From contig NZ_JFYN01000005.1 of assembly GCF_000631985.1 (NCBI RefSeq), positions 232,332-296,331 of the forward strand: a stretch of DNA of 64,000 nucleotides, in the 5' to 3' direction. The notes below the pieces were generated by a model. The model was not told the origin of the DNA, searched no databases, and saw only the letters and a program-made list of their open reading frames with translations. Within the stretch, counting starts at the first letter, position 1, and each line of letters begins with the position of its first letter. This document shows, one piece after another, positions 1 through 64,000 of the stretch. The position numbers and the translations under genes were made by a program. Source of the DNA: Pseudomonas sp. RIT288 (lineage in GTDB: Bacteria > Pseudomonadota > Gammaproteobacteria > Pseudomonadales > Pseudomonadaceae).

Positions 1-326
1 AAGAGGCACCGATTGCGGTTCACGTGACCTGCAGCACGCAGCATCTGGGCGAGAGCCAGGCGCTGATCGATCTGGCGCGCAAATGCAGTAAAACCGTGGT
101 AATCCCGGAAGGCATTCATTGCTGCGGGTTTGCCGGTGACAAGGGCTTCACCACCCCGGAGTTGAACAGCCATTCACTGCGCACGCTCAAGGACACGGTG
201 CAGCATTGCAGCGAAGGCATTTCCACCAGCCGCACCTGTGAGATCGGCCTGACGCAACACGGCGGCATCGACTATCACGGACTGGTCTATCTGGTGGATC
301 GGGTGACCCGGGCCAAGGCCTGCTGA
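1..326 (+). CDS. D-lactate dehydrogenase (FAD and Fe-S type), C-terminal part
   Basis: Only the last ~108 codons are inside the window; the frame is open from base 3 and ends in TGA at 324-326. The segment has the cysteine-rich CCG-type Fe-S domain of FAD-linked D-lactate/glycolate-type dehydrogenases, seen as TCSTQH near the left edge and HCCGFAGDKG in the middle. Such enzymes oxidise D-2-hydroxy acids at the inner membrane and pass electrons to quinone. In Pseudomonas a gene of this type closes the lldP-lldD lactate operon and lies close to smpB/ssrA, which fits the tmRNA found 500 bp downstream. The substrate is inferred from that context, not from the fragment itself. Confidence 0.75.
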   Translation, partial: EAPIAVHVTCSTQHLGESQALIDLARKCSKTVVIPEGIHCCGFAGDKGFTTPELNSHSLRTLKDTVQHCSEGISTSRTCEIGLTQHGGIDYHGLVYLVDRVTRAKAC

Positions 327-370
327 AGAAAAATAGAACCCTTGCGTGCGACCGTAGTCCACAGAACAGA

Positions 371-390
371 CCCCGAAAATCGGGGTTTTT
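371..390 (+). terminator. Rho-independent terminator after the lactate dehydrogenase gene
   Basis: A short perfect hairpin, CCCCGAAAATCGGGG, is followed directly by a run of T. It lies 45 bp after the dehydrogenase stop and before the next gene. Confidence 0.8.
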
Positions 391-455
391 CTTCCACTCG
401 GTTGCCCGTCCTGACGGCCAGCGCAGTCTGGATCCCTCAGTTCAAGGAGATACAC

Positions 456-734
456 ATGAAACGTTCTGTACTGTTAGGTCTGTTCGTTACTGCCTCGATG
501 ATGGCCTCCACCTCGTTCGCCGCCGACAAGCCTGCCGACCTGTGCGATGCCAATATCCAAACCATCAACAATGCCAAGGGCCAGCTGTCATCGTCGCCGG
601 AACTGAGCCAGCGTGCTGAAGCCAGCGTCAGCAAGGCACAGGCGCTGAAAGCCGAGGGCAAGATTGACGACTGTGTCGCGGAAACCTCGCAAACCATCGT
701 GGAACTGCGCAAATCAACCGGTACCAACAACTGA
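456..734 (+). CDS. Small secreted protein of unknown function
   Basis: The start at 456 is chosen because AAGGAGA lies just upstream and because it gives a clean signal peptide (MKRSVLLGLFVTASMMAS, cleavage near SFA-AD). The mature part is about 70 residues, predicted mostly helical and rich in Ala, Ser and Lys, with two cysteines (DLCDAN and DDCVAE) that could form one disulfide. I do not recognise a family with a known role. The gene stands alone between two terminators, next to ssrA, and its codon use looks like core genome. Confidence 0.7.
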   Translation: MKRSVLLGLFVTASMMASTSFAADKPADLCDANIQTINNAKGQLSSSPELSQRAEASVSKAQALKAEGKIDDCVAETSQTIVELRKSTGTNN

Positions 735-740
735 TTCACG

Positions 741-770
741 CCCCGGCCAACCTTCGGGTTGGCCTCGGGG
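741..770 (+). terminator. Terminator after the small secreted protein gene
   Basis: GGCCAACC-TTCG-GGTTGGCC forms a strong stem with a UUCG-type tetraloop, flanked by CCCC/GGGG, 7 bp after the stop codon. The T-tract is poor (GGTCGTTTGG). Confidence 0.65.
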
Positions 771-830
771 GTCGTTTGGCGTACACTGCGCAGGCTTGTT
801 GCCTCACCTGATTTACGAGGCAATGAGTTC

Positions 831-1220
831 GGGGCCGATTAGGATTCGACGCCGGTGACGAAACTTTAGGTGCATGCCGACTTGGTAACAGAAGTCGTAA
901 ATCCACTGTTGCAACTTCTTATAGTTGCCAATGACGACCAATACGGTGCTGCTCTCGCTGCTTAATTGCAGCTGACATGCACTCCTGGCGCCTTCGGGCC
1001 CAGCAATCATCAGGGGATGTCTGTAAACCCGAAATGATTGTCATATAGAACAGAATCGCCGTGCAGTACGTTGTGGACGAAGCGGCTAAAACTTACACAA
1101 CTCGCCCAAAGCACCCTGCCCGTCGGGTCGCTGAGGGTTAACTTAATAGACACGGCTACGCATGTAGTACCGACAGCGGAGCACTGGCGGACGGGGGTTC
1201 AAATCCCCCCGGCTCCACCA
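831..1220 (+). ncRNA. ssrA: tmRNA
   Basis: Transfer-messenger RNA, which rescues stalled ribosomes together with SmpB and tags the unfinished protein for proteolysis. The 5' end GGGGCCG pairs with CGGCTCC before the terminal ACCA, giving the tRNA-like acceptor stem, and GGGGGTTCAAATCCCCC forms the T arm at 1195-1209. The tag frame runs from GCC at 927 to TAA at 963 and encodes ANDDQYGAALAA, the form expected for fluorescent pseudomonads. The gene is complete at 390 nt. Its 3' end is the insertion point of the genomic island that follows, so the last part of the gene may have been supplied by the element; it still encodes CCA. Confidence 0.97.
1198..1220 (+). repeat. Left attachment site (attL) inside the tmRNA 3' end
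   Basis: The tmRNA 3' end from the T loop to CCA (TTCAA...CCCCGGCtCCACCA) recurs in degenerate form at 16844-16865. Integrase genes commonly target this site and a P4-type integrase starts 188 bp away. The exact crossover cannot be read because the right copy is imperfect. Confidence 0.6.
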
Positions 1221-1231
1221 CTTCATCATCT

Positions 1232-1257
1232 AAAGACGTCCACGGACGTCTTTTTTT
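1232..1257 (+). terminator. Terminator downstream of tmRNA
   Basis: AAAGACGTCC-AC-GGACGTCTTTTTTT, a stem followed by seven T, begins 12 bp after the tmRNA CCA. It lies inside the island edge, so the element itself supplies a terminator for ssrA. Confidence 0.85.
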
Positions 1258-1330
1258 GTGCCTGAAATCCAGTAAATGCGGGAGTTTCAGGGCTATTGGG
1301 GGCTTTCGAGGTTTTTTGAGTTCCAGGCGA

Positions 1331-1384
1331 TTTGGTATTCCCAATGGTATTCCCGGCTACCCGGCGCTAATCTTGGGAATACCA
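1331..1384. promoter_or_regulatory. Left integrase arm-type binding repeats
   Basis: Two tandem 12-bp units, TTTGGTATTCCC (1331-1342) and AATGGTATTCCC (1343-1354), are followed by an inverted copy, GGGAATACCA (1375-1384). The same core GGTATTCC occurs twice, again 12 bp apart, at the right end of the island (16770-16789). Position next to the integrase and presence at both ends suggest arm-type integrase or excisionase sites. Confidence 0.6.
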
Positions 1385-1407
1385 AAAGGTGTCATGGAGT
1401 ACTTCTC

Positions 1408-2664
1408 ATGTGCGCTCAAACCACCCGCCTCTCCGACCGCCAGCTCAAGGCGGTCAAACCGAAAGACAAGGATTACGTCCTCACCGATGGCGACGGGCTC
1501 CAGCTGCGAGTCAGGGTCAATCGCTCGATGCAGTGGAATTTCAACTACCGGCATCCAGTAACCAAGAACCGAATCAACATGGCACTCGGCTCCTATCCCG
1601 AGGTTTCTCTTGCGCAAGCCAGGAAGAAAACCGTTGAGGCCAGAGAGCTGCTTGCACAGGGCATTGACCCCAAAGCTCAGCGTAATGAACTGCAGGAAGC
1701 CAAACGAGCGGAAACGGAACATACGTTCGAGAACGTAGCCACCGCGTGGTTCGAATTGAAGAAGGATTCCGTCACCCCGGCGTATGCCGAAGACATCTGG
1801 CGCTCGCTCACACTACATGTTTTTCCAAGCATGAAATCAACGCCGTTATCGGAAGTGAACGCCCCGATGGTCATCAAGCTGCTTCGTCCGATTGAGGCCA
1901 AAGGCAGCCTCGAGACGGTTAAGCGAGTGAGCCAGCGCCTTAACGAGATCATGACCTACGGGGTCAACTCCGGAATGATCTTTGCCAACCCTCTCAGCGG
2001 CATTCGAGCGGTATTTAAGAAGCCCAAGAAAGAAAATATGGCCGCGCTGCCACCTGATGAGCTTCCGGAGCTCATGATGGAAATCGCGAACGCCAGTATC
2101 AAGCGGACGACCCGCTGCCTGATCGAATGGCAACTTCATACCATGACCCGCCCCGCCGAGGCGGCCACCACTCGATGGGCAGACATCGACTTCGACAAAC
2201 GCATCTGGACCATCCCTCCGGAGCGCATGAAAAAGCGGCGTCCGCATACAATCCCGTTGACCGAACATGCACTCTCATTATTGGAGACGCTTAAACCCCA
2301 TAGCGGCCACAGGGAATATGTGTTCCCGTCGGATAGAAATCCGCGCACCCACGCGAATAGCCAGACCGCCAACATGGCGTTGAAACGAATGGGTTTTCAG
2401 GACCGCTTGGTCAGCCACGGCATGCGCTCCATGGCCAGCACAATCCTAAACGAGCATGGGTGGGATCCGGAGCTAATCGAAGTCGCGCTGGCGCATGTTG
2501 ATAAAGACGAAGTTCGAAGCGCCTACAACCGGGCGGATTACATCGAACGCCGGCGTCCGATGATGGCTTGGTGGAGTGAACATATCCAGAAAGCAGCCAC
2601 CGGCAGCCTGTCAGCATCAGCCATCAATCAAACCAGGGACCGCAACGTAGTGCCGATCCGCTGA
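1408..2664 (+). CDS. P4-type tyrosine integrase of the island
   Basis: Site-specific recombinase of 418 residues expected to integrate and excise the island at ssrA. The start at 1408 has GGAG 8 bp upstream; an in-frame extension to 1276 would run through the GGTATTCC repeats and is rejected. Order: N-terminal arm-binding DUF4102-like domain (about 1-95, with ALGSYPEVSLAQAR), SAM-like core-binding domain (about 105-185), catalytic domain (about 205-390). The catalytic residues are visible: Arg in TMTRPAEA, the HTIPLT lysine/histidine region, HGMR (His-x-x-Arg), LAH, and the nucleophile Tyr in VRSAYNRADY. Length is normal for the family. Its place immediately inside attL is typical for tRNA/tmRNA-integrated islands. 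Confidence 0.93.
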   Translation: MCAQTTRLSDRQLKAVKPKDKDYVLTDGDGLQLRVRVNRSMQWNFNYRHPVTKNRINMALGSYPEVSLAQARKKTVEARELLAQGIDPKAQRNELQEAKRAETEHTFENVATAWFELKKDSVTPAYAEDIWRSLTLHVFPSMKSTPLSEVNAPMVIKLLRPIEAKGSLETVKRVSQRLNEIMTYGVNSGMIFANPLSGIRAVFKKPKKENMAALPPDELPELMMEIANASIKRTTRCLIEWQLHTMTRPAEAATTRWADIDFDKRIWTIPPERMKKRRPHTIPLTEHALSLLETLKPHSGHREYVFPSDRNPRTHANSQTANMALKRMGFQDRLVSHGMRSMASTILNEHGWDPELIEVALAHVDKDEVRSAYNRADYIERRRPMMAWWSEHIQKAATGSLSASAINQTRDRNVVPIR

Positions 2665-2767
2665 GCATCCAAGGTTAACGATACCGCCGACAGTCCGTGT
2701 AGTGCCGCATGGCGACAGAAATGACGACTGTCGCTAAATCTCTGGTATGTCTGCGCTTGTTCAGCCA

Positions 2768-2812
2768 AGCCCCTGAGTATGGGAAGGCTCCGCATTCCCA
2801 TACTCAGGGGCT
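2768..2812. terminator. Long perfect inverted repeat between convergent genes
   Basis: An 18-bp perfect stem (AGCCCCTGAGTATGGGAA and its complement) around a 9-nt loop sits between the integrase and the minus-strand mobility block. The position suggests a bidirectional terminator; no T-tract follows, so a protein-binding site is also possible. Confidence 0.55.
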
Positions 2813-2828
2813 CACGCTTAAAGGTCGA

Positions 2829-3107
2829 TCAGGCAACCACGACTTTTGCCTTTCTACGGCGGATCAACCCTGCTGTTAACTCGTAGTAGTAGATGGTAAC
2901 TGGAGCTGAGCATCGCAAATAGTGCTCCAGAAACCATCTCACGTGCTTTTCTCTCCAGAACCAGGGAGTCGCGCAACCCCAGCGTTCACGAATCACCTCG
3001 TGCATCCTTTCTGCTTGCCTGATGTGCCGCTGCTGCGTGGCATGTGCACCTTTGAGCACGGGGCGCAGGAACAACGCTATGTCGAACTCGGCCGTCATCG
3101 GCGGCAT
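2829..3107 (-). CDS. Hypothetical protein coupled to the second recombinase
   Basis: About 92 residues, basic at the C-terminus. It overlaps the end of the recombinase gene; an internal ATG at 3098 forms an ATGA overlap with that gene's stop and may be the true start, since neither ATG has a clear ribosome site. The middle (RHIRQAERMHEVI, then KHVRWFLEHYLR) is helical and vaguely resembles the SAM-like core-binding fold of tyrosine recombinases, so it could be an accessory DNA-binding protein for its neighbour. That is inference; I recognise no named family. Confidence 0.55.
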   Translation of the reverse strand: MPPMTAEFDIALFLRPVLKGAHATQQRHIRQAERMHEVIRERWGCATPWFWREKHVRWFLEHYLRCSAPVTIYYYELTAGLIRRRKAKVVVA

Positions 3108-4075
3108 CCGATGTAGGCACTCACCACATCGATGCGGTTATGTCCCAACTCGTGGCTGATCTGCTTACGGGCTCGCTGATCAAGTGCTCGATCCTCTTGA
3201 TGAACACGACCACCATTAACGGGTGCAGGAAAGCCGATTAGTTGCTCATAGCGCTCACAGGCGTAGGCCGCCCGCAGCTCATGAAAACCTTTCAATCCAT
3301 ACTCATGCAGGATGTCCCGTGCCGGTCGCACAACTGCCTGCATAAAGTCTTTATAGCTTTCGTCGGGCGCCAACAAATTCCGGCTGCCATTGGGTGAGGT
3401 CGCGCTGGCCCAATCCAGGGCATCGCGAACTTGATCCGTTGCCGTAATCCAGCGCGGTGCCGAGGCCCCTGATCGACCACCTTTGGTGCCATCCTGGATG
3501 TTGATCTTGCCCAGTTGCCGAACCTCACGTTGCAGTCGGGGCAGATCGGCCAGAATCGCTTCGCGCAGGCGCATACCAGTCTCACGGGCGAGGAGCACAA
3601 TGGCACTCACCCTCGATTGCTGACGATCTGACAGCGCCCGCGCGATCAACTCGACCTGCGCACGTTCTTGGCCTTGCGGAGCCTCACTACGCACGCTTGA
3701 GCGCTGCAAGCCCAGCGCCTTACTCGGACTCGGGATTTTGACGTACTGATCACCGCGTAGCGCGGCCATCGTTCGGTTCACGCTGGACAGTCGGTTCTGC
3801 GCGGTGGCAATGCCGACGTTGCCCTGATCAACCTGCTCCCGCACGTGGACGGCGTACCGCATGAGGATCTCGCGGTCTATCTGGCGCGCGTCGTTGACCC
3901 TCGGTCCTTCATCGGAGCGACACCAATGCACGAACGCCTGCCAGCGATCACTATGGGCTTTGACGGTAGCAAAATGGCCGTCGCCGAACAGGTCTTTCAG
4001 TGCTTGCGGTCCAGCATAGCTAAGCTGGCGACCGAAGCCGAAATTGCGCCCCGCTCGCTTACCGACCCGAGCCAT
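3095..4075 (-). CDS. Second tyrosine recombinase (integrase-domain protein)
   Basis: A 326-residue protein of the integrase-domain family often found as an extra recombinase in Pseudomonas islands. The start at 4075 (MARVGKRAGRNFGFG) has AGGAA 8 bp upstream; a longer frame from 4132 lacks a ribosome site. An N-terminal core-binding part (about 25-135) precedes a catalytic part with Arg in RETGMRLREAI, His-x-x-Arg in FHELRAAY, and HELGHNRIDVVSAYIG near the C-terminus carrying the second His and the Tyr. All catalytic residues appear present. The gene overlaps the 3' end of the upstream gene (4059) by 17 bp and reads as one unit with the genes up to 5796. Its role beside the main integrase is unknown. 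Confidence 0.85.
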   Translation of the reverse strand: MARVGKRAGRNFGFGRQLSYAGPQALKDLFGDGHFATVKAHSDRWQAFVHWCRSDEGPRVNDARQIDREILMRYAVHVREQVDQGNVGIATAQNRLSSVNRTMAALRGDQYVKIPSPSKALGLQRSSVRSEAPQGQERAQVELIARALSDRQQSRVSAIVLLARETGMRLREAILADLPRLQREVRQLGKINIQDGTKGGRSGASAPRWITATDQVRDALDWASATSPNGSRNLLAPDESYKDFMQAVVRPARDILHEYGLKGFHELRAAYACERYEQLIGFPAPVNGGRVHQEDRALDQRARKQISHELGHNRIDVVSAYIGCRR

Positions 4076-4403
4076 TTTTCTGTTCCTGATCAACTGCCGC
4101 GAGATCATGCAAAAGGGCTCGCCAGTGCGCACTTACAATCGCGAACTGAGCCCAATCAGTCGGGCGAAAACACAGCGTGTTGTCGGTGACGTAAAGATGC
4201 GCACCCTCCTCTTTCAACCATTGAATAATGGCTGTCGTAGAGGCGATAGCTTTATGGGTGGTGGCGACAGCGGCGACAACCCTTGTCCTGCCTGGGTTTG
4301 AGCGTGGCGACAAAGTGGCGACAGTAGCGGCGACAAATCGCGCTTTGGGCTCCTTTTGACGCTGAGCCAGATGGTTGCGCAGCGCTTCATCAAGATTAAA
4401 CAT
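4059..4403 (-). CDS. Hypothetical protein of the island mobility block
   Basis: About 114 residues, starting at 4403 where GAGGTG lies upstream; it overlaps the stop of the DUF3987 gene by 8 bp and runs 17 bp into the recombinase gene, so it is translationally coupled to both. The C-terminal two thirds (IIQWLKEEGAHLYVTDNTLC, then FAIVSAHWRALLHDL) look like a compact helical domain with a short beta hairpin. The N-terminal third is low complexity (Ala-Thr-Val repeats) because it is encoded by the GGCGACA array. No named family is recognised. Confidence 0.6.
   Translation of the reverse strand: MFNLDEALRNHLAQRQKEPKARFVAATVATLSPRSNPGRTRVVAAVATTHKAIASTTAIIQWLKEEGAHLYVTDNTLCFRPTDWAQFAIVSAHWRALLHDLAAVDQEQKNGSGR
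4263..4335. repeat. GGCGACA array 1 (five copies)
   Basis: GGCGACA occurs at 4263, 4272, 4306, 4317 and 4329 on the plus strand, spaced 9, 34, 11 and 12 bp. It lies inside the coding sequence of the 4059-4403 gene. A related array in inverted orientation is at 6543-6621. It could be an iteron-like binding array or simply a low-complexity coding stretch. Confidence 0.55.
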
Positions 4404-5796
4404 GGCGCACCTCGAAGGTGTGGCCATCGGTGATCAACCACTGATGATCAATCAACTCGACCAGCAGCTTGGCGGCATGACGACTGCTCTTGCGGGCAAA
4501 GCGGGGACCGTTGCGATTCAATTCACGAATACTGAAACGCTTCCAATCTTTGACCTGTAGCCATCGCAGCAGCCGGTCTGCCTCCTCTTTTACTCGACAC
4601 ACTGGCTCCTGCTCAGTCAGGCGCTGGATCTCGGTGAGGTAGTAGCCGACTAAAGCGGAGGCCCGTTGGATATGGTCGACCTCCACGACGCTGCTCTCCT
4701 CCACAACTGCAAGAATGCCAGCGACGCGCAGCAGGTTATCGGCGGCCTTTGATCCGCTGGGCCGTACGCTGGCCAGTTCGCCAAACTCCCCCAGCTGAGC
4801 TTCGATAGCATCATGCAAATCAATCCAGCGACGACGCGCCAGCTGACTGAGGCTCAGCATTGACAGCTGCAAGGCACCGTCAGCGGAAAGTGACCACGGC
4901 TGATAAAACAGAGCCGAAAGGCGGTGATGATAGCGCTTTAGGGCGGCGTCTTTGGACAAATCGACAGCCTGGTAGCTGCGTTGTCCGGCCAGGCTAATGG
5001 GCCAGGTCACCAAGCAGCGCCCTAGAATCCCTTGCCCCTGCAGCAACGGGTCACTGAGTAACTGCATAGCCAAGTACGGTTGCAGCATTAGGTGCAGGCT
5101 CAAGCGTCGGTCGTAGGCTCGCAAGCTTTCACCAACCATGGAGCGCGCACGATCTATCGGACTGCCATCCCAGAGTGACGACAAGGTCGTAACCGCTTTC
5201 AAACGGTTATCCCGACTCATGGTGCTACTACCGAGGAATTGTCCGCCCTCGTCACAGAACAGTCCCATGCTCGGCAAGTCATGACAGAGCCCTTTGATCA
5301 GGGCCTCGATAGTCGGGTCCGTGGTGATCAGCCGAGGGGCCGAAGGCTCCGCTTCGAGCGGTGCGCTTTTTGTGGGGGCGGGATCGGCAGGATTGATACG
5401 CTGCGCCTGTCGCTGTGCGGCACGGTAACGGACAAGTTGTTCGCGATAGCGCTGCCACTGCTCACGCTCCCATTGCCGTGCTGGCAGCAATGCACATCGG
5501 TCTGCTGCGGTCTTGCGATCACCAGATGCGGCCACTGTGATCAGGTACAGCGACAGCGGATAGTTTCTCCCGTCGAGCTGTAAGCCTGCATGACCTTGGG
5601 TGGCCAGTGCCGAGGCGGACAATACCGATTGCGCGGCCAGTGCCCGGGGCACGCCGATGACCTCGGCCATGCGCTCAACCGCGGGCCCAAGAATTCCACC
5701 CAGTGCCTGGACAGGATAGGGCTCAGCCACAGGCTTCGCCTCGATTAACGGTCGGGGGGACCGTGGGAGTTCAAGCTTCGGATCTAACTGCTGCAT
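4396..5796 (-). CDS. DUF3987 (YfjI-like) P-loop protein
   Basis: A 466-residue protein of the DUF3987/YfjI family that is common in integrative elements and satellites, next to integrases and primases. The P-loop-like segment AASGDRKTAADR is near residue 90, where the family usually has SGERKS. A middle acidic box (LFCDEGGQFLG) is the likely Walker B region, followed by the helical family core (ILGRCLVTWP, then RRWIDLHDAIE). The C-terminus (WKRFSIRELNRNGPR onward) resembles a winged helix. The start has GAGGAGAGGG upstream. It heads the minus-strand block DUF3987 - small protein - recombinase - small protein. A role in element replication or helicase loading is plausible but unproven. Confidence 0.85.
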   Translation of the reverse strand: MQQLDPKLELPRSPRPLIEAKPVAEPYPVQALGGILGPAVERMAEVIGVPRALAAQSVLSASALATQGHAGLQLDGRNYPLSLYLITVAASGDRKTAADRCALLPARQWEREQWQRYREQLVRYRAAQRQAQRINPADPAPTKSAPLEAEPSAPRLITTDPTIEALIKGLCHDLPSMGLFCDEGGQFLGSSTMSRDNRLKAVTTLSSLWDGSPIDRARSMVGESLRAYDRRLSLHLMLQPYLAMQLLSDPLLQGQGILGRCLVTWPISLAGQRSYQAVDLSKDAALKRYHHRLSALFYQPWSLSADGALQLSMLSLSQLARRRWIDLHDAIEAQLGEFGELASVRPSGSKAADNLLRVAGILAVVEESSVVEVDHIQRASALVGYYLTEIQRLTEQEPVCRVKEEADRLLRWLQVKDWKRFSIRELNRNGPRFARKSSRHAAKLLVELIDHQWLITDGHTFEVRHV

Positions 5797-6220
5797 GGGC
5801 CCTCTCCTCGTTCATTGCTAGTTGTCCTCACGTAGTCCCGCCACGGCTGTTGAGTGTTATCAGGGATCAAGGCCCCTGCGACCTGTGAGGTGTTCACTGA
5901 CGCGGAACGAACGGCTCCTTACGACCGGGAGCAAGGGCATGACCCATGAATCTGGCCTCCTTAGACGCATCCGAAAATGCGGGCGGGTGGAGGCTGTGCC
6001 GACTGACGAGTTCGGCACCTGGAGATCCTGAGTGGGAGAAGGCAACGACATGGATACCTGGGGCATGCCTGACTATCAGTCAGGTGCAGCCTTTCCATTG
6101 GCTGCGGCACCGATGCCTGTGTCGTTGCGGATGGCGACGAATCGGATTTGTCAGGCCGATTGTCACGAGGAGAGTTGCGACAATGCCCTGTATGACGTGG
6201 CTTGCAGCAGTGGTACGAGT

Positions 6221-6251
6221 GCCCGTCTCTTTCCAGAAAAAAGAGACGGGC
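6221..6251. terminator. Strong hairpin in the island spacer
   Basis: GCCCGTCTCTTT and AAAGAGACGGGC form a 12-bp perfect stem with a 7-nt loop. There is no T-tract on either side, so it is only terminator-like. Confidence 0.4.
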
Positions 6252-6542
6252 GCAGTCTGGCGCAGCGAATCACGTCGAGAGGTGAGGTTGCTGCAACGCA
6301 GCGAGGTAGGTCCATCGTCTGCCGCAGTGGACAGATCAGTCGAGTAGGCATCCATCACTCTTGGGGAGTGACCGTGCGAGCCGCCGGACGCTAATCGCAC
6401 TTTGAGATAACCACCACGCAAGTGGCGTAGCCTTGAAGGTTCTGGCTACCTGGGCTGGTGCTGTCAACGACAGCGGTCCGTGCGTCAATTGTTATACCCA
6501 CTCGAAAAGACGGTCAAGCATCACAGTCAAAGCGCTCAGAAA

Positions 6543-6621
6543 GTGGCGACTGTCGCCATTTTTGTCGCCACGCTCCAGGCCCCTTTCTGCGCGGGTTGTC
6601 GCCGGTGTCGCCGCTGTCGCC
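6543..6621. repeat. GGCGACA array 2, inverted relative to array 1
   Basis: TGTCGCC (complement of GGCGACA) occurs at 6551, 6563, 6597, 6606 and 6615, and one direct GGCGAC at 6545 forms a palindrome with the first copy. The spacings 12, 34, 9, 9 mirror those of array 1 (9, 34, 11, 12), and the sequence between copies is partly conserved (GCGTGGCGACA next to a CCTGG/GCCTGG stretch), so the two arrays are related by inverted duplication. Confidence 0.55.
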
Positions 6622-6764
6622 TCTTCTCTATTCCTGCTCTGACATTTCGGAACATCTCTGCGCGAGACAATAATCGTGAAGAAACCCTGGGGTAAACGAC
6701 GGCGCCGCGATAATTAAATTCGAAGTGAGAGGGTGGAACGAGATAGTTCAAAAAAGAACGAGTG

Positions 6765-6808
6765 AACCCTCCGATCGGCGCGATCAAAGATCGCTGGATT
6801 GGAGGGTT
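6765..6808. other. Composite stem-loop in the island spacer
   Basis: AACCCTCC at 6765-6772 pairs with GGAGGGTT at 6801-6808, enclosing a second stem, CGATC-AAA-GATCG. The two-level structure could be a terminator or part of a structured RNA upstream of the cargo operon. Confidence 0.4.
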
Positions 6809-7422
6809 TGGCGTGAAAAGCAAGTCCCAAACGTCAATTACAGACTCAAGCATCAAAGCTGGTTGATTTCGAGGTGACGGCTTCACGCTGCATGATCAGG
6901 GTCTGAAACCTGCTTCAAATGCTTCCCGCAGATCAACTGGACGACGATGCTTTCGGTTTTGCGCCAGCGCCAACCAGAGAGGTAATGATGAGCCTTCGAG
7001 CAACACTCAGCGCATCGCACGCCGTCCTCAATCATCGGGCGTAACTAATTGCCTCAGGGCGCTCAGATACCGGGACCGCCTTCAGCGGGCGGAATAGAAA
7101 CGAACTCACCGATCGGTTGATGAACACGCTCCCGAGTCAGCGAAGAATTGCATCATCTTTCTCAGGTACGGAATGGTAACCTCGAACAAATAAGAAAAAT
7201 ATTGCGAAGCGTCTACCGCTGGTGTTTATCTGTTGCCTCAAGCGACAACACCAAATTCTGCCCGGGCTGAAATGGCACCTTCGTAAAAGGTGCGGCGTGG
7301 TTCAGGAAGCTCAGCGAGGATGCGGGAATTGCTACCCCGTAAATTATGTGATGGACGCTCTAAGGTATCGCTAGATACATAGGAGCTCACTGACTGGATG
7401 ATTGGTTAACCGAGGGCAAGGA

Positions 7423-8577
7423 ATGCATATCGTGGGCGGTCTTTACCGAGAGTTATGCGATATACCATTCTGGGACGCCACGATGGGTTCGGGAGGCCGC
7501 GCGGCGATGGCCATGATCGACCTATCACCAGGCTCTGAATTTCATACCTACGCCTCCCCCGCCGACGATGCTGCAATTCTGGCGCTTCAAAGCAGGGGGG
7601 TGGTTGCCACCACTGTTGCCCGTCCCTCGTCGATCGTCTTTGCCTATTTTCATCCTTTATCTTCTCCCCACGTCGAGCCGCCGCGAGAGGCCCTTAGTCG
7701 CCTGCCGGCATTGCAAGTGACAGGTGAAGCGGTGTTGCGATTCGGTTTTTTGGAGGGCGATGCAATCGTCACAGCCGACCGTGCTGTTTATGATCCACAG
7801 ACATGGCGTAACCCACAGCCGTTTTCAGCAAATGGCTCGACTGCGGACGAATTAGCGCTGGTGCTCAACGAGCTTGAACTCCGTGAAGCTGCAGGCATGT
7901 ACAACCTTGATCAAGCCGCACTTTGCCTGATAAACAAGGCGGGCGCTCAGGTGGTTGTTGTTAAAAGAGGGGCTTGCGGTGCGTCGGTCTATGACGCCGC
8001 GGGAAACGTCTCCCACGTGCCGGCTTACCGCTCAAGCAAGATTTTTAAAATCGGTACGGGAGACATTTTCAGTGCGGTATTTGCGGTGTATTGGGCGGAA
8101 AGAAAAATGCCTGCCGCCCAAGCTGCTGACTTAGCGTCGCGGTCAGTCTCGCTTTACTGTGAAACGCGCACATTTAAGTTTGACCCTCTTTCCCTTTCTC
8201 AGCGTCACCCCGTTGCTGCGAGAGTGGGGGCACGAATTTGTATTGAGGGGAGTACCGAGTCCATCGGCCAACGTTACACCCTGGAAGAAGCCCGTTTTGC
8301 CTTGCGCGAACTGGGAATGGAAGTGATGAACCCAGAAACGGAGCAAGAAGCCGGCGCTTGGAGCGCGGATGCCACGCTCGTCATTGATGATGGCCTATCC
8401 CCACAGGCGTTGATTCGAATTCGGAAACATCAGGTGCAAGGAAGGCCTGTCGTCGTGCTGCACGAGCGATCAAATACGACAATCTCGCTGAGCACGGATA
8501 TTGAGACAACCGATGACTTCGCATCAGCCATCTACCTTGCAGCTTGGGCGGCAGGTGAAAGCGTAGCCTTGAGCTGA
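7423..8577 (+). CDS. PfkB/ribokinase-like kinase with C-terminal Rossmann-like domain
   Basis: First gene of the deazaguanine/TIR operon, 384 residues. The start at 7423 (MHIVGGLYRELCD) begins with the beta strand typical of ribokinases; a TTG at 7402 is an alternative. Ribokinase-fold features: VGG at the start, NELELREAAG (the NExE-type motif), VVVKRGACGA, and GTGDIFSAVF with Asp214 as likely catalytic base. These suggest phosphorylation of a sugar or nucleoside. From about residue 270 a second domain (ARICIEGSTESIGQRYTLEE, then SADATLVIDDGLS) looks like the small alpha/beta fold of nucleoside deoxyribosyltransferases, without a clear catalytic Glu. The substrate is unknown; the QueC and transglycosylase-like genes downstream suggest a nucleoside or ribosyl compound. 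A 68-bp gap separates it from the next gene. Confidence 0.75.
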   Translation: MHIVGGLYRELCDIPFWDATMGSGGRAAMAMIDLSPGSEFHTYASPADDAAILALQSRGVVATTVARPSSIVFAYFHPLSSPHVEPPREALSRLPALQVTGEAVLRFGFLEGDAIVTADRAVYDPQTWRNPQPFSANGSTADELALVLNELELREAAGMYNLDQAALCLINKAGAQVVVVKRGACGASVYDAAGNVSHVPAYRSSKIFKIGTGDIFSAVFAVYWAERKMPAAQAADLASRSVSLYCETRTFKFDPLSLSQRHPVAARVGARICIEGSTESIGQRYTLEEARFALRELGMEVMNPETEQEAGAWSADATLVIDDGLSPQALIRIRKHQVQGRPVVVLHERSNTTISLSTDIETTDDFASAIYLAAWAAGESVALS

Positions 8578-8645
8578 TCACAACAATAAATGGCATCGCC
8601 CTAGGGTTGTGCAATGGAATGTAACCAGTGAGGCCCGACCAACCC

Positions 8646-10031
8646 ATGGCGGACATTTACATCATTTATGCCAAGGAAAACCGTGACACTGCGGTGAAGA
8701 TTCGAGACCTCCTCTTGTCCTCGTGGAGTGTCTGGTTGGACGACCTTATCGTTGGCGATTTCGACTCAGTCATAAAAGAGAACATTCAAAGTACGAGATG
8801 CGTAATCGCGCTGTATTCATCCTTCGCGAGTAAACCTGCCGTGAAGGGGGAACTCAGCCTTGCGGGTAAATACGGCAAAAAGGTCATTCCATTGATTCTG
8901 GATGACAGCGATCCGCCTTATCCGTATGGACACTTCAGCAGCGTTGATTTCCGCGCATGGCAAGGAGACGTAGATGCAGAAGCAGTGAAAATGCTGCAGG
9001 TGAAGATCGGCGAAGTCGTCAAACCTCGATGCCCGCCGACTCGGCTTGAGGCAGTTCATAACGGACTGTTGCCAATTCCGAACGTGTTCATGTCTGTTTC
9101 ATCTCATGAGACCCAGTTCACACCCGCCGCGGCACTGAGCGTATTGAAGGCACACAACACTGGGTCAATCCTGGTGTCTGCATACGATCTGGTGAAATCC
9201 AAAGAGCGCAAAAAGATGGTCAAGGAAATTCAGGCCTATCGCAGGCAAGGTGGGTTCGTCCTGATTGATTCTGGGAACTATGAAGCCGATCGCATGGACG
9301 ACAAGGATTGGACGCCCGCTCACTTCAAGGAGGCTTTGCTGGGGACACCGCATGACTGGGCGTTTTGCTTTGATAAAATGACGCCGAATAAGAATCCGGA
9401 CAAAGCAGTTGAAGAGGTTGTTCGGGCAGTCAGACGAGATTCCAAGCATACCCAGGCCCCTGTACTGCCCATCGTCCATGTGTCGCAAGATGAACCCGGT
9501 TTAGCGCGCCTGCCTCAAATAGTGCGAGGCGTCTCCGAACAGCTCCGCCCTCCGGTTATCGCGATTGCTGAAAGGGAACTGGGGGCAGGTCTGGCGCTTC
9601 GGGCAAAAACGATGAAACGAGTAAGGACGGAACTCGACAAGCTGCCTTACTACCAGCCCATCCATCTGCTGGGCACCGGAAACCCATGGAGCATTGCAGT
9701 GCTGGTAGCTGCGGGAGCCGACACCTTTGACGGGCTGGAATGGTGCCGATTTTCCATCGACCCCAGACGGGGCCGCCTTCATCACTTCCAACATTTTGAC
9801 TTTTTCAAGAATTCTGGGGACCGCACACCGTTTCTCGACATCGTGGACGCCAACCCTGATATTGAGTATGCGGGCCGGGTCGCCCTGTATAATCTCGAGT
9901 ACTATGAAGAGTTTGGGCACATGATGCGTTCCATGATTGCAACTAAGGACGCCGAACTTTTCGCGACAGGCATCGTGCGAATGTTTAACGCCCAAGAGCT
10001 AAGAAAGCTCTTCCCGGAGATATTTCCATGA
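8646..10031 (+). CDS. TIR domain fused to a tRNA-guanine transglycosylase-like domain
   Basis: A 461-residue two-domain protein. Residues about 1-105 are a TIR domain (IYIIYAKENRDTAVKIRD, VWLDDLIVGD, then VKGELSLAG with Glu69 where NAD-cleaving TIRs have their catalytic Glu). The rest resembles transglycosylases of the TGT/DpdA superfamily, which exchange guanine for a 7-deazaguanine: FVLIDSGNYE matches the TGT DSGG segment (Asp208), and LLGTGNPWSIAVLVAAGADT plus FDGLEWCR matches the family's GvG...GvDmFDcv segment, with Asp362 at the nucleophile position. The cysteine zinc site of bacterial TGT is not visible, as in some DNA-acting relatives. Start at 8646; GTG at 8628 is an alternative. It overlaps the next gene by ATGA. 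TIR-TGT fusion is unusual; whether it acts on DNA, RNA or a nucleotide is unknown. Confidence 0.8.
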   Translation: MADIYIIYAKENRDTAVKIRDLLLSSWSVWLDDLIVGDFDSVIKENIQSTRCVIALYSSFASKPAVKGELSLAGKYGKKVIPLILDDSDPPYPYGHFSSVDFRAWQGDVDAEAVKMLQVKIGEVVKPRCPPTRLEAVHNGLLPIPNVFMSVSSHETQFTPAAALSVLKAHNTGSILVSAYDLVKSKERKKMVKEIQAYRRQGGFVLIDSGNYEADRMDDKDWTPAHFKEALLGTPHDWAFCFDKMTPNKNPDKAVEEVVRAVRRDSKHTQAPVLPIVHVSQDEPGLARLPQIVRGVSEQLRPPVIAIAERELGAGLALRAKTMKRVRTELDKLPYYQPIHLLGTGNPWSIAVLVAAGADTFDGLEWCRFSIDPRRGRLHHFQHFDFFKNSGDRTPFLDIVDANPDIEYAGRVALYNLEYYEEFGHMMRSMIATKDAELFATGIVRMFNAQELRKLFPEIFP

Positions 10032-10726
10032 CCAGCTATAGCGCCGAGGCGCTGTCTAGAGCGGTAGCCGCGGTCTGCCCTGACATCCGCTTGCGCATTG
10101 AGGAAGGTGTAGTGTCAGACGAACACCACCTTTGGTGGGAGTTGTCATGCTGCATCCTGAGCAGCCAGGTACCCTACCCGCTCGCCATGGCGGCAGCAGA
10201 CGCAATCGACGCGCGCGGATTTCTTCATAAAACTGAAGGAAATCAGGAAGACCTCGCCGAGCGTTTGTTTGAGGTACTGAGTACCCCTCTGGATGTAGAA
10301 GGCAAAAAACGCAGCTACAGGTTCCCCAAAGCCAAAGCCGGTCACCTGGCATCGACTTGGGCTGCGGTAGCAGGCACTGGCGGCTCCCTGAAAGCCTTGA
10401 TCAGCAGGGACGTTAACGACGTACGGGCATGGCTGGTTGCTCACGCCTGCGGCATTGGGCCTAAGCAAGCAAGCATGTTCTTGCGCAACTGCGGAGTCAC
10501 TTATGACTTGGCAATCCTGGATCGGCATGTTCTCAATTACATGTCTGCACAAGGCATTTACTCAGGCGCTCAAACGTCCATTTCTGGGCTGAGCCAGTAC
10601 GGTCGTCATGAACAGCGACTGCGCGACCACGCGCGGGAGATGGACTGTCCGGTTGGGCTGCTCGATTGGGCAATATGGATCGTCATGCGCGTCGCGAACC
10701 GCAAGCAGGAGGCTGTTTTAGTATGA
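10028..10726 (+). CDS. HhH DNA glycosylase/AP lyase, Ogg2-like
   Basis: A 232-residue protein with the helix-hairpin-helix motif and catalytic pair of archaeal-type 8-oxoguanine glycosylases (Ogg2): GIGPKQASMFLRNCG with Lys146, then LAILDRHVLNYM with Asp165. In that family Lys attacks C1' of the damaged base and Asp assists, giving base excision and strand nicking. The N-terminal helices (WWELSCCILSSQVPYPLAM) fit the HhH-GPD fold. The start ATG at 10028 overlaps the TIR-TGT stop (ATGA), and the stop overlaps the queC start (ATGA). In this operon the substrate may be a deazaguanine or displaced base rather than 8-oxoG; that is inference. Confidence 0.82.
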   Translation: MTSYSAEALSRAVAAVCPDIRLRIEEGVVSDEHHLWWELSCCILSSQVPYPLAMAAADAIDARGFLHKTEGNQEDLAERLFEVLSTPLDVEGKKRSYRFPKAKAGHLASTWAAVAGTGGSLKALISRDVNDVRAWLVAHACGIGPKQASMFLRNCGVTYDLAILDRHVLNYMSAQGIYSGAQTSISGLSQYGRHEQRLRDHAREMDCPVGLLDWAIWIVMRVANRKQEAVLV

Positions 10727-11316
10727 GCATCGTGACACTCGTTTCCGGGGGCCTGGACTCCACACTGGTCGCAAAACTGGCGATTGAAGAAGGCCTGCGA
10801 ATTTATCCGCTCTTCGTTGATTACGGCCAGCGGGCACGTGAGAGGGAGCTAGCTGCCTGCAGGCTGGCCATGAAGAAACTCGGCCTCCCCGAGCCCGAGA
10901 TCGCCGATTTGTCGGGGTTCGGGAAATTGATACGTTCAGGGCTTACGGATCCGAATCTCCACATCATCGAAGACGCCTTCACACCTGGTCGAAATATGCT
11001 TTTCCTGCTGATTGCGGCTGCATATGCCCATCAGAAAAATGCAGATGCCATTTCAATAGGCCTGCTTCATGAAAGCACTAGCTTATTCCCTGATCAGACC
11101 TCTGGATTCCTGGCCGAGGCTGAGCGCATGATATGTCTTTGCATGGGCAAACAGATCAAGGTACTCGCCCCGCTGGCGCTGTTCACAAAACCTGATGTCG
11201 TTGTATTGGCAGCCGAAAAGGGTATTACGCAGACCTACTCCTGCCATCTGGGTGAGGAAGAGGCATGTGGTAACTGCATCGCCTGCAACGAATTCAAATT
11301 TGAGGAAAACCAGTAA
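10723..11316 (+). CDS. queC: 7-cyano-7-deazaguanine synthase-like protein (QueC)
   Basis: A 197-residue QueC-family protein. QueC makes preQ0 from 7-carboxy-7-deazaguanine with ATP and ammonia, the precursor of queuosine, archaeosine and DNA deazaguanines. The start at 10723 has GCAGGAGG upstream. The N-terminal PP-loop VSGGLDST (Ser8-Ser13) binds ATP; FVDYGQRARERE follows; the C-terminal zinc site is Cys174, Cys182, Cys185, Cys188 (CHLGEEEACGNCIAC). It is slightly short for a housekeeping QueC but keeps the key residues. No queD, queE or folE lies nearby, so substrate would come from the host's queuosine pathway. ATGA and TAATG overlaps tie it to both neighbours. It could instead catalyse a related adenylation/amidation, as some defence QueC paralogues do. 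Confidence 0.88.
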   Translation: MSIVTLVSGGLDSTLVAKLAIEEGLRIYPLFVDYGQRARERELAACRLAMKKLGLPEPEIADLSGFGKLIRSGLTDPNLHIIEDAFTPGRNMLFLLIAAAYAHQKNADAISIGLLHESTSLFPDQTSGFLAEAERMICLCMGKQIKVLAPLALFTKPDVVVLAAEKGITQTYSCHLGEEEACGNCIACNEFKFEENQ

Positions 11317-11783
11317 TGGGCGGAAGCAGCTCAGGTGGATGGAGCCGACTCGGCGATGTTAAATCGCTGGAGCAGAAAGCCAAAGCAGCGCTCAACGAGG
11401 GCAAGCGCAACGTATTCATCAGTTTCGCGACTGAGGATATGAATGAGGTCAATCTGCTACGAGCTCAGGCGAAAAATGACAATAATGATATCGAGTTCAA
11501 CGACCACTCCGTGCGTGAGCCCTACGACAGCGTTCAGGCCGAGTACATCAAGCGCAAAATTTCCGAACGCATCAACCGCGCCTCGGTGACTGTTGTCTAT
11601 ATCTCCGACGACACTTCTCAGAGTAAATGGGTTAAATGGGAGGTTGAGAAGAGCCTTGAGCTTGGAAAGAAAGTGGTGGCGGTGCACTCGGGTAGTCGGT
11701 TCAACGGAACCGAACCCAAGTGGATCTCAGACCATGGGATCAAGACTGTTGCCTGGTCGAAACTCGCTGACGAGCTCAAGTAG
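11316..11783 (+). CDS. ThsB-like (MTH538-type) TIR protein
   Basis: A 155-residue protein with a Gly/Ser-rich leader (MGGSSSGGW) and a TIR domain of the MTH538/ThsB type: RNVFISFATED, IEFNDHSVREP, VTVVYISDDTSQSKWV, then KWEVEKSLELGKK with Glu109 in the expected catalytic position. ThsB proteins in Thoeris sense phage and make an NAD-derived signal; here the partner is unknown. The ATG overlaps the queC stop (TAATG), so it is the last gene of the five-gene operon. It faces a convergent operon that encodes another TIR of the same class and a SLATT membrane protein, so cross-talk is possible. Confidence 0.85.
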   Translation: MGGSSSGGWSRLGDVKSLEQKAKAALNEGKRNVFISFATEDMNEVNLLRAQAKNDNNDIEFNDHSVREPYDSVQAEYIKRKISERINRASVTVVYISDDTSQSKWVKWEVEKSLELGKKVVAVHSGSRFNGTEPKWISDHGIKTVAWSKLADELK

Positions 11784-11804
11784 ACGAAGAACGCGCGAGG
11801 ACAT

Positions 11805-11843
11805 ATGCCAGCTAACGTCTATCTGGACAGCCTGAAAACGTAA
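11805..11843 (+). pseudogene. Twelve-codon ORF, possibly the truncated start of a lost gene
   Basis: GCGAGG precedes an ATG at 11805 that opens only MPANVYLDSLKT before TAA. The start MPxNVYLDS resembles the first strand of PIN-domain ribonucleases, so it may be a remnant of a sixth gene cut off by deletion. It could equally be chance. Confidence 0.25.
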
Positions 11844-11855
11844 GCATCCATCCGT

Positions 11856-12719
11856 TCAGTTGTCCTTGCGCGCTTCCCACTGGGTATGTTCCCGCGAAAA
11901 GGCATTCTCAGCGTCGCCCACAAATTTCGACAAATCGTCATCTGCGACTAGCTCTTGCGCTTGCTCTCGGATGAGGGTGATTTCATGCGCCGTAAGAGCA
12001 TAAGAGGCAGAGAGTTCGGTGAAGCGCTTCGCCTGCATCCACGTCAGTAAGCTGGCTGCGACAGCTATGAACACATCGGTAGGAAAATACTGGTACTGGA
12101 CGTTGGCGACCTTAATTAACGCGCAGATGAAAGCGACCGCGTTCACCAAGATCAGGGCAGTGAAAAAATGCTTCGCCGCACGGGTGTTAAATCTTGCCTT
12201 TCGCGAATACCAATCCAACTGATCGTTGATACGAAACTCTACATACGTATCACGTCGCGAAGCGAAGTCACCGGCCCTTAGCTGCTTCATCACCGCTGTA
12301 AGTTGGTGCGCCGATAAATGACTGATCAGCTTGTCCGATACCCCCGGATTTTGCCGTACCACCTGCGTAAGCTTTTTTAAGAGGTGTTGCTTTGCAGTCT
12401 CATCGCTCTCGTGAAAAGGCTCTGCCCTAGAAACGTAGCGCCACGTTATCGTCTTGATGGACTCAGCGACTGCACGTCCAGAGTACCAAACCCGCTCCGG
12501 CCTCATGGCCGCTAGGTAAACGGAGCTGGCTAATGCCCCGGCGAGCAGCGCTGCTTGGATGGCAGCCGAGATCCAATGCGGATAATTGATAACGGACACG
12601 ACCGCAGCTGCCACCAATAACACCAGATTAACAATCAGGGCGGTTAGGAAATGCGTCTGAGCATCCCCTGAGAGCTTGTCGGCCGCTTGGTAGAGACCCG
12701 GGAAATCAGAGCTTTGCAT
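11856..12719 (-). CDS. SLATT/DUF4231 membrane protein
   Basis: A 287-residue membrane protein of the DUF4231/SLATT type, whose members are predicted pore-forming effectors of nucleotide-signal conflict systems. Two pairs of hydrophobic helices are visible: residues about 25-75 (LTALIVNLVLLVAAAVVSVI, then a second span) and about 185-235 (FFTALILVNAVAFICALIKV, then VFIAVAASLLTWMQ), separated and followed by charged helical segments. The C-terminus (LTAHEITLIREQAQELV) is coiled-coil-like. The ATG at 12719 overlaps the stop of the upstream TIR gene, so the two are translationally coupled. The likely role is membrane disruption when the TIR partner signals. Confidence 0.82.
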   Translation of the reverse strand: MQSSDFPGLYQAADKLSGDAQTHFLTALIVNLVLLVAAAVVSVINYPHWISAAIQAALLAGALASSVYLAAMRPERVWYSGRAVAESIKTITWRYVSRAEPFHESDETAKQHLLKKLTQVVRQNPGVSDKLISHLSAHQLTAVMKQLRAGDFASRRDTYVEFRINDQLDWYSRKARFNTRAAKHFFTALILVNAVAFICALIKVANVQYQYFPTDVFIAVAASLLTWMQAKRFTELSASYALTAHEITLIREQAQELVADDDLSKFVGDAENAFSREHTQWEARKDN

Positions 12720-13198
12720 CAAACGGCCTCATAACCGAGATTTTTGTAAATGCTGTCTGGGAAATGGTAATTCCCGCGCTGGCTGTTGGTAGGGTGCCCT
12801 AGCGCATGAGCAATGATAGCGGCCGAGTAAGGAACGAAGATTGCTCCGACGTCCTGCATGACGGGTGGACAGAGGTCTGCGTTCAGGTAGCGACCTCCAT
12901 CCAGGTTGACACCGATCAGATTGCACCCCTTCTCTATCGCAACTTGAATTTCCCAACGCACATATTTGTGTTTTGATCGGGTGTCTCTGCCGATCAAAAG
13001 CATGAAGGTGCCGGCCATGTCGATGCGCTCTCGGCATTTCCGTTTGATATAGTCCTCATCCTCTGACTCCAGGGCCATATTCAACTGGCAATCGGCGAAA
13101 TTGAAATCTAAATGGGTGTTCTTTCGCCATGCGCCCATCAGCTCGTACATGTGCCGATCGGTGCTGCTGAAACCCACAAATGTTCTAGGTAATCCCAT
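12719..13198 (-). CDS. ThsB-like TIR protein paired with SLATT
   Basis: A 159-residue single-domain TIR of the MTH538/ThsB type: RTFVGFSSTDRHMYEL, FNFADCQLN, DEDYIKRKCRERI, FMLLIGRDTRSKHKYV, then RWEIQVAIEKG with Glu83 as likely catalytic residue, and a C-terminal extension (ALGHPTNSQRGNYHFP). The start at 13198 has AAGGAG 6 bp upstream. It lies between the deoxyribosyltransferase-like/TPR gene and the SLATT gene on one strand. In Thoeris such a TIR makes a cyclic ADP-ribose-type signal for ThsA; ThsA is absent here and the SLATT protein takes the effector position, so this is Thoeris-like by analogy only. Confidence 0.85.
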   Translation of the reverse strand: MGLPRTFVGFSSTDRHMYELMGAWRKNTHLDFNFADCQLNMALESEDEDYIKRKCRERIDMAGTFMLLIGRDTRSKHKYVRWEIQVAIEKGCNLIGVNLDGGRYLNADLCPPVMQDVGAIFVPYSAAIIAHALGHPTNSQRGNYHFPDSIYKNLGYEAV

Positions 13199-13252
13199 TA
13201 CTTCTCCTTGATTATGTTGAGGCAACGCGCGAGCACTCGCGCACCAGCGGGC

Positions 13253-14506
13253 TCACTTTTCTGCAGGAGAGAGCGTTGCCAGCCGCTCTGGCCTGATGGC
13301 GAACAGCTCATCCTTGCCGGCCATATAGGTTTCGATTTCCCACTGTGCATCGGCTGCGCCCAAAAACTTGTGCTCGAACGCCCCGGCTTCGGTCGGATTT
13401 TCGATAGCGAAATAGCAATTGGCTAACGTAGCGTAGATCCAACGCTTGTCTGGGCGATCGAAGAAGTCCGAGGAGTCCAATAGGGGCAGCAGTGACTTCA
13501 CAATCATCTGGCGAATTTTATGGGCGCACATGAAGTCGAACACCTTTTCAGAGTGTTCTGCCTGAACCTGGGCACGAAACTCGAAGCACAGCGCTAGGTT
13601 TTCACCATTGTAATAGTCGCGTTTCACCTCAAATCCGCGTCGATAAAACTGGATCGCTGCATCGAGCGACTCACGGTCGCCTTCACGCAACCAAAGTCGC
13701 TTGGTGATCGCACCGGCCACGCCCACAGTCTCGGGGTCGTTCGAGGCCTCAGGATCCAGCGAGCGGATGATTTCAAGCCCGGCGCGCAATGCCGAAGTCT
13801 CATCGGGGAGCTTTGCCTTGTACGTGGTTAATGCCAGTTTCTGCAGAATGTCAGGTTCGCCAGGCTTCATGTCCCTGGCTGCCGCGAACTCCTGGCTCGC
13901 TAGATCGTGTCTGCTTTGGCGCATGAACTTCTCACCTTCACGCATATGACGTGAAAAGCGCTGTTGTGCTTCCTCGGCTTCCCCCAGCAACTCTTCGTAT
14001 TCTTCATCGGACATTCTTGGCGATAGGAGCTTGGGGAGAAATGTGTAAACGGGGCTGTCCACGGCTTGGGCAGCCATTACAGCGTCAATGAGTTCCCCAA
14101 GATCCTTAACTGCCCTTTTGGCTTCTCGCGCCAGAATATCGTCTCCGAAGTGCTGGTACCGAAATGTGCTGACATGGTTCAGGTCAAAGTACAGCTTGCC
14201 CTGATCCTCATTCATGATGATGGTTGAGTTGGGCCTGAGTGCGTGCCGCACGCCCAGCTCATAAACGGCATTTACGTTTCCAGTAGAAATGTCGGCTATG
14301 ACCAGATCGGCCCTAAGGAGCATCTCGTACATTTTCACGTCGATGAACCCAGACTGCGTGATTTCATCGGCCCTGATACATCTCAAGCCTTGAGCAGTGA
14401 CGGCAGGCTCGATAATGGTCTCGTAAGTGGCATTCAGATCAAGCGTGCGGCCGGTTTCATATTCGGTTTTCTTGCCGAAACCCATCACGACAAAGCATAC
14501 CTTCAT
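13253..14506 (-). CDS. Nucleoside deoxyribosyltransferase-like protein with TPR-S (TRAFs-binding) region
   Basis: A 417-residue protein starting at 14506 (AGGGA upstream; longer in-frame starts lack a ribosome site). Residues 1-150 match the deoxyribosyltransferase-like fold: CFVVMGFGKKTEYETG, a strand-helix-strand, then LVIADISTGNVNAVYELGVR with Asp72 and Glu83 in the catalytic positions. Such domains hydrolyse or exchange nucleoside/nucleotide bases. Residues about 190-410 are repeat helices of the TRAFs-binding/TPR-S type known from bacterial conflict proteins (HDLASQEFAAARDMKPGEPD, then LDAAIQFYRRGFEV). First gene of the minus operon with TIR and SLATT. A sensor or signal-processing role is likely; the substrate is unknown. 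Confidence 0.78.
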   Translation of the reverse strand: MKVCFVVMGFGKKTEYETGRTLDLNATYETIIEPAVTAQGLRCIRADEITQSGFIDVKMYEMLLRADLVIADISTGNVNAVYELGVRHALRPNSTIIMNEDQGKLYFDLNHVSTFRYQHFGDDILAREAKRAVKDLGELIDAVMAAQAVDSPVYTFLPKLLSPRMSDEEYEELLGEAEEAQQRFSRHMREGEKFMRQSRHDLASQEFAAARDMKPGEPDILQKLALTTYKAKLPDETSALRAGLEIIRSLDPEASNDPETVGVAGAITKRLWLREGDRESLDAAIQFYRRGFEVKRDYYNGENLALCFEFRAQVQAEHSEKVFDFMCAHKIRQMIVKSLLPLLDSSDFFDRPDKRWIYATLANCYFAIENPTEAGAFEHKFLGAADAQWEIETYMAGKDELFAIRPERLATLSPAEK

Positions 14507-14965
14507 TAATAATCGTCCCTTGCCAGCAAAAAGTCCCAGGCAGGCTCGCAGACTGCTTGCCACCACCTTGTCGAAAACGTGCAAATACCTGCGAAAAGCA
14601 TTAAGCGCTATCAGCCGGGCTGAGAGTAGGATCCATAGATATCAAAATGCCGCCTCCCGATCCACTGCCACGCCGGAGCGTCATGACAATTACTGTCCTG
14701 AATCCCTTAGCTAAATGGTGCTGGCACCGGCCACCTTACTCTCTGCCCTCACCGCTTGAACGGCATTTCTCGACTAGGCCGAATAAATAGGGGGGGTAAT
14801 TGCGCTGACATCGTTCTATTGCCCGGCGGGACGTTCGAGGACCGTCACTACCCACGCGATGCGGAATCAAAGCTCCGCCAGACAGTAACACGCCATCATG
14901 ATTGCAGAAAGCCATCACGTGCGAGACTATTTAGCCTGACGCTTGGATCCCAGGAGATGGAAAAG
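14507..14965. promoter_or_regulatory. Divergent intergenic region between two defence operons
   Basis: 459 bp separate the minus-strand TPR/TIR/SLATT operon from the plus-strand Pycsar operon, so both promoters should lie here. Frames extending the Pycsar effector upstream to 14756 lack a ribosome site and domain similarity. I see no clear operator; a run of seven G at 14790-14796 is the most marked local oddity. Confidence 0.5.
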
Positions 14966-15868
14966 ATGTTGGATAGACTCAAAGGCTCCAGCGGCCAGCC
15001 AGAAGCGCTACGACTGCTAAAGCGCCAGGAATTGGTACAGGAAGACAGCGAGCGTGCAGGCTTCCTACTAAGCAAGGGTGAGCTCATCGAGTTTGAGCCA
15101 GACACCCACCTCATCACTTATGGTGAAGCTTCGAGCGACGTATATTTTTTGCTCTCAGGCGACGTCAGGATTCTAAAGGGTAAGCACATATTGAATGAAA
15201 GCTTTCGCGCTGGTAATTGCGTCGGTGAGATCGCAGCCATTCAAGTCGTTCTGAGGACGGCCACAGTCATCGCAAACACCAGTGTGGTGGCGCTGAAAGT
15301 GGCACGGGAAGATTTTGTGTCATTTATCGATACCTTTCCTGCCGCGAGTAAGGCACTAGCTTTTGATTTGGCGGCTCGGCTGGAACGTAGAAATGATCGA
15401 ATCGCCACGCCAGGCCGTAAGCACCGGATATTTGTGATTTCTTCCACCGAAGCGATGAGTATCGCGCTTACAGGCATACGCTTCTTCAGTCGCCATGATG
15501 AATTTGAATTTTGCCCTTGGCCGATCGAGACATTCCGGGCGTCAAGCTATCCGCTGGATGATCTAGAGGCTGAGCTAGAAACTGCGGACTTCGCTATTGC
15601 CATTGCTCAGGGCGATGACGTCACCGAATCAAGGGACTCTCGAAAGCCTAGCCCGCGAGATAACGTTCTGTTTGAACTCGGCCTTTTCATGGGTCGGCTT
15701 GGGCGCAAACGCACCCTATTGATGACTCAGGAGGGGTGTGACCTCAAGCTTCCAAGCGATCTCAGCGGGATGATGGTGGTGAAGTATTCGAAACAAATCT
15801 CAAGCACACCATCTGAGCAGCTCCAATTGTGGCAACACGCTAAGGATCATTTCGGAGCGCTTATCTAA
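14966..15868 (+). CDS. pycTIR: Pycsar effector: cyclic-nucleotide-binding domain plus TIR (PycTIR)
   Basis: A 300-residue effector. The start at 14966 is chosen because AGGAG lies 9 bp upstream; the ATG at 14957 is too close to it. Residues about 38-140 are a CRP-like cyclic-nucleotide-binding domain (ITYGEASSDVYFLLSGDVRI, VGEIAAIQVVLRTATVIA with Glu89 and Arg97 in the phosphate-binding cassette). Residues 152-275 are a TIR of the CAP12/Pycsar type: RIFVISSTEAMSIA, ADFAIAIAQGDD, then RDNVLFELGLFMGRLGR with Glu237 as NADase residue, and LPSDLSG. In Pycsar, cCMP or cUMP binding activates the TIR, which depletes NAD and stops phage growth. Its stop overlaps the cyclase start (TAATG). Confidence 0.93.
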   Translation: MLDRLKGSSGQPEALRLLKRQELVQEDSERAGFLLSKGELIEFEPDTHLITYGEASSDVYFLLSGDVRILKGKHILNESFRAGNCVGEIAAIQVVLRTATVIANTSVVALKVAREDFVSFIDTFPAASKALAFDLAARLERRNDRIATPGRKHRIFVISSTEAMSIALTGIRFFSRHDEFEFCPWPIETFRASSYPLDDLEAELETADFAIAIAQGDDVTESRDSRKPSPRDNVLFELGLFMGRLGRKRTLLMTQEGCDLKLPSDLSGMMVVKYSKQISSTPSEQLQLWQHAKDHFGALI

Positions 15869-16638
15869 TGAACCACTCTGAGTTATCTCTGGTTGAAATC
15901 GCCGCGCGCGAAGGACTGAAAGCCGCGATACAAGGTTGGGAAAAGGTCGGGCACCTCATCAGAGCAAACGAGATGTTCGAAAGCATGGGGATGGAATCCT
16001 ACGCCGCCGACAGCGCGATACCTGGCCACCCCTTTGTTGAACCGGGAAATCCAAAAGTAGATGAGTTTGTGGCGCTGGTGGTCGACATGCGCAAATCCTC
16101 AGCAAGGCTCAAGACTCATCTAAGCGGTACAAAGGTAAAAAGCGGCTTTCAGCGTATTTACTATGAAACCTCTGCCTTGCTTCCTGCGCTCGCTCAGACG
16201 GCGCTTTTCAAAAACGGCCACGTAACAGAATATCTAGGTGACGGTGTGTTGATCCTTTTCAAGGTCGACACAGACAACCGCGTCCAATCCGTGAAAGACG
16301 CTTATAACGTTGCAGCAAACTGCGTCAAAACCACTAGAAATATTGTTAACGACCTCATTCGCGAACAGTTGGATTTGCCACCATTGGATATCGGAGCGGG
16401 CCTGTCAATGAGCCAAGCTCTAGTGACGATGGTAGGCCTTCCTCCGAACCAGCAGCCGAAAGCAGTCGGAACATGCGTGTGGGAGGCATCGAAGTTGAGC
16501 GACGGAACCAACCAGGTTAACGTTGCCAAGACGTTGTATGACGCGTGGCCGTCAGAAAAAGGGGGTACCTTACGATTTGAGCCACTCAAGTCTTTGAAAC
16601 ACAACGTCGAGGGATTCAAGGTGGTAGCAGGCTCCTAA
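15868..16638 (+). CDS. pycC: Pycsar pyrimidine nucleotide cyclase (PycC)
   Basis: A 256-residue class III-type cyclase domain without membrane segments. Metal-binding Asp73 lies in VALVVDMRKSSARL and the second motif is EYLGDGVLILF with Asp125. The C-terminal half (LDIGAGLSMSQALVTMVG) is the strand-helix that follows in this family. In characterised Pycsar systems PycC makes cCMP or cUMP on phage infection; which base is used here cannot be read reliably. Immediate coupling to a cyclic-nucleotide-binding TIR effector supports the assignment over a housekeeping adenylate cyclase. It is the last island gene before the right end. Confidence 0.92.
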   Translation: MNHSELSLVEIAAREGLKAAIQGWEKVGHLIRANEMFESMGMESYAADSAIPGHPFVEPGNPKVDEFVALVVDMRKSSARLKTHLSGTKVKSGFQRIYYETSALLPALAQTALFKNGHVTEYLGDGVLILFKVDTDNRVQSVKDAYNVAANCVKTTRNIVNDLIREQLDLPPLDIGAGLSMSQALVTMVGLPPNQQPKAVGTCVWEASKLSDGTNQVNVAKTLYDAWPSEKGGTLRFEPLKSLKHNVEGFKVVAGS

Positions 16639-16769
16639 CACCACGAGCAACAGGACATGCTTACCGCCCAACGGCTGGCATCGCAGACGCCAGCCGCACT
16701 CTCAATAGGGGCCAGAGTGATCCAAGCTCGAGTGTCTCGCAGAAGTTAAATTAGGGTGTAAGTTCGCAA

Positions 16770-16789
16770 GGTATTCCAATTGGTATTCC
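16770..16789. promoter_or_regulatory. Right integrase arm-type repeats
   Basis: GGTATTCC occurs at 16770-16777 and 16782-16789, 12 bp apart and in the same orientation as the left tandem pair at 1331-1354. It lies 55-75 bp inside the right end. Confidence 0.6.
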
Positions 16790-16843
16790 ATATAAAAATA
16801 AAAACAGAAATTAAGCACAAAAATCAATAAGATAGCTTTTTGA

Positions 16844-16865
16844 TTCAAGTTACCCCGGCCCACCA
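16844..16865 (+). repeat. Right attachment site (attR), degenerate tmRNA 3' end
   Basis: TTCAAG...CCCCGGCCCACCA matches the tmRNA 3' end (1198-1220) with a one-base deletion and several changes. A hairpin terminator follows at 16874, as expected for the displaced original end of ssrA. The mismatch level suggests an old insertion or tolerant recombination. Confidence 0.5.
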
Positions 16866-16873
16866 ACTCTCGA

Positions 16874-16904
16874 CGACAAAGCCCGCCCAGTGCGGGCTTT
16901 GTCG
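16874..16904. terminator. Terminator at the island's right border
   Basis: CGACAAAGCCCGC-CCAGT-GCGGGCTTTGTCG, a 13-bp perfect stem. It probably served ssrA before the insertion and now also ends the EamA transporter gene on the minus strand. Confidence 0.75.
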
Positions 16905-16915
16905 CATCTGGCGTT

Positions 16916-17968
16916 TCATTCCTGCTTCCAATGCCCATGCCGATGATGCACATCCGGAAAATGCGCATGCCTATGCCGTATCGGCGTGTGCACATGCCGA
17001 TGGCTATGCGGCTCCACCCCATCCCACTCAAACCCATGTGTATGTTGGTGATGCTCATCGTGTGTATGCCGATGATCATGCTCAAGCGGTTCGTGCTGAT
17101 GTTCATGAACATGGTTTTCCATCAGATGAATCCATACCCCCACGGCCATTAACGCCGCTGCGAGCAGGAACATCAGCGATATCGACTCGCCGAGCAGCAG
17201 AATCGAGATGCCTGCGCCCAGAAACGGTGCGGTGGAAAAGTAGGCGCCGGTGCGTGCGCTGCCGAGGCCGCGCAGGGCGAGGACGAACATTACCAGGCTG
17301 ACGCCGTAGCCGAGAAAGCCGACCAGCATGATCGGCGCCAGCGAGGTGGCGGCGGGTAGTTGGGTGCCGATGAACAGGGCCAATGTGCAGTTGACCAGAC
17401 CGGCCATGAGGCCTTTGCTGCCGGCGATGAACAGTGCGTCCGAGGCAGAGACTTTACGGGTCAGGTTATTGTCGATGGCCCAGCAAAAGCAGGCGAAGGC
17501 CACGGCCAATGGGCCGGTCCAGTCTTGCGCCGAGATGGCCTCTTGTGGCCAGGACAGCACGACGCCACCGGCGACGATGGCGAGCATGCCGATCACGATT
17601 CGTCGGTCGGCATTTTCCTTGAACACCACCCACGCCAGCAGCGCCGTGAGCACTGATTCGAGGTTGAGCATCAGTGACGCGCTCGCGCCGGACGTTCGGG
17701 TCAGACCGAACATCAGCGCCACCGGCGCCAGCACTCCGCCGAAGCCGATGGCACCGAGCAGCCATGGCCATTCACCGGTGCCGAGACCGGAAGGCTTCCA
17801 GCCACGATCGCGGGCAAAACGCAGGATGGTCAAGCCCAGACCGCTACCGAGATAGAGCAGCCCGGCCAGCAGAATTGGCGAAATCTGTATCCCCAGCAGT
17901 TTGGCGAGGGGTGTACTGGCGCCAAACAGCGCCGCCGCAATCAATGCGTAGAGAACGCTCATATTCAT
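16916..17968 (-). CDS. EamA/DMT-family transporter with histidine-rich tail
   Basis: An approximately 350-residue membrane protein with about ten hydrophobic segments in two EamA repeats (LYALIAAALFGASTPLAKLL; CFCWAIDNNLTRKVSASDAL), as in drug/metabolite exporters. The last 68 residues form a cytoplasmic or periplasmic tail with 23 histidines, in runs such as HEHDHRHTHDEHHQHTH-like patterns, which is not part of the usual fold and suggests metal binding. The tail sequence points to export or buffering of a divalent metal (Ni, Co or Zn); this is inference. Start at 17968 or 17962 (no clear ribosome site for either). First core gene to the right of the island. Confidence 0.8.
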   Translation of the reverse strand: MNMSVLYALIAAALFGASTPLAKLLGIQISPILLAGLLYLGSGLGLTILRFARDRGWKPSGLGTGEWPWLLGAIGFGGVLAPVALMFGLTRTSGASASLMLNLESVLTALLAWVVFKENADRRIVIGMLAIVAGGVVLSWPQEAISAQDWTGPLAVAFACFCWAIDNNLTRKVSASDALFIAGSKGLMAGLVNCTLALFIGTQLPAATSLAPIMLVGFLGYGVSLVMFVLALRGLGSARTGAYFSTAPFLGAGISILLLGESISLMFLLAAALMAVGVWIHLMENHVHEHQHEPLEHDHRHTHDEHHQHTHGFEWDGVEPHSHRHVHTPIRHRHAHFPDVHHRHGHWKQE

Positions 17969-18185
17969 GCCGGAAACACTCGCTCGGGCCGATGGAATAC
18001 CGGCACCTATCATGGCAACGATCATGGCAAAAATCAGGTGAGAATTATGTGAACAGCTGATTCGTCTCAGGGAACATCACCTCTGGCACGTGCTCAAATC
18101 CAGCAACATTTTATCCGCGCAATCTCTGGGCGGTCGCTCGAAGCAGGCTCTATGCTGCGAACATCGAGATGCAATGGAGTTGAAG

Positions 18186-19109
18186 ATGAAGAGTTGGATC
18201 GCCGTAGCGCTGGCCGCGCTGATTTCCTTGTCCGTCCATGCGGCCGACGCCCCCACTGTGCACGCCGAACCGATTGCGTTCACTGCCAGCGCCGACAGCG
18301 CCCAGCGCAAACAGTCGATCAAGGGTGACCAGACCGCGCAGTACAGATTCAACGCCAAGGCCGGCCAGATACTGACCGTCGACTTCAAACCGTCCAACAC
18401 CTCCGCTTACTTCAACATCCTCGCCAAGGGTGCCGATTACGCGCTGTTCAACGGCTCGATCATGGGCAATCACTTCCTCGGCACATTGCCCAGCGATGGC
18501 GAGTACACGGTTCAGGTCTACCTCATGCGCAACGCCGCACGGCGTAATGAAGTGGCCAACTATGAGCTGTCGCTGAGGCTGGTCAATGGCGATGCCATCA
18601 GCCGGCAACAGCCATTCGATCAGACGCTGGAATTGCACGGCATCGCCTTTCACGTCAGCACCGAGCAGGTCGATGGCAAACCGACGCTGCGCATCGCTCC
18701 CAAGGGGCTGGAGATCGACAACACGGTTATCAGCCAGGCGCTGACGGGTGATGTGGTGCGCGCCGAAGTCGCCGACATCAATAACGACGGCTCCCCCGAA
18801 CTCTACGTTTTCACCCGCTCGCCCGGGCGCGGCATGCCGGGCGAACTGATCGCCTATTCAGCCAACAACAAGAAATCCCTGAGCGCAATCTACCTGCCTC
18901 CCGTCAGCGACAACCCGAAAACCGCCGAGGGTTATCAGGGCGAGGACTCGTTTGCGGTGGTGGAAAACACGTTGGTGCAACGCTTCCCGGTGTATGACAG
19001 TGCCGACGCTGGCGCCGGGCGTACGGGAAAGATGCGTCAGGTTCAGTACAAGTTGGTGGCAGGTGAAGCCGGCTGGATTTTGCGCGAGGACAAGGTCTCC
19101 GAGTTCTGA
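18186..19109 (+). CDS. Secreted PliG-like lysozyme-inhibitor domain protein
   Basis: A 307-residue protein. The start at 18186 has GGAG upstream and yields a signal peptide (MKSWIAVALAALISLSVHAA). Residues about 40-140 resemble inhibitors of g-type lysozyme (PliG): QYRFNAKAGQILTVDF, then TLPSDGEYTVQVYLMRNAAR and RRNEVANYELSLRL, a periplasmic beta-sandwich that blocks lysozyme. The second half contains ADINNDGSPELYVFT, a calcium-loop-like repeat seen in FG-GAP-type modules, and is longer than classical PliG. It is likely periplasmic; inhibition of lysozyme is inferred from family resemblance. Confidence 0.65.
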   Translation: MKSWIAVALAALISLSVHAADAPTVHAEPIAFTASADSAQRKQSIKGDQTAQYRFNAKAGQILTVDFKPSNTSAYFNILAKGADYALFNGSIMGNHFLGTLPSDGEYTVQVYLMRNAARRNEVANYELSLRLVNGDAISRQQPFDQTLELHGIAFHVSTEQVDGKPTLRIAPKGLEIDNTVISQALTGDVVRAEVADINNDGSPELYVFTRSPGRGMPGELIAYSANNKKSLSAIYLPPVSDNPKTAEGYQGEDSFAVVENTLVQRFPVYDSADAGAGRTGKMRQVQYKLVAGEAGWILREDKVSEF

Positions 19110-19247
19110 AATGACCTGGCTCGTCATGCCGATTTCGCCGCGGATCACCTGCCCTGAGCCGTTGCAGAGCGCTCGCTGCCGAGATGAATTTTTCTTCACT
19201 GCCCCGCTTCGATCAACGCGGTACAGTCCGCTCGCTCATTCAAGAAA

Positions 19248-19820
19248 CTACGGTTCGCCCGCGCTCTCCCGCGGGCTTTTTTTTGCCTGGCGTTTGCTGC
19301 CGAAGCGATACACCCAGGTGTCCTGCACGCCGTGCTGCTGCGATTGCCGCGTCTGTGGGTGAACCCTGATCAGCGCAAACCCCGCCGCTTCAGCCAGACG
19401 CTGACTGCGGCTGTTGGCCGAGGATGTGGTCAGGTAAAAGGTGAACTCAGGCAGGCGCCTGACCAGTTGCTGGATAACTTCGCGCATGTAGCCCTTGCCG
19501 GCAAACGCGCTGTTGGCCCAATAACCGACGACATAGCGCTTGCGTCGACGCGGCACCAGGCCGATGCAGCCAACGACGGCTTGTCCGTCTTCAGTCACGA
19601 TGAATAAGCGCCGCTCACCGGTCTCGCTGGTGAAGTCATCCCGCGCTTGCAGCATGGACGACAGCGCCCGCTCCTCACTGGTGTGTTCAACCGCCCACTC
19701 TAGAAAAGGCGCATGCTCGCGGTAACTGGCGTTCAGCGCCTCCCGCACCGGAGCGACCAGCGCTGGGTCCGGCGCCCGAACACACAGTGCCAACCCATTT
19801 ACCGTCAATGCAAATTCCAT
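19248..19820 (-). CDS. GNAT-family N-acetyltransferase
   Basis: A 190-residue RimJ/RimL-type acetyltransferase. The start at 19820 has GGAGG 8 bp upstream. The acetyl-CoA-binding region is GYWANSAFAGKGYMREVIQQ (pattern Q/R-x-x-G-x-G/A degenerate to FAGKGYM), followed by ANSRSQRLAEAAGFALIR, the usual C-terminal strand-helix. Such enzymes acetylate the N-terminus of ribosomal proteins or small amines; the substrate is unknown. Its last codons overlap a hairpin that terminates transcription on the other strand. Confidence 0.85.
   Translation of the reverse strand: MEFALTVNGLALCVRAPDPALVAPVREALNASYREHAPFLEWAVEHTSEERALSSMLQARDDFTSETGERRLFIVTEDGQAVVGCIGLVPRRRKRYVVGYWANSAFAGKGYMREVIQQLVRRLPEFTFYLTTSSANSRSQRLAEAAGFALIRVHPQTRQSQQHGVQDTWVYRFGSKRQAKKSPRESAGEP
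19257..19284 (+). terminator. Terminator after the PliG-like gene
   Basis: GCCCGCG-CTCTCC-CGCGGGC is followed by eight T on the plus strand. It overlaps the 3' end of the convergent acetyltransferase gene, where it encodes KKSPRESAG. Confidence 0.8.
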
Positions 19821-19962
19821 TGCTTGTTCCTCCAACCCCAGAAATGCCGCAGTCGATAACCCTGTGCACTCAACCAAAGAAATTTACAGGACGCCAGCGC
19901 GGTTTGTTTTTTTCCGCCCCATGATCAATCCTGTCTCTCGACCCTGCCCACCGGAGCCCCCG

Positions 19963-20550
19963 ATGTCACTGCTGAGCCTGCCCTGCCAACGCCTGACGCT
20001 CGCCATCCTCGCCCCGGAACAGGCCGAGCTGGAAAGTGACTTCTATGCACACAACCAGCGCCATCTCGCGCCATGGTCGCCGATCCGCACCACCGAATAT
20101 TTTTCCAGCGAACAGATTCGCCGTCGGCTTGAAGTCCAGGCCAGTGCCTACGAGGCCGGACTGGCGATGCATTTCGCCCTGCTGACGCCGGATGGCCAAC
20201 AGATGATCGGCGCGTGCAATTTCAGCGGGATCATTCGCGGCGCATTTCAGGCGTGTTATCTGGGTTATCACATTGACCACGCGCATCAGGGTCAGGGCCT
20301 GATGCAGGAAGGCCTGGAGGCTGGCATCGGCTACATGTTCGATACGCAGAACCTGCACCGGATCATGGCCAACTACATGCCCGGCAACGAGCGCAGTGCG
20401 CGCTTGCTGGAGCGCCTGGGTTTCGAGCGCGAGGGCTACGCCAAGGCCTACCTGAACATCGCCGGCCGCTGGCAGGACCATGTGCTGACGGCGCTGGTCA
20501 ATCCGTTGTTCGAAACGCCGGAGAAGCGTTGGTCACGACAACTGGCTTGA
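19963..20550 (+). CDS. GNAT acetyltransferase, RimJ-like
   Basis: A 195-residue protein close to ribosomal-protein-alanine N-acetyltransferase RimJ: LTLAILAPEQAELESDFYAH, ISF-like GACNFSGIIRGAFQACYLGY, DHAHQGQGLMQEGLEAGIGY (acetyl-CoA P-loop, Q-x-x-G-x-G/L), and ANYMPGNERSARLLERLGFE. The start at 19963 has GGAG upstream; an earlier ATG at 19921 lacks one. A gap of about 30 bp separates it from the following glycosyltransferase gene. RimJ modifies the N-terminus of S5 in enterobacteria; the target here is inferred. Confidence 0.85.
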   Translation: MSLLSLPCQRLTLAILAPEQAELESDFYAHNQRHLAPWSPIRTTEYFSSEQIRRRLEVQASAYEAGLAMHFALLTPDGQQMIGACNFSGIIRGAFQACYLGYHIDHAHQGQGLMQEGLEAGIGYMFDTQNLHRIMANYMPGNERSARLLERLGFEREGYAKAYLNIAGRWQDHVLTALVNPLFETPEKRWSRQLA

Positions 20551-20580
20551 GTTTCACAATTTGTTAAGCATTGGCGAAGT

Positions 20581-22059
20581 ATGCTCAAGGCTCCTGCCCT
20601 TTCCGGTTGCCTGAAGTCCATGCCGCGTGCCGCCACTTCACTGTTTCTACTCGCCGCCCTGCTGTTTTTTTTCGCTTTGGGTAACCACCAGTTGCAAGGC
20701 TCCACCGAGGCCCGGGTCGCCGGGATCGCCATGGAGATGCATCTGGACGATGACTGGGTGACGCCGCGTCTGTTCGGCGAACCGTTTCTGGAAAAACCAC
20801 CGCTGAGCCTGTGGCTGGACGCCGGCGCCATGCGCGTGTTCGGCGTTTCGCCGTGGGCGGTGCGGCTGGCATCCGCGGTTGCCGGGTTGCTCAGCGTGAT
20901 GCTGCTGTACGGCATGCTGCGCCGCTTCGGCCGCCCGAAAGCGGTTGCCTGGACGGCGGGGATTCTGCTGGCGACCATGGCCAGTTACTGGAGCAACGTG
21001 CGCGGGGTCGGTGAGGATGCGCTGCTGGCGCTCGGCGTGACCACGGCGCTGCTGGCATTCTTTCAGGCGCAACGCGCACCGAGCGCGGGTAACTCGCTGC
21101 TGTTTATCGCCGGGATCGCCGTCGCCACGTTGAGCAAGGGCGTGCTCGGACTGGCGATGCCGGGGGTGGTGATTTTCGCCTACCTGCTGGCCGATAACCT
21201 GATCGACAAACGCCTGAAGTTCGGCGCCTGGCTGCGTCCCGGCCTGCTAACGGTTGTAGGTCTGATTCCGTTGCTGATCTGGCTCGCCGTGCTCTATCAG
21301 CGCGGTGGCTCGCACGCCGTCGCTGAAGTGCTACTGACCAACAGCGTCGGGCGCTTCAGCGGCTCGTTCGTCGAGGCCGGGCATTACGAGCCGTTCTATT
21401 ACTACCTCGCCAAACTGCCGGAAGCGTTCCTGCCGTGGAACATTCTGGTGTACCTGGGCTTGTGGCATTTCCGTAAAGAATTGAAGGCCAACCGTTACCT
21501 GTTGTTTTTCAGCCTGTGGATCGTCGCGCAGTTCATCATGCTGACCCTGGCCTCGAGCAAACGCACGGTGTACCTGATGTCGATGACCCCGGCCGCTGCC
21601 GTGATCGCCGCTGAGTACGCGCGCGTGTTGTTCGAGCGCTTGCGGGCGCATGAAACCGCCGACCGCTTCATCGGAAAAGTCGCCCGTCATCGTCAGACGC
21701 TTGCCGCAGGGTTGCTCACGGTGGTGATCGTCAGCTACCTCGGCGCGGCCCAGTGGGCACTGCCCAACGCCGACAAGGAGCTGTCGTTCCTGCCGTTGAC
21801 CCAACATATTCAGACCCTGCAAGCCAACGGTCAGCAGGTGGCGCTGTTCCAGGCCAATGAACGGGTCGGTGGCGCCAGCGTGTTCTACACCCAAAGCGTG
21901 CTCAAGGGCCTGGACACCGACGCACAACTGCACGACTTCCTCAGCGCTTCACCCTCGAACGTCGCGGTGATCTCGGCAGACAATGAACCGGTCGCGCCGC
22001 TCAGAGTGCTCAAGACCATGATGGTCGGGCGCCAGGCGTACTACTTCGTCGGCTACTGA
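20581..22059 (+). CDS. ArnT-like PMT-family glycosyltransferase
   Basis: A 492-residue polytopic membrane protein of the PMT/ArnT family, which moves a sugar from an undecaprenyl-phosphate carrier to lipid A or another envelope acceptor in the periplasm. The first periplasmic loop has the family motif EARVAGIAMEMHLDD followed by DWVTPRLFGEPFLEKPPL, with the acidic catalytic residue. About twelve hydrophobic segments follow, then a soluble C-terminal domain (about 390-492). It is not in an arn operon, so the donor sugar is unclear. A terminator follows, and a histidine phosphatase gene faces it. Confidence 0.85.
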   Translation: MLKAPALSGCLKSMPRAATSLFLLAALLFFFALGNHQLQGSTEARVAGIAMEMHLDDDWVTPRLFGEPFLEKPPLSLWLDAGAMRVFGVSPWAVRLASAVAGLLSVMLLYGMLRRFGRPKAVAWTAGILLATMASYWSNVRGVGEDALLALGVTTALLAFFQAQRAPSAGNSLLFIAGIAVATLSKGVLGLAMPGVVIFAYLLADNLIDKRLKFGAWLRPGLLTVVGLIPLLIWLAVLYQRGGSHAVAEVLLTNSVGRFSGSFVEAGHYEPFYYYLAKLPEAFLPWNILVYLGLWHFRKELKANRYLLFFSLWIVAQFIMLTLASSKRTVYLMSMTPAAAVIAAEYARVLFERLRAHETADRFIGKVARHRQTLAAGLLTVVIVSYLGAAQWALPNADKELSFLPLTQHIQTLQANGQQVALFQANERVGGASVFYTQSVLKGLDTDAQLHDFLSASPSNVAVISADNEPVAPLRVLKTMMVGRQAYYFVGY

Positions 22060-22081
22060 CGTCCTTCGCGCCAGACAATAA

Positions 22082-22107
22082 AAAACCCGCCGTCACTGGC
22101 GGGTTTT
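22082..22107. terminator. Bidirectional terminator
   Basis: AAAACCCGCC-GTCACT-GGCGGGTTTT, 10-bp stem with A/T tracts on both sides, between the convergent glycosyltransferase and phosphatase genes. Confidence 0.85.
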
Positions 22108-22136
22108 GTTTGGGCTGACGCTTTGCAAACTTCAGT

Positions 22137-22829
22137 TCACCGAGTACTCACTGAGTGCCAATCGGAGGCTTCGATGAAGCCAAGCACCCGCGGATCCGCT
22201 TTGTTTGCGGCAGACACAAACAGTGAGGAACCGTAGCCAGGGTCAGAAACCGGTGCGTTCAAGTCCTTTTCCAGCTCCGCCATGCACTCGCTGTGGGTCA
22301 CCAGGATCAGGTTGCGCCCCGCAAGCTTGTGCGCCAGCGCTTCCTGCAGGATGTGGCCCTTGCAGCTGATAAGCCAGTCTTCGCCGCTGGCCGCGCGGTT
22401 GAACATATAACCGGCGGTCTGCACGGTGCGCAGCATCGGGCTGTTGTAGATATCGGCGTTATTCAGGCCCAGATGCTCGAACTGCGCACCGACACCGACC
22501 GCAACACTGCGTGAGCGGTCGGTGATGCCGTCTTCGCCACTCAGGCACGGCGCCGGCGAGTGATCGCAGCGCTCGACGTGACGCACCAGCACAATCATGT
22601 CGCCCTTGGCCCATCCGGCCGCCAGCGCCCGGGCTCCGGACACATTGCCATGGGCCAGGTCCGGCACCGCCGCCGGGGCGAGCAGCCACAAGGTCAGCGG
22701 AATCACCAATAACAAGGCGCCGAGCACGACCCAGGTATTGCGATAGCGGGCCAGTCCGCTCAGGGAAATCGAGCGTTTGACGCCGAACAGACTCAGTCTC
22801 AATTCCACATCGGGCCGCCTCGCCGGCAT
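22137..22829 (-). CDS. Membrane-anchored histidine phosphatase family protein
   Basis: About 230 residues with one N-terminal membrane segment (WVVLGALLLVIPLTLWLLAP) and a periplasmic phosphatase domain. The catalytic motif is VLVRHVERCDHS (RH-type, degenerate from RHGE) and the second histidine lies in LVTHSECMAEL. Cysteines in CDHSPAPC and the SCKG segment may form disulfides. The neighbouring ArnT-like gene suggests a role in lipid A or envelope sugar metabolism, similar to heptose-phosphate phosphatases; this is inference. The start codon is uncertain because no good ribosome site is seen at 22829. Confidence 0.75.
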   Translation of the reverse strand: MPARRPDVELRLSLFGVKRSISLSGLARYRNTWVVLGALLLVIPLTLWLLAPAAVPDLAHGNVSGARALAAGWAKGDMIVLVRHVERCDHSPAPCLSGEDGITDRSRSVAVGVGAQFEHLGLNNADIYNSPMLRTVQTAGYMFNRAASGEDWLISCKGHILQEALAHKLAGRNLILVTHSECMAELEKDLNAPVSDPGYGSSLFVSAANKADPRVLGFIEASDWHSVSTR

Positions 22830-23063
22830 CCATCACAGTCAATTCGATGCGGCGAGGGTAGAGAAGCGGGCGTAAGTGACGAGTGAAACGCATGTGAAAA
22901 AAGTCTTGAAGTGCCCTTGTTACAAATTCCGTCGGACAAAAACCTTTCAGCTCTCGTGTTTGCGGCCGATACAGACCTGCTAACACCCTTGCTGGCTCAG
23001 AAAAACAACAATCTTCCAGCCTCACCGACGATCAAGTAGCTCTACGTTCCTGGAGGAATTGTG

Positions 23064-24983
23064 ATGAATAGCTGGTTCGGCAACATCAGCGTGAACATGA
23101 AATTGGGTCTGGGCTTCGGCCTGGTCCTGGCCCTGACCTGCGTACTGGCCCTGACGGGATGGACCAGCCTCGGTGGCCTGATTGACCGCAGCAACTGGAT
23201 GAGCGACATCACCCAGCTCAACGCCGGTCTGACCAAGCTGCGCGTGGTGCGCCTGCAGTACATGCTGACCAACGGCGACGAAACCGCCGCGCAGAATGTA
23301 CAAACCACCCTCGAAAGCTTCGCCGCGCAACAACAGGCGCTGATCAACAAGTTCAAGAGCCCGGAAAACGTCAAGCTGCTCAAGCAGCAGGCCGCGACCA
23401 TCGCCGAATACCAGACTTCGCTGAACAAGATGCGCAACGCCTACCGCACCGGCAACAGTGCCCGCGACGTGATGGGCAGCAACGCCGACACCGCTTACAA
23501 CCTGATCGAAACGATCAGCAAGCGTGTGCAGCAAATGGACATGAGCGAGCAGCGCTTCGAGCAGTTCCAGGCCATCACCCAGGCCAAGGAAGCGTTCATC
23601 CTGGCGCGCTATGAAGTGCGCGGCTACACCGCCTCCACCAACGCCGAAACCGAGCAGAAAGCCGTTGGCCAACTGGACGCGGCGATTGCCAGCCTCAAGC
23701 AACTGAACGTGCATTTCGCCGCCACCCAGCAAGACGCCCTGCGTCAGCTGGAAACCGCTCTGACCAACTACCGCAGCGCGTTGCAGGCGTACAAGAACGC
23801 CAACAGCGAAGCGGTGCAGGCGCGTAAAGAGATGACCGATCAGGGCACCGCGATCGTCAACACCAGCGAGCAGCTGTACCAGATCCAGCTCGACCGTCGC
23901 GACATCGAAAGCGCCCAGGCCCGTACCTTCCAGCTGATCAGCACCCTGCTGGCGCTGTTGGTCGGTGTGATTGCCGCGGTGATCATCACCCGTCAGATCA
24001 CCCGTCCGTTGCAGGAAACCCTGGCCGTGGTCGAGCGCATTGCCAGCGGTGACCTGACCCAGAACGTCACCGTCACCCGCCGCGACGAACTCGGCGTGCT
24101 GCAACAAGGCATCGCCCGCATGGGCGTGACCCTGCGCGACCTGATCAGCGGCATCCGCGACGGCGTCACCCAGATCGCCAGCGCCGCCGAAGAACTCTCG
24201 GCCGTGACCGAGCAGACCAGCGCCGGTGTCAACAGCCAGAAGGTCGAGACCGATCAGGTGGCCACCGCCATGCACGAGATGACCGCGACTGTGCAGGAAG
24301 TCGCGCGCAACGCCGAAGAAGCCTCGCAAGCCGCTGCCGCCGCTGACGGCGAGGCCCGTGAAGGCGACAAAGTGGTCAACGAAGCGATCGCGCAGATCGA
24401 GCGTCTGGCCAGCGAAGTGGTGCGTTCTACCGAAGCCATGAGCGTGCTGCAACAGGAAAGCGACAAGATCGGCAGCGTCATGGACGTGATCAAGGCCGTG
24501 GCCGAACAGACCAACCTGCTGGCACTCAACGCAGCGATTGAAGCCGCGCGTGCCGGTGAAGCCGGCCGTGGGTTTGCCGTGGTCGCCGACGAAGTCCGTG
24601 GCCTGGCCCAGCGCACACAGAAATCCACCGAAGAAATCGAAGGTCTGGTCGCCGGTCTGCAGAACGGCACCCAACAAGTGGCTGCCGTGATGAACAACAG
24701 CCGCGCCCTGACCGACAGCAGCGTGGCCCTGACCCGCAAGGCTGGCGACTCGCTGGAAAACATCACCCGCACGGTGTCGAACATCCAGTCGATGAACCAG
24801 CAGATCGCCGCCGCTGCCGAGCAGCAAAGCGCCGTGGCCGAAGAAATCAGCCGCAGCATCATCAACGTGCGCGACGTGTCGGAACAGACGGCGGCGGCGA
24901 GTGATGAAACCGCAGCGTCCAGCGTTGAACTGGCGCGCCTGGGTGGTCAGTTGCAGCAGATGGTCAGCCACTTCCGCGTCTGA
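23064..24983 (+). CDS. Methyl-accepting chemotaxis protein with large (HBM-type) sensor
   Basis: A 639-residue chemoreceptor. The start at 23064 has GGAGG 7 bp upstream. Transmembrane helix 1 is about residues 10-32 ([19 protein letters not shown]) and helix 2 about 290-312 ([20 protein letters not shown]). The periplasmic part of about 255 residues is all-helical and long, which fits the helical bimodular (HBM) domain that binds organic acids in Pseudomonas receptors. HAMP follows ([20 protein letters not shown]), then the signalling hairpin with the conserved tip [19 protein letters not shown]. There is no C-terminal CheR-binding pentapeptide. The ligand cannot be read from sequence. Confidence 0.93.
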
Positions 24984-25015
24984 TCTTCACCTCTGCGCTG
25001 AACGAAAGATCGATT

Positions 25016-25107
25016 CGCGAGCAGGCTCGCTCCTACAGGTACGGCGTTGATCACGGATCATGTGAACAACGCCAATCCCTTGCAGGAGTGAGCCTGCTCG
25101 CGATGGC
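25016..25107. repeat. Paired REP palindromes (GAGCAGGCT type)
   Basis: CGCGAGCAGGCTCGCTCCTAC at 25016 and its inverted partner GCAGGAGTGAGCCTGCTCGC at 25082 form a BIME-like pair after the chemoreceptor gene. This is the common Pseudomonas REP type. Confidence 0.85.
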
Positions 25108-25178
25108 GTCAGCCCAGCCCCCTTCACGTCGCAGACAACCCGCCCTGCGGCAGCTCCTGCAGAGGTTGTCATACGCCT

Positions 25179-26552
25179 CTAGCGTGTCCCGCGTTGGCGC
25201 AACGCCGACGGCATGAAATACGCGTCTTCCGGTACCGGTTGCGAGAAGTCCACGGTGGAGGCTTCTTCGTTGTCGAGGTTCTGCACGTAGTAACGTCGTG
25301 CCTGCAAGTCGTGGAACACGTCCAGTGCGCTCCAGGTGGTGGGCAGGTCGTAGAAGTTTTTCAGGTAGGCCATCGACACCCGCCACAACTCCCCTCGCCC
25401 ATCATATTGGTCGACCAGCGCCGCGCCCCAGCTGTCCTCGTCGAGAAACAACACGCGCTTGGAATAGACATGTCGCGCGCCCGGCTTCAGATTGCCTTCG
25501 ACCACCCACACGCGGTGCAGCTCATAGCGAGTGAATTGCGGGTTGAGGTGGCCCGGGGTCAGCAGTTGTGCGTACTTCACGTCGGGGCTGCCGACCTTGT
25601 AGTTGTTGTAGGGGATGTAGATTTCCTGTTTGCCCTTGAGCTTCCAGTCGTAGCGGTCCGGCGCGCCGTTGAACAGGTCGGTGTCATCGGCAGTGCGCAG
25701 GCCATCGGATGAGGCGATCGGCGTGTCATACGCCAGGTTCGGCGCGCGGCGCACGCGGCGTTGGCCGGCGTCGTAGACCCAGGCCTGACGCGGGTCCTTG
25801 AGCTGATCGAGCATCTCGTGCACCAGCGCCGCACCACCGGCCAGTCGCGCCGGACTTTTCACGAAGGCGAGGTAGTAGAACAGGATGTTTTTCAGGTCAG
25901 CGTACTGCCCGCCCGGACGGTAGAAGTTGAACAGTGCTTCCTGCTGCGAGGTGACGAGTGCAAAGCTGCCGTTGCGCTGCACCGGTGCTTCGGAAGCACG
26001 ACGCACCACGTAGATCCCGCGATAACGGGTGATGTGGTTCCACAGCACCTCGATGCCGTCCTTGGGCACCGGGAACGGTACACCGCCGTAGGCATCGGCG
26101 AATCCGCTGCCACCCTCCAGCAGTTTGGCCGAGGTCGCGTTCTTCAGAGTGTTGTCATACAGCCACTGCGGCGCCGAGCCCGAGCGGCGCGACGGATAGA
26201 CCGGCATCTGGAACGTGTCGGGGTAGCTGGTGAACAACGCGATCTGACCGGGGCTGAGGTGGGCCTTGTACTGGTCGAGATTGGCCTTGGTGATGGTGAA
26301 CAGCGGCTTGTCCGCGGCGTATGGATCCGGGTGATGTTGTCCAGGTTTGTAACCGGCCGGCGCCTGGGTGATGCCGCCGGTCCAGGCCGGAATGGTGCCG
26401 GCGGCGTTGCCGGCACGCTCGGCGCCCAGGGGCGTGAGGGTGGTTTTCAGTTGTTCGGCTTGTTGCGGGGTGATGGCGCCGAGTGCACTGCCGGCGCTCA
26501 GGCCCAGAACCAGCGCCAGCATGGTTTTGCTGAGTCGTGATGCGTAAAACAT
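25179..26552 (-). CDS. DUF1329 periplasmic protein
   Basis: A 457-residue secreted protein of the DUF1329 family. The start at 26552 has CGGAG upstream and gives a signal peptide (SKTMLALVLGLSAGSALG-AIT). The mature part begins ITPQQAEQLKTTLTPLGAER and has family features such as GTIPAWTGGIT and PYNNYKV. DUF1329 genes usually accompany DUF1302 outer-membrane proteins, as here, and such pairs are linked to lipid or sterol handling in the envelope. Exact function is unknown. A REP pair lies between the two genes, so they may be separately terminated despite shared orientation. Confidence 0.85.
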   Translation of the reverse strand: MFYASRLSKTMLALVLGLSAGSALGAITPQQAEQLKTTLTPLGAERAGNAAGTIPAWTGGITQAPAGYKPGQHHPDPYAADKPLFTITKANLDQYKAHLSPGQIALFTSYPDTFQMPVYPSRRSGSAPQWLYDNTLKNATSAKLLEGGSGFADAYGGVPFPVPKDGIEVLWNHITRYRGIYVVRRASEAPVQRNGSFALVTSQQEALFNFYRPGGQYADLKNILFYYLAFVKSPARLAGGAALVHEMLDQLKDPRQAWVYDAGQRRVRRAPNLAYDTPIASSDGLRTADDTDLFNGAPDRYDWKLKGKQEIYIPYNNYKVGSPDVKYAQLLTPGHLNPQFTRYELHRVWVVEGNLKPGARHVYSKRVLFLDEDSWGAALVDQYDGRGELWRVSMAYLKNFYDLPTTWSALDVFHDLQARRYYVQNLDNEEASTVDFSQPVPEDAYFMPSALRQRGTR

Positions 26553-26597
26553 GATCGATCTCCGAGAGGGGAGTGAGGTCTGAAAATCACCGCAAGT

Positions 26598-26695
26598 CCC
26601 TTGTAGGAGTGAGCCTGCTCGCGATAGCGGTGTGTCAGACAACATTTACTGCGACTGAAAATCCGCTATCGCGAGCAGGCTCACTCCTACAAGGG
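26598..26695. repeat. Inverted REP pair
   Basis: CCCTTGTAGGAGTGAGCCTG...ATAGCGG at 26598-26630 is repeated in inverse at 26663-26695, allowing a long stem of about 33 bp between the DUF1302 and DUF1329 genes. Confidence 0.85.
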
Positions 26696-26715
26696 GTGCG
26701 CCTGTGTTCTGGATA

Positions 26716-28674
26716 TCAAAGGAAATACTTGAGGTTGAACCCGACGTTGTCGCGGTCGCGAATCCCGTTGTTCTGCCCGCCGCCCCAGAAGTTGGTGTAT
26801 TGCACCTCGGCTTCGAGCTTGTTCTGGTAGTTGGCCTTGATCCCCAGGGTGTAGGCCTTGCGCCCGTCGATGGTGTTGCCGGCCTGATAGCTGTTGCCCT
26901 TGAAGTCATCCTTGTAGACGACGTAAGGCGAGACGTTGACCCCAGCGTACACGTCGTTCCAGGTGCCGTTGAACATCACCGTGTAGCTGTAGGAGTCGCG
27001 GTTGACCTGATCGTCACGATCACCGCCGGACACATAAGAAGTGTTGCCGGTACCCGCGTAATAACGCGTACTGCCATCGTAAGCGGTGTATTGCAGGCTG
27101 CTGCCGCGCAGGTGTTCGGAGGCCAGTTCGAAGATGCCGAACATCGAGTCGAACGACAGCGTCGGCCCGAAGTTGTAGATGCTGCCCAGCGAGGTGTTGA
27201 ACGCCTCCACGCGCTCGGCGTTATTGATCTCGCTGTCGAGGGTGACCATCTGCCCGCCGACGTTGACGGGCTTGCCGGTCACCGCTACGGCGGCACCGTT
27301 GGCCAGGTCACCGATCAAATCGTTGGTGGCCGCCACACCGATCGGCAGGTTCGGTCGATAGGCGATTTCACCGAACACCGAAGCCTGGCCCAAAGTGGTG
27401 TTGAAGCTGAAACCGTACATGCGAATGTCTTCGGCATAACGCCGATGCGCCTGGATGTTGCCCATCACATCGGCCGTCGCCAGACCGTTGGCCAACGCTC
27501 CGGCCTGACTGCCGGCCACGCTGGAGAGCATGTTGGTCAGGGCATTCATGTCGATGCCCTTGTAGCCACCGAGGTCAGCGGCGATGGTCGGCTCCTTGGC
27601 GTGGTAGTTGACCAGATACAGGCCGAACTCGGTGCTGTTGAGTTCCTCGGCGATGTAGCGGAAGGCGAAGCCGAACTGACCGTCGTTGCGTGCGTTGTAG
27701 TCCTTGCCGATCGACGCCACCTTGAGCGTGTTGCCGTAGGCCGGCGTCACACCGTTGGCGTACAGGCCGGTGCTTTTTAGCGCCGGGCCGAGCAACGGGT
27801 TGTTGCCCAGTGCGCTGTACAGACCAATGACGTTGCCGAAGCCCGGCACCGGGGTATCAAGCGCGGTGCCGCCGAAGTTGTTGTAACCGGTGTTGCCGCC
27901 ATCGGCGAACAGATCGGTCTGCGAGTAGAAAGTGCCAACCGGATCGATGCGGGTTTCTTTCCAGTTGGTCTGGTAGAAACTTTCCAGGGTCAGCGAATCG
28001 CTGAGGCCAATGTTGAAGCTCAAGGCCTCCACCGGCATCAGCACTTCCTTGACCTCGGCCCCCGGCAAACGGTACTTCGCCGCGTCCACCGGGTTGGTGG
28101 TGTTGATCCCGCCGCGATAGAAAATCCCCTCGCCCCAGTTGAACACCTGACGCCCGACCCGCGCAGTCACCGGCATCTGCGCCACGTCCCAGTTGCCGTA
28201 GACATAGGCGTCGAGCATCTCGATCCGGCTGCCGGCGATGTCGCGGGTCTGGCTGGTGAAACGGTCGTCCTGCGGATAGCTCTGACTCGGTTGCGACGGG
28301 TTGTTGTTGCGGTAGTAATCGTTGCGCTTGTCCATCAACTGGGTGTCGTAGAACGCCGTGCCGCGCAGGAACATCCCGTAGTTCTGGTAGTTGGCTTCCA
28401 GCTCCGAAGTGATCTTGTACACCTCGGAAACCAGCCCGGTATCGAAGTTGCGATTGCCGTCGTTGGTGTTGACGTCATCGTTGTTCTTGTCGCGCCCCTG
28501 CACCCGCCACAAACGACCATAGGACAGCGTCGTGTCGATCGAGCCGGTGACTTGATTGTCCAGCACGCTGAACTCGGCAGCCTGCACCGGATCCACCGCG
28601 CAGAGTTGCAGCAGCCCTGCCAGGCCGACACCGGGAAGTGCCACGCCGGTGAGGCGCAATCGAGTGTTGATCAT
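26716..28674 (-). CDS. DUF1302 outer-membrane protein
   Basis: A 652-residue protein with a signal peptide (RLRLTGVALPGVGLAGLLQL, cleavage after VQA). AAGGAGG upstream fixes the start at 28674; the frame stays open further upstream only because it shadows the neighbouring gene. The mature sequence starts FSVLDNQVTGSIDTTLSYG, has many alternating beta strands and ends in Phe-Leu (NVGFNLKYFL), typical for an outer-membrane barrel. DUF1302 members are predicted porin-like channels for hydrophobic or steroid/lipid substrates. It lies 43 bp after a phospholipase-like gene and before DUF1329, suggesting joint work in lipid uptake. Confidence 0.88.
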   Translation of the reverse strand: MINTRLRLTGVALPGVGLAGLLQLCAVDPVQAAEFSVLDNQVTGSIDTTLSYGRLWRVQGRDKNNDDVNTNDGNRNFDTGLVSEVYKITSELEANYQNYGMFLRGTAFYDTQLMDKRNDYYRNNNPSQPSQSYPQDDRFTSQTRDIAGSRIEMLDAYVYGNWDVAQMPVTARVGRQVFNWGEGIFYRGGINTTNPVDAAKYRLPGAEVKEVLMPVEALSFNIGLSDSLTLESFYQTNWKETRIDPVGTFYSQTDLFADGGNTGYNNFGGTALDTPVPGFGNVIGLYSALGNNPLLGPALKSTGLYANGVTPAYGNTLKVASIGKDYNARNDGQFGFAFRYIAEELNSTEFGLYLVNYHAKEPTIAADLGGYKGIDMNALTNMLSSVAGSQAGALANGLATADVMGNIQAHRRYAEDIRMYGFSFNTTLGQASVFGEIAYRPNLPIGVAATNDLIGDLANGAAVAVTGKPVNVGGQMVTLDSEINNAERVEAFNTSLGSIYNFGPTLSFDSMFGIFELASEHLRGSSLQYTAYDGSTRYYAGTGNTSYVSGGDRDDQVNRDSYSYTVMFNGTWNDVYAGVNVSPYVVYKDDFKGNSYQAGNTIDGRKAYTLGIKANYQNKLEAEVQYTNFWGGGQNNGIRDRDNVGFNLKYFL

Positions 28675-28717
28675 GGGTTCCTCCTTGTTCTTATTGTTTT
28701 TTGCGTGGCCGCGATGG

Positions 28718-30007
28718 CTACGGTGCCAGCCCCGCGCGGACATAAATCCGGCTGTGCGCGCCGAAATGCCCGAGCAGTTTGAACAGCTGCTGATTGAGTG
28801 CCGGATGTTCGAAACGCTCGCGCTGCAACTGGTTGCCGCTGCTGAAATCACCGGTGACCGGAGCCGTCTCCAGCCACTGGCCGATGGCTTCATCGAACGC
28901 TGCCGAGTCCTCGACCGACTCGGCGCTGACCACTTCGCGCAAGTAGTCCACCGAGTACGGCGGATACTGTTGGTCTTGAGCGACATCGGCGTAGGCCGCG
29001 AGCATCGGATGCGCCTGACCGGTGCGCAGCACGCGACGCAGCCAGGTCGATTGATACTTCTCGATTTCCATGTGGCGGGTGGCGACGCGTTCGATCGAGG
29101 CTTTTTTATCATCGGCAAAACCAGCCAGCGCCTTGCCTTCCAGCAGCAACAGACTGGGCAGTTCGACCCCGGGCAGCGGCTTGGCGTGATACGGCTGGGT
29201 CAAGTCCTGCACGTGGTGCACGCCCCACCCGAGAAACCGGTAACCCCAGTAAGAATGGCCACTGGCGAACGCCAAACGCGCCAGCCCCAGGTATTGATAG
29301 GCGCGCCAGTCCGGCCAACTGCGCTGAAGAAATCCGGCAGCGGCATACACCACCGCGCTTTCATGGAAGAAGCCCATGTGGAACGGCGCCTGCGAGCTGT
29401 ACTGAAAACGCGCATCGCCAAACGGCTGCAGGCCGAAGCCATACAGCGCGCCGACCTCGCCGGGGTTGTCGCTGAACAGGTTGATGTCGTGACCGTAATC
29501 CGGCTCGTCGGCAGCGCTTGCCAGTACCGCCAGCGGTGCGACTTTCTCGCCGTCCGCCACGCGAATGAAACGCTGGCGATTCCATGGCGAAAGCGTCTGC
29601 TCGACCATCACCTGATCGGCGCTGAGAGGTTCGCGTTCGGGCAGGTCTTGGCCCGGCAGCGGCTGAATGACCATCGCCAGATGAATGCGCGGATTGAGCC
29701 GCAACGCCGTGAGAAAGTCGTGGCGCAGATTGTCACCCGGCACCGCTGGCAACTTCAGATTGTCGGGGCGCGGCGGGTACTGGGTGAAGTGTTCACGGGC
29801 GAAGCTTTCCTGTTGCTCCAGCAGTGCAACCACGGCCGGATATTGCTCGGCGAGAAAATGCTCCAGCGGCTCGACCTCGACCGGCGGCGCATCACGCAGC
29901 GCCGGTAATTCCTGCAACGCCAGATAGCTGCCCACCGTGTGGTTCGACCAGCCCCACGCCGTCGGGGCCATTGCACAAAGCAGCAACAGGAGAAAGGTCA
30001 GCTTCAT
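28718..30007 (-). CDS. Secreted phospholipase C/P1 nuclease-fold protein
   Basis: A 429-residue secreted protein. Signal peptide MKLTFLLLLLCAMAPTAWG leaves a mature N-terminus Trp-Ser-Asn-His; in zinc phospholipases C and P1 nucleases the mature Trp1 and following His bind zinc. The motif GWGVHHVQDLTQPYHA gives further zinc ligands (His-His, Asp, His) in the expected pattern. The protein is longer than classical phospholipase C (about 245 residues), with extra N-terminal segments. Together with the DUF1302/DUF1329 genes it suggests cleavage of an extracellular or envelope phospholipid. Activity on phospholipid rather than nucleic acid is inferred. Confidence 0.72.
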   Translation of the reverse strand: MKLTFLLLLLCAMAPTAWGWSNHTVGSYLALQELPALRDAPPVEVEPLEHFLAEQYPAVVALLEQQESFAREHFTQYPPRPDNLKLPAVPGDNLRHDFLTALRLNPRIHLAMVIQPLPGQDLPEREPLSADQVMVEQTLSPWNRQRFIRVADGEKVAPLAVLASAADEPDYGHDINLFSDNPGEVGALYGFGLQPFGDARFQYSSQAPFHMGFFHESAVVYAAAGFLQRSWPDWRAYQYLGLARLAFASGHSYWGYRFLGWGVHHVQDLTQPYHAKPLPGVELPSLLLLEGKALAGFADDKKASIERVATRHMEIEKYQSTWLRRVLRTGQAHPMLAAYADVAQDQQYPPYSVDYLREVVSAESVEDSAAFDEAIGQWLETAPVTGDFSSGNQLQRERFEHPALNQQLFKLLGHFGAHSRIYVRAGLAP

Positions 30008-30130
30008 TGCTTTTAATTCTTATTGGAGGTGCTGTGGGGGTTGAGCCTAACAACCGCCCCCGGCGCTGACACTGTCCGATCTCACCAGAAAAAGTCTCCG
30101 ATAGCGCCATTTCAGGATCACCACCCCCCT

Positions 30131-30220
30131 GTGTAGGAGCTGCTGAAGGCTGCGATCTTTTGACGTTGATTCTTTAAAAACAAGATCAAAAGATCGCAGC
30201 CTGCGGCAGCTCCTACAGGG
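30131..30220. repeat. Inverted REP pair (GATCGCAGCC type)
   Basis: GTAGGAGCTGCTGAAGGCTG at 30133 and, inverted, GATCGCAGCCTGCGGCAGCT at 30193 form a BIME between the phospholipase-like and FGGY kinase genes. This is the second REP sequence type in the window. Confidence 0.85.
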
Positions 30221-30237
30221 GGATTGGTGGTGTTTCT

Positions 30238-31806
30238 TCAGGCGGGGTAACCGGTGATTTTGCGGATGCTCTGATAGAGCGGCTTGAGCTGGCGATACAT
30301 GCGCAGGTACACCTCTTTGTACAAACGCTCATAGACCTGCTGCGCCTCGGGTTGCGGGGTGAACACCGTCCCGACTCGGGTCATCGCAGCAATCGCCGTG
30401 GGGAAATCCGCATACAAGCCCAACCCCACCGCACAACAAATTGCCGCGCCCAGCCCGGACGCTTCATACACATGCGGACGCTCCGCCGGCAGGCCAAAAA
30501 TATTTGCCGTAAGCTGCATCGCTGCATCACTCTGCGAACCGCCACCGGCCACTCGCAGACGCTTGACCGACACCTTCGAACGCCTCTCGATGTTCTCCAG
30601 CCCCTGGCGCAAGGCATACGCCAGCCCTTCCAGAATCGCCCGGTAAATGTGCGCGCGAGTGTGCACGTCGCCGAAGCCGATCATCGCGCCTTTGGCCTCG
30701 ACGCCCGGCTCACGAATCCCCGGCGACCAGTACGGCTGCAGCATCAGCCCCATCGATCCCGGCGGCACCGCGTTCACCAGCGCATCGAACAGTTGCTCGG
30801 GTTCAATGCCCTGCTCTTTCGCCTGCTGCATTTCGCGCAGGCCGAACTCGTTCTTGAACCAGCTGACCATCCAGTAACCGCGATAAATCATCACCTCGCA
30901 GTTGTACTGATCCGGCACCGCCGAAGGGTACGGCGGGATCAGCGGGACGATTTCCAGATAGCGCGAACGGGTGCTGGTAATCGTCGCGGTGGTGCCGTAG
31001 GACAGGCACACGGTGCTCGTATCGACCACGCCGGAACCGACCACTTCGCAGGCCTTGTCAGCGCCCGCGGCAATCAGCGGCAAGCCCTCGGGAATCCCGG
31101 TGTGGCGGCTGGCCTCAGCGCTGATGTAGCCGAGGGTTTCACCGGGTTTGTGCAAGGTCGGCAATTGCTCCGGACGTACCGCCAGCGCCTGCCATTTCCA
31201 GTCACTGGGCGCGGCCCATTTCAGGCGTTTGAAGTCGAACGGCAGATAGCCGACGCAACATCCGACAGAGTCGACAAAGCGCCCACACAGGCGATGGGTG
31301 AGAAAGCCCGAGAGCAGCAGAAACTTGTCGGTCGCCGCCCATACTTCAGGCTGGTGTCTGGCGATCCAGTTGGCCTCGGCCTGAGCACGAAAGTAATCCA
31401 CGGTAGCCTGCGCGCCGACCAGTTTGAACAGCCAGCCCCACGGTCCCTTGATCCCGCCCTCGACTTCGCTCTGGCGTTGATCGAGCCAAAGAATGGCCGG
31501 GCGCAGCGGCTTGCCCTGAGTATCGACGTTGATCACCGTGCCGCGCTGAGTGGTCAGTGAGACGCCGGCAATCTGCGAGCGATCAATCCCGGTTTGCGCC
31601 CATACCTGCTGACAGGCCTCGCCGAGTTTCGCCCAGTAATATTCCGGGTCCTGCTCGGCCCAGCCCGGTTGCGTCGAGTAGTACGCCTGCAACTCGACCT
31701 TGCCTTTGCCGAGCAGATTGCCCTGCAAATCGAAGAGCAATGCGCGCACGCTCTGGGTGCCGTTGTCGATCGCCAGCAGGTAGCGCTTGTTCGAGTGGTT
31801 ATCCAT
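30238..31806 (-). CDS. FGGY-family carbohydrate kinase
   Basis: A 522-residue sugar kinase of the FGGY family. ATP/phosphate motifs are seen: [20 protein letters not shown] (phosphate 1), [28 protein letters not shown] (the FGGY region analogue), [10 protein letters not shown], and [15 protein letters not shown] (adenosine motif). It is the last gene of an operon with GlpD-like and alkyl-DHAP-synthase-like genes (20 bp and 5 bp gaps), so the substrate is more likely a glycerol- or ether-linked polyol than a hexose. The same gene order exists in other pseudomonads. GlpK function is not assigned because specific glycerol-kinase features are lacking. Confidence 0.87.
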
Positions 31807-31826
31807 GGCGCTCTCTTCAAGGGGCA

Positions 31827-33422
31827 TCAAGGCGTGGCATCCGGCAGGCCGTGATGGCGTTGCCACAACGCCCGGTAACGCTGCAGCTCTTGCTGCCAGT
31901 GTGCATCGTCCCAGCCCAGGCGAGGCTGGCAGAGTTGGCGGATGGCAACAAAATGCGCTTCGCCACCGCACGCCAGCAACAGGCCCAGACGGGTGCGGCG
32001 CAGCAATAGATCATCGAGGTGCAGAACCATTTCCGCCTCACAGGCGAAGGCCAGTTCTGCCCACAAGGTGTCGGTGTTGCCGACCGTTTCGTGGCCCAAC
32101 TCGGTGATCAACTGCGCCAGTCGCGGCAGATCGCGACCGTGGCGTCCGGCCAGACGTCGCCACTGTTGCGGGCTGAGTCCGGGGATCGACAGTGGCGCTA
32201 CGGCGGCAAAAACGGCGGCGCCATCATCTTCGAAATGGCGGCCAAGCATGTCGGCACAGGCCTTGAGCACTTCGATGGCTTGCGGACGAAATGTTGTCAG
32301 CTTGCCGCCGGCTAACGTGACGCAACCCGGCTCCTGCCACAGCACATGTTCACGGGTTTCATTCGACGGTTTGCCTTGCTGTTCACCCGCCGCGCTGCCC
32401 ACCACCGGACGTACGCCGGACCAGGTCGACAGCACATCGTTCGCCGTCACTTCGGCACCTGGAAATTGTTGCGTGCAAGCCGCCAGCAGATAGTCGAGTT
32501 CTTCGGCGCTGATGCTCGCACTCTGGTCCAGATTCTCGCGATGATCGAGGTCGGTGGTGCCAATCACCGTTGCCCCTTCCCACGGAAAAACAAACACCGG
32601 CCGACGGTCACGCTCATGCAGAAAAGTGAAGGCCTGCGCCACCGGCAAGCGCCAGCCCGGCAACAGCAGATGACTGCCACGCAGCGGGCGCAATTGTCGC
32701 GGAGCCTCGGGCAAACGCAGGCGCTCAGCCCATGCCCCGGTCGCCACCGCCAGCACGCCGCAACGCAATTGCCGCGACCCGCCCGCCTCGCAATCCTCAA
32801 CCTGAACCCCGCACACCCGGCCGTCTTCGCGCAGCAAATGTTCAACGCGCACCCCGTTAAGCACCACTGCGCCATCGGCCCGCGCTTCGTGCAACACGCG
32901 CATCACCAGCCGTGCGTCATCGGTCAGCGCATCAACGAAACAGGTGCCGCCGAGCAGGTGGTTTTCCTTCACCCCCGGCGCCAGAAAACGCAGTTGCTGC
33001 GCGTCATGAAAACAATGGCTGCGGCGTCCCGCCAACGCGTCGTACACCGACAACAAGCCACCGAGCACACGCGGCCCGGGAAAACCGCCGCGATAGTGCG
33101 GCATCATGAAACTCATCGGTTCCACCAGCCCCGGCGCTTCGTCGAGCAGGCGCTGGCGCTCGCGCACCGAATCACGGGTCAGACGCCACTGCCCTTTGGC
33201 GATGTAACGCAAACCGCCGTGAACCATTTTCGACGATCGGCTGGAGGTGCCCCAGGCGAAATCCCGTTGTTCCAGCAGCAGACAACGCCAACCGCGCCGC
33301 GCCGCTTCGCGCAGGATTCCGGCACCGCTGATGCCGCCGCCGATGACGATCAGGTCCCAGCTTGCGTCGGCCAATGTCGGCAAGGTTTGCTGGCGCCACG
33401 CAGCGTTCCAGTCCGGGTGCAT
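31827..33422 (-). CDS. FAD-dependent glycerol-3-phosphate dehydrogenase-like protein
   Basis: A 531-residue GlpD-family flavoenzyme. The N-terminal FAD-binding motif is [32 protein letters not shown] and WSGVRPVVG are further GlpD signatures, and the C-terminal helical domain is present (about 400-520). It would oxidise a glycerol-3-phosphate-type substrate to the dihydroxyacetone phosphate form and feed electrons to quinone. The start at 33422 has GGAG 8 bp upstream and follows the upstream stop by 5 bp. It is a second GlpD-like enzyme outside a glp operon, so an ether-lipid or glycerol-ether derivative is a possible substrate. Confidence 0.87.
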
Positions 33423-33427
33423 GACCG

Positions 33428-35023
33428 TCACTCCTGCAACAGGGTGCCGGGGTTGAGGCGCCCGGCCGGATCGAAGTGCCTGCTCAGCGCCTGCAAGGTA
33501 TCCATCGCCAGCGCGCCTTTTTCGCGCGGCAGGTACGGCGCGTGATCCTTGCCGACGCCGTGCTGGTGGCTGATGGTGCCGTGGTTGTCGACGATGGTCT
33601 GGCTGGCCGCGTGTTTGAGCGCCTGCCAGCGCGCCAGCGTCGTCGGATAATCCGCCGCCGGGCGAAACACGTAAGTGGTGTAGATGCTCGAACCTTCGCC
33701 GTAGACGTGAGACAGATGGGTGAACACATGCACCCGTTCGCCCTCCGCTGCCAAGGCATCGCGCAGACTGTTTTCGATGAGGTTGAGAAGGTTGTCGACG
33801 TTGCTCCAGTCGGTGGCGGTTTCCAGGGTGTCGACCACGTAACCGGCGTTCCACAGGTTCTCGCGCAGGTAGGGAAAACGGAAGCGGTTCTGCGCCCACT
33901 TCTTGCCAAGCAACGTACCGGTGAACACACCGCCGAAGGCTTTCAGATGCTGGCGCGCCTGGCTCAGCGACAGCGCATTTTGCCGACGATTGCCAGTCAC
34001 GCCGAAGGTCAGCAGGCACTTGCCTTCACCGGCGCCGCGCAGGTTCAGATACTTTTCCAGCCAGGCGATTTGCTGCGGATGCCCGGCCAGCGCCAGTTGG
34101 GTTTCGGTCTCCACCGCGTTCGACAGGCGCAGCATCGACAGCGGCACTCGCGCCTGCGCCAATTGGCGGATCGCTTGCAGCGCTTTGCTCCAGCTCGGCA
34201 GGAACACCCCGTAAAAACGTTCATCAGCCGGCAGCGGGCTGACCCGCACCTTGACCTCGGAAATGATCCCGAAACGGCCCTCGCAACCGAGCACGACTTC
34301 GCGCAGATCAGGCCCCGCCGCCGAGGCTGGAAATGTCGGAATTTCCAACGGCCCGGCGAAGGTTTCCAGGGTCCCGCCGGCGAACAATTGCTCGATGCGC
34401 CCATAGCGCAGCGACTGCTGACCACTGGAGCGACTGGCGACCCAACCGCCCAGCGTCGACAACTCCCACGACTGCGGGAAATGCCCCAGCGTGTAGCCGC
34501 GAGCGCGCAGCTGACTTTCCACCTGCGGGCCACTGGCACCGGGACCGAGCGTCGCCAGTTGGCTCTGTTCGTCGAGGTCGATCAGGCGATTCATCCGCGC
34601 CAGCGACACCGTCACCACCGGCCGCGTCGAATCCGGCGGGTTGATATGCCCGGCCACCGAAGTGCCGCCGCCGTAGGGAATCAGGCACAGATCCTGCTCA
34701 TGGGCCAGCGCCAGCAATTGGCGGATCTGCCCGGCGGTTTCGGGAAACGCCACCGCGTCCGGATAGTTGCCCAGCGCGCCTTCGCGCAGCGCCAGCCAGT
34801 CCGGCAGGCTCTGGCCCCGGGCGTGCAGCAGACGATCATGGGCGTCGACGCTGTACAAGGCGTGCGCCGCCAGCCGCGAAAGCGGCACCCGTGCCAATGC
34901 CGACTCCAGCGTGGCATCGGGCAACACGTGCCCGGCCCCCAGTCGTTCATGGAGAAAACTCGCGCCATGGGCCGGCAGTTCGACCACCGTGGTTGCCTCT
35001 CCCCAGCCGTTCCAGCGTCGCAT
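33428..35023 (-). CDS. Alkyldihydroxyacetonephosphate synthase-like FAD oxidase
   Basis: A 531-residue FAD-binding oxidase related to alkyl-DHAP synthase (AGPS). Signatures: N-terminal RRWNGWG, the FAD loop IPYGGGTSVAGHI (like IPIGGGTSV in AGPS), PQSWELSTLGGWVASRSSGQ, and the active-site GTISHQHGVGKDH with the histidine cluster and Tyr/His region that AGPS uses. AGPS makes the ether bond of ether lipids from acyl-DHAP; bacterial homologues are often of unknown or catabolic function. First gene of the operon with GlpD-like and FGGY kinase, and divergent from the AraC regulator. Confidence 0.85.
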   Translation of the reverse strand: MRRWNGWGEATTVVELPAHGASFLHERLGAGHVLPDATLESALARVPLSRLAAHALYSVDAHDRLLHARGQSLPDWLALREGALGNYPDAVAFPETAGQIRQLLALAHEQDLCLIPYGGGTSVAGHINPPDSTRPVVTVSLARMNRLIDLDEQSQLATLGPGASGPQVESQLRARGYTLGHFPQSWELSTLGGWVASRSSGQQSLRYGRIEQLFAGGTLETFAGPLEIPTFPASAAGPDLREVVLGCEGRFGIISEVKVRVSPLPADERFYGVFLPSWSKALQAIRQLAQARVPLSMLRLSNAVETETQLALAGHPQQIAWLEKYLNLRGAGEGKCLLTFGVTGNRRQNALSLSQARQHLKAFGGVFTGTLLGKKWAQNRFRFPYLRENLWNAGYVVDTLETATDWSNVDNLLNLIENSLRDALAAEGERVHVFTHLSHVYGEGSSIYTTYVFRPAADYPTTLARWQALKHAASQTIVDNHGTISHQHGVGKDHAPYLPREKGALAMDTLQALSRHFDPAGRLNPGTLLQE

Positions 35024-35234
35024 GCGTGTGTCCTTCTTATGCAGTCTGATCAGTGATGTGGCAGGCCTCCATACTAGTCAGCGGCCGAAAAGTGTCACGG
35101 TCGCATCCGGCCAGTTCGAGTAGCCAATTGAGTCAAACGTCGCGCAAGTGCCAGCCATTTACTTTAGTCGGGGTTTCAAATTACCTTTCAGGCATTCATT
35201 CGCTCACGCAGGCCTTGATCAAGGGATTCGGATC

Positions 35235-36251
35235 ATGCAATCGCTCGGCTTCACCTCGGTTCCGCCGCTGCTCAAATACGTGCGCCATGCCGAGCAACTG
35301 GGCATGGCCATCGAGCCGGCGTTGGCGGCAGCCGGATTGCAGGCGCAGCAACTGAGCGACAACAGCCTGCGCCTGCCGGGTGAAACCCATGAGCGCCTGC
35401 TCGACTATTTCTGCGAGCACTCGGGCGATCCGCTGTTTGGTCTCAATGCCGCGAACTTCGTCCTGCCCAATTCCTGGAGCGTGCTCGGTTACATCACCAT
35501 GAACTGCGCGACTCTGGGCGACGCCATGAGCCGGATCATGCCGTTCGAAAAACTGGTGGGCGACATGGGCGTCAGCCGTGCCGAAGTGCAGGACGGCCAC
35601 GTTCACCTGATCTGGACTTGCCGCTACGAGCGTCCGCGGATTCGTCGGCATCTGGTGGAAAACGTCCTCGGCTCCTGGCTGCAATATGCGCGCTGGATCG
35701 CCGACACGCAGATGTCGCCCGCCGCCGTGTGGCTGGAACATCCGTGCCCGACAGACGCCAGCCAGGCGCAATTCGAAGCGTTTTTCGATTGCCCGGTGCT
35801 GTTCGAGCAGGCGTATTCGGCGCTGATCGTGCCTCTGGCGTACCTGCAATTACCGCTGCGCCAGGCCGACGCGCAATTGCTGCGCACCCTGGAAGAACAT
35901 GCGAAGGGGTTGATGGCGACACTGGAGGATGCGTCGCTGGAGCAGCGGGTCAAAAGCATCCTGCGCCAGTTGCTCAAGGAAGGCTTGCCGCGCAAGGAAC
36001 AGGTGGCCGAGCAGCTCGCGGTTTCGGTGCGTACGTTGCAGCGTCAGTTGCATCTGGCGGGGACGTCTTATCAGCAGATTCTGGATGATTTGCGTCAGGA
36101 GCTGGCCGAGCATTATTTGCTCAACAGTACGTTGCCGATTCAGGACATTGCGCAGTATCTGGGGTTTACCGAGCCGCGGTCGTTCCATCGCACGTTCAAG
36201 AGCCGGCGCGGGATGCCGCCGGGGGAGTTTCGGCAGATGCATCGGGGGTGA
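35235..36251 (+). CDS. AraC-family transcriptional regulator (arabinose-binding-type N-terminus)
   Basis: A 338-residue regulator. The start at 35235 (MQSLGFTSVPPLLKYV) has AAGGGA upstream. The N-terminal half matches the Arabinose_bd-type domain of OruR/ArgR-like AraC proteins (GLNAANFVLPNSWSVLGY), and the last 100 residues have two helix-turn-helix units (RKEQVAEQLAVSVRTLQRQL and PIQDIAQYLGFTEPRSFHRT). It is transcribed away from the AGPS/GlpD/kinase operon with a 211-bp shared promoter region, so control of that operon is likely. Confidence 0.9.
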   Translation: MQSLGFTSVPPLLKYVRHAEQLGMAIEPALAAAGLQAQQLSDNSLRLPGETHERLLDYFCEHSGDPLFGLNAANFVLPNSWSVLGYITMNCATLGDAMSRIMPFEKLVGDMGVSRAEVQDGHVHLIWTCRYERPRIRRHLVENVLGSWLQYARWIADTQMSPAAVWLEHPCPTDASQAQFEAFFDCPVLFEQAYSALIVPLAYLQLPLRQADAQLLRTLEEHAKGLMATLEDASLEQRVKSILRQLLKEGLPRKEQVAEQLAVSVRTLQRQLHLAGTSYQQILDDLRQELAEHYLLNSTLPIQDIAQYLGFTEPRSFHRTFKSRRGMPPGEFRQMHRG

Positions 36252-36258
36252 CAGGACT

Positions 36259-36363
36259 GGCGCCATCGCGAGCAGGCTCACTCCTACAGTGAGTCGTGCG
36301 GAACACAAAATCTGCGCTCACTGAAGATCAATTGTAGGAGTGAGCCTGCTCGCGATGGGGCCA
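36259..36363. repeat. Inverted REP pair
   Basis: GGCGCCATCGCGAGCAGGCT at 36259 and AGCCTGCTCGCGATGGGGCC at 36344 form a pair immediately after the AraC gene. Confidence 0.85.
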
Positions 36364-36419
36364 GCCGCCATAACGCAATAAACATTTTTTAGCGCAGATG
36401 TTTAAGGACACTCAGCGTT

Positions 36420-36740
36420 ACGCGAAACCACCCACAAATCCTTGCGCCGCTGCCTACGGCTACGCCAGAATCCGCCGGCTTGTGCGCCTTGGAGGCCGTC
36501 GGTAACTTGAGTCCATCACTGATTTCCAGTGATCGGGTTTAGTAGCCCGAGGTTCTTCCAGGGTGCATTGCACATCAAACAGTCAGGCATTTTCCGCCTG
36601 CACTCTATGGTGGCTGTGCGTAGGGCGCTTTCGAGCGCGCCGGTTTTCCCTGGGTCCCCGGTCTACTAACCTGCGCACAGCTGCCACCTCTTCTTATTAG
36701 TAGAGAAGCGGTGATGGCTCCTACTTCAGGACCCAAAATC
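36420..36740 (+). other. Conserved structured leader of the DUF6124 gene
   Basis: No protein gene is called here. GGTGGCTGTGCG at 36609-36620 pairs with CGCACAGCTGCCACC at 36674-36688 (a 3-nt bulge), enclosing GGGCGCTTTCGAGCGCGCC. Translated fragments (RLRQNPPACAPWRPSV from about 36451; MVAVRRALSSAPVFPGSP from 36607) look like the stop-interrupted Ash-type readings seen in leader/immunity RNA regions of P4-like elements. From memory, very similar DNA precedes DUF3077/DUF6124 genes in pseudomonads. A structured regulatory RNA is the best guess. Confidence 0.45.
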
Positions 36741-37106
36741 ATGTTCAAAGTTACACCCAACCCGCCATCCACCGACGCGGCCTCCCCCTACGAATCCCCC
36801 GATTCAAGGAAATTCCACGAAGCCGCCGAGCGCGCCCTCGACCACTACCTCGGCCCACCGAGGCCCGCCATCATGGCCACCCCATACCAGCCCAATCGTC
36901 TCTACATGGCCAATCCGGCCAGCGGCACCGAACCGTTGCTGGCCGACGCCTGCGAAAGCCTCGGCTCGGCCACCGTGATGCTCAACGACTTTGCCGGCCT
37001 GCTTGAAGGCTCGCACCGCAAGACCCTGCAAGGCATCGCACAAGTGGTGATGGTGGCGGAAATCGCCGTCAATCGGGTGCTGGATCAATTAGTGCCGACC
37101 GAATAA
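36741..37106 (+). CDS. DUF6124 (DUF3077-like) small protein
   Basis: A 121-residue protein starting at MFKVTPNPPSTDAASPYES (AGGA about 10 bp upstream); a start at 36714 is possible. The pattern MFKVTPNPP...SPY.S.DS+K.HEAAERALDHYL is typical of DUF6124 proteins, which occur in many copies in fluorescent pseudomonads. The C-terminal helices (CESLGSATVMLNDFAGLLEG; TLQGIAQVVMVAEIAVNRVL) suggest a small helical bundle. Function is unknown. The unusual structured leader upstream is shared by this gene family. Confidence 0.8.
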   Translation: MFKVTPNPPSTDAASPYESPDSRKFHEAAERALDHYLGPPRPAIMATPYQPNRLYMANPASGTEPLLADACESLGSATVMLNDFAGLLEGSHRKTLQGIAQVVMVAEIAVNRVLDQLVPTE

Positions 37107-37109
37107 CGA

Positions 37110-37154
37110 AAAAGCCCGCGGCCAGACCTTTGTGGTTTGGCAACGGGCTTTTTT
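37110..37154. terminator. Bidirectional terminator
   Basis: AAAGCCCG at 37111 pairs with CGGGCTTT at 37144, with an inner stem GCCAGACC/GGTTTGGC and T-tract. It separates the convergent DUF6124 and VOC genes. Confidence 0.8.
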
Positions 37155-37165
37155 GTCGGCTCGAC

Positions 37166-37534
37166 TCAAACACTGATCGCGTTGGTAAACACCAACCGAT
37201 TACCAAACGGATCAGCAATCGTCATGTCCTGACTGCCCCACGGCATCGCCTGAATCTGTGGGTGCGAGAACTTGTAGTCCTTGGCCAGCAACTGCTGCTG
37301 AAACGCCTCCAGCTCATCGGTCTCGATACGCAATGCCGAGCCCGGCGTCGCATCCCCATGATGCTCGGACAGGTGCAGCACGCACTCACCACGCGACACC
37401 TGCACATACAGCGGGAAGTTCGCTTCGAAACGATGCTGCCAGTCGATCTTGAAGCCGAGGAAGTCGACGTAAAATTCCAACGCCTTGGCTTCATCGAAGA
37501 TCCGCAGGATCGGGGTGGTTTTGCCGAAGCTCAT
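37166..37534 (-). CDS. VOC/glyoxalase-superfamily protein
   Basis: A 122-residue single glyoxalase/bleomycin-resistance-type domain: TTPILRIFDEAKALEFYVDF, CVLHLSEHHGDATPGSALRI, and ADPFGNRLVFTN at the end, with the usual beta-alpha-beta-beta-beta pairs. Metal ligands are plausible (His in LHLSEHH) but not certain. The family includes dioxygenases, isomerases and drug-binding resistance proteins; no specific substrate is indicated. It stands alone between a terminator and a REP pair. Confidence 0.82.
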   Translation of the reverse strand: MSFGKTTPILRIFDEAKALEFYVDFLGFKIDWQHRFEANFPLYVQVSRGECVLHLSEHHGDATPGSALRIETDELEAFQQQLLAKDYKFSHPQIQAMPWGSQDMTIADPFGNRLVFTNAISV

Positions 37535-37640
37535 GGGGTGCTCCCTGACTTGTTTGGCCCAAAAGTGTAGCTGGGCGTGATGTCAGCAATTCGGCTTGGT
37601 TTCGACATTCTTTAATCTCAGAGTGCCACTATGAGACGCA

Positions 37641-37724
37641 GATCAAAAGATCGCGGCCTTCGGCAGCTCCTTCATTGGAATGCGATCTCCTGTAGGAGCT
37701 GCCGCAGGCTGCGATCTTTTGGCG
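37641..37724. repeat. Inverted REP pair (GATCGCAGCC type)
   Basis: GATCAAAAGATCGCGGCCTT at 37641 is followed by the inverse GTAGGAGCTGCCGCAGGCTG at 37692. It lies between the D-aminoacylase and VOC genes. Confidence 0.85.
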
Positions 37725-37733
37725 TCATCACCA

Positions 37734-39191
37734 TCAACGAAAACCTGCGCGCAGATCACCTTCGCGTGCCAGAAACCGCCCTTCCCGGCGACCATTCGCC
37801 TGCCCGTCGCGATAGCTCAACACGCCATTGACCCACACCCCATCAATCCCCTGCGCCGCCCGTTGCGGATCAGTGAAATCCGCCACATCGCGCACCGTCG
37901 CCGGATCGAACAACACCAGATCCGCCCAGTTTCCCTCACGAATCTCACCGCGTTCCTTCAAGCCAAACCGCGCCGCCGACAGGCCGGTCATCTTGTGCAC
38001 GGCGGTGTGCAGCGGAAACAGCCCGACATCGCGACTGAAATGTCCGAGCACTCGTGGGAAAGCGCCCCACAGGCGTGGATGCGGGAACGGGTCTTCCGGC
38101 AGTCCGTCAGACCCGACCATCGACAGCGGATGCGCGAGGATTTTTCGGACGTCCGCCTCGTCCATGCCGTAGTACACCGCGCCCGCCGGTTGCAGGCGTT
38201 TGGCGGCGTCGGGCAGTGGCACATTCCATTCGGCGGCGATGTCGATCAGGTCGCGGCCGCTGACTTCAGGATGCGGCGTCGACCAGGTGATGGTGATGCG
38301 ATGAGCGTCGGTGACTTGCTTCAGATCCAGTGTCGAAGAGCTCGCCGCGTAGGGATAGCAATCGCAGCCCACATGCTGGGTTTTCGCCGCTGCCTCCAGC
38401 GATGCGAGCAACTGCGGACTGCGCCCCCAGTTACCGACACCGGCGCATTTGAGGTGGGAGATGATCACCGGTGACCGCGAGTGACGGCCGATGCTGAACG
38501 CTTCTTCCATCGCCTCCAGCACCGGTTCGAATTCACTGCGCAGGTGGGTGGTGTACACCGCGCCGAATGCGCTCAGTTCTTCGGTCAGTTGCTTCACTTC
38601 GTCGGTGGAGGCGTTGTAGGCGCTGGCGTAGGCCAGGCCTGTGGATAAACCGAGCGCGCCGGCTTCAAGGCTTTCACGCAATTGCTCGCGCATCGCGGCA
38701 ATTTCGTCAGGCGTGGCGGTGCGGAACAGGTCGTCGAGGTGGTTGCTGCGCAGCGCGGTGTGGCCAACCAACGCGGCCACGTTCAACGTGGTGTTCGCCG
38801 CTTCGACGGCGGCGCGGTAATCGCTGAAACGGGGATAAACGAACGCCGCTGCGGTGCCGAGCAGGTTCATCGGGTCCGGCGGATTACCTTGCAAACTGAC
38901 TGGCGAGGCGCTGATCCCACAGTTGCCGACGATCACCGTGGTCACGCCCTGACTGAGCTTGGGCAACATCTCCGGCTGACGGATGACCACGGTGTCGTCG
39001 TGGGTGTGCACGTCGATGAACCCCGGGGCCAGCACGCGGTCGGCGGCGTCGATTTCTTCCGTGGCGCGGGCATCGTGCAAGTCGCCGATACGCTCGATGC
39101 GCCCGTTGAGAATCGCCACATCGGCGCGGTAGCCGGGCGTGTTGCTGCCATCGATGACGGTGGCGTTGCGGATCAGCGTGTCGTACAGCAT
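37734..39191 (-). CDS. N-acyl-D-amino-acid deacylase
   Basis: A 485-residue amidohydrolase of the D-aminoacylase family, which frees D-amino acids from N-acyl forms. Metal-binding HTHDD is near residue 67 (FIDVHTHDD), the family Cys ligand is in IVGNCGISA, and later ligands lie in YTTHLRSEFE, VIISHLKCAG and VGSDGLPEDPFPHPR. The start at 39191 has GGGAG upstream. The gene follows an RpiR regulator by one base and a GntP permease, forming a three-gene operon for uptake and hydrolysis of an N-acyl-D-amino acid or similar compound. Confidence 0.9.
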   Translation of the reverse strand: MLYDTLIRNATVIDGSNTPGYRADVAILNGRIERIGDLHDARATEEIDAADRVLAPGFIDVHTHDDTVVIRQPEMLPKLSQGVTTVIVGNCGISASPVSLQGNPPDPMNLLGTAAAFVYPRFSDYRAAVEAANTTLNVAALVGHTALRSNHLDDLFRTATPDEIAAMREQLRESLEAGALGLSTGLAYASAYNASTDEVKQLTEELSAFGAVYTTHLRSEFEPVLEAMEEAFSIGRHSRSPVIISHLKCAGVGNWGRSPQLLASLEAAAKTQHVGCDCYPYAASSSTLDLKQVTDAHRITITWSTPHPEVSGRDLIDIAAEWNVPLPDAAKRLQPAGAVYYGMDEADVRKILAHPLSMVGSDGLPEDPFPHPRLWGAFPRVLGHFSRDVGLFPLHTAVHKMTGLSAARFGLKERGEIREGNWADLVLFDPATVRDVADFTDPQRAAQGIDGVWVNGVLSYRDGQANGRREGRFLAREGDLRAGFR

Positions 39192-39192
39192 C

Positions 39193-40053
39193 TCAGTCTC
39201 CCAGCGGCAGGTGATCGTCACCGCCACGGTATTCGTCGAGGGCGAGTTTGATCCGCCGCAGACGCTCTTGATTGTCTTCAGGATTGGCCAGCGCCAGCTC
39301 GGTCGCAAGCACATCGATGGCGAGCAACATGCCGTAGCGCGCCGCCGTCGGTTTGTAGATGAACGAAGTTTCCGCGCCTTGCAGCGGCAGAACGATGTCG
39401 GCCAATTCGGCCAGCGGCGAGTCGGCGCGGGTGATGGCCAGAATGCGCGCGCCATAGTTGCGCGCCAGTTCGACGGTTTCCAAAAGCTCCGGGGTGATGC
39501 CGGTCAGCGAGCAGACGATCAGCGCTTGCTCGGCACTGAGGCTGGCGGCGGTGACGCGCATCATCACCGCGTCGTGGCACACCGCAATCGGGTAGCCGAG
39601 GCGCACCAGGCGCACCTGCAACTCGTCGCTGCACAGGGTCGAGCAACCGCCCATGCCGAACGCATGAATCATCCGTGCCTGACCGAGCATTTTTACCGCA
39701 TCGGCGAAGCGCGATTCGTCAAACCCGGCCAGATGCTGGCGCAGCGTGGTTTCGATGTCGCCGACAATCTGCCCGTAGAACGCCGACTGCTCGGGCGTGC
39801 CCGCCGGGTCGAGAAAGCGGCTGCCAACGCCGCTGGCCTGAGCCAGTTGCAGGCGCAGATCACGCAGGTCGCGGCAGCCCACCGTGCGGGCGAAACGCGA
39901 CAGCGTGGCGGTGCTGACCTCGGCCCGTTGCGCCAGTTCTTCGAGGCTGGCGGAGGCGGCAAAACCGACGTCGTCGAGCATCAGCCGGGCGATGCGGCCC
40001 TCGCCCGCGCTGAAGGAGTCCTGACGGGCGCGGATCTGATAAAGGATGTCCAT
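39193..40053 (-). CDS. MurR/RpiR-family transcriptional regulator
   Basis: A 286-residue regulator with an N-terminal RpiR helix-turn-helix (ASLEELAQRAEVSTATLSRF) and a C-terminal SIS sugar-phosphate-binding domain (MIHAFGMGGCSTLCSDEL; ALIVCSLTGITPELLETVEL). It lies between the GntP permease and D-aminoacylase genes in one operon and most likely controls it. The SIS domain usually binds a phosphosugar; with a D-aminoacylase partner, an amino-sugar or acyl-amino acid effector is possible. Confidence 0.9.
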   Translation of the reverse strand: MDILYQIRARQDSFSAGEGRIARLMLDDVGFAASASLEELAQRAEVSTATLSRFARTVGCRDLRDLRLQLAQASGVGSRFLDPAGTPEQSAFYGQIVGDIETTLRQHLAGFDESRFADAVKMLGQARMIHAFGMGGCSTLCSDELQVRLVRLGYPIAVCHDAVMMRVTAASLSAEQALIVCSLTGITPELLETVELARNYGARILAITRADSPLAELADIVLPLQGAETSFIYKPTAARYGMLLAIDVLATELALANPEDNQERLRRIKLALDEYRGGDDHLPLGD

Positions 40054-40068
40054 GGCGGCTGGCTCCGG

Positions 40069-41418
40069 TTACAGCAAATAAGAAAGACCGACGGTCAGAC
40101 CGAAAGCGACCAGCGAGATCAGGGTCTCAAGCACGGTCCAGGTCTTGAACGTCTGCGCGACCGTCATGTTGAAGTATTCCTTGATCAACCAGAAGCCGCC
40201 GTCATTGACGTGGGAAAAGATCACCGAGCCGGCGCCGGTCGCCAGCACCAGCAATTCCGGGTGTGGATAACCCAGGCCGATGGCTACCGGCGCAACCACG
40301 CCGGACGCGGTGGTCATCGCGACGGTGGCCGAGCCGGTGGCCACCCGCATCAACGCGGCGAACAGCCAGCCCATGATCAGCGGCGACAGGTGAAATTCGT
40401 GGGCCAGACCGACGATCTGATCGGTGACCCCGGCGTCCACCAGAATCCGGTTCAGACCACCGCCGGCGCCGACCAGCAAGGTGATACTGGCGGTCGGTGC
40501 CAGGCACTCGTTGGTAAATTTGAGGATCGATTCACGATTGAAACCCTGGGCGATGCCCAACGTCCAGAAGCTCAGCAAGGTCGCCAGCAACAGCGCAATC
40601 ACCGAGTTACCGATGAACAACAGGAACTGGTTGAACCCACTGCCCGGCGTGGAAATCAGATTGGCCCAGCCACCGATCAGCATCAGCACCACCGGCAACA
40701 GAATGGTCGCCATGGTGATGCCGAAACCCGGCAGCTTGTCGCGCGGTTCGCGGTCGAGAAATTGTTTTTCCAGCGGGTTATCCGCCGGCAACTGAATGCG
40801 CGGCACGATGAATTTGGCGTACAGCGGGCCGGCGATGATTGCGGTGGGAATACCGATGGCAATCGCATACAGCAAGGTCTGCCCGACCGAGGCCTGATAC
40901 GCCTGCACCGCGAGCATCGCCGCCGGGTGCGGCGGCACCAGCGCATGCACCACCGACAGGCCGGCGACCATCGGCAAGCCGACCATCAGAATCGACACGC
41001 CCACACGCCGCGCCACGGTGAAGGCGATGGGTACCAGCAACACAAAACCAACTTCGAAGAACAGCGGCAGCCCCACCAGAAACGCGATGCAGACCATCGC
41101 CCAGTGCGCATTCTTCTCGCCGAATTTCTCGATCAAGGTGCGGGCCATCTGCTCCGCGCCGCCGGACTCGGCCATCATCTTGCCAAGCATCGTCCCCAGC
41201 GCCACCACCAGCGCAATATGCCCCAGTGTCTTGCCCACCCCGGCCTCATACGCCCCCACCACGCCCGACGGCGGCATCCCCGCCACCAGCGCCAGACCAA
41301 TGGAAATCAGGGTGATGACAATGAACGGATTGAGCCGGTAACGCGCGATCAGCACGATCAAGGCGATGATGGCGACGGCGGCATACATCAGCAGCCAATA
41401 GCCGAAGGAAGGCGTCAT
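40069..41418 (-). CDS. GntP-family permease
   Basis: A 449-residue transporter of the gluconate:proton symporter (GntP) family with about twelve hydrophobic segments. Family signatures include LALVAGMPPSGVVGAYEAGV, HALVPPHPAAMLAV and HVNDGGFWLIKEYF. The start at 41418 has GAGGAG upstream. First gene of the operon with RpiR and D-aminoacylase genes, so the cargo is probably an N-acyl-D-amino acid or a related acid rather than gluconate. Confidence 0.9.
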   Translation of the reverse strand: MTPSFGYWLLMYAAVAIIALIVLIARYRLNPFIVITLISIGLALVAGMPPSGVVGAYEAGVGKTLGHIALVVALGTMLGKMMAESGGAEQMARTLIEKFGEKNAHWAMVCIAFLVGLPLFFEVGFVLLVPIAFTVARRVGVSILMVGLPMVAGLSVVHALVPPHPAAMLAVQAYQASVGQTLLYAIAIGIPTAIIAGPLYAKFIVPRIQLPADNPLEKQFLDREPRDKLPGFGITMATILLPVVLMLIGGWANLISTPGSGFNQFLLFIGNSVIALLLATLLSFWTLGIAQGFNRESILKFTNECLAPTASITLLVGAGGGLNRILVDAGVTDQIVGLAHEFHLSPLIMGWLFAALMRVATGSATVAMTTASGVVAPVAIGLGYPHPELLVLATGAGSVIFSHVNDGGFWLIKEYFNMTVAQTFKTWTVLETLISLVAFGLTVGLSYLL

Positions 41419-41497
41419 GCGGTACTCCTCGGAAGGGTCACGTTCGAATGGGTTGTGAAACTCATAAATCATTTCGAGATCGAGTTTTCAAACCGCA

Positions 41498-41512
41498 TGA
41501 AAGTAATTTTCG
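41498..41512. promoter_or_regulatory. Candidate RpiR operator
   Basis: TGAAAGTAATTTTCG contains GAAA-N5-TTTC about 80 bp upstream of the GntP start. RpiR-type regulators bind such A/T-rich palindromes. The assignment to the operon's regulator is a guess. Confidence 0.3.
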
Positions 41513-41607
41513 TGGAGAGGTAAGGCGTGTCGCTGCTGGATATGTCTTGTCGCGATTAATGAAAATCACGGGGCGGGATTTACACGGCTCTCGCGCAAAC
41601 CCAAAGC

Positions 41608-41752
41608 CCTGCAGGAGTGAGCCTGCTCGCGATAGTGGTGTGTCAAAACACGATTGTTTGACTGACACGCCGTTATCGCGAGCAGGCTCACTCCTACAGT
41701 TTGATTGCATTCCGTCAGTCAGAATGTGGGAGCGAGCCTGCTCGCGAAAGGC
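41608..41752. repeat. Cluster of three REP units
   Basis: GAGTGAGCCTGCTCGCGATA at 41614, its inverse at about 41674-41699, and a third diverged unit (GGGAGCGAGCCTGCTCGCGA at 41728) lie between the GntP operon and the epimerase gene. Confidence 0.85.
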
Positions 41753-41772
41753 TTGATGCGGTGCAGCAGGAT

Positions 41773-42666
41773 TCACACCATTTCGTTACGAATCCAGTCC
41801 ACCACCGACGTACGCTTCGGTACCCAGCCCAGCAGTTCGCGGGCGTGTTTGCCGCGTACGCGGCTGTTGGAGCCGAGGCCATAGTTGGCCATTTCGTAGC
41901 CCCATTCGGCTTCGGCGTCTTGCAGCGGCCAGTCTTGTGGCTTGCCGAGATTCAGCGCTTCGGCCATGGCAGTGGTCATGTCGATGAACGACGCTTCACC
42001 GCTTTCGACGAAGTAGAACGTGCCCGGTACGTTTTTGGTCAGCGCCAGCAGGTACAGGGCGACGACGTCTTCGATGTGCACGTTGGACCAGATGTTCTGG
42101 CCAGTGCCAACGTGGCGCACCACACCACTTTTGCGCGCTTGTTTGAGCAGACGCGGCAGCTGCACGCTGTCGCGATTGACGCCCAGGCTGTGGCCGTAGA
42201 TCAGCGTGTTGCAGATCACTGCCGAGTTCACACCGTCCTGCGCGGCGGCGAGGATCAGGTTGTCGATGGCGACACGGGCAGCCTTGTCGACGGTCGGCTC
42301 CGGCAGGTTGTCTTCGTAGTAGATGACGTCGCTGGACTTGCCGCCCGACGCATCGCCGACGATGCTCGAACCGCTGGTGTGCAGGAACACTTTGTTCGAG
42401 CCGCGCAGGGCATCGAGCAACGCTTCGACCGCGCCGCGATGGTCGCTGCTGGCGGCGTTGATCACCGCATCGGCGGCGCGGGCCTGTTCCGCCAGCAGCG
42501 TGGCGTCTTCGAGGGCGCCGATCACCGGGGTGATGCCCAAAGCTTTCAGCTCATCAGCCTGTTCGGCGCTGCGCACCAGGCCCGTGACACGGTGCCCGGC
42601 CGGGACCAGACCGGTGGCGATGGAGCCACCGATAAAACCGGCGGCGCCGGTGATGAATACGTTCAT
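41773..42666 (-). CDS. NAD-dependent epimerase/extended SDR oxidoreductase
   Basis: A 297-residue extended short-chain dehydrogenase. The NAD(P)-binding motif is FITGAAGFIGGSIATGL; VINAASSDH and LHTSGSSIVGD follow the usual strands, and substrate-side segments include NTLIYGHSLG and NIWSNVHIEDVV. The start at 42666 has AGGGAG upstream. The product acts on an unknown carbonyl or sugar-like substrate. A LysR gene lies upstream on the same strand, about 100 bp away, and may control it. Confidence 0.87.
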   Translation of the reverse strand: MNVFITGAAGFIGGSIATGLVPAGHRVTGLVRSAEQADELKALGITPVIGALEDATLLAEQARAADAVINAASSDHRGAVEALLDALRGSNKVFLHTSGSSIVGDASGGKSSDVIYYEDNLPEPTVDKAARVAIDNLILAAAQDGVNSAVICNTLIYGHSLGVNRDSVQLPRLLKQARKSGVVRHVGTGQNIWSNVHIEDVVALYLLALTKNVPGTFYFVESGEASFIDMTTAMAEALNLGKPQDWPLQDAEAEWGYEMANYGLGSNSRVRGKHARELLGWVPKRTSVVDWIRNEMV

Positions 42667-42769
42667 GGAGAAACTCCCTGCGTGAATAAGTGATGCAACG
42701 AGTATCGACCGGCCACCCCGATGGAAAAACCCGCCCTCGCCCAAATCACTGTTGCGCAGGGGTCACGAA

Positions 42770-43681
42770 TCAGCCCTTGAAATCCGCACTGGCGTACGCC
42801 GCGAGTTTGCTCTGGATGAAGTCGAGGAAGCACTGAATGCGCAGCGCCAGTTGCGAGTTCCGGTAGTACACCGCGTTGATTGGCTGGCGATAACCGCTGT
42901 TGAATTCCGCCAGCAGCACCTTGAGGCGCCCGGCGCGAATGTCGTCGATGGTCATGAAGTGCGACAGGCAGGCAATGCCCTGGCCTTCCAGCGCCAGATG
43001 GCGCACGGTCTCGCCGCTGGAGGCGCTGATGGCCGGGGTGATCGGCCAGCGGTCGCCATGCACGTAGCGCAGCGGCCATTGGTTGAGGCCTTCGTTGTGG
43101 GTGAAGCCGAGCAGGGTGTGTTCGCTCAAGTCGGCGACCTGCTGCGGCGCGCCGTGCTGCTCCAGATAGGCCGGACTGGCGACGATCAGCAGCGGACTGC
43201 AACCGAGCGAGCGTGCATGCAACGTCGAGTCGGCAAGGGTACCAATGCGGATGGCGATGTCGGTGCTTTGTTCCAGCAGGTCAATGATCAGGTCATTGCT
43301 GTTGAGTTCGAGCTGGATGTCCGGGTACAGGCCACGGAATTCGTCGATGTACGGCACGATGGCGTGCAGCATGAAGGGCGACGCGGCGTTGATCCGCAGG
43401 CGTCCGGACGGGGTTTGCTGGCGTGAGGACAGACGCTCTTCGAGCGCATCCATCTGGTCGAGAATCAGCTTGGCCTGCTCGAAGAAATACTTGCCCTCCT
43501 CGGTCAGGTCCATGCGCCGCGTGGTGCGGTTGATCAGCGTGGTGTCGAGCTTGGCTTCCAGCCGCGACAAGGTGCGGCTGACCGCCGAAGGGGTCTGGCC
43601 GACCTGCTCGGCAGCGGCGGAAATCGAACCGCACTCGATCACGCAGACGAAAATCTGCAACTCATCGGATCTGGCTTTCAC
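42770..43681 (-). CDS. LysR-family transcriptional regulator (GTG start)
   Basis: A 303-residue regulator with an N-terminal winged helix-turn-helix (GSISAAAEQVGQTPSAVSRT, then LSRLEAKLDTTLINR) and a C-terminal effector domain. I prefer the GTG start at 43681, which has AGAGGA upstream; a TTG at 43705 gives eight more residues. Subtype is close to the DsdC/CrgA-like group judging by RTTRRMDLTEEGKYFFEQ. It lies upstream of the epimerase gene on the same strand. Confidence 0.88.
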   Translation of the reverse strand: MKARSDELQIFVCVIECGSISAAAEQVGQTPSAVSRTLSRLEAKLDTTLINRTTRRMDLTEEGKYFFEQAKLILDQMDALEERLSSRQQTPSGRLRINAASPFMLHAIVPYIDEFRGLYPDIQLELNSNDLIIDLLEQSTDIAIRIGTLADSTLHARSLGCSPLLIVASPAYLEQHGAPQQVADLSEHTLLGFTHNEGLNQWPLRYVHGDRWPITPAISASSGETVRHLALEGQGIACLSHFMTIDDIRAGRLKVLLAEFNSGYRQPINAVYYRNSQLALRIQCFLDFIQSKLAAYASADFKG

Positions 43682-43704
43682 GGGTGTCCTCTTTGAAATC
43701 GCCA

Positions 43705-43776
43705 AGATCGCAGCCTTCGGCAGCTCCTACATTGAAATCATTTCCCTGTAGGAGCTGCCGCAGGCTGCGATCTTTT
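43705..43776. repeat. Inverted REP pair (GATCGCAGCC type)
   Basis: AAGATCGCAGCCTTCGGCAG at 43705 and the inverse GTAGGAGCTGCCGCAGGCTG at 43748 flank the start of the LysR gene. Confidence 0.85.
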
Positions 43777-43807
43777 GCTCTTACCGCCGATAGTAGCCCG
43801 AAACCAT

Positions 43808-44398
43808 TCAAGCCTTGAGACCAAACACCTCTTTCAGATGCTGCTCATACCGCGCCACATCATTCTCGATGTTCGGCCGCTTCATCACGTCCACACACAG
43901 GAACGTCGGCAACCCGGTCATGCCCAAAAACTCATTGGCCTTGTGGAACGGGAAATACACCGCATCCACACCCTTGGCTTCAAAGAAATCGCTCGGGTCA
44001 TCAAACGCCTGCTGCGGTGCGTTCCAGGTCAACGACAGCATGTATTGCTTGCCCTGAATCAGGCCGCCACTGCCGTACTTCTGCGACGCGTCGGAACGGG
44101 TCCGACCATCGCTGGCATAGAGGCTGCCGTGGCCTTCGGTGAAGACTTCGTCGAGGTACTTTTTCACCGTCCACGGCGCGCCCATCCACCAGCCCGGCAT
44201 CTGATAAATGATCACGTCGGCCCAAAGGAATTTGGCCACTTCTTCGGCGACGTCGTAGCCCTCATCGATGAACGTGGTTTTGACATCCAGACCGCCGCGA
44301 TCCAGCACGCTCAGCGCGGCTTCGTGCAGGGTGGCGTTGTAACGACCGTCGGAGTGAGCGAATTTCTTGCCACCATTGAGCAACAACACTTTTTTCAT
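43808..44398 (-). CDS. mdaB: NAD(P)H-dependent quinone oxidoreductase, MdaB-like
   Basis: A 196-residue flavodoxin-fold quinone reductase of the MdaB family, which makes two-electron reductions of quinones and protects against redox cycling. Family features: KVLLLNGGKKFAHSDGRYN (FMN loop), WADVIIYQMPGWWMGAPWTV, and QYMLSLTWNAPQQAF. The start at 44398 follows a reading frame that is open but unsupported further upstream. It is divergent from a ygiN-like gene, its usual functional partner. Confidence 0.9.
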   Translation of the reverse strand: MKKVLLLNGGKKFAHSDGRYNATLHEAALSVLDRGGLDVKTTFIDEGYDVAEEVAKFLWADVIIYQMPGWWMGAPWTVKKYLDEVFTEGHGSLYASDGRTRSDASQKYGSGGLIQGKQYMLSLTWNAPQQAFDDPSDFFEAKGVDAVYFPFHKANEFLGMTGLPTFLCVDVMKRPNIENDVARYEQHLKEVFGLKA

Positions 44399-44580
44399 CA
44401 GAACGCCTCGCGCAGCCATGGGGCTGGGGAAAGATGGGAAAACGAATGGCGGCAGGTTAACCATCCACCTCGCGCGGAATAAGCCGCGTCGGCGCAAAAT
44501 ACATTTGATCAAAAAGCACGAATCGAATGCCGATTGTTGCAATAGCATTCTCGGCCATCTGCATTTGAGGAGTTGTTTTG

Positions 44581-44895
44581 ATGAGTGAACGCCACGGTTT
44601 CATCCTGCACGCCAAGACCCGCCCGGAAAAAGCCGAGGCCTTCGAAGCGCTGTTTCGCGCCTATGTCGAGCCGAGCCGCGCCGAGCCCGGCTGCATCGAG
44701 TACCACATGCTGCGCGACAAGGAAGACCCGACGCTGTTCATCTTCTACGAGATCTGGGAAAGCCAGGCGCACCTGGACGTGCACTCGAACCTGCCGCACA
44801 TGCGCGAATTTTTCGACAACCGCATGACGTACCTGGAGCGCGATTTCGATATCCGTCGGATCGACATGCTCAGCGCTTCTTCGGCTAGCCGCTGA
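44581..44895 (+). CDS. Antibiotic-biosynthesis-monooxygenase fold protein, YgiN-like
   Basis: A 104-residue ABM-domain protein: HGFILHAKTRPEKAEAFEAL, EPGCIEYHMLRDKEDPTLFI, YEIWESQAHLDVHSNLPHMR. YgiN is a quinol monooxygenase that cycles with MdaB, and the two genes are divergent neighbours here with a 180-bp shared promoter region. The start at 44581 has GAGGAG upstream. Its 3' end overlaps the convergent TauE gene by 11 bp. Confidence 0.88.
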   Translation: MSERHGFILHAKTRPEKAEAFEALFRAYVEPSRAEPGCIEYHMLRDKEDPTLFIFYEIWESQAHLDVHSNLPHMREFFDNRMTYLERDFDIRRIDMLSASSASR

Positions 44896-45649
44896 TCAGC
44901 AAGTGGGCGCCGAGTGCGCCCAGTCCGATAAAGAACACCCGCTTGAACAGCACGGCACTGATGCGCTGACGCAGCCATTGGCCGAGCCACATGCCCAGCA
45001 TCGCAGGGATCAGCACCAGCAGCGACGCACTCAATTCGCCACTGCCCAGTGCGCCGCGCCAGAACAGGCCACCGGCCAGCGCCAGGGTCGAGACGGTGAA
45101 CGACAGGCCCAGCGCCTGCACCAGCTCATTGCGCTGCAAACCCAGCGCCTGCAGGTACGGCACCGCCGGAATCACGAACACGCCGGTGGCCGAAGTGATG
45201 ACCCCGGTGATCAGTCCGCACAGCGGACCGAGCCACGGCTCATGCCGAGGATTGACCTGCAGCGTCGGCAGCAGCAACCCGCTCAGCGCATACAGCAGCA
45301 ACGCCGCGCCCAGCCCACGCACCACCCAATGCCCGCCTGCCATGCCGATCGACAACATGCCGACGGCGGTGCCGAGGAAGATCATCAGCAACAGCGGCCA
45401 CAGGCGATTGATCAGCCCTTTCAGATGCCCACCAAAAGCCAGTTGCCAAACGTTGGTCAGCGTCGCCGGAATGATCAGCAGTGCCGCTGCCTGTGACGGC
45501 GCCATAGCCAGACCGAGCAGCCCCATGGCGACAGTGGGCAGGCCGAGGCCGATCACGCCTTTGACCAGCCCGGCCATGATGAAGGTGGCGATAACCAACA
45601 AGGACAGGGCCAATCCGAGGTTGTGGTAGAAATCTGCGAGTGCGTTCAT
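44885..45649 (-). CDS. TauE/SafE-family sulfite/sulfonate exporter-like membrane protein
   Basis: A 254-residue protein with eight hydrophobic segments in two repeats: IMAGLVKGVIGLGLPTVAMG and ITGVITSATGVFVIPAVPYL are the two family signatures. Members export sulfite, sulfoacetate or other anions. A divergent LysR gene starts about 210 bp away across a REP pair and could regulate it. Confidence 0.87.
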   Translation of the reverse strand: MNALADFYHNLGLALSLLVIATFIMAGLVKGVIGLGLPTVAMGLLGLAMAPSQAAALLIIPATLTNVWQLAFGGHLKGLINRLWPLLLMIFLGTAVGMLSIGMAGGHWVVRGLGAALLLYALSGLLLPTLQVNPRHEPWLGPLCGLITGVITSATGVFVIPAVPYLQALGLQRNELVQALGLSFTVSTLALAGGLFWRGALGSGELSASLLVLIPAMLGMWLGQWLRQRISAVLFKRVFFIGLGALGAHLLISG

Positions 45650-45745
45650 GGCGCCACTGTGCGCTTTGGCGGGTGAGTTGAAAATCTGCCATATACTGAG
45701 GCTGCCTCTGCCTATGCAAGAGGCTGAATTATTCAATGGAGCGAC

Positions 45746-45831
45746 CGGCCTCATCGCGAGCAGGCTCACTCCTACAGGTTTGTTCGCCACCCATTCTGTG
45801 CAGGAGTGAGCCTGCTCGCGATGAGGCCAGT
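45746..45831. repeat. Inverted REP pair
   Basis: GGCCTCATCGCGAGCAGGCT at 45747 and AGCCTGCTCGCGATGAGGCC at 45810 form a perfect inverted pair between the TauE and LysR genes. Confidence 0.85.
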
Positions 45832-45859
45832 CCTGCCCCTACAAAATCCGAGGCTGCCC

Positions 45860-46759
45860 ATGCACTTCGACCTCACCGACCTGCGCCTCTACCTGCACAT
45901 CCTCGACACCGGCAACATCACCGCCGGCGCCGCCCGCAGCCACCTCTCGCTGGCCGCCGCCAGTGCGCGCATCCGCGCCATGGAAGCCTCGCTGGGCACC
46001 GAGTTCCTGCAACGCGGACGCCGTGGCGTGAGCCCGACGCCGGCCGGCAAGGCTCTGGCGCAGCACGCGCGCATTCTCCTGCAACAGGCCGAACGCATGC
46101 AGCAGGACCTGGCCGAGTACGCCCAGGGCGTCAAAGGTCAGGTGCGGCTGTTGTGCAACACCACGGCGATCACTGAATACCTGCCGGAAGTGCTCGCGGA
46201 CTTTTTGTGTGAGCATCCCAACCTCGACATCGATCTGCAGGAGCTGCCCAGCGCGCGAATCACCCACGCCTTGCGCCAGGGCGCAGCCGATATCGGCATC
46301 GTCTCCGATGCAGTGGACACTACCGATCTGCAGACCCAGCCGTTTCGCGACGATCCGTTGCGGCTGATCGTGCCGCCCGGGCATCCACTGGCCGGAGCCG
46401 CCGAAGTCAGCTTCAGCGATGCTTTGCACTACGATTTCGTCGGTCTGAGCACCGACAGCGCGCTGGCGATCTACCTCGAAGAACAGGCGCTGCACAGCGG
46501 CTCGCGCATGCAGGTGCGCATCCGCGCCGACGGTTTCGACGGGGTGCTGCGCATGGTCGCCCGAGGCGCCGGCCTCGCCATTGTGCCGCTGGCCGCCATC
46601 GAACGCGCGACGCCGCAAACATTCAGCAGCATCGCGCTGAATGAGCCGTGGGCGCGCCGCACCCTGATGCTCTGCGCCCGGGATTTCAGCGCCCTGCCCG
46701 GTTATGCCAAAGCCTTGCTGCAGGCCTTGGCTCTCCCGGAGGGCAAAGCGCGTTTCTGA
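45860..46759 (+). CDS. LysR-family transcriptional regulator
   Basis: A 299-residue LysR protein. The start at 45860 has CGAGG upstream; an earlier in-frame ATG at 45821 lies in the REP element. The N-terminal HTH (GNITAGAARSHLSLAAASAR, then IRAMEASLGTEFLQR) is of the subtype often next to TauE genes. The effector domain has GHPLAGAAEVSFSDALHYDF. It is divergent from TauE, its probable target. Confidence 0.88.
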   Translation: MHFDLTDLRLYLHILDTGNITAGAARSHLSLAAASARIRAMEASLGTEFLQRGRRGVSPTPAGKALAQHARILLQQAERMQQDLAEYAQGVKGQVRLLCNTTAITEYLPEVLADFLCEHPNLDIDLQELPSARITHALRQGAADIGIVSDAVDTTDLQTQPFRDDPLRLIVPPGHPLAGAAEVSFSDALHYDFVGLSTDSALAIYLEEQALHSGSRMQVRIRADGFDGVLRMVARGAGLAIVPLAAIERATPQTFSSIALNEPWARRTLMLCARDFSALPGYAKALLQALALPEGKARF

Positions 46760-46854
46760 GCAGCTTGATGTCGAGCACAGACAACTGAGCGGCAACCGGG
46801 CGCTATAGGGTGCGAGTTGGTTTCTTTGCCATCCGCCCACTGCCCGGAGTTCTC

Positions 46855-47205
46855 ATGACCGCGACCGCCCCCATCACCGTTCTGCGCGACACCCACCCAC
46901 TGCCGGTACTCGATGCCTGCAAATGGGAAAAACTCGAAGGTGACCCGCACACCGTCAACCTCAACGCCTACACCAGCGAAGACGGCAGCAAGATCATGGG
47001 CACCTGGATCTGCACACCGGGCAAGTGGCGGGTGGACTACGTGAAGTGGGAGTACTGCCACTTCCAGGAAGGCTACTGCATCATCACCCCGGACGGCATG
47101 GCGCCGATTCATCTGCGTGCTGGCGACATCTTCGTGGTTGAGCCGGGGATGAAAGGCACTTGGGAAGTGGTCGAGACCGTGCGCAAATATTTCGTCTTTG
47201 CCTGA
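46855..47205 (+). CDS. Cupin-domain protein (DUF861 type)
   Basis: A 116-residue single cupin: ACKWEKLEGDPHTVNLNAYT, IMGTWICTPGKWRVDYVKWE, YCHFQEGYCIITPDG, LRAGDIFVVEPGMKGTWEVV. The Trp- and Gly-rich pattern fits DUF861, related to (S)-ureidoglycine aminohydrolase and other small sugar or amino-acid modifying enzymes. The start at 46855 has GGAG upstream. Function is unknown; a REP cluster follows. Confidence 0.82.
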   Translation: MTATAPITVLRDTHPLPVLDACKWEKLEGDPHTVNLNAYTSEDGSKIMGTWICTPGKWRVDYVKWEYCHFQEGYCIITPDGMAPIHLRAGDIFVVEPGMKGTWEVVETVRKYFVFA

Positions 47206-47210
47206 CAAGC

Positions 47211-47290
47211 AAAAGATCGCAGCCTTCGGCAGCTCCTACATGGACAAGATATACACCCTGTAGGAGCTGCCGAAGGCTGCGATCTTTTTT
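47211..47290. repeat. Inverted REP pair (GATCGCAGCC type)
   Basis: AAAAGATCGCAGCCTTCGGC at 47211 and GCCGAAGGCTGCGATCTTTT at 47270 form a near-perfect 35-bp stem after the cupin gene and probably also end its transcription. Confidence 0.85.
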
Positions 47291-47320
47291 GCCTCACATA
47301 AAAAAACCGGGAAACCACCT

Positions 47321-47452
47321 GTGGCGAGGGAGCTTGCTCCCGCTCGGCTGCGCAGCAGTCGTAACCTCAGTAAATGCGGTTTTTATGAAGAACCGCATTG
47401 ACCGGGTTTGGGTCTGCTGCGCAGACCAGCGGGAGCAAGCTCCCTCGCCACA
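47321..47452. repeat. Long inverted repeat with nested palindromes (third REP type)
   Basis: GTGGCGAGGGAGCTTGCTCC at 47321 returns inverted at 47433-47452, with inner arms CTGCGCAGCAG / CTGCTGCGCAG and AATGCGGTTT / AACCGCATT. Each arm is itself a palindrome (GGGAGCTTGCTCCC), as in a BIME. Confidence 0.8.
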
Positions 47453-47489
47453 AAAGCACTCTTGCCACCAGAGCATTGGTGATCCGAAT

Positions 47490-48377
47490 TTACTGCGGCT
47501 TGCGATAGCTGTTGATAATCGCCGAGAAGTCCTTGCCGCCTTCCCCGCGCTGGCTCATCGCCTGATACAACTGCTGCGCCACCGCGCCGAGCACCACCGG
47601 CTGATGCGCCTGACGCGCCGCTTCGGTCGCCAGCCCCAGATCCTTGAGCATCAGTTCGGCACCAAACCCACCGGTGTAACCGCGCGAGGCCGGTGCCGTT
47701 TCGACGATCCCCGGCCACGGGTTGTACATTTCCGAACTCCAGCAACGCCCGGTCGAGCTGTTGATGATCCCGGCCAGCACCGAGGTGTCGATGCCCAGTG
47801 CATCGCCCAGCGCCATGGCTTCGCTGACACCGACCATCGAGATCGCCAGCAGCAGGTTGTTGCAGATCTTGGCGATTTGACCAGTGCCGACTTCACCGCA
47901 ATGCACGATGTTGCGGCCCATCTGCGCCAGCACCGGTTGCAGGGTGGCGAACAGTTCCGGGGTGGCGCCGACCATGAAGGTCAGCGTGCCAGCGGTCGCG
48001 CCGCCAGTACCGCCGGAGACCGGTGCATCGGCCATGGCCACGCCTTGCTTGGCGGCTGCGGCCGCGACATCGCGGGCGGTCTGCGGATCGATGGTGCTGC
48101 AATCCACCGCCGGCACGCCTTTGCCGATACCGGCCAGCACCCCGTCCTCACCGAGCCAGACGCTGCGCACATGCACCGCCGCCGGGAGCATGGTGATCAC
48201 CAGTTCGGCGTCTTCGGCTGCTTCTCGAGCCGAGGCGCGGGTGCTGCCGCCCAGTTGCTCCAGTTCCGCCAGCACCGTCTTGTTCAGGTCCACCAGATTC
48301 AGTGAATGGCCGGCCTTGATCAGGTTGCGCGCCATCGGCGCGCCCATGTTGCCCAGACCGATAAATGCGATTTTCAT
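47490..48377 (-). CDS. mmsB: 3-hydroxyisobutyrate dehydrogenase
   Basis: A 295-residue NAD-dependent enzyme of valine catabolism, oxidising 3-hydroxyisobutyrate to methylmalonate semialdehyde. Motifs: FIGLGNMGAPMARNLIKAGH (dinucleotide and family signature), DAPVSGGTGGATAGTLTFMV (substrate binding), and GQIAKICNNLLLAISMVG with the catalytic Lys. It follows mmsA by 9 bp in the same operon. Confidence 0.95.
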   Translation of the reverse strand: MKIAFIGLGNMGAPMARNLIKAGHSLNLVDLNKTVLAELEQLGGSTRASAREAAEDAELVITMLPAAVHVRSVWLGEDGVLAGIGKGVPAVDCSTIDPQTARDVAAAAAKQGVAMADAPVSGGTGGATAGTLTFMVGATPELFATLQPVLAQMGRNIVHCGEVGTGQIAKICNNLLLAISMVGVSEAMALGDALGIDTSVLAGIINSSTGRCWSSEMYNPWPGIVETAPASRGYTGGFGAELMLKDLGLATEAARQAHQPVVLGAVAQQLYQAMSQRGEGGKDFSAIINSYRKPQ

Positions 48378-48386
48378 GGCTATTCC

Positions 48387-49913
48387 TCAGCGCAGGTTGA
48401 TGGTGGTGTTGACGCCGTCGTTGACGCTGTCGTCATCGAACCAGCGCGCCGTGACCGTTTTGGTCTGGGTGTAGAACTGCACCACTTGCTTGCCGTACGG
48501 GCCGAGGTCGCCGAGTTTCGAACCACGCGAACCGGTGAAGCTGAAGAACGGCACTGGCACCGGAATCGGGATGTTGATACCGACCTGGCCGACGTCGATT
48601 TCCGTCTGAAATTTGCGCGCCGCTGCACCGCTCTGGGTGAACAGGCCCGTGCCGTTGCCGAACGGGTTGGCGTTGACCAGCGCGATGGCCTGATCGAGGG
48701 TGTCGACTTCCAGCACCACCAGCACCGGGCCGAAGATTTCCTGGGTGTAGATCTGCATGTCAGTGGTCACGCCCGAGAACAGGGTCGGGCCGACGAAGTT
48801 GCCTTGCTCGTAGCCCGGCACCTTGATGTCGCGACCATCGAGCTCAAGCTTGGCGCCTTCCTTGATGCCGCTTTCGATCAGATCGAGAATCCGCGCCTTG
48901 GCTTTCTTCGAGATCACCGGACCAACATCAGTGCCCGCCTCGCTGCCGGCGTTGACCTTGAGTTTCTGCGCCAACGCTTTCAGATCCGGCAGCCATTGTT
49001 TCGCCGCACCGACCAGCACCACCACCGAAGTGGCCATGCAACGTTGCCCGGCCGCACCGAAACCGGCGCCGACCAAGGCATTCAGCGCTTGTTCGCGATT
49101 GGCGTCCGGCAGCACCACTGCATGGTTCTTCGCGCCCATCATCGATTGCACGCGTTTGCCGTGCTTGCCGGCCAGGTCATAGACATGCGTACCGACCGCG
49201 GTCGAACCGACGAACGACACCGCTTTGATGTCCTTGTGAGTGCACAGGCCATCAACCACGTCCTTGCCACCATGAACCACGTTGAGCACACCGGCCGGAA
49301 CGCCCGCCTCAATCGCCAGTTCCACCAGCAGCATGGTCGACAGCGGATCCTGCTCCGAAGGCTTCAATACGAACGTGTTGCCGCAAGCGATCGCCATCGG
49401 GAACATCCACAGCGGAATCATTGCCGGAAAATTGAACGGGGTGATGCCGGCGCACACGCCGATCGGCTGGCGCAGGGTGTAGGTGTCGACGCCACCCGCC
49501 ACGTTTTCGGCGAACTCGCCCATTTGCAGGGTGCCAATGGAACAGGCGTGTTCGACCACTTCCAGGCCACGGAAAATATCGCCCTCAGCGTCTGCAATGG
49601 TCTTGCCTTGCTCGGCGCTCAGCACCACGGCAATGCGTTTGGAATGCTCGCGAATCAGTGCCTGCAGCTTGAGCATGATGCGCATCCGCGCGCCGATCGG
49701 GGTCAGTTTCCAGGTCTGGAACGCGCGGTGGGCGGCACTGATGGCGGCGTCGACTTCAGCGGCAGTGGCGAACGGGACTTTGGCCAGCACTTGCTGAGTC
49801 GCCGGGTTGACGATGTCGTGCCACTCGGTGGTCTGCGATTCGACCCACTCGCCGTCGATCAGCAGCTTGACCTTCTGGACCGTGGTTTCGTTGGGCGTAA
49901 GCGATGCGTTCAT
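48387..49913 (-). CDS. mmsA: Methylmalonate-semialdehyde dehydrogenase (CoA-acylating)
   Basis: A 508-residue aldehyde dehydrogenase that turns methylmalonate or malonate semialdehyde into propionyl- or acetyl-CoA. The catalytic Cys is in [28 protein letters not shown] (as [15 protein letters not shown]) and [11 protein letters not shown] are MmsA signatures. First gene of the mmsAB operon. A divergent LysR gene starts 150 bp upstream and is the likely regulator, unlike the AraC-type MmsR known from some pseudomonads. Confidence 0.95.
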
Positions 49914-50019
49914 GCTGGTCTCCGAAACTTGTTTTTATCGTAGGAGCCAAGGCGAAGGGGTTCGCCTTGAGATGAGGCGTGTGTCACGAATTGGTTGTCG
50001 GACTGTTTTTGGAGTATAG

Positions 50020-50048
50020 ATGTGCAAACTTCTAATAAGAACGCACAT
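50020..50048. promoter_or_regulatory. Candidate LysR operator in the mmsA/lysR promoter region
   Basis: ATGTGC at 50020 and GCACAT at 50043 form an interrupted inverted repeat in an A/T-rich spacer, midway between mmsA and the divergent LysR gene. Placement fits an autoregulated LysR site. Confidence 0.4.
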
Positions 50049-50063
50049 ATAAGCCCGTCCATC

Positions 50064-51011
50064 ATGCAAAAAAACATCACCTCCCTGGGGTCGCTGAACT
50101 GGGACGACCTGAAGTTTTTCCTCGAAGTCGCCCGCACGCGCAAGGCCAGCACCGCGGCCAAACGGCTGGCGGTGGACTACACCACCGTGTCGCGGCGCAT
50201 CAGTTCGCTGGAAGCGGCGTTGGGCACATTGCTGTTCGAAAAATCGCGTACCAGCGGTTTTGTGCTGACCACCGAAGGCCAGCGCCTGCTGGGTTATGCC
50301 GAGTCGATTGAAAGCACGTTGCACATGGCTTGCGAGCAGGTCTCAGGCTCTGGCGTGGCGCTGTCAGGGCATGTGCGCATGGGCTGCACCGAAGGTTTCG
50401 GCAGCTTTTTCATCACCCCGCAGCTGAGCCACTTCGTCGACGCCTACCCGGCGATCTCGGTCGATATCCTGCCGCTGCCGCACTTCATCAGCCTGTCCAA
50501 ACGCGAAGCCGATATCGTCATTGCGCTGGAACGCCCGGAGCACGGCCCGTACGTGTGCTGCAAACTCTGCGACTACCGCTTGCAGCTGTACGCGACCCAG
50601 GACTACCTCGACCACCACCCACCGATCCACCGCCCGGCCGATTTGGGCAAGCATCAATTCATCAGTTATGTGGATGACCTGGCGTTCAGCTCGGAGCTGC
50701 TGTACCTGGCGAACGTGCTGCCCGGCGCCAGCGCAAACCTGCGCAGCACCAGCGTGATCGCGCAGTTCGTCGCGGCGCAGCAAGGGCGTTCACTGGCGAT
50801 TCTGCCGTGCTTCCTCGCAGCGCAGGATCCGCGTCTGCTGCCGGTGCTGCCCGAAGAAATCGACATCACCCGACAGTTCTGGATGTACTGCCGGGAGGAT
50901 CTCAGGAAGTTAAAGCGGATCACCCTGTTGTGGGATTACATCCGTGAGGTGACTGAGCTGAATCGCCCGTTATTGATGGGTGAGACAAGAGACCTTTTAT
51001 TTACAGCTTGA
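50064..51011 (+). CDS. LysR-family regulator of mmsAB with replaced 3' end
   Basis: A 315-residue LysR protein: HTH ASTAAKRLAVDYTTVSRRIS, SLEAALGTLLFEKSRT, and a complete effector domain (VRMGCTEGFGSFFITPQLSH). Divergent from mmsAB and thus its probable regulator. The last codons (from about 50890) switch to A/T-richer codon use and end LNRPLLMGETRDLLFTA. A second, GC-rich version of the same 3' end (EVTERNQGLLMGQTREMRFA) lies 1 kb downstream at 51938-52024. The gene therefore seems to have received a foreign 3' end together with the inserted segment, while keeping its frame. Confidence 0.88.
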   Translation: MQKNITSLGSLNWDDLKFFLEVARTRKASTAAKRLAVDYTTVSRRISSLEAALGTLLFEKSRTSGFVLTTEGQRLLGYAESIESTLHMACEQVSGSGVALSGHVRMGCTEGFGSFFITPQLSHFVDAYPAISVDILPLPHFISLSKREADIVIALERPEHGPYVCCKLCDYRLQLYATQDYLDHHPPIHRPADLGKHQFISYVDDLAFSSELLYLANVLPGASANLRSTSVIAQFVAAQQGRSLAILPCFLAAQDPRLLPVLPEEIDITRQFWMYCREDLRKLKRITLLWDYIREVTELNRPLLMGETRDLLFTA

Positions 51012-51937
51012 ATGCCTACAGGCCGCAAAGAAGTTAGCTTCCGAGATGCCTGACTACCAAGAGCGAGAATACGATGACTGCAATAGCCATCTGGTGTAAC
51101 GAAGAGGTTACCAACAATCCTTCACTCTGGATTGCGGCAGATAGCCGGGTAACTTCTGGGCAAGCCGTCCTCGTAGAGGACGCAGCTAAAATCATAGGCC
51201 TTCAAGTTTTATGCAGGTCACCTGCGGCCGACGGTTTTTTCTCAAATGTCTATCACGAACACACCATTGGCTATTGTTTCGCAGGGAGTACATTGATGGG
51301 GCAAAACTCATATTTGGGATTTGCGCCAATGCTGAACAATCTGATTTCCCCCACGCAGTATGTCCCCTCAATGGCTGACATTGCTCAACACGTATTGAGC
51401 TTTCTCCGTCTGACATTCGATGAATATAAGGTTAGGGCCGGACAAGGAGCAGTTTTTGAGGCCGCCATATTTGGTTTCTGCCCACGTAGCAACGTGCTAT
51501 CGACTTATCATTTTCACCCCCAAATGATCGACACCACCCTTCAAATGACTTCGACAGCCTATGTAGGAATGAGATCTCGTGAGTTTGTTTACCTTGGGGA
51601 CGAGGGAGCTACCATGCGCGAGAGGATTGCGAACGCCTTTGCTGGGGAAGATGCTCCCGATAGACCTGTCAACCGCGTTCCACGCTACGTGATCCAGGAT
51701 CGAATAGATGATGAAGCCAGCGAAAGCATTGGTGGTGACATTCAGCTCGGAATAGCTGATCGATTAGGCTTCCACCCACTTACCCTATGCAAACCACGAG
51801 TACAAGGTCAGTCAGCCGCGTACATGAGCTATCTTGGACGTGATCTGACGGGAGGTATTGGACACGTTGGAGAAGCTACAGTCGGCATGCCTGGGATGGC
51901 ATGAACACCTCTCGAACTTACGCAGCCCTTCCGCCCA
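50925..51937 (+). mobile_element. About 1-kb insertion into the 3' end of the LysR gene
   Basis: CTGTTGTGGGATTA occurs at 50925-50938 and again at 51938-51951, and the two copies go on to align over about 85 bp of LysR 3' end. The segment between carries a replacement LysR tail, one complete gene and the first codons of another, in A/T-richer DNA. No recombinase is present. Boundaries are approximate because the tail similarity extends past the 14-bp identity. Confidence 0.6.
51074..51904 (+). CDS. Unknown protein, possibly Ntn-hydrolase-like, on the insertion
   Basis: A 276-residue protein in A/T-richer DNA than its neighbours. The N-terminus (TAIAIWCNEEVTNNPSLWIA, then ADSRVTSGQAVLVEDAAKI) resembles the first strands of proteasome/HslV-type Ntn hydrolases, where Thr2 after Met removal would be the nucleophile and ADSR corresponds to the AADgR segment. 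GYCFAGSTLMGQN could be the next core strand. No second conserved motif is certain. The stop overlaps an ATG (ATGA at 51901), which opens a further frame that is cut by the right junction after about 13 codons. Function unknown; the protease-like fold is inference. Confidence 0.65.
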   Translation: MTAIAIWCNEEVTNNPSLWIAADSRVTSGQAVLVEDAAKIIGLQVLCRSPAADGFFSNVYHEHTIGYCFAGSTLMGQNSYLGFAPMLNNLISPTQYVPSMADIAQHVLSFLRLTFDEYKVRAGQGAVFEAAIFGFCPRSNVLSTYHFHPQMIDTTLQMTSTAYVGMRSREFVYLGDEGATMRERIANAFAGEDAPDRPVNRVPRYVIQDRIDDEASESIGGDIQLGIADRLGFHPLTLCKPRVQGQSAAYMSYLGRDLTGGIGHVGEATVGMPGMA

Positions 51938-52024
51938 CTGTTGTGGGATTAGATCCGCGAAGTGACCGAGCGCAATCAGGGCCTGCTGATGGGGCAGACC
52001 CGCGAGATGCGGTTTGCCGATTAA
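51938..52024 (+). pseudogene. Remnant of the original LysR 3' end
   Basis: Read in the LysR frame this gives LLWD-stop-IREVTERNQGLLMGQT and ends REMRFAD with TAA at 52022. It matches the present LysR end but has GC-rich host codons and a TAC-to-TAG change. It shows where the regulator gene originally ended, convergent with yfiB. Confidence 0.75.
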
Positions 52025-52515
52025 TCGGCGCTGACCACAATCGACACCCGGCGATTCTCGCTGCGTCCGGCGGTAGTGTCATTGGACGCCACCGGCTCGC
52101 TGCTGCCCAGTCCGCGCAACTGGATGTTCTCTTCCTTCATACCGACGGTGGTCAACACTTTGGCCACACTTTTGGCCCGACGCAGCGACAGTTGCTGGTT
52201 GTAGGTTTCTTTGCCCGAGGCATCGGTATGACCGTCGACCCGCACCCGCTCGATACCGACGCCGAGCAGCGCCTTGCCGATGCGTTCGACGATCTCGGTG
52301 CTCTGGTTGTTCAGGCTTTCGATATCGCTGCCAAACAGCACTTTGCCGGACAGGCCAAACTCCCAGCCCTCGTCGGTCGCCTCGAAGCCTTGTTGTTTGA
52401 GGACGGCGATCTGCGCCGGGGTCAGACCTTTTTGCGGTGCGGTCTGGCAGCCGGTCAGCGCCAGTACGGCGATCATCAGCAAAGCGGAAAACAATCGAGC
52501 GGGAAATGTGAACAC
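52021..52515 (-). CDS. yfiB: OmpA-family lipoprotein of the Yfi system
   Basis: A 164-residue outer-membrane lipoprotein: lipobox LALTGCQ near residue 23, then an OmpA-like peptidoglycan-binding domain (VRVDGHTDASGKETYNQQLS, LSLRRAKSVAKVL, GRSENRRVSIVV). In the YfiBNR system YfiB binds and sequesters YfiR under envelope stress, which frees the cyclase YfiN. The gene starts 5 bp after the yfiN stop, and its own stop overlaps the end of the LysR remnant. Confidence 0.92.
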   Translation of the reverse strand: MFTFPARLFSALLMIAVLALTGCQTAPQKGLTPAQIAVLKQQGFEATDEGWEFGLSGKVLFGSDIESLNNQSTEIVERIGKALLGVGIERVRVDGHTDASGKETYNQQLSLRRAKSVAKVLTTVGMKEENIQLRGLGSSEPVASNDTTAGRSENRRVSIVVSAD

Positions 52516-52520
52516 GGGAA

Positions 52521-53789
52521 TCAGCTCCTGGTTTGAAGATTGACGACCGGGCTCTCCGACCCGGCAGTGAATTGAGCACCACGCGACAGGCGCTTGGCCT
52601 GATACATCGCCGCGTCTGCCGCATTGAGCAAGGCGCCTGGCGTGACACCATGATCGGGAAAAACGGCTATGCCGATACTGAGCGACGTCACCACACTGGT
52701 ATCGCCCGGTAGCGCGATGGGCACGTCCATGCTGGCGAGAATCTTGTCGGCAATGCGCTCGGCGTCTTCGATCTTGTGCAGCGGCGCGAGCAGTACGGCG
52801 AACTCGTCGCCGCCGAGCCGCGCCACCAGATCCTCTTCACGCAGCTGCGCGCGGATCCGATTGGCGACCGCCACCAGTACCGCATCGCCAGCGGCGTGAC
52901 CAAAGTTGTCGTTGATGCCTTTGAAGCGGTCACTGTCGAGAAACAGCACCGCCACCCGTTCGTTGAGCTTGCCGGCATTGCGCAAGGCGCGAATCAACCG
53001 GCCCTCGAAAAACGCCCGGTTCGGCAGGCCGGTGAGGCTGTCGTGGCTGGCCTGATGGGCAAGAGTTTCGTTCTCGCTTTGCAGGTGGGTTTGCCACGAT
53101 TCGAGTTCGTCGAGCAGGGCATTGAAGTCGTTGCCGAGGTTGTCGAGCTCGGCGATCTGCGCCGGCGGTACCCGGCGATCCAGTGCTCGCTCGCTGCGGG
53201 CAGCGTGGGCCACCGCCGCGAGGCTGCGAAGTGGGCCGGTAATGCTGCGCAGCTGTCGGCGCGCCAGATACAGCGCGACCCAGGCACTGATCGCGGTGCA
53301 GAGAATGATTCCCGCCAGACCGCTGAGCAAAAAGCGCATCAGGCTGCCGCCGTGACCGACCAGCAGGATGCGTCCGATTTCACGATCCTGATGGACGATC
53401 GGCAGGCTGATCGGCTTTTCCAGAATGGTCCGGGCCGCCTGCATTTCCAGCTCGGAAAACAGGCCGTTTTCGGGCCGCTGCCAACGTGCGAGCAACGTGC
53501 CCTGCGCATCGAAAACCTGAGCGTCCGCCACTTCTTCGGTGGACGCGATCAACGCCAGCGCTTCCGTCGCGGCAGCCTTGTCGTTGAACACTACCGCCGC
53601 TTCCACGGTGTAGCTGATCGAGCGCGCAATCAGGTGCAGGTTGTGATCGGCGTACACCCGCAGCGCGAGAACCCCCAACAGGGTCAGCGACACACTGGCC
53701 ATCGTCACGGCCACCAGCGCGACAGTCAAATGTCCACGGCCGATGACCGAGCCCAGTGTCGGGCGTGTTCTGGAACCGAACAGTTTCAT
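52521..53789 (-). CDS. yfiN: Membrane diguanylate cyclase YfiN (TpbB)
   Basis: A 422-residue inner-membrane cyclase that makes c-di-GMP and promotes attachment and exopolysaccharide. Two membrane segments (VALVAVTMASVSLTLLGVLA, residues about 22-42, and FLLSGLAGIILCTAISAWVA, about 152-172) enclose a periplasmic CHASE8-type domain that YfiR represses. HAMP follows (RSITGPLRSLAAVAHAARSE), then GGDEF (ARLGGDEFAVLL), with the inhibitory I-site RxxD intact (REED, five residues before GGDEF). The start overlaps the yfiR stop (ATGA). Confidence 0.95.
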   Translation of the reverse strand: MKLFGSRTRPTLGSVIGRGHLTVALVAVTMASVSLTLLGVLALRVYADHNLHLIARSISYTVEAAVVFNDKAAATEALALIASTEEVADAQVFDAQGTLLARWQRPENGLFSELEMQAARTILEKPISLPIVHQDREIGRILLVGHGGSLMRFLLSGLAGIILCTAISAWVALYLARRQLRSITGPLRSLAAVAHAARSERALDRRVPPAQIAELDNLGNDFNALLDELESWQTHLQSENETLAHQASHDSLTGLPNRAFFEGRLIRALRNAGKLNERVAVLFLDSDRFKGINDNFGHAAGDAVLVAVANRIRAQLREEDLVARLGGDEFAVLLAPLHKIEDAERIADKILASMDVPIALPGDTSVVTSLSIGIAVFPDHGVTPGALLNAADAAMYQAKRLSRGAQFTAGSESPVVNLQTRS

Positions 53790-54361
53790 GGCGCCGCCGG
53801 TTTGCGGCGCGACAACTGCAACACGCTCGGGTGGATGCGTACGCCGCTGCGGGCGACGGAGTCGAGATTGACTTCGAAGGACACCTGCTCATCGCCGACG
53901 CGCAGGCAGAACAGGCTGCCGACCGTGCACTGATCGCCACCTTCGCTGATGCTCAGCACCGGATGGCCGATCAATGAAGTGAACAGCCGACTGCGTTCAT
54001 CTGCGGTGAGTTTGCCGATGTACACCGCATCGCATTCGCTGACGATGGCCGGATTGTCGGCCAGCAATCGGCGCACAGCGACCGGACGACCAGTGGCTTG
54101 CGTGGTGCCTTTGACCAGATCGTCGGTGTACTCGGTGGGACCGACGATACACAGGCGCAACTGCGCAGGCTCGACCGGCCAGCGTGCGTAGCTGAGGATG
54201 CCCAGCACGACTTGCGTCACTGACCGGGCGCGTTGTTCGGCCATGCCCGCGGGCATTTGTGGCTGCGCCATGGCAACGCCCGTCAGCAAACAGAACAGAC
54301 CGACAAGCAATACGTGCTTGCAGCGAACCACGCGCTCTGTCGCCCAGACTGCCACCTTCAT
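53786..54361 (-). CDS. yfiR: Periplasmic repressor YfiR (DUF4154)
   Basis: A 191-residue secreted protein (signal peptide within HVLLVGLFCLLTGVAMAQ) of the DUF4154/YfiR family. Four mature cysteines, in LRLCIVG, VSECDAVY and QCTVGSLFC, match the two disulfides that make YfiR redox-responsive. YfiR holds YfiN inactive in the periplasm; reducing conditions or YfiB release it. First gene of the yfiRNB operon. The start at 54361 is chosen because it gives the signal peptide; the ribosome site is weak. Confidence 0.93.
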   Translation of the reverse strand: MKVAVWATERVVRCKHVLLVGLFCLLTGVAMAQPQMPAGMAEQRARSVTQVVLGILSYARWPVEPAQLRLCIVGPTEYTDDLVKGTTQATGRPVAVRRLLADNPAIVSECDAVYIGKLTADERSRLFTSLIGHPVLSISEGGDQCTVGSLFCLRVGDEQVSFEVNLDSVARSGVRIHPSVLQLSRRKPAAP

Positions 54362-54480
54362 GCAGGGATTCTCTTGGATCGTACCGAAATGATGCCGCAA
54401 CGATAGCACAGCGGAGTAACACCAGCGAGACAGTGCCTTCTGACCGGCTGGTCAGTAACCGCCGCCAATCGCCAGATCTT

Positions 54481-56589
54481 TCATCCCCGAGCCTCGCCCC
54501 CCTCCTCCAGTTCCAGCATCAGTCCGCTGAGGCGCTTGACCTTGCGCTGCACGGCCTCTTCGAACACGCCTGCGCGAGTTTCGACCAGAGTGAACCAGTT
54601 TTTCGCGCGAGTGATCCCGGTGTAGATCAACTCCTTGGTCAGCACCGGATTCAGGGCATCCGGCAGAATCAGCGCGGTGTGCGCGAACTCCGAACCCTGG
54701 GATTTGTGCACGGTCATGGCGTACACCGTTTCCACGTCGTTGAGCCGACTCGGCAGCACGAAACGTACGCCGCCCTGCCCATCGTTACGCGGAAACGCCA
54801 CGCGCAATACCGGTTTGCCCGCGTCGGGGCCCTCACGCTCGGGCAGCTTTAGCGCAATGCCGATGTCACCGTTCATCAGACCCAGGCCGTAGTCGTTGCG
54901 GGTCATCAATACCGGCCGGCCTTCGTACCATTGCTGGTCACTGTCGATCAGCCGCGCCTTGAGCAAGGCGTCGGTGATGCGCTGGTTCAAGCCTTCTACA
55001 CCCCAAGGGCCTTTGCGCACCGCGCACAGCAACTGGAACGTATCGAATGCCTGCAGCACTTCACGCGCCCATTGAATCCAGTCCGGGTGTTCCAGCGGTC
55101 GGCCTTGTGGTGGTCGTTGATTTCGCAACACGCTCAGGTAATGGCGATAGCCCTGCGGACCGTCGCCATGGCCATCGAGCACCAGACGCTCGAACTTGTG
55201 GTTGTGTTCGCCATTGAGCGGCAGCGAGAACACGTCGGCGTAATGACCAGCGCTCAGCAATTGCCGCGCTTCCTCAGGCAACTGTTGATTGACACGCCGC
55301 GCGAGTTGCCCGATGCCGCTACCCTCGCCGAATCGTCGGGAGTGGCGCAACATCACCAGTTGCTGCGCCAGTGGATGCGAGCCGTCGTTGTCTTCGTGCA
55401 AACCGCTGTCCTCCAGCGATTCACCACTGACAGACTCCAGCCATTGTCGGGTTTGCGGGTTATACCAGCCAGCCTCGGCATCGCGGCACAGATCGCCGAG
55501 CACCCCACCGGCCTCCACAGAGGCGAGTTGATCCTTGTCCCCGAGCAGCACCAGACGCGCATGTGGCGGCAAGGCATCGAGCAGATTGGCCATCATTTCC
55601 AGGTCGATCATCGACGCTTCGTCGACCACCAGCACGTCCAGCGGCAAGCGGTTGCCCGCATGGTGGCGGAAGTGACGGGTACCGGGCCGACTGCCAAGCA
55701 GACGGTGTACGGTGGTCACGTCACAGGGAATTTTCTCGCGCACGGCTTCGGTGACTTTCAGCGACTGCACTTGCTGACTGATGGACTCGGTCAACCGTGC
55801 AGCAGCTTTGCCGGTGGGTGCCGCCAGACGAATCCGCAGCGGCTGACCGGCCTCCACGGCGGGTGCCTGGAGCAACGCCAGCAGGCGCACCACCGTGGTG
55901 GTCTTGCCGGTGCCCGGGCCGCCAGTGACGATGCTGAATGCGCCGCGCGTGGCAAGGGCGCAAGCAAGTTTCTGCCAGTCGACCACCGCATCCTGTTTTC
56001 TCGCCCCAAACAGCTCATTCAAGCGCTGCGGCAAGTCCGCCGGCGGCACTTCGCCCTGCGCCAGACGCAGACGCAAGGCGCTGTCGATCCGTCGTTCATA
56101 AGCCCAATAGCGGCGCAGATACAGGCGCTTCCCGGACAACACCAAGGGGCGTTCCTGCGCTGCGGCACTTGTGTCAGCCGCCAGCGCGACCAGTTGACTG
56201 CCCGCCAGCACCTTGCACCAATGAACGCCGTCGAGGGCTTCGAGCAATTGCGACGGCAGCAGCAAAGCCCCCCCTTGCACATCCCCTTCGGGTGGGAGCG
56301 ACAAGGCGAAATCCGGAGCATTGAGGGTTTCGAACAAATCCAGACACACATGCCCGTGACCAAGCTGATGACTGGTCAACGCGGCGGCGAGCAGCACCAG
56401 CGGATCAGCCTCGGGCGACAACTCATGAAGGAACGCGACAAACGCCTTGTCCAGTGAACGCAGCCAGCCCCGTTCGACCCAGCGGGTCAGCAACAGCAGC
56501 AGATCGTCGGCGCGGGTCAGCGGTGACAAGGTCGACAGACTGTCGTCGGCCAACGGTGTCGGCAGCAGATCGGCGAAGGTTCGGTTCAT
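54481..56589 (-). CDS. recD: Exodeoxyribonuclease V alpha subunit RecD
   Basis: A 702-residue 5'-3' helicase subunit of RecBCD. Walker A is IVTGGPGTGKTTTVVRLLAL; DVLVVDEASMID is Walker B; AMTVHKSQGSEFAH and ELIYTGITRAKNW are motifs V and VI. The N-terminal part (1-160) binds RecC. The start overlaps the recB stop (ATGA at 56586-56589), so the three genes are translationally coupled. Confidence 0.96.
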   Translation of the reverse strand: MNRTFADLLPTPLADDSLSTLSPLTRADDLLLLLTRWVERGWLRSLDKAFVAFLHELSPEADPLVLLAAALTSHQLGHGHVCLDLFETLNAPDFALSLPPEGDVQGGALLLPSQLLEALDGVHWCKVLAGSQLVALAADTSAAAQERPLVLSGKRLYLRRYWAYERRIDSALRLRLAQGEVPPADLPQRLNELFGARKQDAVVDWQKLACALATRGAFSIVTGGPGTGKTTTVVRLLALLQAPAVEAGQPLRIRLAAPTGKAAARLTESISQQVQSLKVTEAVREKIPCDVTTVHRLLGSRPGTRHFRHHAGNRLPLDVLVVDEASMIDLEMMANLLDALPPHARLVLLGDKDQLASVEAGGVLGDLCRDAEAGWYNPQTRQWLESVSGESLEDSGLHEDNDGSHPLAQQLVMLRHSRRFGEGSGIGQLARRVNQQLPEEARQLLSAGHYADVFSLPLNGEHNHKFERLVLDGHGDGPQGYRHYLSVLRNQRPPQGRPLEHPDWIQWAREVLQAFDTFQLLCAVRKGPWGVEGLNQRITDALLKARLIDSDQQWYEGRPVLMTRNDYGLGLMNGDIGIALKLPEREGPDAGKPVLRVAFPRNDGQGGVRFVLPSRLNDVETVYAMTVHKSQGSEFAHTALILPDALNPVLTKELIYTGITRAKNWFTLVETRAGVFEEAVQRKVKRLSGLMLELEEGGEARG

Positions 56590-59500
56590 AACAGGACTCC
56601 CTGTTCCCATGCGGGCTCGGCTTTGGCTGCAGGCTTGCCCTGGAACAAGCGATCCAGGCTTTCGATGAGCTCTCGTGGCGGACGGGCAAAATACACGCCG
56701 CGACTGTCCGCCCGCGTACCGCGCAGGAACAGGTACAGCGCGCCCCCCACATGCCGGTCGTAATCGTAGTCAGGCAGCCGCGCCTTGAGTTGGCGATGCA
56801 GTGCCAAAAGGTACAGCACGTATTGCAGGTCATAGCGGCTGTCGAGAATCGAGCGTTCCATGGCCTGCTCGGTATAAGCCATGTCGTCAGCACCCAACCA
56901 GTTGGATTTGTAGTCGGCCACGTAGTAACGGCCATCGTGTTCAAAGGTCAGGTCGATGAAGCCCTTGAACATCCCGTTGAGCTGCACCGGCTCGGCCGCC
57001 ACCCGCGCGACGCCATTATGGGTGTGCTGGCGCACCAGCTCATCGAGTTTGAGCACGTCGACCTGATGGCTGGCGAACCAGAACTCCATCTCGACCCGGT
57101 ACTGTGTCAGTTGCTCCAGTACCAACGGTGATCGGCCGGCACCTGCCGGCAACGGTGTCTTCAGCAGATGCTCCAGCCAGTCGCTCAACGTGGTGATCCA
57201 GCCCTTCCAGCCACGCAAGTTGCAGCGCCGGGCAATCGCGTCCTCCAGCGCATCGCGCTGAACGGCGAAACCTTCGTCGCCCGCCCATTCCAGCAAACCG
57301 TGGAGGAATGTCCCCGGATTGGGGCCGCGAGGGAAGCGATGGATATCGGCGCCACCGGCGATGATTTCTCTCGGGGCCTCAGGATCAAGGCGCTCATCAT
57401 CAAACAGTTTTTGCGCCTGCGGACTGTCCGGCGCTTCATCAGTGCCGACACTCAATACATCACTGATGCGCAAGGCACTATAGGAAGCAATCCACCAGTT
57501 TTCACTGGCCTTGCGCTTGGGCAACAAGGTCGCGCTGAGCGTCGCTTCATTGCGCGGGGGCTGATAATGCTCATCCGTAGGTTGAGGCATGTCATCGATG
57601 GCAATGGCCGGGCAATCCTGTTGCAAGTCCTGCAGCCAGCGATTCAATCCGGTGGACTCGCCCAGCATCTCGCCACCACCCAGCAGGTATCCAAGTGCAG
57701 AAAGATGCAGCACTGAACTGTTGTTACTACCGCGTTTGAGATCGGTCACGCCCAGCCAGCAGGCATGCTGCGCGCGGGTCAATGCCACGTAGAGCAGTCG
57801 CAGGTCTTCGGCGAGACGCTCGTCATCGGCCAAGGCAATCAACTCGGCAGTCGGTTTCAGACTCAGCTGCGCCTTGCCTGACGCGTCGTGGTAATTGAGC
57901 GGCAAGCGGCTACCGTCCACTGGTTTTGCCGAGCAGATGAACGGCAGGAACACCAGTGGATACTCAAGACCTTTCGACTTGTGGATGGTCACGACCTTGA
58001 CCAGTTGCTCGTCGCTTTCCAGACGCAGAATCTGTTCCTCACCCGCCTGGCCGGACAATGCCAGGTGTTCGGCCAGATGCCGGATCAGTGCCTGCTCGCC
58101 ATCGAGTTCAGCAGCAGCCTGTTGCAGCAATTCCGACAAGTGCAGCAGGTTGGTCAGCACGCGTTCGCCGTCGCTGCGTGTCATGAGGATCTGTGGCAGC
58201 TGGAAGTCGTGCAGCAGGCGGCGCAACATCGGCAGCACACCTTGCTTGCGCCACAATTCACGATAACCACGGAACTGCATGACGCGGGCTTCCCAGACCA
58301 ACTCGTCCTGGTTCAACCGCTCCAGCTCGACCAGTGGCAGATTGAGGGTGATGCAGGCCAGCGCGGCTTTCAGTGAGCGCTCGACGTCCGGCTCGGCGCA
58401 GGCCTTGAGCCACGACAACAAGTCATGAGCTTCCTGGGCGGCGAAAACCGAGTCCTTGTCCGAAAGGTAGACGCTGCGTACGCCTCGCGCAGCCAGTTCA
58501 CCACGAACGGCCTGCGCCTCCTTGCCATCGCGAACCAGAATCGCAATGTCCGAAGGACGCAGGCCTCTGAACTCCTTGCCACTCTGAACAAATCCAGCGT
58601 TGCCGGTTTGCCCGCCGTTGAGCAACGCGGTGATCTGACTGGCACAGGCCGCCGCCAGTTGCTGGCGATAGACGGCACCCGACAGCGGCTGGTCGGTAGG
58701 CAGGTGCCAGACGTTCAGCGCCGCAACTTCCTGTCCGGCAATCTGTAGCCACTCTTTGCGACCCTGAGACTCGACGGGTTGAAACGGTACCGGGTTCTTG
58801 CCGGTTTTCTGCCGAAACAGAAACGCGCCGCGCCCCAGCTCTCGGGACTCGGCGCGTTCAAACACATGGTTGACCGCTTTCACCATGCCGTGGCTGGAGC
58901 GAAAGTTGGTACCCAGCGTGTGCAGTCGGCCGGCTGTAGCCTCACGTGCACGCAGATAGGTGTAGATATCGGCGCCACGGAACGCGTAGATTGCCTGTTT
59001 GGGATCGCCGATCAGAAACAGCCCAGTGTCCGGACTGTTGTCTTCGATGCGATAAATACTTTCGAAGATCCGGTACTGCACCGGATCGGTGTCCTGGAAC
59101 TCGTCGATCAGCGCGACCGGAAACTGCTCGCGGATCAGCGTGGCAAGGCGCTCCGCGCCATCGGACTGCAGTGCCGCGTCAAGACGCAGCAACATGTCAT
59201 CGAACCCCATCTCGGCGCGACGACGTTTCTCCTCCTCAAAACGCGCGCCTACCCATTTGGCCGCGTGTTGCAGGACTGCGGCATCAGGGGTCGGCAATGC
59301 ATCGAGACTCGACTTGAGACCGGCCATTGCATCGAGTCCCGGATGGCTCGGCGCCTGGCCTTTCCAGGCTTCGGCCATACCGTCGGGCGTCAGCCGGGTG
59401 AAGCCGGTGCCGATGTCCAGTTGCTCCAGCGACTCGTCTTCAGCCCAGGCCTTGAGCTTTTCAAACCAGGGTTCAAAGTAACGGGCCTGCATCTTGCGGC

Positions 59501-60275
59501 CGTCGACGGCTTTGTTCGCAACGCCTTCATGACAAATGACGAGCAGCTCATCGGCCCATTGGCGCCAGGGCATCTTCAGCTCAAGCAAGGCCGCACGACG
59601 CTCCTGCAGACACTCGTCGATCAGTTCTGCCGGTGGCTTGCCTTCGTCGCTGTCGCGCTCGCTGGCAAACAGGCCACGCACTCGAGGCAGCAGCGCCGCG
59701 GGTCCGCCCCAGTTGTTGCGCACCCAGTTGAGGACATCGCCCTGCATCGGGTAGCAGAACAGGCGCCAGTAGTCGCGCAGCACCTCGCCGAGCAAATCGC
59801 TGTGATCGGTCTCGAGGGATTGAGTAAACAGGCTGCCGCTATCAAAGGCGTGCTCACGCAACATGCGCTGACACCAACTGTGAATGGTCGAAACGGCGGC
59901 CTCGTCCATCCATTGCGCGGCGATATCCAGACGATTGGCGCAACCGGACCATTGTTGCGGCGCATATTGTTCGCGCAGATCAGCAATCAGGGCATCAGGC
60001 GCCGGTATCTCATCACGGAAAAACCGGGCAGCCTCGGCCAGTCGTGTACGAATCCGCTCGCGCAGCTCCTTGGTTGCCGCATCGGTAAAGGTCACCACGA
60101 GGATCTGCGGAGGCAACAACTCACGACCGAAGCCATTCAGGTCGCCGCCATGGCCGAGGATCAGCCGCAGATACAGGGCGGAGATGGTGAAGGTCTTGCC
60201 TGTACCGGCACTGGCTTCGATCAATTGGCTGCCGTGCAGCGGGAAGGCCAGTGCAAGCGGAGTCTTCGAACTCAT
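56586..60275 (-). CDS. recB: Exodeoxyribonuclease V beta subunit RecB
   Basis: A 1229-residue UvrD-type 3'-5' helicase and nuclease subunit. Walker A is LIEASAGTGKTFTISALYLR, motif II lies in VALIDEFQDTDPVQYRIFES, and VTIHKSKGLEYPLVFLPF is a later helicase motif. The C-terminal nuclease domain has YVADYKSNWLG, with the catalytic Asp-x-Lys. The start at 60275 overlaps the recC stop (ATGA). RecBCD repairs double-strand breaks and degrades phage DNA, so it complements the island's defence genes. Confidence 0.96.
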   Translation of the reverse strand: MSSKTPLALAFPLHGSQLIEASAGTGKTFTISALYLRLILGHGGDLNGFGRELLPPQILVVTFTDAATKELRERIRTRLAEAARFFRDEIPAPDALIADLREQYAPQQWSGCANRLDIAAQWMDEAAVSTIHSWCQRMLREHAFDSGSLFTQSLETDHSDLLGEVLRDYWRLFCYPMQGDVLNWVRNNWGGPAALLPRVRGLFASERDSDEGKPPAELIDECLQERRAALLELKMPWRQWADELLVICHEGVANKAVDGRKMQARYFEPWFEKLKAWAEDESLEQLDIGTGFTRLTPDGMAEAWKGQAPSHPGLDAMAGLKSSLDALPTPDAAVLQHAAKWVGARFEEEKRRRAEMGFDDMLLRLDAALQSDGAERLATLIREQFPVALIDEFQDTDPVQYRIFESIYRIEDNSPDTGLFLIGDPKQAIYAFRGADIYTYLRAREATAGRLHTLGTNFRSSHGMVKAVNHVFERAESRELGRGAFLFRQKTGKNPVPFQPVESQGRKEWLQIAGQEVAALNVWHLPTDQPLSGAVYRQQLAAACASQITALLNGGQTGNAGFVQSGKEFRGLRPSDIAILVRDGKEAQAVRGELAARGVRSVYLSDKDSVFAAQEAHDLLSWLKACAEPDVERSLKAALACITLNLPLVELERLNQDELVWEARVMQFRGYRELWRKQGVLPMLRRLLHDFQLPQILMTRSDGERVLTNLLHLSELLQQAAAELDGEQALIRHLAEHLALSGQAGEEQILRLESDEQLVKVVTIHKSKGLEYPLVFLPFICSAKPVDGSRLPLNYHDASGKAQLSLKPTAELIALADDERLAEDLRLLYVALTRAQHACWLGVTDLKRGSNNSSVLHLSALGYLLGGGEMLGESTGLNRWLQDLQQDCPAIAIDDMPQPTDEHYQPPRNEATLSATLLPKRKASENWWIASYSALRISDVLSVGTDEAPDSPQAQKLFDDERLDPEAPREIIAGGADIHRFPRGPNPGTFLHGLLEWAGDEGFAVQRDALEDAIARRCNLRGWKGWITTLSDWLEHLLKTPLPAGAGRSPLVLEQLTQYRVEMEFWFASHQVDVLKLDELVRQHTHNGVARVAAEPVQLNGMFKGFIDLTFEHDGRYYVADYKSNWLGADDMAYTEQAMERSILDSRYDLQYVLYLLALHRQLKARLPDYDYDRHVGGALYLFLRGTRADSRGVYFARPPRELIESLDRLFQGKPAAKAEPAWEQGVLL

Positions 60276-63200
60276 GAGCGCCCCCCTTCGCTTGCGAGTG
60301 AGCGCCAGGGCGCTTCGTATAGAGGGCGATATATGGCGTCGCACCAACCCGAAAATGTCTCATCGCTGAGTAGCGAATCAAAATCGACGAATTGCCGGGA
60401 CAGCGCCGGGCTCTCTCGACGTTCGCCTTCGCTGGTCTGGCCATCCCCTTCATAGGCTTTGCGGGCCGCGGCTTGCGCCTTGAGCGGATCGGACTGGGAC
60501 AGCCAGGCAAATGCCGTTTTTACTGCGATCGGCAGCGGCTGACGCATTCCAGCCTGCCAGGCGAGCAGCAGATCACCGAGGAAACGCAACGCCCGGCCCT
60601 GCTCCATGGGCTCGAGCAACAGCGTGTCATCACTGGCTACCAACGCAGTGGTCATCGACAGTCCGCTGGCACAAGCGACAAGATGATTGACCCACGGTTT
60701 GGTCAACCGGTGCCATTTTCGATTCTTGATCGAGCCGATGCTGTTGGGAATGGTCGTGACTGATAGCAGTCCTCCATCGGCACGCTGATGCAGGCTGGCG
60801 AGCCATCCTTCAAGGCGCAATCCCTGCAATTGGAGACTGATGGGAATTGCGCTGTTCAGCGGTGTTGGCCATAACGTGAGCAACTGCTGAAAGCGCTGAA
60901 GCAAATCCGGCAGCGGCTCGATCAACTCGCGCTGCAGGCACTCACCGAAACCGGCCATGGGCAGCAGACCACTGTTTTGCAGGCGACGCGCCTGCGCCTC
61001 GAGTGCCTGATCGATATTGTCCGGTTGCCGGAGTGCCGCGTCGAGCAAGCTGTCGCTGAGGGTATAGCGTTGCAATGCATCGAGTACGAAAGGCTCCTCG
61101 TCCGCCAATGGCGCTTCAGCGGCCTCGAAATACACCTTGAGTCGCTGCGTAAAGAAGTGGCGAACCGGGTTGCGCAGGAAGTCCTGTAGCAGGACCAGAG
61201 TGAGGGGTTCTTCCTGGACATAGGGATCGAGCAACTGCTCCGCAGTTTGGCTCTGAGCGGGTTGATGCAAGACCTGCCATTCTCTGGCATAGCTGAATAG
61301 CTGATTGCCCTCATGGAAGTAACGCGCGCTGAACGGTTGCAACGGGTGCTCCTCGGTTAACGCGTCCAGCAGATTCCCGCTTTCGTCGGCCAATCGCCAG
61401 CCACCGGCGAGATGGTCGCGCAGCTGCCCGATCAGCACCGACGCCGGGCGCTCGCTGTTGTCCCGAATACTGCGGCCGACCCAACTGATATAGAGCTGAT
61501 TGCGCGCAGACAGTAACGCTTCCAGCAATAGATAACGATCATCCTCCCGTCGGGAACGATCTCCCGGACGGTAATCGCTACCCATCAGATCGAAATCCAG
61601 AGGCGGCTGCGCGCGTGGATAGTCACCATCATTCATTCCCAGCAAACAGACGAGTTTGAAGGGAATCGCACGCATCGGCATCAAGGTGCAGAAATTCACG
61701 GCACCGGCGAGAAAACGCTGGGACAAGCGGCCCTGATCCAGACCGGCAAGCCAGGCCTCACGTACCACTGTCAGCGGCAGTTCATCTCTCAGGCCTACCG
61801 ATTCGCAGGTTTCCAGCCAGGTCTCGCGGAGCTCCTCAAGTTGGGTCAGCAAGAAGTCGTCATGTTCATTGCAGGCCTTGAAGAACAATTGCATCAGCGC
61901 CTGGAGACGTTGGCCCCACTCATTGGGTTGCGTCGGTTGCGTGAGCTCCTGATGCGCCAGTTCCAGCGCATCGAGCAACGCGACCAAAGGCCCGATCAGC
62001 GCAGCATCCAGCCCACCGATTTCATCATAGGGCTCGATGCCCGCACAGGCATTGGAGCTGCCGACAGCGTAACCGAGCAGCATCCGGCGCAAGCCAAAAT
62101 GCCAGCTGTTTTGTTCGAGTTCATCCGGAAGCCCCAGACCTGCCCGTTGCTCGGCATTCATGCCCCAGCGCACGCCTGCGCCTTCAATCCAGCGATGCAG
62201 AGTCGGCAAATCACGTTCCTCAACACCGAATCGGGCACGTAAGGCGGGAACGTCGAGCAAATCGAGGATTTCACTCACCGGAAATCGACTGTCCGGCAAC
62301 TTGAGCAGGTGCTCGACGGCAATCAGCAAGGGATCGCGACCGCGCTGCCCCTGATCGGCCAGGGTGAAGGGGATGAAGCGCGGATCGTGTCGCTCAAGCT
62401 GGCCAAAAACCGCGCGGATGTGCGGAGCATAGCTGTCGATGTCCGGCACCATTACGATCACATCGCGGGGACGCAATTCAGGGTTGGCGCTGAAGCGGGC
62501 CAACAACTGATCATGAAGAATCTCGACCTCACGCTGAGCGCTGTGGGCGATGTGAAAGCGGATCGACTCATCCTGCGTCAGATCGACAGCGGGCCAATGC
62601 TCACGCGTTTCATCAAGTGGTCGCAACTCCAGGATGTCGTCCTGGAGCTGATTCAGCAAGTTCTGCGGCAGCGTTTCGCTGAACAGGTCGATGCGCCCGT
62701 CACGAAATGCCGCGCGATAACTGTTTGGATCATCGTAGCTGTCGAGCAGGTTGATGTAGTCGCGACCTTGTTTGCCCCAGGCGGCGAGCAGTGGATGAGC
62801 ATGTTGATGCAAGGTGTCAGGATCAAGTACGAACGGCATGCCGGTCTTGCGGCTCTGACGCTTGTATTGGTGGCGCAGCAGATCTTTGTCGGCGACGATA
62901 TCGGCCCAGTGGTGACGGCAGGGGTTGTGTACACAAAGCAGGACCTGACTGAAACGTGCGAGTCCGGCCAGAGCCTCAAGCACTTGAGCCGGCAATGAAG
63001 AAATACCAAAAACGATCACACGTGAGGGCAGGCCTGCGGGGGCGACCTCGAGGGTGTTTATTCTTTCGATAAACCGCTGGTGAACACCCGCACGACTCTG
63101 GGCCATGCCTTGCTCGCCAACATCCTGCAATAGCGCTCGCCATAGTTCGGCCTGCCAGCAACTGGTCGGCGGCAGGGGTTTGATTTCGCCCCTGACGTTA

Positions 63201-63724
63201 CGTAATTGATGGAAACCTTGCGCCCAGTCTTCAAGCCAATCCGCGCGATACACCTGATATTGGTCGAAAAGATCCGCCAGGCGTTCAGACAATTGATAGC
63301 GCTTGCGCAAGTCGGTGTCGTGGGTGAGAAAGCGCTGGAGCGGCTCGAAATGCGGACGGTCGATCAACTGGGGTAATAGACGCATCAATCGCCAGGTCAA
63401 GGGTGCCTTGTCGAGCAGGGATTTGGCAGGGATTTCATCTCGGCCCAGGACCATGCGGTAGAGCTGCCACATAAAGCTGCCGGGTAATTGCACGTCGATG
63501 GCTGCAGCAATTCCGCAACCACCGAGATCATCGTCCTGGGGATCCTCAGCCAATGCCAATTTGAGCCATTGGGCAATACCGTTGCTCTGCACCAGAGCGA
63601 TTTCATTCTCCAAGGGCGCCAATGGATAGCGCCGCATAATGCTGACCACCAGGCTGCGCAGCTCGTCCAGGCTATTGCTCTGAACCACCATGAATGCAGC
63701 GTTGAGGGACGAGGCGTCCGGCAT
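60272..63724 (-). CDS. recC: Exodeoxyribonuclease V gamma subunit RecC
   Basis: A 1150-residue inactivated helicase-like subunit that recognises Chi. The start at 63724 (MPDASSLNAAFMVVQSNSLD) has AAGGAA upstream; the longer frame to 63859 runs into the rRNA terminator. Typical segments: IALVQSNGIAQWLKLALAED, IVFGISSLPAQVLEALAGLA, PRDVIVMVPDIDSYAPHIRA, and CLLGMNDGDYPR. First gene of recCBD, downstream of an rRNA operon terminator. Confidence 0.96.
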   Translation of the reverse strand: MPDASSLNAAFMVVQSNSLDELRSLVVSIMRRYPLAPLENEIALVQSNGIAQWLKLALAEDPQDDDLGGCGIAAAIDVQLPGSFMWQLYRMVLGRDEIPAKSLLDKAPLTWRLMRLLPQLIDRPHFEPLQRFLTHDTDLRKRYQLSERLADLFDQYQVYRADWLEDWAQGFHQLRNVRGEIKPLPPTSCWQAELWRALLQDVGEQGMAQSRAGVHQRFIERINTLEVAPAGLPSRVIVFGISSLPAQVLEALAGLARFSQVLLCVHNPCRHHWADIVADKDLLRHQYKRQSRKTGMPFVLDPDTLHQHAHPLLAAWGKQGRDYINLLDSYDDPNSYRAAFRDGRIDLFSETLPQNLLNQLQDDILELRPLDETREHWPAVDLTQDESIRFHIAHSAQREVEILHDQLLARFSANPELRPRDVIVMVPDIDSYAPHIRAVFGQLERHDPRFIPFTLADQGQRGRDPLLIAVEHLLKLPDSRFPVSEILDLLDVPALRARFGVEERDLPTLHRWIEGAGVRWGMNAEQRAGLGLPDELEQNSWHFGLRRMLLGYAVGSSNACAGIEPYDEIGGLDAALIGPLVALLDALELAHQELTQPTQPNEWGQRLQALMQLFFKACNEHDDFLLTQLEELRETWLETCESVGLRDELPLTVVREAWLAGLDQGRLSQRFLAGAVNFCTLMPMRAIPFKLVCLLGMNDGDYPRAQPPLDFDLMGSDYRPGDRSRREDDRYLLLEALLSARNQLYISWVGRSIRDNSERPASVLIGQLRDHLAGGWRLADESGNLLDALTEEHPLQPFSARYFHEGNQLFSYAREWQVLHQPAQSQTAEQLLDPYVQEEPLTLVLLQDFLRNPVRHFFTQRLKVYFEAAEAPLADEEPFVLDALQRYTLSDSLLDAALRQPDNIDQALEAQARRLQNSGLLPMAGFGECLQRELIEPLPDLLQRFQQLLTLWPTPLNSAIPISLQLQGLRLEGWLASLHQRADGGLLSVTTIPNSIGSIKNRKWHRLTKPWVNHLVACASGLSMTTALVASDDTLLLEPMEQGRALRFLGDLLLAWQAGMRQPLPIAVKTAFAWLSQSDPLKAQAAARKAYEGDGQTSEGERRESPALSRQFVDFDSLLSDETFSGWCDAIYRPLYEAPWRSLASEGGRS

Positions 63725-63835
63725 AAAAGCTTCCTTGGAAAAGTACAAAAGCCAAGGCAGAACCTTAGCACTGTCGGCAGGCTGTGACAGCCGGAAGGGC
63801 CTACCGCATGCTGTAGGAACTTTCCTGCGGGCAAA

Positions 63836-63872
63836 ACAAAACCCCAACTGCTTTCGCAATTGGGGTTTCGGA
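63836..63872 (-). terminator. rRNA operon terminator
   Basis: On the minus strand AAACCCCAATTGCGAAAGCA followed by GTTGGGGTTTTG forms a hairpin just after 5S rRNA and before recC. This is the standard end of a Pseudomonas rrn operon. Confidence 0.85.
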
Positions 63873-63879
63873 ATTTAAT

Positions 63880-63995
63880 CTTGACGATGACCTACTCTCA
63901 CATGGGGAAACCCCACACTACCATCGGCGATGCATCGTTTCACTTCTGAGTTCGGGATGGGATCAGGTGGTTCCAACGCTCTATGGTCGTCAAGA
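63880..63995 (-). rRNA. rrf: 5S ribosomal RNA
   Basis: On the minus strand the sequence starts CTTGACGACCATAGAGCG, contains CCCATCCCGAACTCAGAAGT and ends GAGAGTAGGTCATCGTCAAG, all standard 5S segments, and the 5' and 3' ends pair. The 5' end is given to within a few bases because only five window bases lie beyond it. The rest of the rrn operon lies to the right of the window. Confidence 0.95.
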
Positions 63996-64000
63996 AATTC

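Follow-up and report, generated by a model that had tools for sequence, protein, structure and literature searches.

In type IV CBASS, the closest described system, a QueC-like enzyme, Cap9, links 7-deazaguanine to a CD-NTase at its N-terminal glycine (MGGS), and Cap10, a member of the TGT family, binds the tagged end. According to the published account, CBASS defence needs the tagged MGGS glycine; a G2D substitution, which prevents modification, blocks defence. A QueC-family protein is also described in qatABCD, where the N-terminal glycine tail (MGTS) of its partner is essential and where QatC itself has a changed pocket and a reaction that is given as unresolved. In QueC cluster 4 of Libby et al. 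(2026), QueC accompanies a PfkB-PF05014 protein, and that association is read there as purine salvage.

The window analyzed here is a stretch of 64,000 nucleotides from Pseudomonas sp. RIT288, in which five consecutive genes lie on the plus strand. Gene 1 (7423..8577), whose start codon is within a longer ORF, encodes a PfkB/ribokinase-fold protein of 384 aa (Pfam PfkB, E = 1.5e-8). Gene 2 (8646..10031) encodes a fusion of a TIR with a Cap10-like TGT domain, 461 aa in total (TIR_2, 1.9e-12; TGT, 4.3e-7), and gene 3 (10028..10726) an HhH 8-oxoguanine-type DNA glycosylase/lyase, or OGG (Ogg-HhH, 6.6e-25). Gene 4 (10723..11316) encodes a QueC-like enzyme of 197 aa with an FPDQ motif (QueC, 8.6e-41), predicted to be an N-terminal tagging enzyme; gene 5 (11316..11783) encodes a small ThsB-like TIR with an MGGSSSGGW tail (ThsB_TIR, PF08937, 1.2e-23), the predicted tagging substrate. 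The five ORFs were thus located where the first-pass annotation had placed them, and the domain families it had named were recovered by Pfam. The overlaps it had reported at most junctions were also found, in three of four: a 68 bp gap separates genes 1 and 2, and the following junctions are ATGA, ATGA and TAATG. Promoter and terminator scans gave no excess over shuffled sequence.

A scan of genome contigs with the gene-5 alignment yielded 30 loci, with identity reaching down to 35%. All five genes were present in a single order and on a single strand in 30/30 of these loci, showing that the operon is real and that its genes belong together. Restriction to close relatives of this strain had been raised earlier as a possibility; co-occurrence spanned Gamma-, Alpha- and Betaproteobacteria and one Desulfuromonadales MAG. 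When 72,556 plasmid records were searched, gene 5 (at least 60% identity), gene 4 and gene 2 each matched 13 records, and these were the identical 13, 10 of them closely similar Rhizobium plasmids. Gene 2 had no plasmid match at E <= 1e-15 outside these system plasmids. Of 298 genomes in the host's family, Pseudomonadaceae, only 3 carried the system, indicating a sporadic distribution, and integrase and plasmid settings surrounded the loci. A search of 369 genomes of the host's class, Gammaproteobacteria, with the gene-4 QueC (E <= 1e-28) matched its own copy alone, so variants were drawn from TGT searches; among seven matched genomes, G316 and G658 were dropped because they matched through the TIR domain alone. 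A second copy of the ssrA end, such as would mark a far boundary of the island, was not found within the 64-kb window. The first-pass annotation's core description, a conserved, sporadic and mobile immune-type operon in which TIR proteins accompany QueC/TGT enzymes of the 7-deazaguanine family, was upheld, and the conserved mobile gene set is likely an anti-phage system. Its remark that no characterized system has this set stood in so far as our literature search found no published description, but its comparison with Qat and dpd had omitted type IV CBASS.

The boundaries first assigned to the system (7423..11783) were too narrow, since three genes on the minus strand (14584-11856) recur alongside. 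The first encodes a SLATT_3-SLATT_1 membrane effector by Pfam (11856..12722), a frequent partner with tblastn matches in 24/40 loci. It is overlapped through ATGA by a gene for a second ThsB-like TIR (12719..13225; Pfam), which lacks the MGG tail and is likewise a frequent partner (tblastn, 20/40 loci). The third encodes a TPR-S protein (13253..14584; PF20308) with an N-terminal TIR/effector-like stretch, residues 50-158 of which gave a PADLOC effector (TIR) match; this near-constant partner is a candidate sensor. It had a tblastn match in 33/40 loci, confined to the N-terminal part in L023, L026 and L047, and a TPR-S-trypsin protein missed by tblastn was detected in L048 by Pfam. Across 30 host genomes, 30 of 32 PF20308 matches were at coordinates inside operon loci. 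The adjacent Pycsar pair (14756-16638) is separate from the operon system: PycC was found by tblastn in 0/40 loci and a partial PycTIR match in 4/40.

By analogy with type IV CBASS, we consider it probable that a tagged TIR takes the place of the tagged CD-NTase, with the QueC-like enzyme joining 7-deazaguanine to the gene-5 glycine and the gene-2 TGT domain binding the tagged end. The computed basis of this model is the gene order, the invariant MGG tail, the ATP- and zinc-binding motifs of QueC and the Cap10-like fold of the gene-2 model. Removal of Met would expose Gly2, the predicted acceptor in the gene-5 tail (residues 1-28; 11316..11399, plus strand). Gene 4 would use ATP to activate carboxylated 7-deazaguanine, which the glycine amine would then attack, as with Cap9 on the CD-NTase. 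Docking of the tagged tail could then bring the gene-5 and gene-2 TIR domains together. The infection sensor would perhaps be the TPR-S protein, or else OGG through its action on phage DNA, and the TIRs may then degrade NAD+ or produce a signal of the ADP-ribose type; SLATT, the TGT-fused TIR or the PfkB protein may be exchangeable output parts. The handling or monitoring of a free base or of base-modified DNA, as proposed in the first-pass annotation, is not supported as the best reading, because Cap9 modifies a protein N-terminal glycine and gene 5 bears such a tail; the closest QueC/TGT relatives are those of type IV CBASS.

The motifs published for Cap9 are LxSGGxDS, Y/FxQ(x)5E, RN, H(x)4YxDCxxxF, PF(x)4K and CE(x)6CxxCxxCxD. 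Gene 4 matched Cap9 in SGGLDS, YxQ(x)5E, RN and C(x)7CxxCxxC, whereas it has H(x)5FPDQxxxF, PL(x)4K and CH(x)6CxxCxxCxE in place of the last three. The pocket sequence is accordingly FPDQ in gene 4, where canonical QueC has YPDC and Cap9 has YxDC; FPDQ was present in 121/121 gene-4 proteins, and FSDQ in variant L048. With this pocket change, another acid could be the substrate of gene 4. The enzyme might then modify the TIR glycine with a carboxylated molecule other than 7-carboxy-7-deazaguanine, or merely adenylate it, which we regard as unlikely. Such a different chemistry is consistent with the gene-4 tree, in which gene 4 grouped separately from both Cap9 and canonical QueC as a clade of its own, with QatC as a precedent for a changed pocket, and with five of 30 hosts in which QueE and canonical QueC were both absent, leaving no recognizable route to the base. 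However, the pocket aromatic and Asp (F122, D124) were kept in 38/38 sequences together with the ATP-loop and zinc residues, a QueE-type gene (E <= 1e-8) was present in 25/30 hosts and QueD in 26/30, and the nearest relative of the TGT-fold partner binds a deazaguanine-tagged end.

The MGG tail of gene 5 was found in 120/121 proteins; in six of them the annotated start lies 1 to 18 residues further upstream. M1 and G2 were invariant in 37/37 loci, and W9, L12, G13, L18 and E19 were kept in 33, 35, 36, 37 and 36 of the 37, respectively. Gene 5 is frameshifted in L033, and this locus was excluded from the gene-5 alignment and the tail test. Of the other ThsB-type TIRs in the flanks, 18 in number (21 extra TIR-matching ORFs minus two L033 gene fragments and one L028 Na+/H+ exchanger that contains a TIR internally), none had a comparable tail. 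The tails of the query and of the 111 of 120 CD-NTase homologues that fit M[GA]G were combined into a profile of 112 sequences; the nine left out start with MGS (five) or MSGG (two) or are truncated (two). Against this profile the window tail scored 12.6 bits, and none of 200 shuffles that left MGG in place exceeded 8.1; for the L049 tail the score was 23.7 bits, with no shuffle above 14.1. In 31 of 37 loci, which are related and not independent of one another, no more than 10 of 200 shuffles scored as high as the real tail, indicating a resemblance beyond composition. In the other six, more than 10 of 200 shuffles reached the real score, and L046, L047 and L020 gave no signal. The tail by itself had no match among PDB sequences; the best match of gene 5 was 8fz9 'TIR', followed by 6lhy and ThsB1 (9b7d). 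Conservation past Gly2 would also be expected if the tail were a docking peptide only and QueC and TGT were pseudo-enzymes holding the TIR non-covalently. This is very unlikely: full conservation of the QueC residues in the ATP loop, zinc site and pocket, and of both TGT Asp (37/37), would be improbable in dead scaffolds, and in CBASS the substitution that prevents modification blocks defence.

Gene 2 had a sole match at E <= 0.001 among PDB sequences, Cap10 (9ntn). When its TGT-domain model was compared by Foldseek, 9ntn (the Cap10-CdnD-NDG complex) was again best, with E = 6.7e-12, and canonical TGTs were close behind at 3.5e-11. The Cap10-like TGT of type IV CBASS is present in gene 2 by PADLOC, PDB and Foldseek. 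Asp208 and Asp362 were kept in 37/37 sequences. L006, where an interruption affects gene 2, was excluded from the gene-2 alignment. Pseudanabaena Cap10, searched against 398 genomes of the host's phylum, Pseudomonadota, at E <= 1e-10, had no match other than the TGT of system variant G311; the window's gene 2 fell short of that threshold. An OGG gene was present in 40/40 loci, and its Lys146 and Asp165, which we take to be the catalytic residues, were kept in 38/38. OGG is also an ancillary gene of type IV CBASS (Cap11). Guanine derivatives, either free or within nucleic acids, are the substrates of the QueC, TGT and OGG families, and these family activities, together with the intact OGG Lys/Asp and TGT Asp, would agree with the first-pass view that the operon makes, inserts, removes or senses free or DNA-borne 7-deazaguanine and that the TIRs are the killers. 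We judge this highly improbable: no other base-biosynthesis gene is among the five, the TGT domain is closer to Cap10 than to any tRNA enzyme (by a modest structural margin), and the MGG tail occurs on the QueC-adjacent TIR but not on the 18 other flank TIRs.

The AlphaFold2 model of gene 1 (pLDDT 91.8) had a ribokinase fold over residues 1-264, the part covered by the structural fold comparison, and a further alpha/beta stretch behind it. G211, G213 and D214 of the GTGD motif were kept in 34/34 sequences. A straightforward nucleoside deoxyribosyltransferase domain was rejected, as PF05014 was detected by Pfam in 0/25 gene-1 sequences. Gene 1 is 37% identical over its full length to an L074 protein, in which PF05014 was detected, and it is through this homology that its C-terminal domain is kept as a putative diverged nucleoside 2-deoxyribosyltransferase-like domain. 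Gene-1 relatives outside the system were found in 24 plasmid records, 14 of which were examined. The published reading of a PfkB-deoxyribosyltransferase beside QueC in cluster 4 would fit a metabolic purine-salvage cluster carried on mobile elements without an immune role, but the TIR, SLATT and TPR-S partners, the sporadic distribution (3/298) and the integrase and plasmid settings make this extremely improbable.

If the tagged-TIR model is right, a newly found protein-tagging chemistry would be carried into another kind of bacterial immunity. Base tagging would be a portable licence for immune enzymes beyond one CBASS type, and the tail with its QueC/TGT/OGG module would have moved between CD-NTases and TIRs. 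The signaling enzymes of the two systems are unrelated, so that features common to both must belong to the tag, and about 40 loci are now listed for the question of its role. The cluster-4 loci, currently read as purine salvage, would deserve re-examination. A bolder extension, which we hold to be quite unlikely, is that the TIR-borne base is also a substrate: the TGT would swap a phage or tRNA guanine for the tagged base, planting the TIR covalently on the invader's nucleic acid, and the intact OGG would remove it as an eraser; base-tagged CD-NTases, TIRs and cluster-4 MSGSG proteins would then form a wide immune chemistry.

Among known systems, the locus shares with Thoeris a gene-5 protein of the ThsB-family TIRs (PF08937). 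However, this TIR is tailed and placed with a QueC/TGT/OGG module, and no Pfam domain of a ThsA effector (SIR2-SLOG or macro-TM) was detected in 18 window proteins scanned. The dpd and other DNA 7-deazaguanine systems contain the QueC and TGT superfamilies, as does the operon; they differ in that the operon TGT is nearest Cap10 and no further DNA-modification gene is among the five. The combination of a QueC-family protein and a partner with an N-terminal glycine tail (genes 4 and 5) is shared with qatABCD, but gene 4 lacks the QatC extensions and scored 15 bits against the 280-bit cut-off of NF041925. The QatA KAP ATPase (PF07693) and QatD TatD (PF01026) were absent among window proteins scanned by Pfam; QatB has no Pfam model, and the qat neighbor scan covered QatA and QatD. 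QueC cluster 4 has a PfkB protein homologous to gene 1 over its full length and an OGG gene nearby. It differs in its QueC pocket and zinc spacing, CH(x)5CxxCxGCxK versus CH(x)6CxxCxxCxE in gene 4, and a small protein whose tail is of the MSGSG type is the candidate partner there. Gene 4 as a cluster-4 QueC was ruled out by the zinc motif, and gene 1, though homologous, gave no PF05014 match.

Membership in type IV CBASS itself was rejected because no CD-NTase was found, and that system was kept as the working model. A CD-NTase (SMODS) was absent among 10 window proteins by Pfam, PADLOC and NCBIfam, and a profile of 120 CD-NTase homologues (E <= 0.01) matched no ORF in the window or the 40 loci, with the L055 control at 1.2e-153. 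The signaling enzyme is here a ThsB-like TIR, the TGT is fused to a second TIR, the pocket is FPDQ rather than YxDC, and the PfkB and TPR-S genes are extra. The likeness to type IV CBASS lies in QueC-like and TGT-like genes beside a signaling enzyme with a conserved MGGS N-terminal tail, which is present on the TIR instead of a CD-NTase. In a CBASS locus on a Pseudanabaena plasmid, a CD-NTase starting MGGSGGGFFSNSDI stands beside Cap9-like, Cap10-like and SLATT-like genes, the last with a SLATT_4 match (E = 1.8e-5) just under its cut-off; no OGG was among the annotated neighbors. The variant locus L049 contains SLATT, a TGT without TIR, OGG, QueC and a TIR starting MGGGSGGGLFSSDI.

The five-gene operon is real, occurs widely and represents a TIR-based variant of QueC-tagging immunity. 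It is undescribed in the literature searched: no account of a QueC-TIR system was found in these open papers, among which the Cap9/Cap10 work was covered by abstract and PMC10952713 by passages. ORFs and Pfam bore out the positions and domains of the first-pass annotation, all on the plus strand: a PfkB protein (gene 1, 7423-8577), a TIR-TGT fusion (gene 2, 8646-10031), OGG (gene 3, 10028-10726), QueC (gene 4, 10723-11316) and a ThsB-like TIR with an N-terminal tail (gene 5, 11316-11783). The genes had been described as mostly overlapping, and three of the four junctions do overlap (ATGA, ATGA and TAATG); the exception is a 68 bp gap between genes 1 and 2. The tmRNA gene (831-1220) directly precedes the island and is followed immediately by a tyrosine integrase (1276-2664), as though the island had integrated at ssrA; the window showed no duplicate of the ssrA end. 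The stretch from the recombinase block to the operon holds a radC RNA motif (RF01754, 6348-6491, minus strand, 93.8 bits).

Co-occurrence of all five genes, a check proposed earlier, was observed in the same order and strand in 30/30 loci from a scan of genome contigs with a 33-sequence alignment (gene 5 and 32 relatives). Titles of these loci include Pseudomonas, Halomonas, Brenneria, Marinobacter, Saccharospirillum, Catenovulum, Pseudoalteromonas, Methylotenera, Rhizobium, Ensifer, Methylobacterium, Rhodobacter, Ruegeria and a Desulfuromonadales MAG. The lowest identities were 35, 36, 44, 68 and 62% for genes 1 to 5, respectively, excluding the interrupted gene 2 of locus L006 (5398-7854) and the frameshifted gene 5 of L033 (10001-10433); because of these two lesions, some copies look inactive from their sequence. 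Among 72,556 plasmids, an identical set of 13 records was retrieved with gene 5 (identity at least 60%, a level reached by 13 of the 60 matching records), gene 4 (E ≤ 1e-25) and gene 2 (E ≤ 1e-15); ten are closely similar Rhizobium plasmids. Gene 3 was present in the same 13 and in two others at 33% match. The distribution is sporadic. Gene 2 matched in 3/298 genomes of the host's family, its own included, and in 7/398 of its phylum (two through the TIR domain only), and gene 4 (E ≤ 1e-28) in 1/369 genomes of its class, the host itself.

In type IV CBASS, the QueC-like Cap9 joins 7-carboxy-7-deazaguanine to the N-terminal glycine of the CD-NTase (motif MGGS), the TGT-family Cap10 binds the tagged end, and defence needs both proteins (accessible parts of PMC11996544 and PMC13279940). 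Tagging of the gene 5 TIR is strongly predicted, and its purpose is something we infer. No ATG, GTG or TTG lies between the preceding in-frame stop and the ATG at 11316, and the N-terminus of gene 5, MGGSSSGGWSRLGD, is therefore not a choice among such starts. Among 121 gene-5 proteins (the query and 120 matches listed of 819), MGG stood at residue 1 in 114; in six more the annotated start was placed 1 to 18 residues ahead of it, and in one the annotated start fell inside the tail. M1 and G2 were invariant in an alignment of 37 sequences (the window and 36 loci), as was Glu109, with G3 kept in 36/37 and G7 in 37/37. The tail was present in 0/18 other ThsB-type TIRs of the same flanks. Against a profile of 112 CD-NTase tails (the query and 111/120 homologues, picked for beginning with the pattern M[GA]G), the window tail scored 12.6 bits and 200 shuffles keeping MGG and composition at most 8.1; the tail of L049, a variant locus from the host's family, scored 23.7 bits (shuffles at most 14.1). 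The real score was reached by at most 10/200 shuffles in 31/37 loci, related loci not being independent, and the tails of L046, L047 and L020 showed no signal against shuffles on this profile.

Gene 4 retained SGGLDS, Q36/E42, R90-N91 and C174/C182/C185/C188, together with pocket residues F122, D124 and Q125, in 38/38 sequences; L048 reads FSDQ. In Cys spacing and in YxQ(x)5E it agrees with Cap9, but it differs in the pocket motif, with Phe for Tyr and Gln for Cys (accessible parts of PMC13329287). In a QueC tree with several long branches and a root for drawing only, the 38 system and variant QueCs lay on one side of a branch (98/92), and two Cap9 (100/96) and eight canonical QueCs (99/95) on other branches. 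The presumed catalytic residues were kept throughout: Lys146 and Asp165 of OGG in 38/38, and Asp208 and Asp362 of the TGT domain, which align with Asp residues of archaeal TGT, in 37/37. Gene 1 has a ribokinase fold, and G211, G213 and D214 of its GTGD motif are invariant.

Four variant loci (L046-L049) kept TGT, OGG, QueC and the tailed TIR, and gene 1 had no match in them; in L049, the TGT lacks the TIR domain and is preceded by a separate SLATT gene. The core is therefore TGT-OGG-QueC-tailed TIR, with an exchangeable first part.

Convergent to the operon, from 14584 to 11856, are genes for TPR-S (13253-14584), a second TIR (12719-13225) and SLATT (11856-12722). These gave tblastn matches in 33, 20 and 24 of 40 loci (L004-L033 and L045-L054; window not counted), respectively, the TPR-S match being limited to the N-terminal part in L023, L026 and L047. 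A further case is L048, where a protein combining TPR-S with a trypsin-like peptidase domain (PF20308, PF13365; 2586-4277) lies near the tailed TIR. PF20308 had 32 matches at E ≤ 0.001 in the 30 host genomes, 29 of them above the cut-off. By coordinates, 30 of the 32 matches, spread over 26 genomes, fell inside operon loci, against 0.11 expected from length; contig identity rests on coordinates and the tblastn matches of the loci. We take TPR-S to be part of the system. The SLATT_3-SLATT_1 protein and the ThsB-like second TIR (11856-13225, ATGA overlap) recur near the operon in many loci and may be an effector pair usable alone. The Pycsar pair beside the operon (14756-16638; cNMP-binding PCTIR protein and PycC-like cyclase) we take as a separate, unlinked neighbour: tblastn matched PycC in 0/40 loci and PycTIR, partially, in 4/40. 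An Na+/H+ exchanger fused to a TIR domain lies in the operon flank of L028 (3368-5305).

A QueE-type match was found in 25/30 hosts at E ≤ 1e-8 and in 27 at E ≤ 0.001 (two marginal), and QueD in 26/30. QueC was examined in 11 hosts: the system QueC is the only one in the five that lack QueE, and the other six also have a canonical QueC. These five (L015, L016, L022, L032 and L033) are alphaproteobacteria by title, and L033 is also the locus with frameshifted gene 5. The explanation for these hosts is an idle system, import of the base, incomplete drafts or a different substrate.

Full-length relatives of gene 1 occurred on 24 further plasmid records, and PfkB adjoined QueC in 14 of 14 loci examined (L074-L079, L081-L088), in Rhizobium, Pseudomonas, Azospirillum, Synechocystis and the archaeon Halorubrum, among others. 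PF05014 is present in the PfkBs of L074 and L075. The L074 QueC conforms to the zinc motif published for cluster 4, with YGQ(x)5E versus the printed YGQ(x)6E; purine salvage is the reading of cluster 4 in PMC13329287, whose accessible text has no occurrence of TIR, glycosylase or TGT. An OGG gene lay nearby in 13/14 loci (no match in Halorubrum), and a small protein upstream of PfkB-QueC in 13/14 (exception L081), beginning MSGSG, MSGGG, MSGPG, MSGSS, MGGGS or MSSGD; two CD-NTase homologues also begin MSGG. Genes for restriction endonuclease, DNA adenine methylase and anti-phage dGTPase are among the neighbours. The small proteins look like further tagging substrates, and instead of purine salvage these loci may encode another system of N-terminal tagging.

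Genes 2 and 4 match the PADLOC models TGT and QueC, respectively, which we take to represent type IV CBASS; on these models, a Pseudanabaena Cap10 and Cap9 reach 365 and 231 bits. No ORF of the window or the 40 loci matched a profile built from 120 CD-NTase homologues (control L055, 1.2e-153). Cap10 was the only PDB sequence match of gene 2 at E ≤ 0.001. The best Foldseek match of its AlphaFold2 model (pLDDT 88.8) among 350,542 chains was the Cap10-CdnD complex with tag (E 6.7e-12, TM-score 0.67 by target length), canonical TGTs following closely (3.5e-11). With Pseudanabaena Cap10 as query (398 phylum genomes, E ≤ 1e-10), the sole match was the TGT of the system variant in G311; gene 2 of the window fell short of this threshold. 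The Pseudanabaena plasmid carries the CBASS version: Cap9-like, Cap10-like, a CD-NTase beginning MGGSGGGFFSNSDITKELREAE (nearest PDB chain CdnD, E 1.7e-76) and a SLATT-like protein just below the Pfam cut-off. In qatABCD, too, a QueC protein occurs together with a partner whose MGTS tail is essential (accessible parts of PMC13279940).
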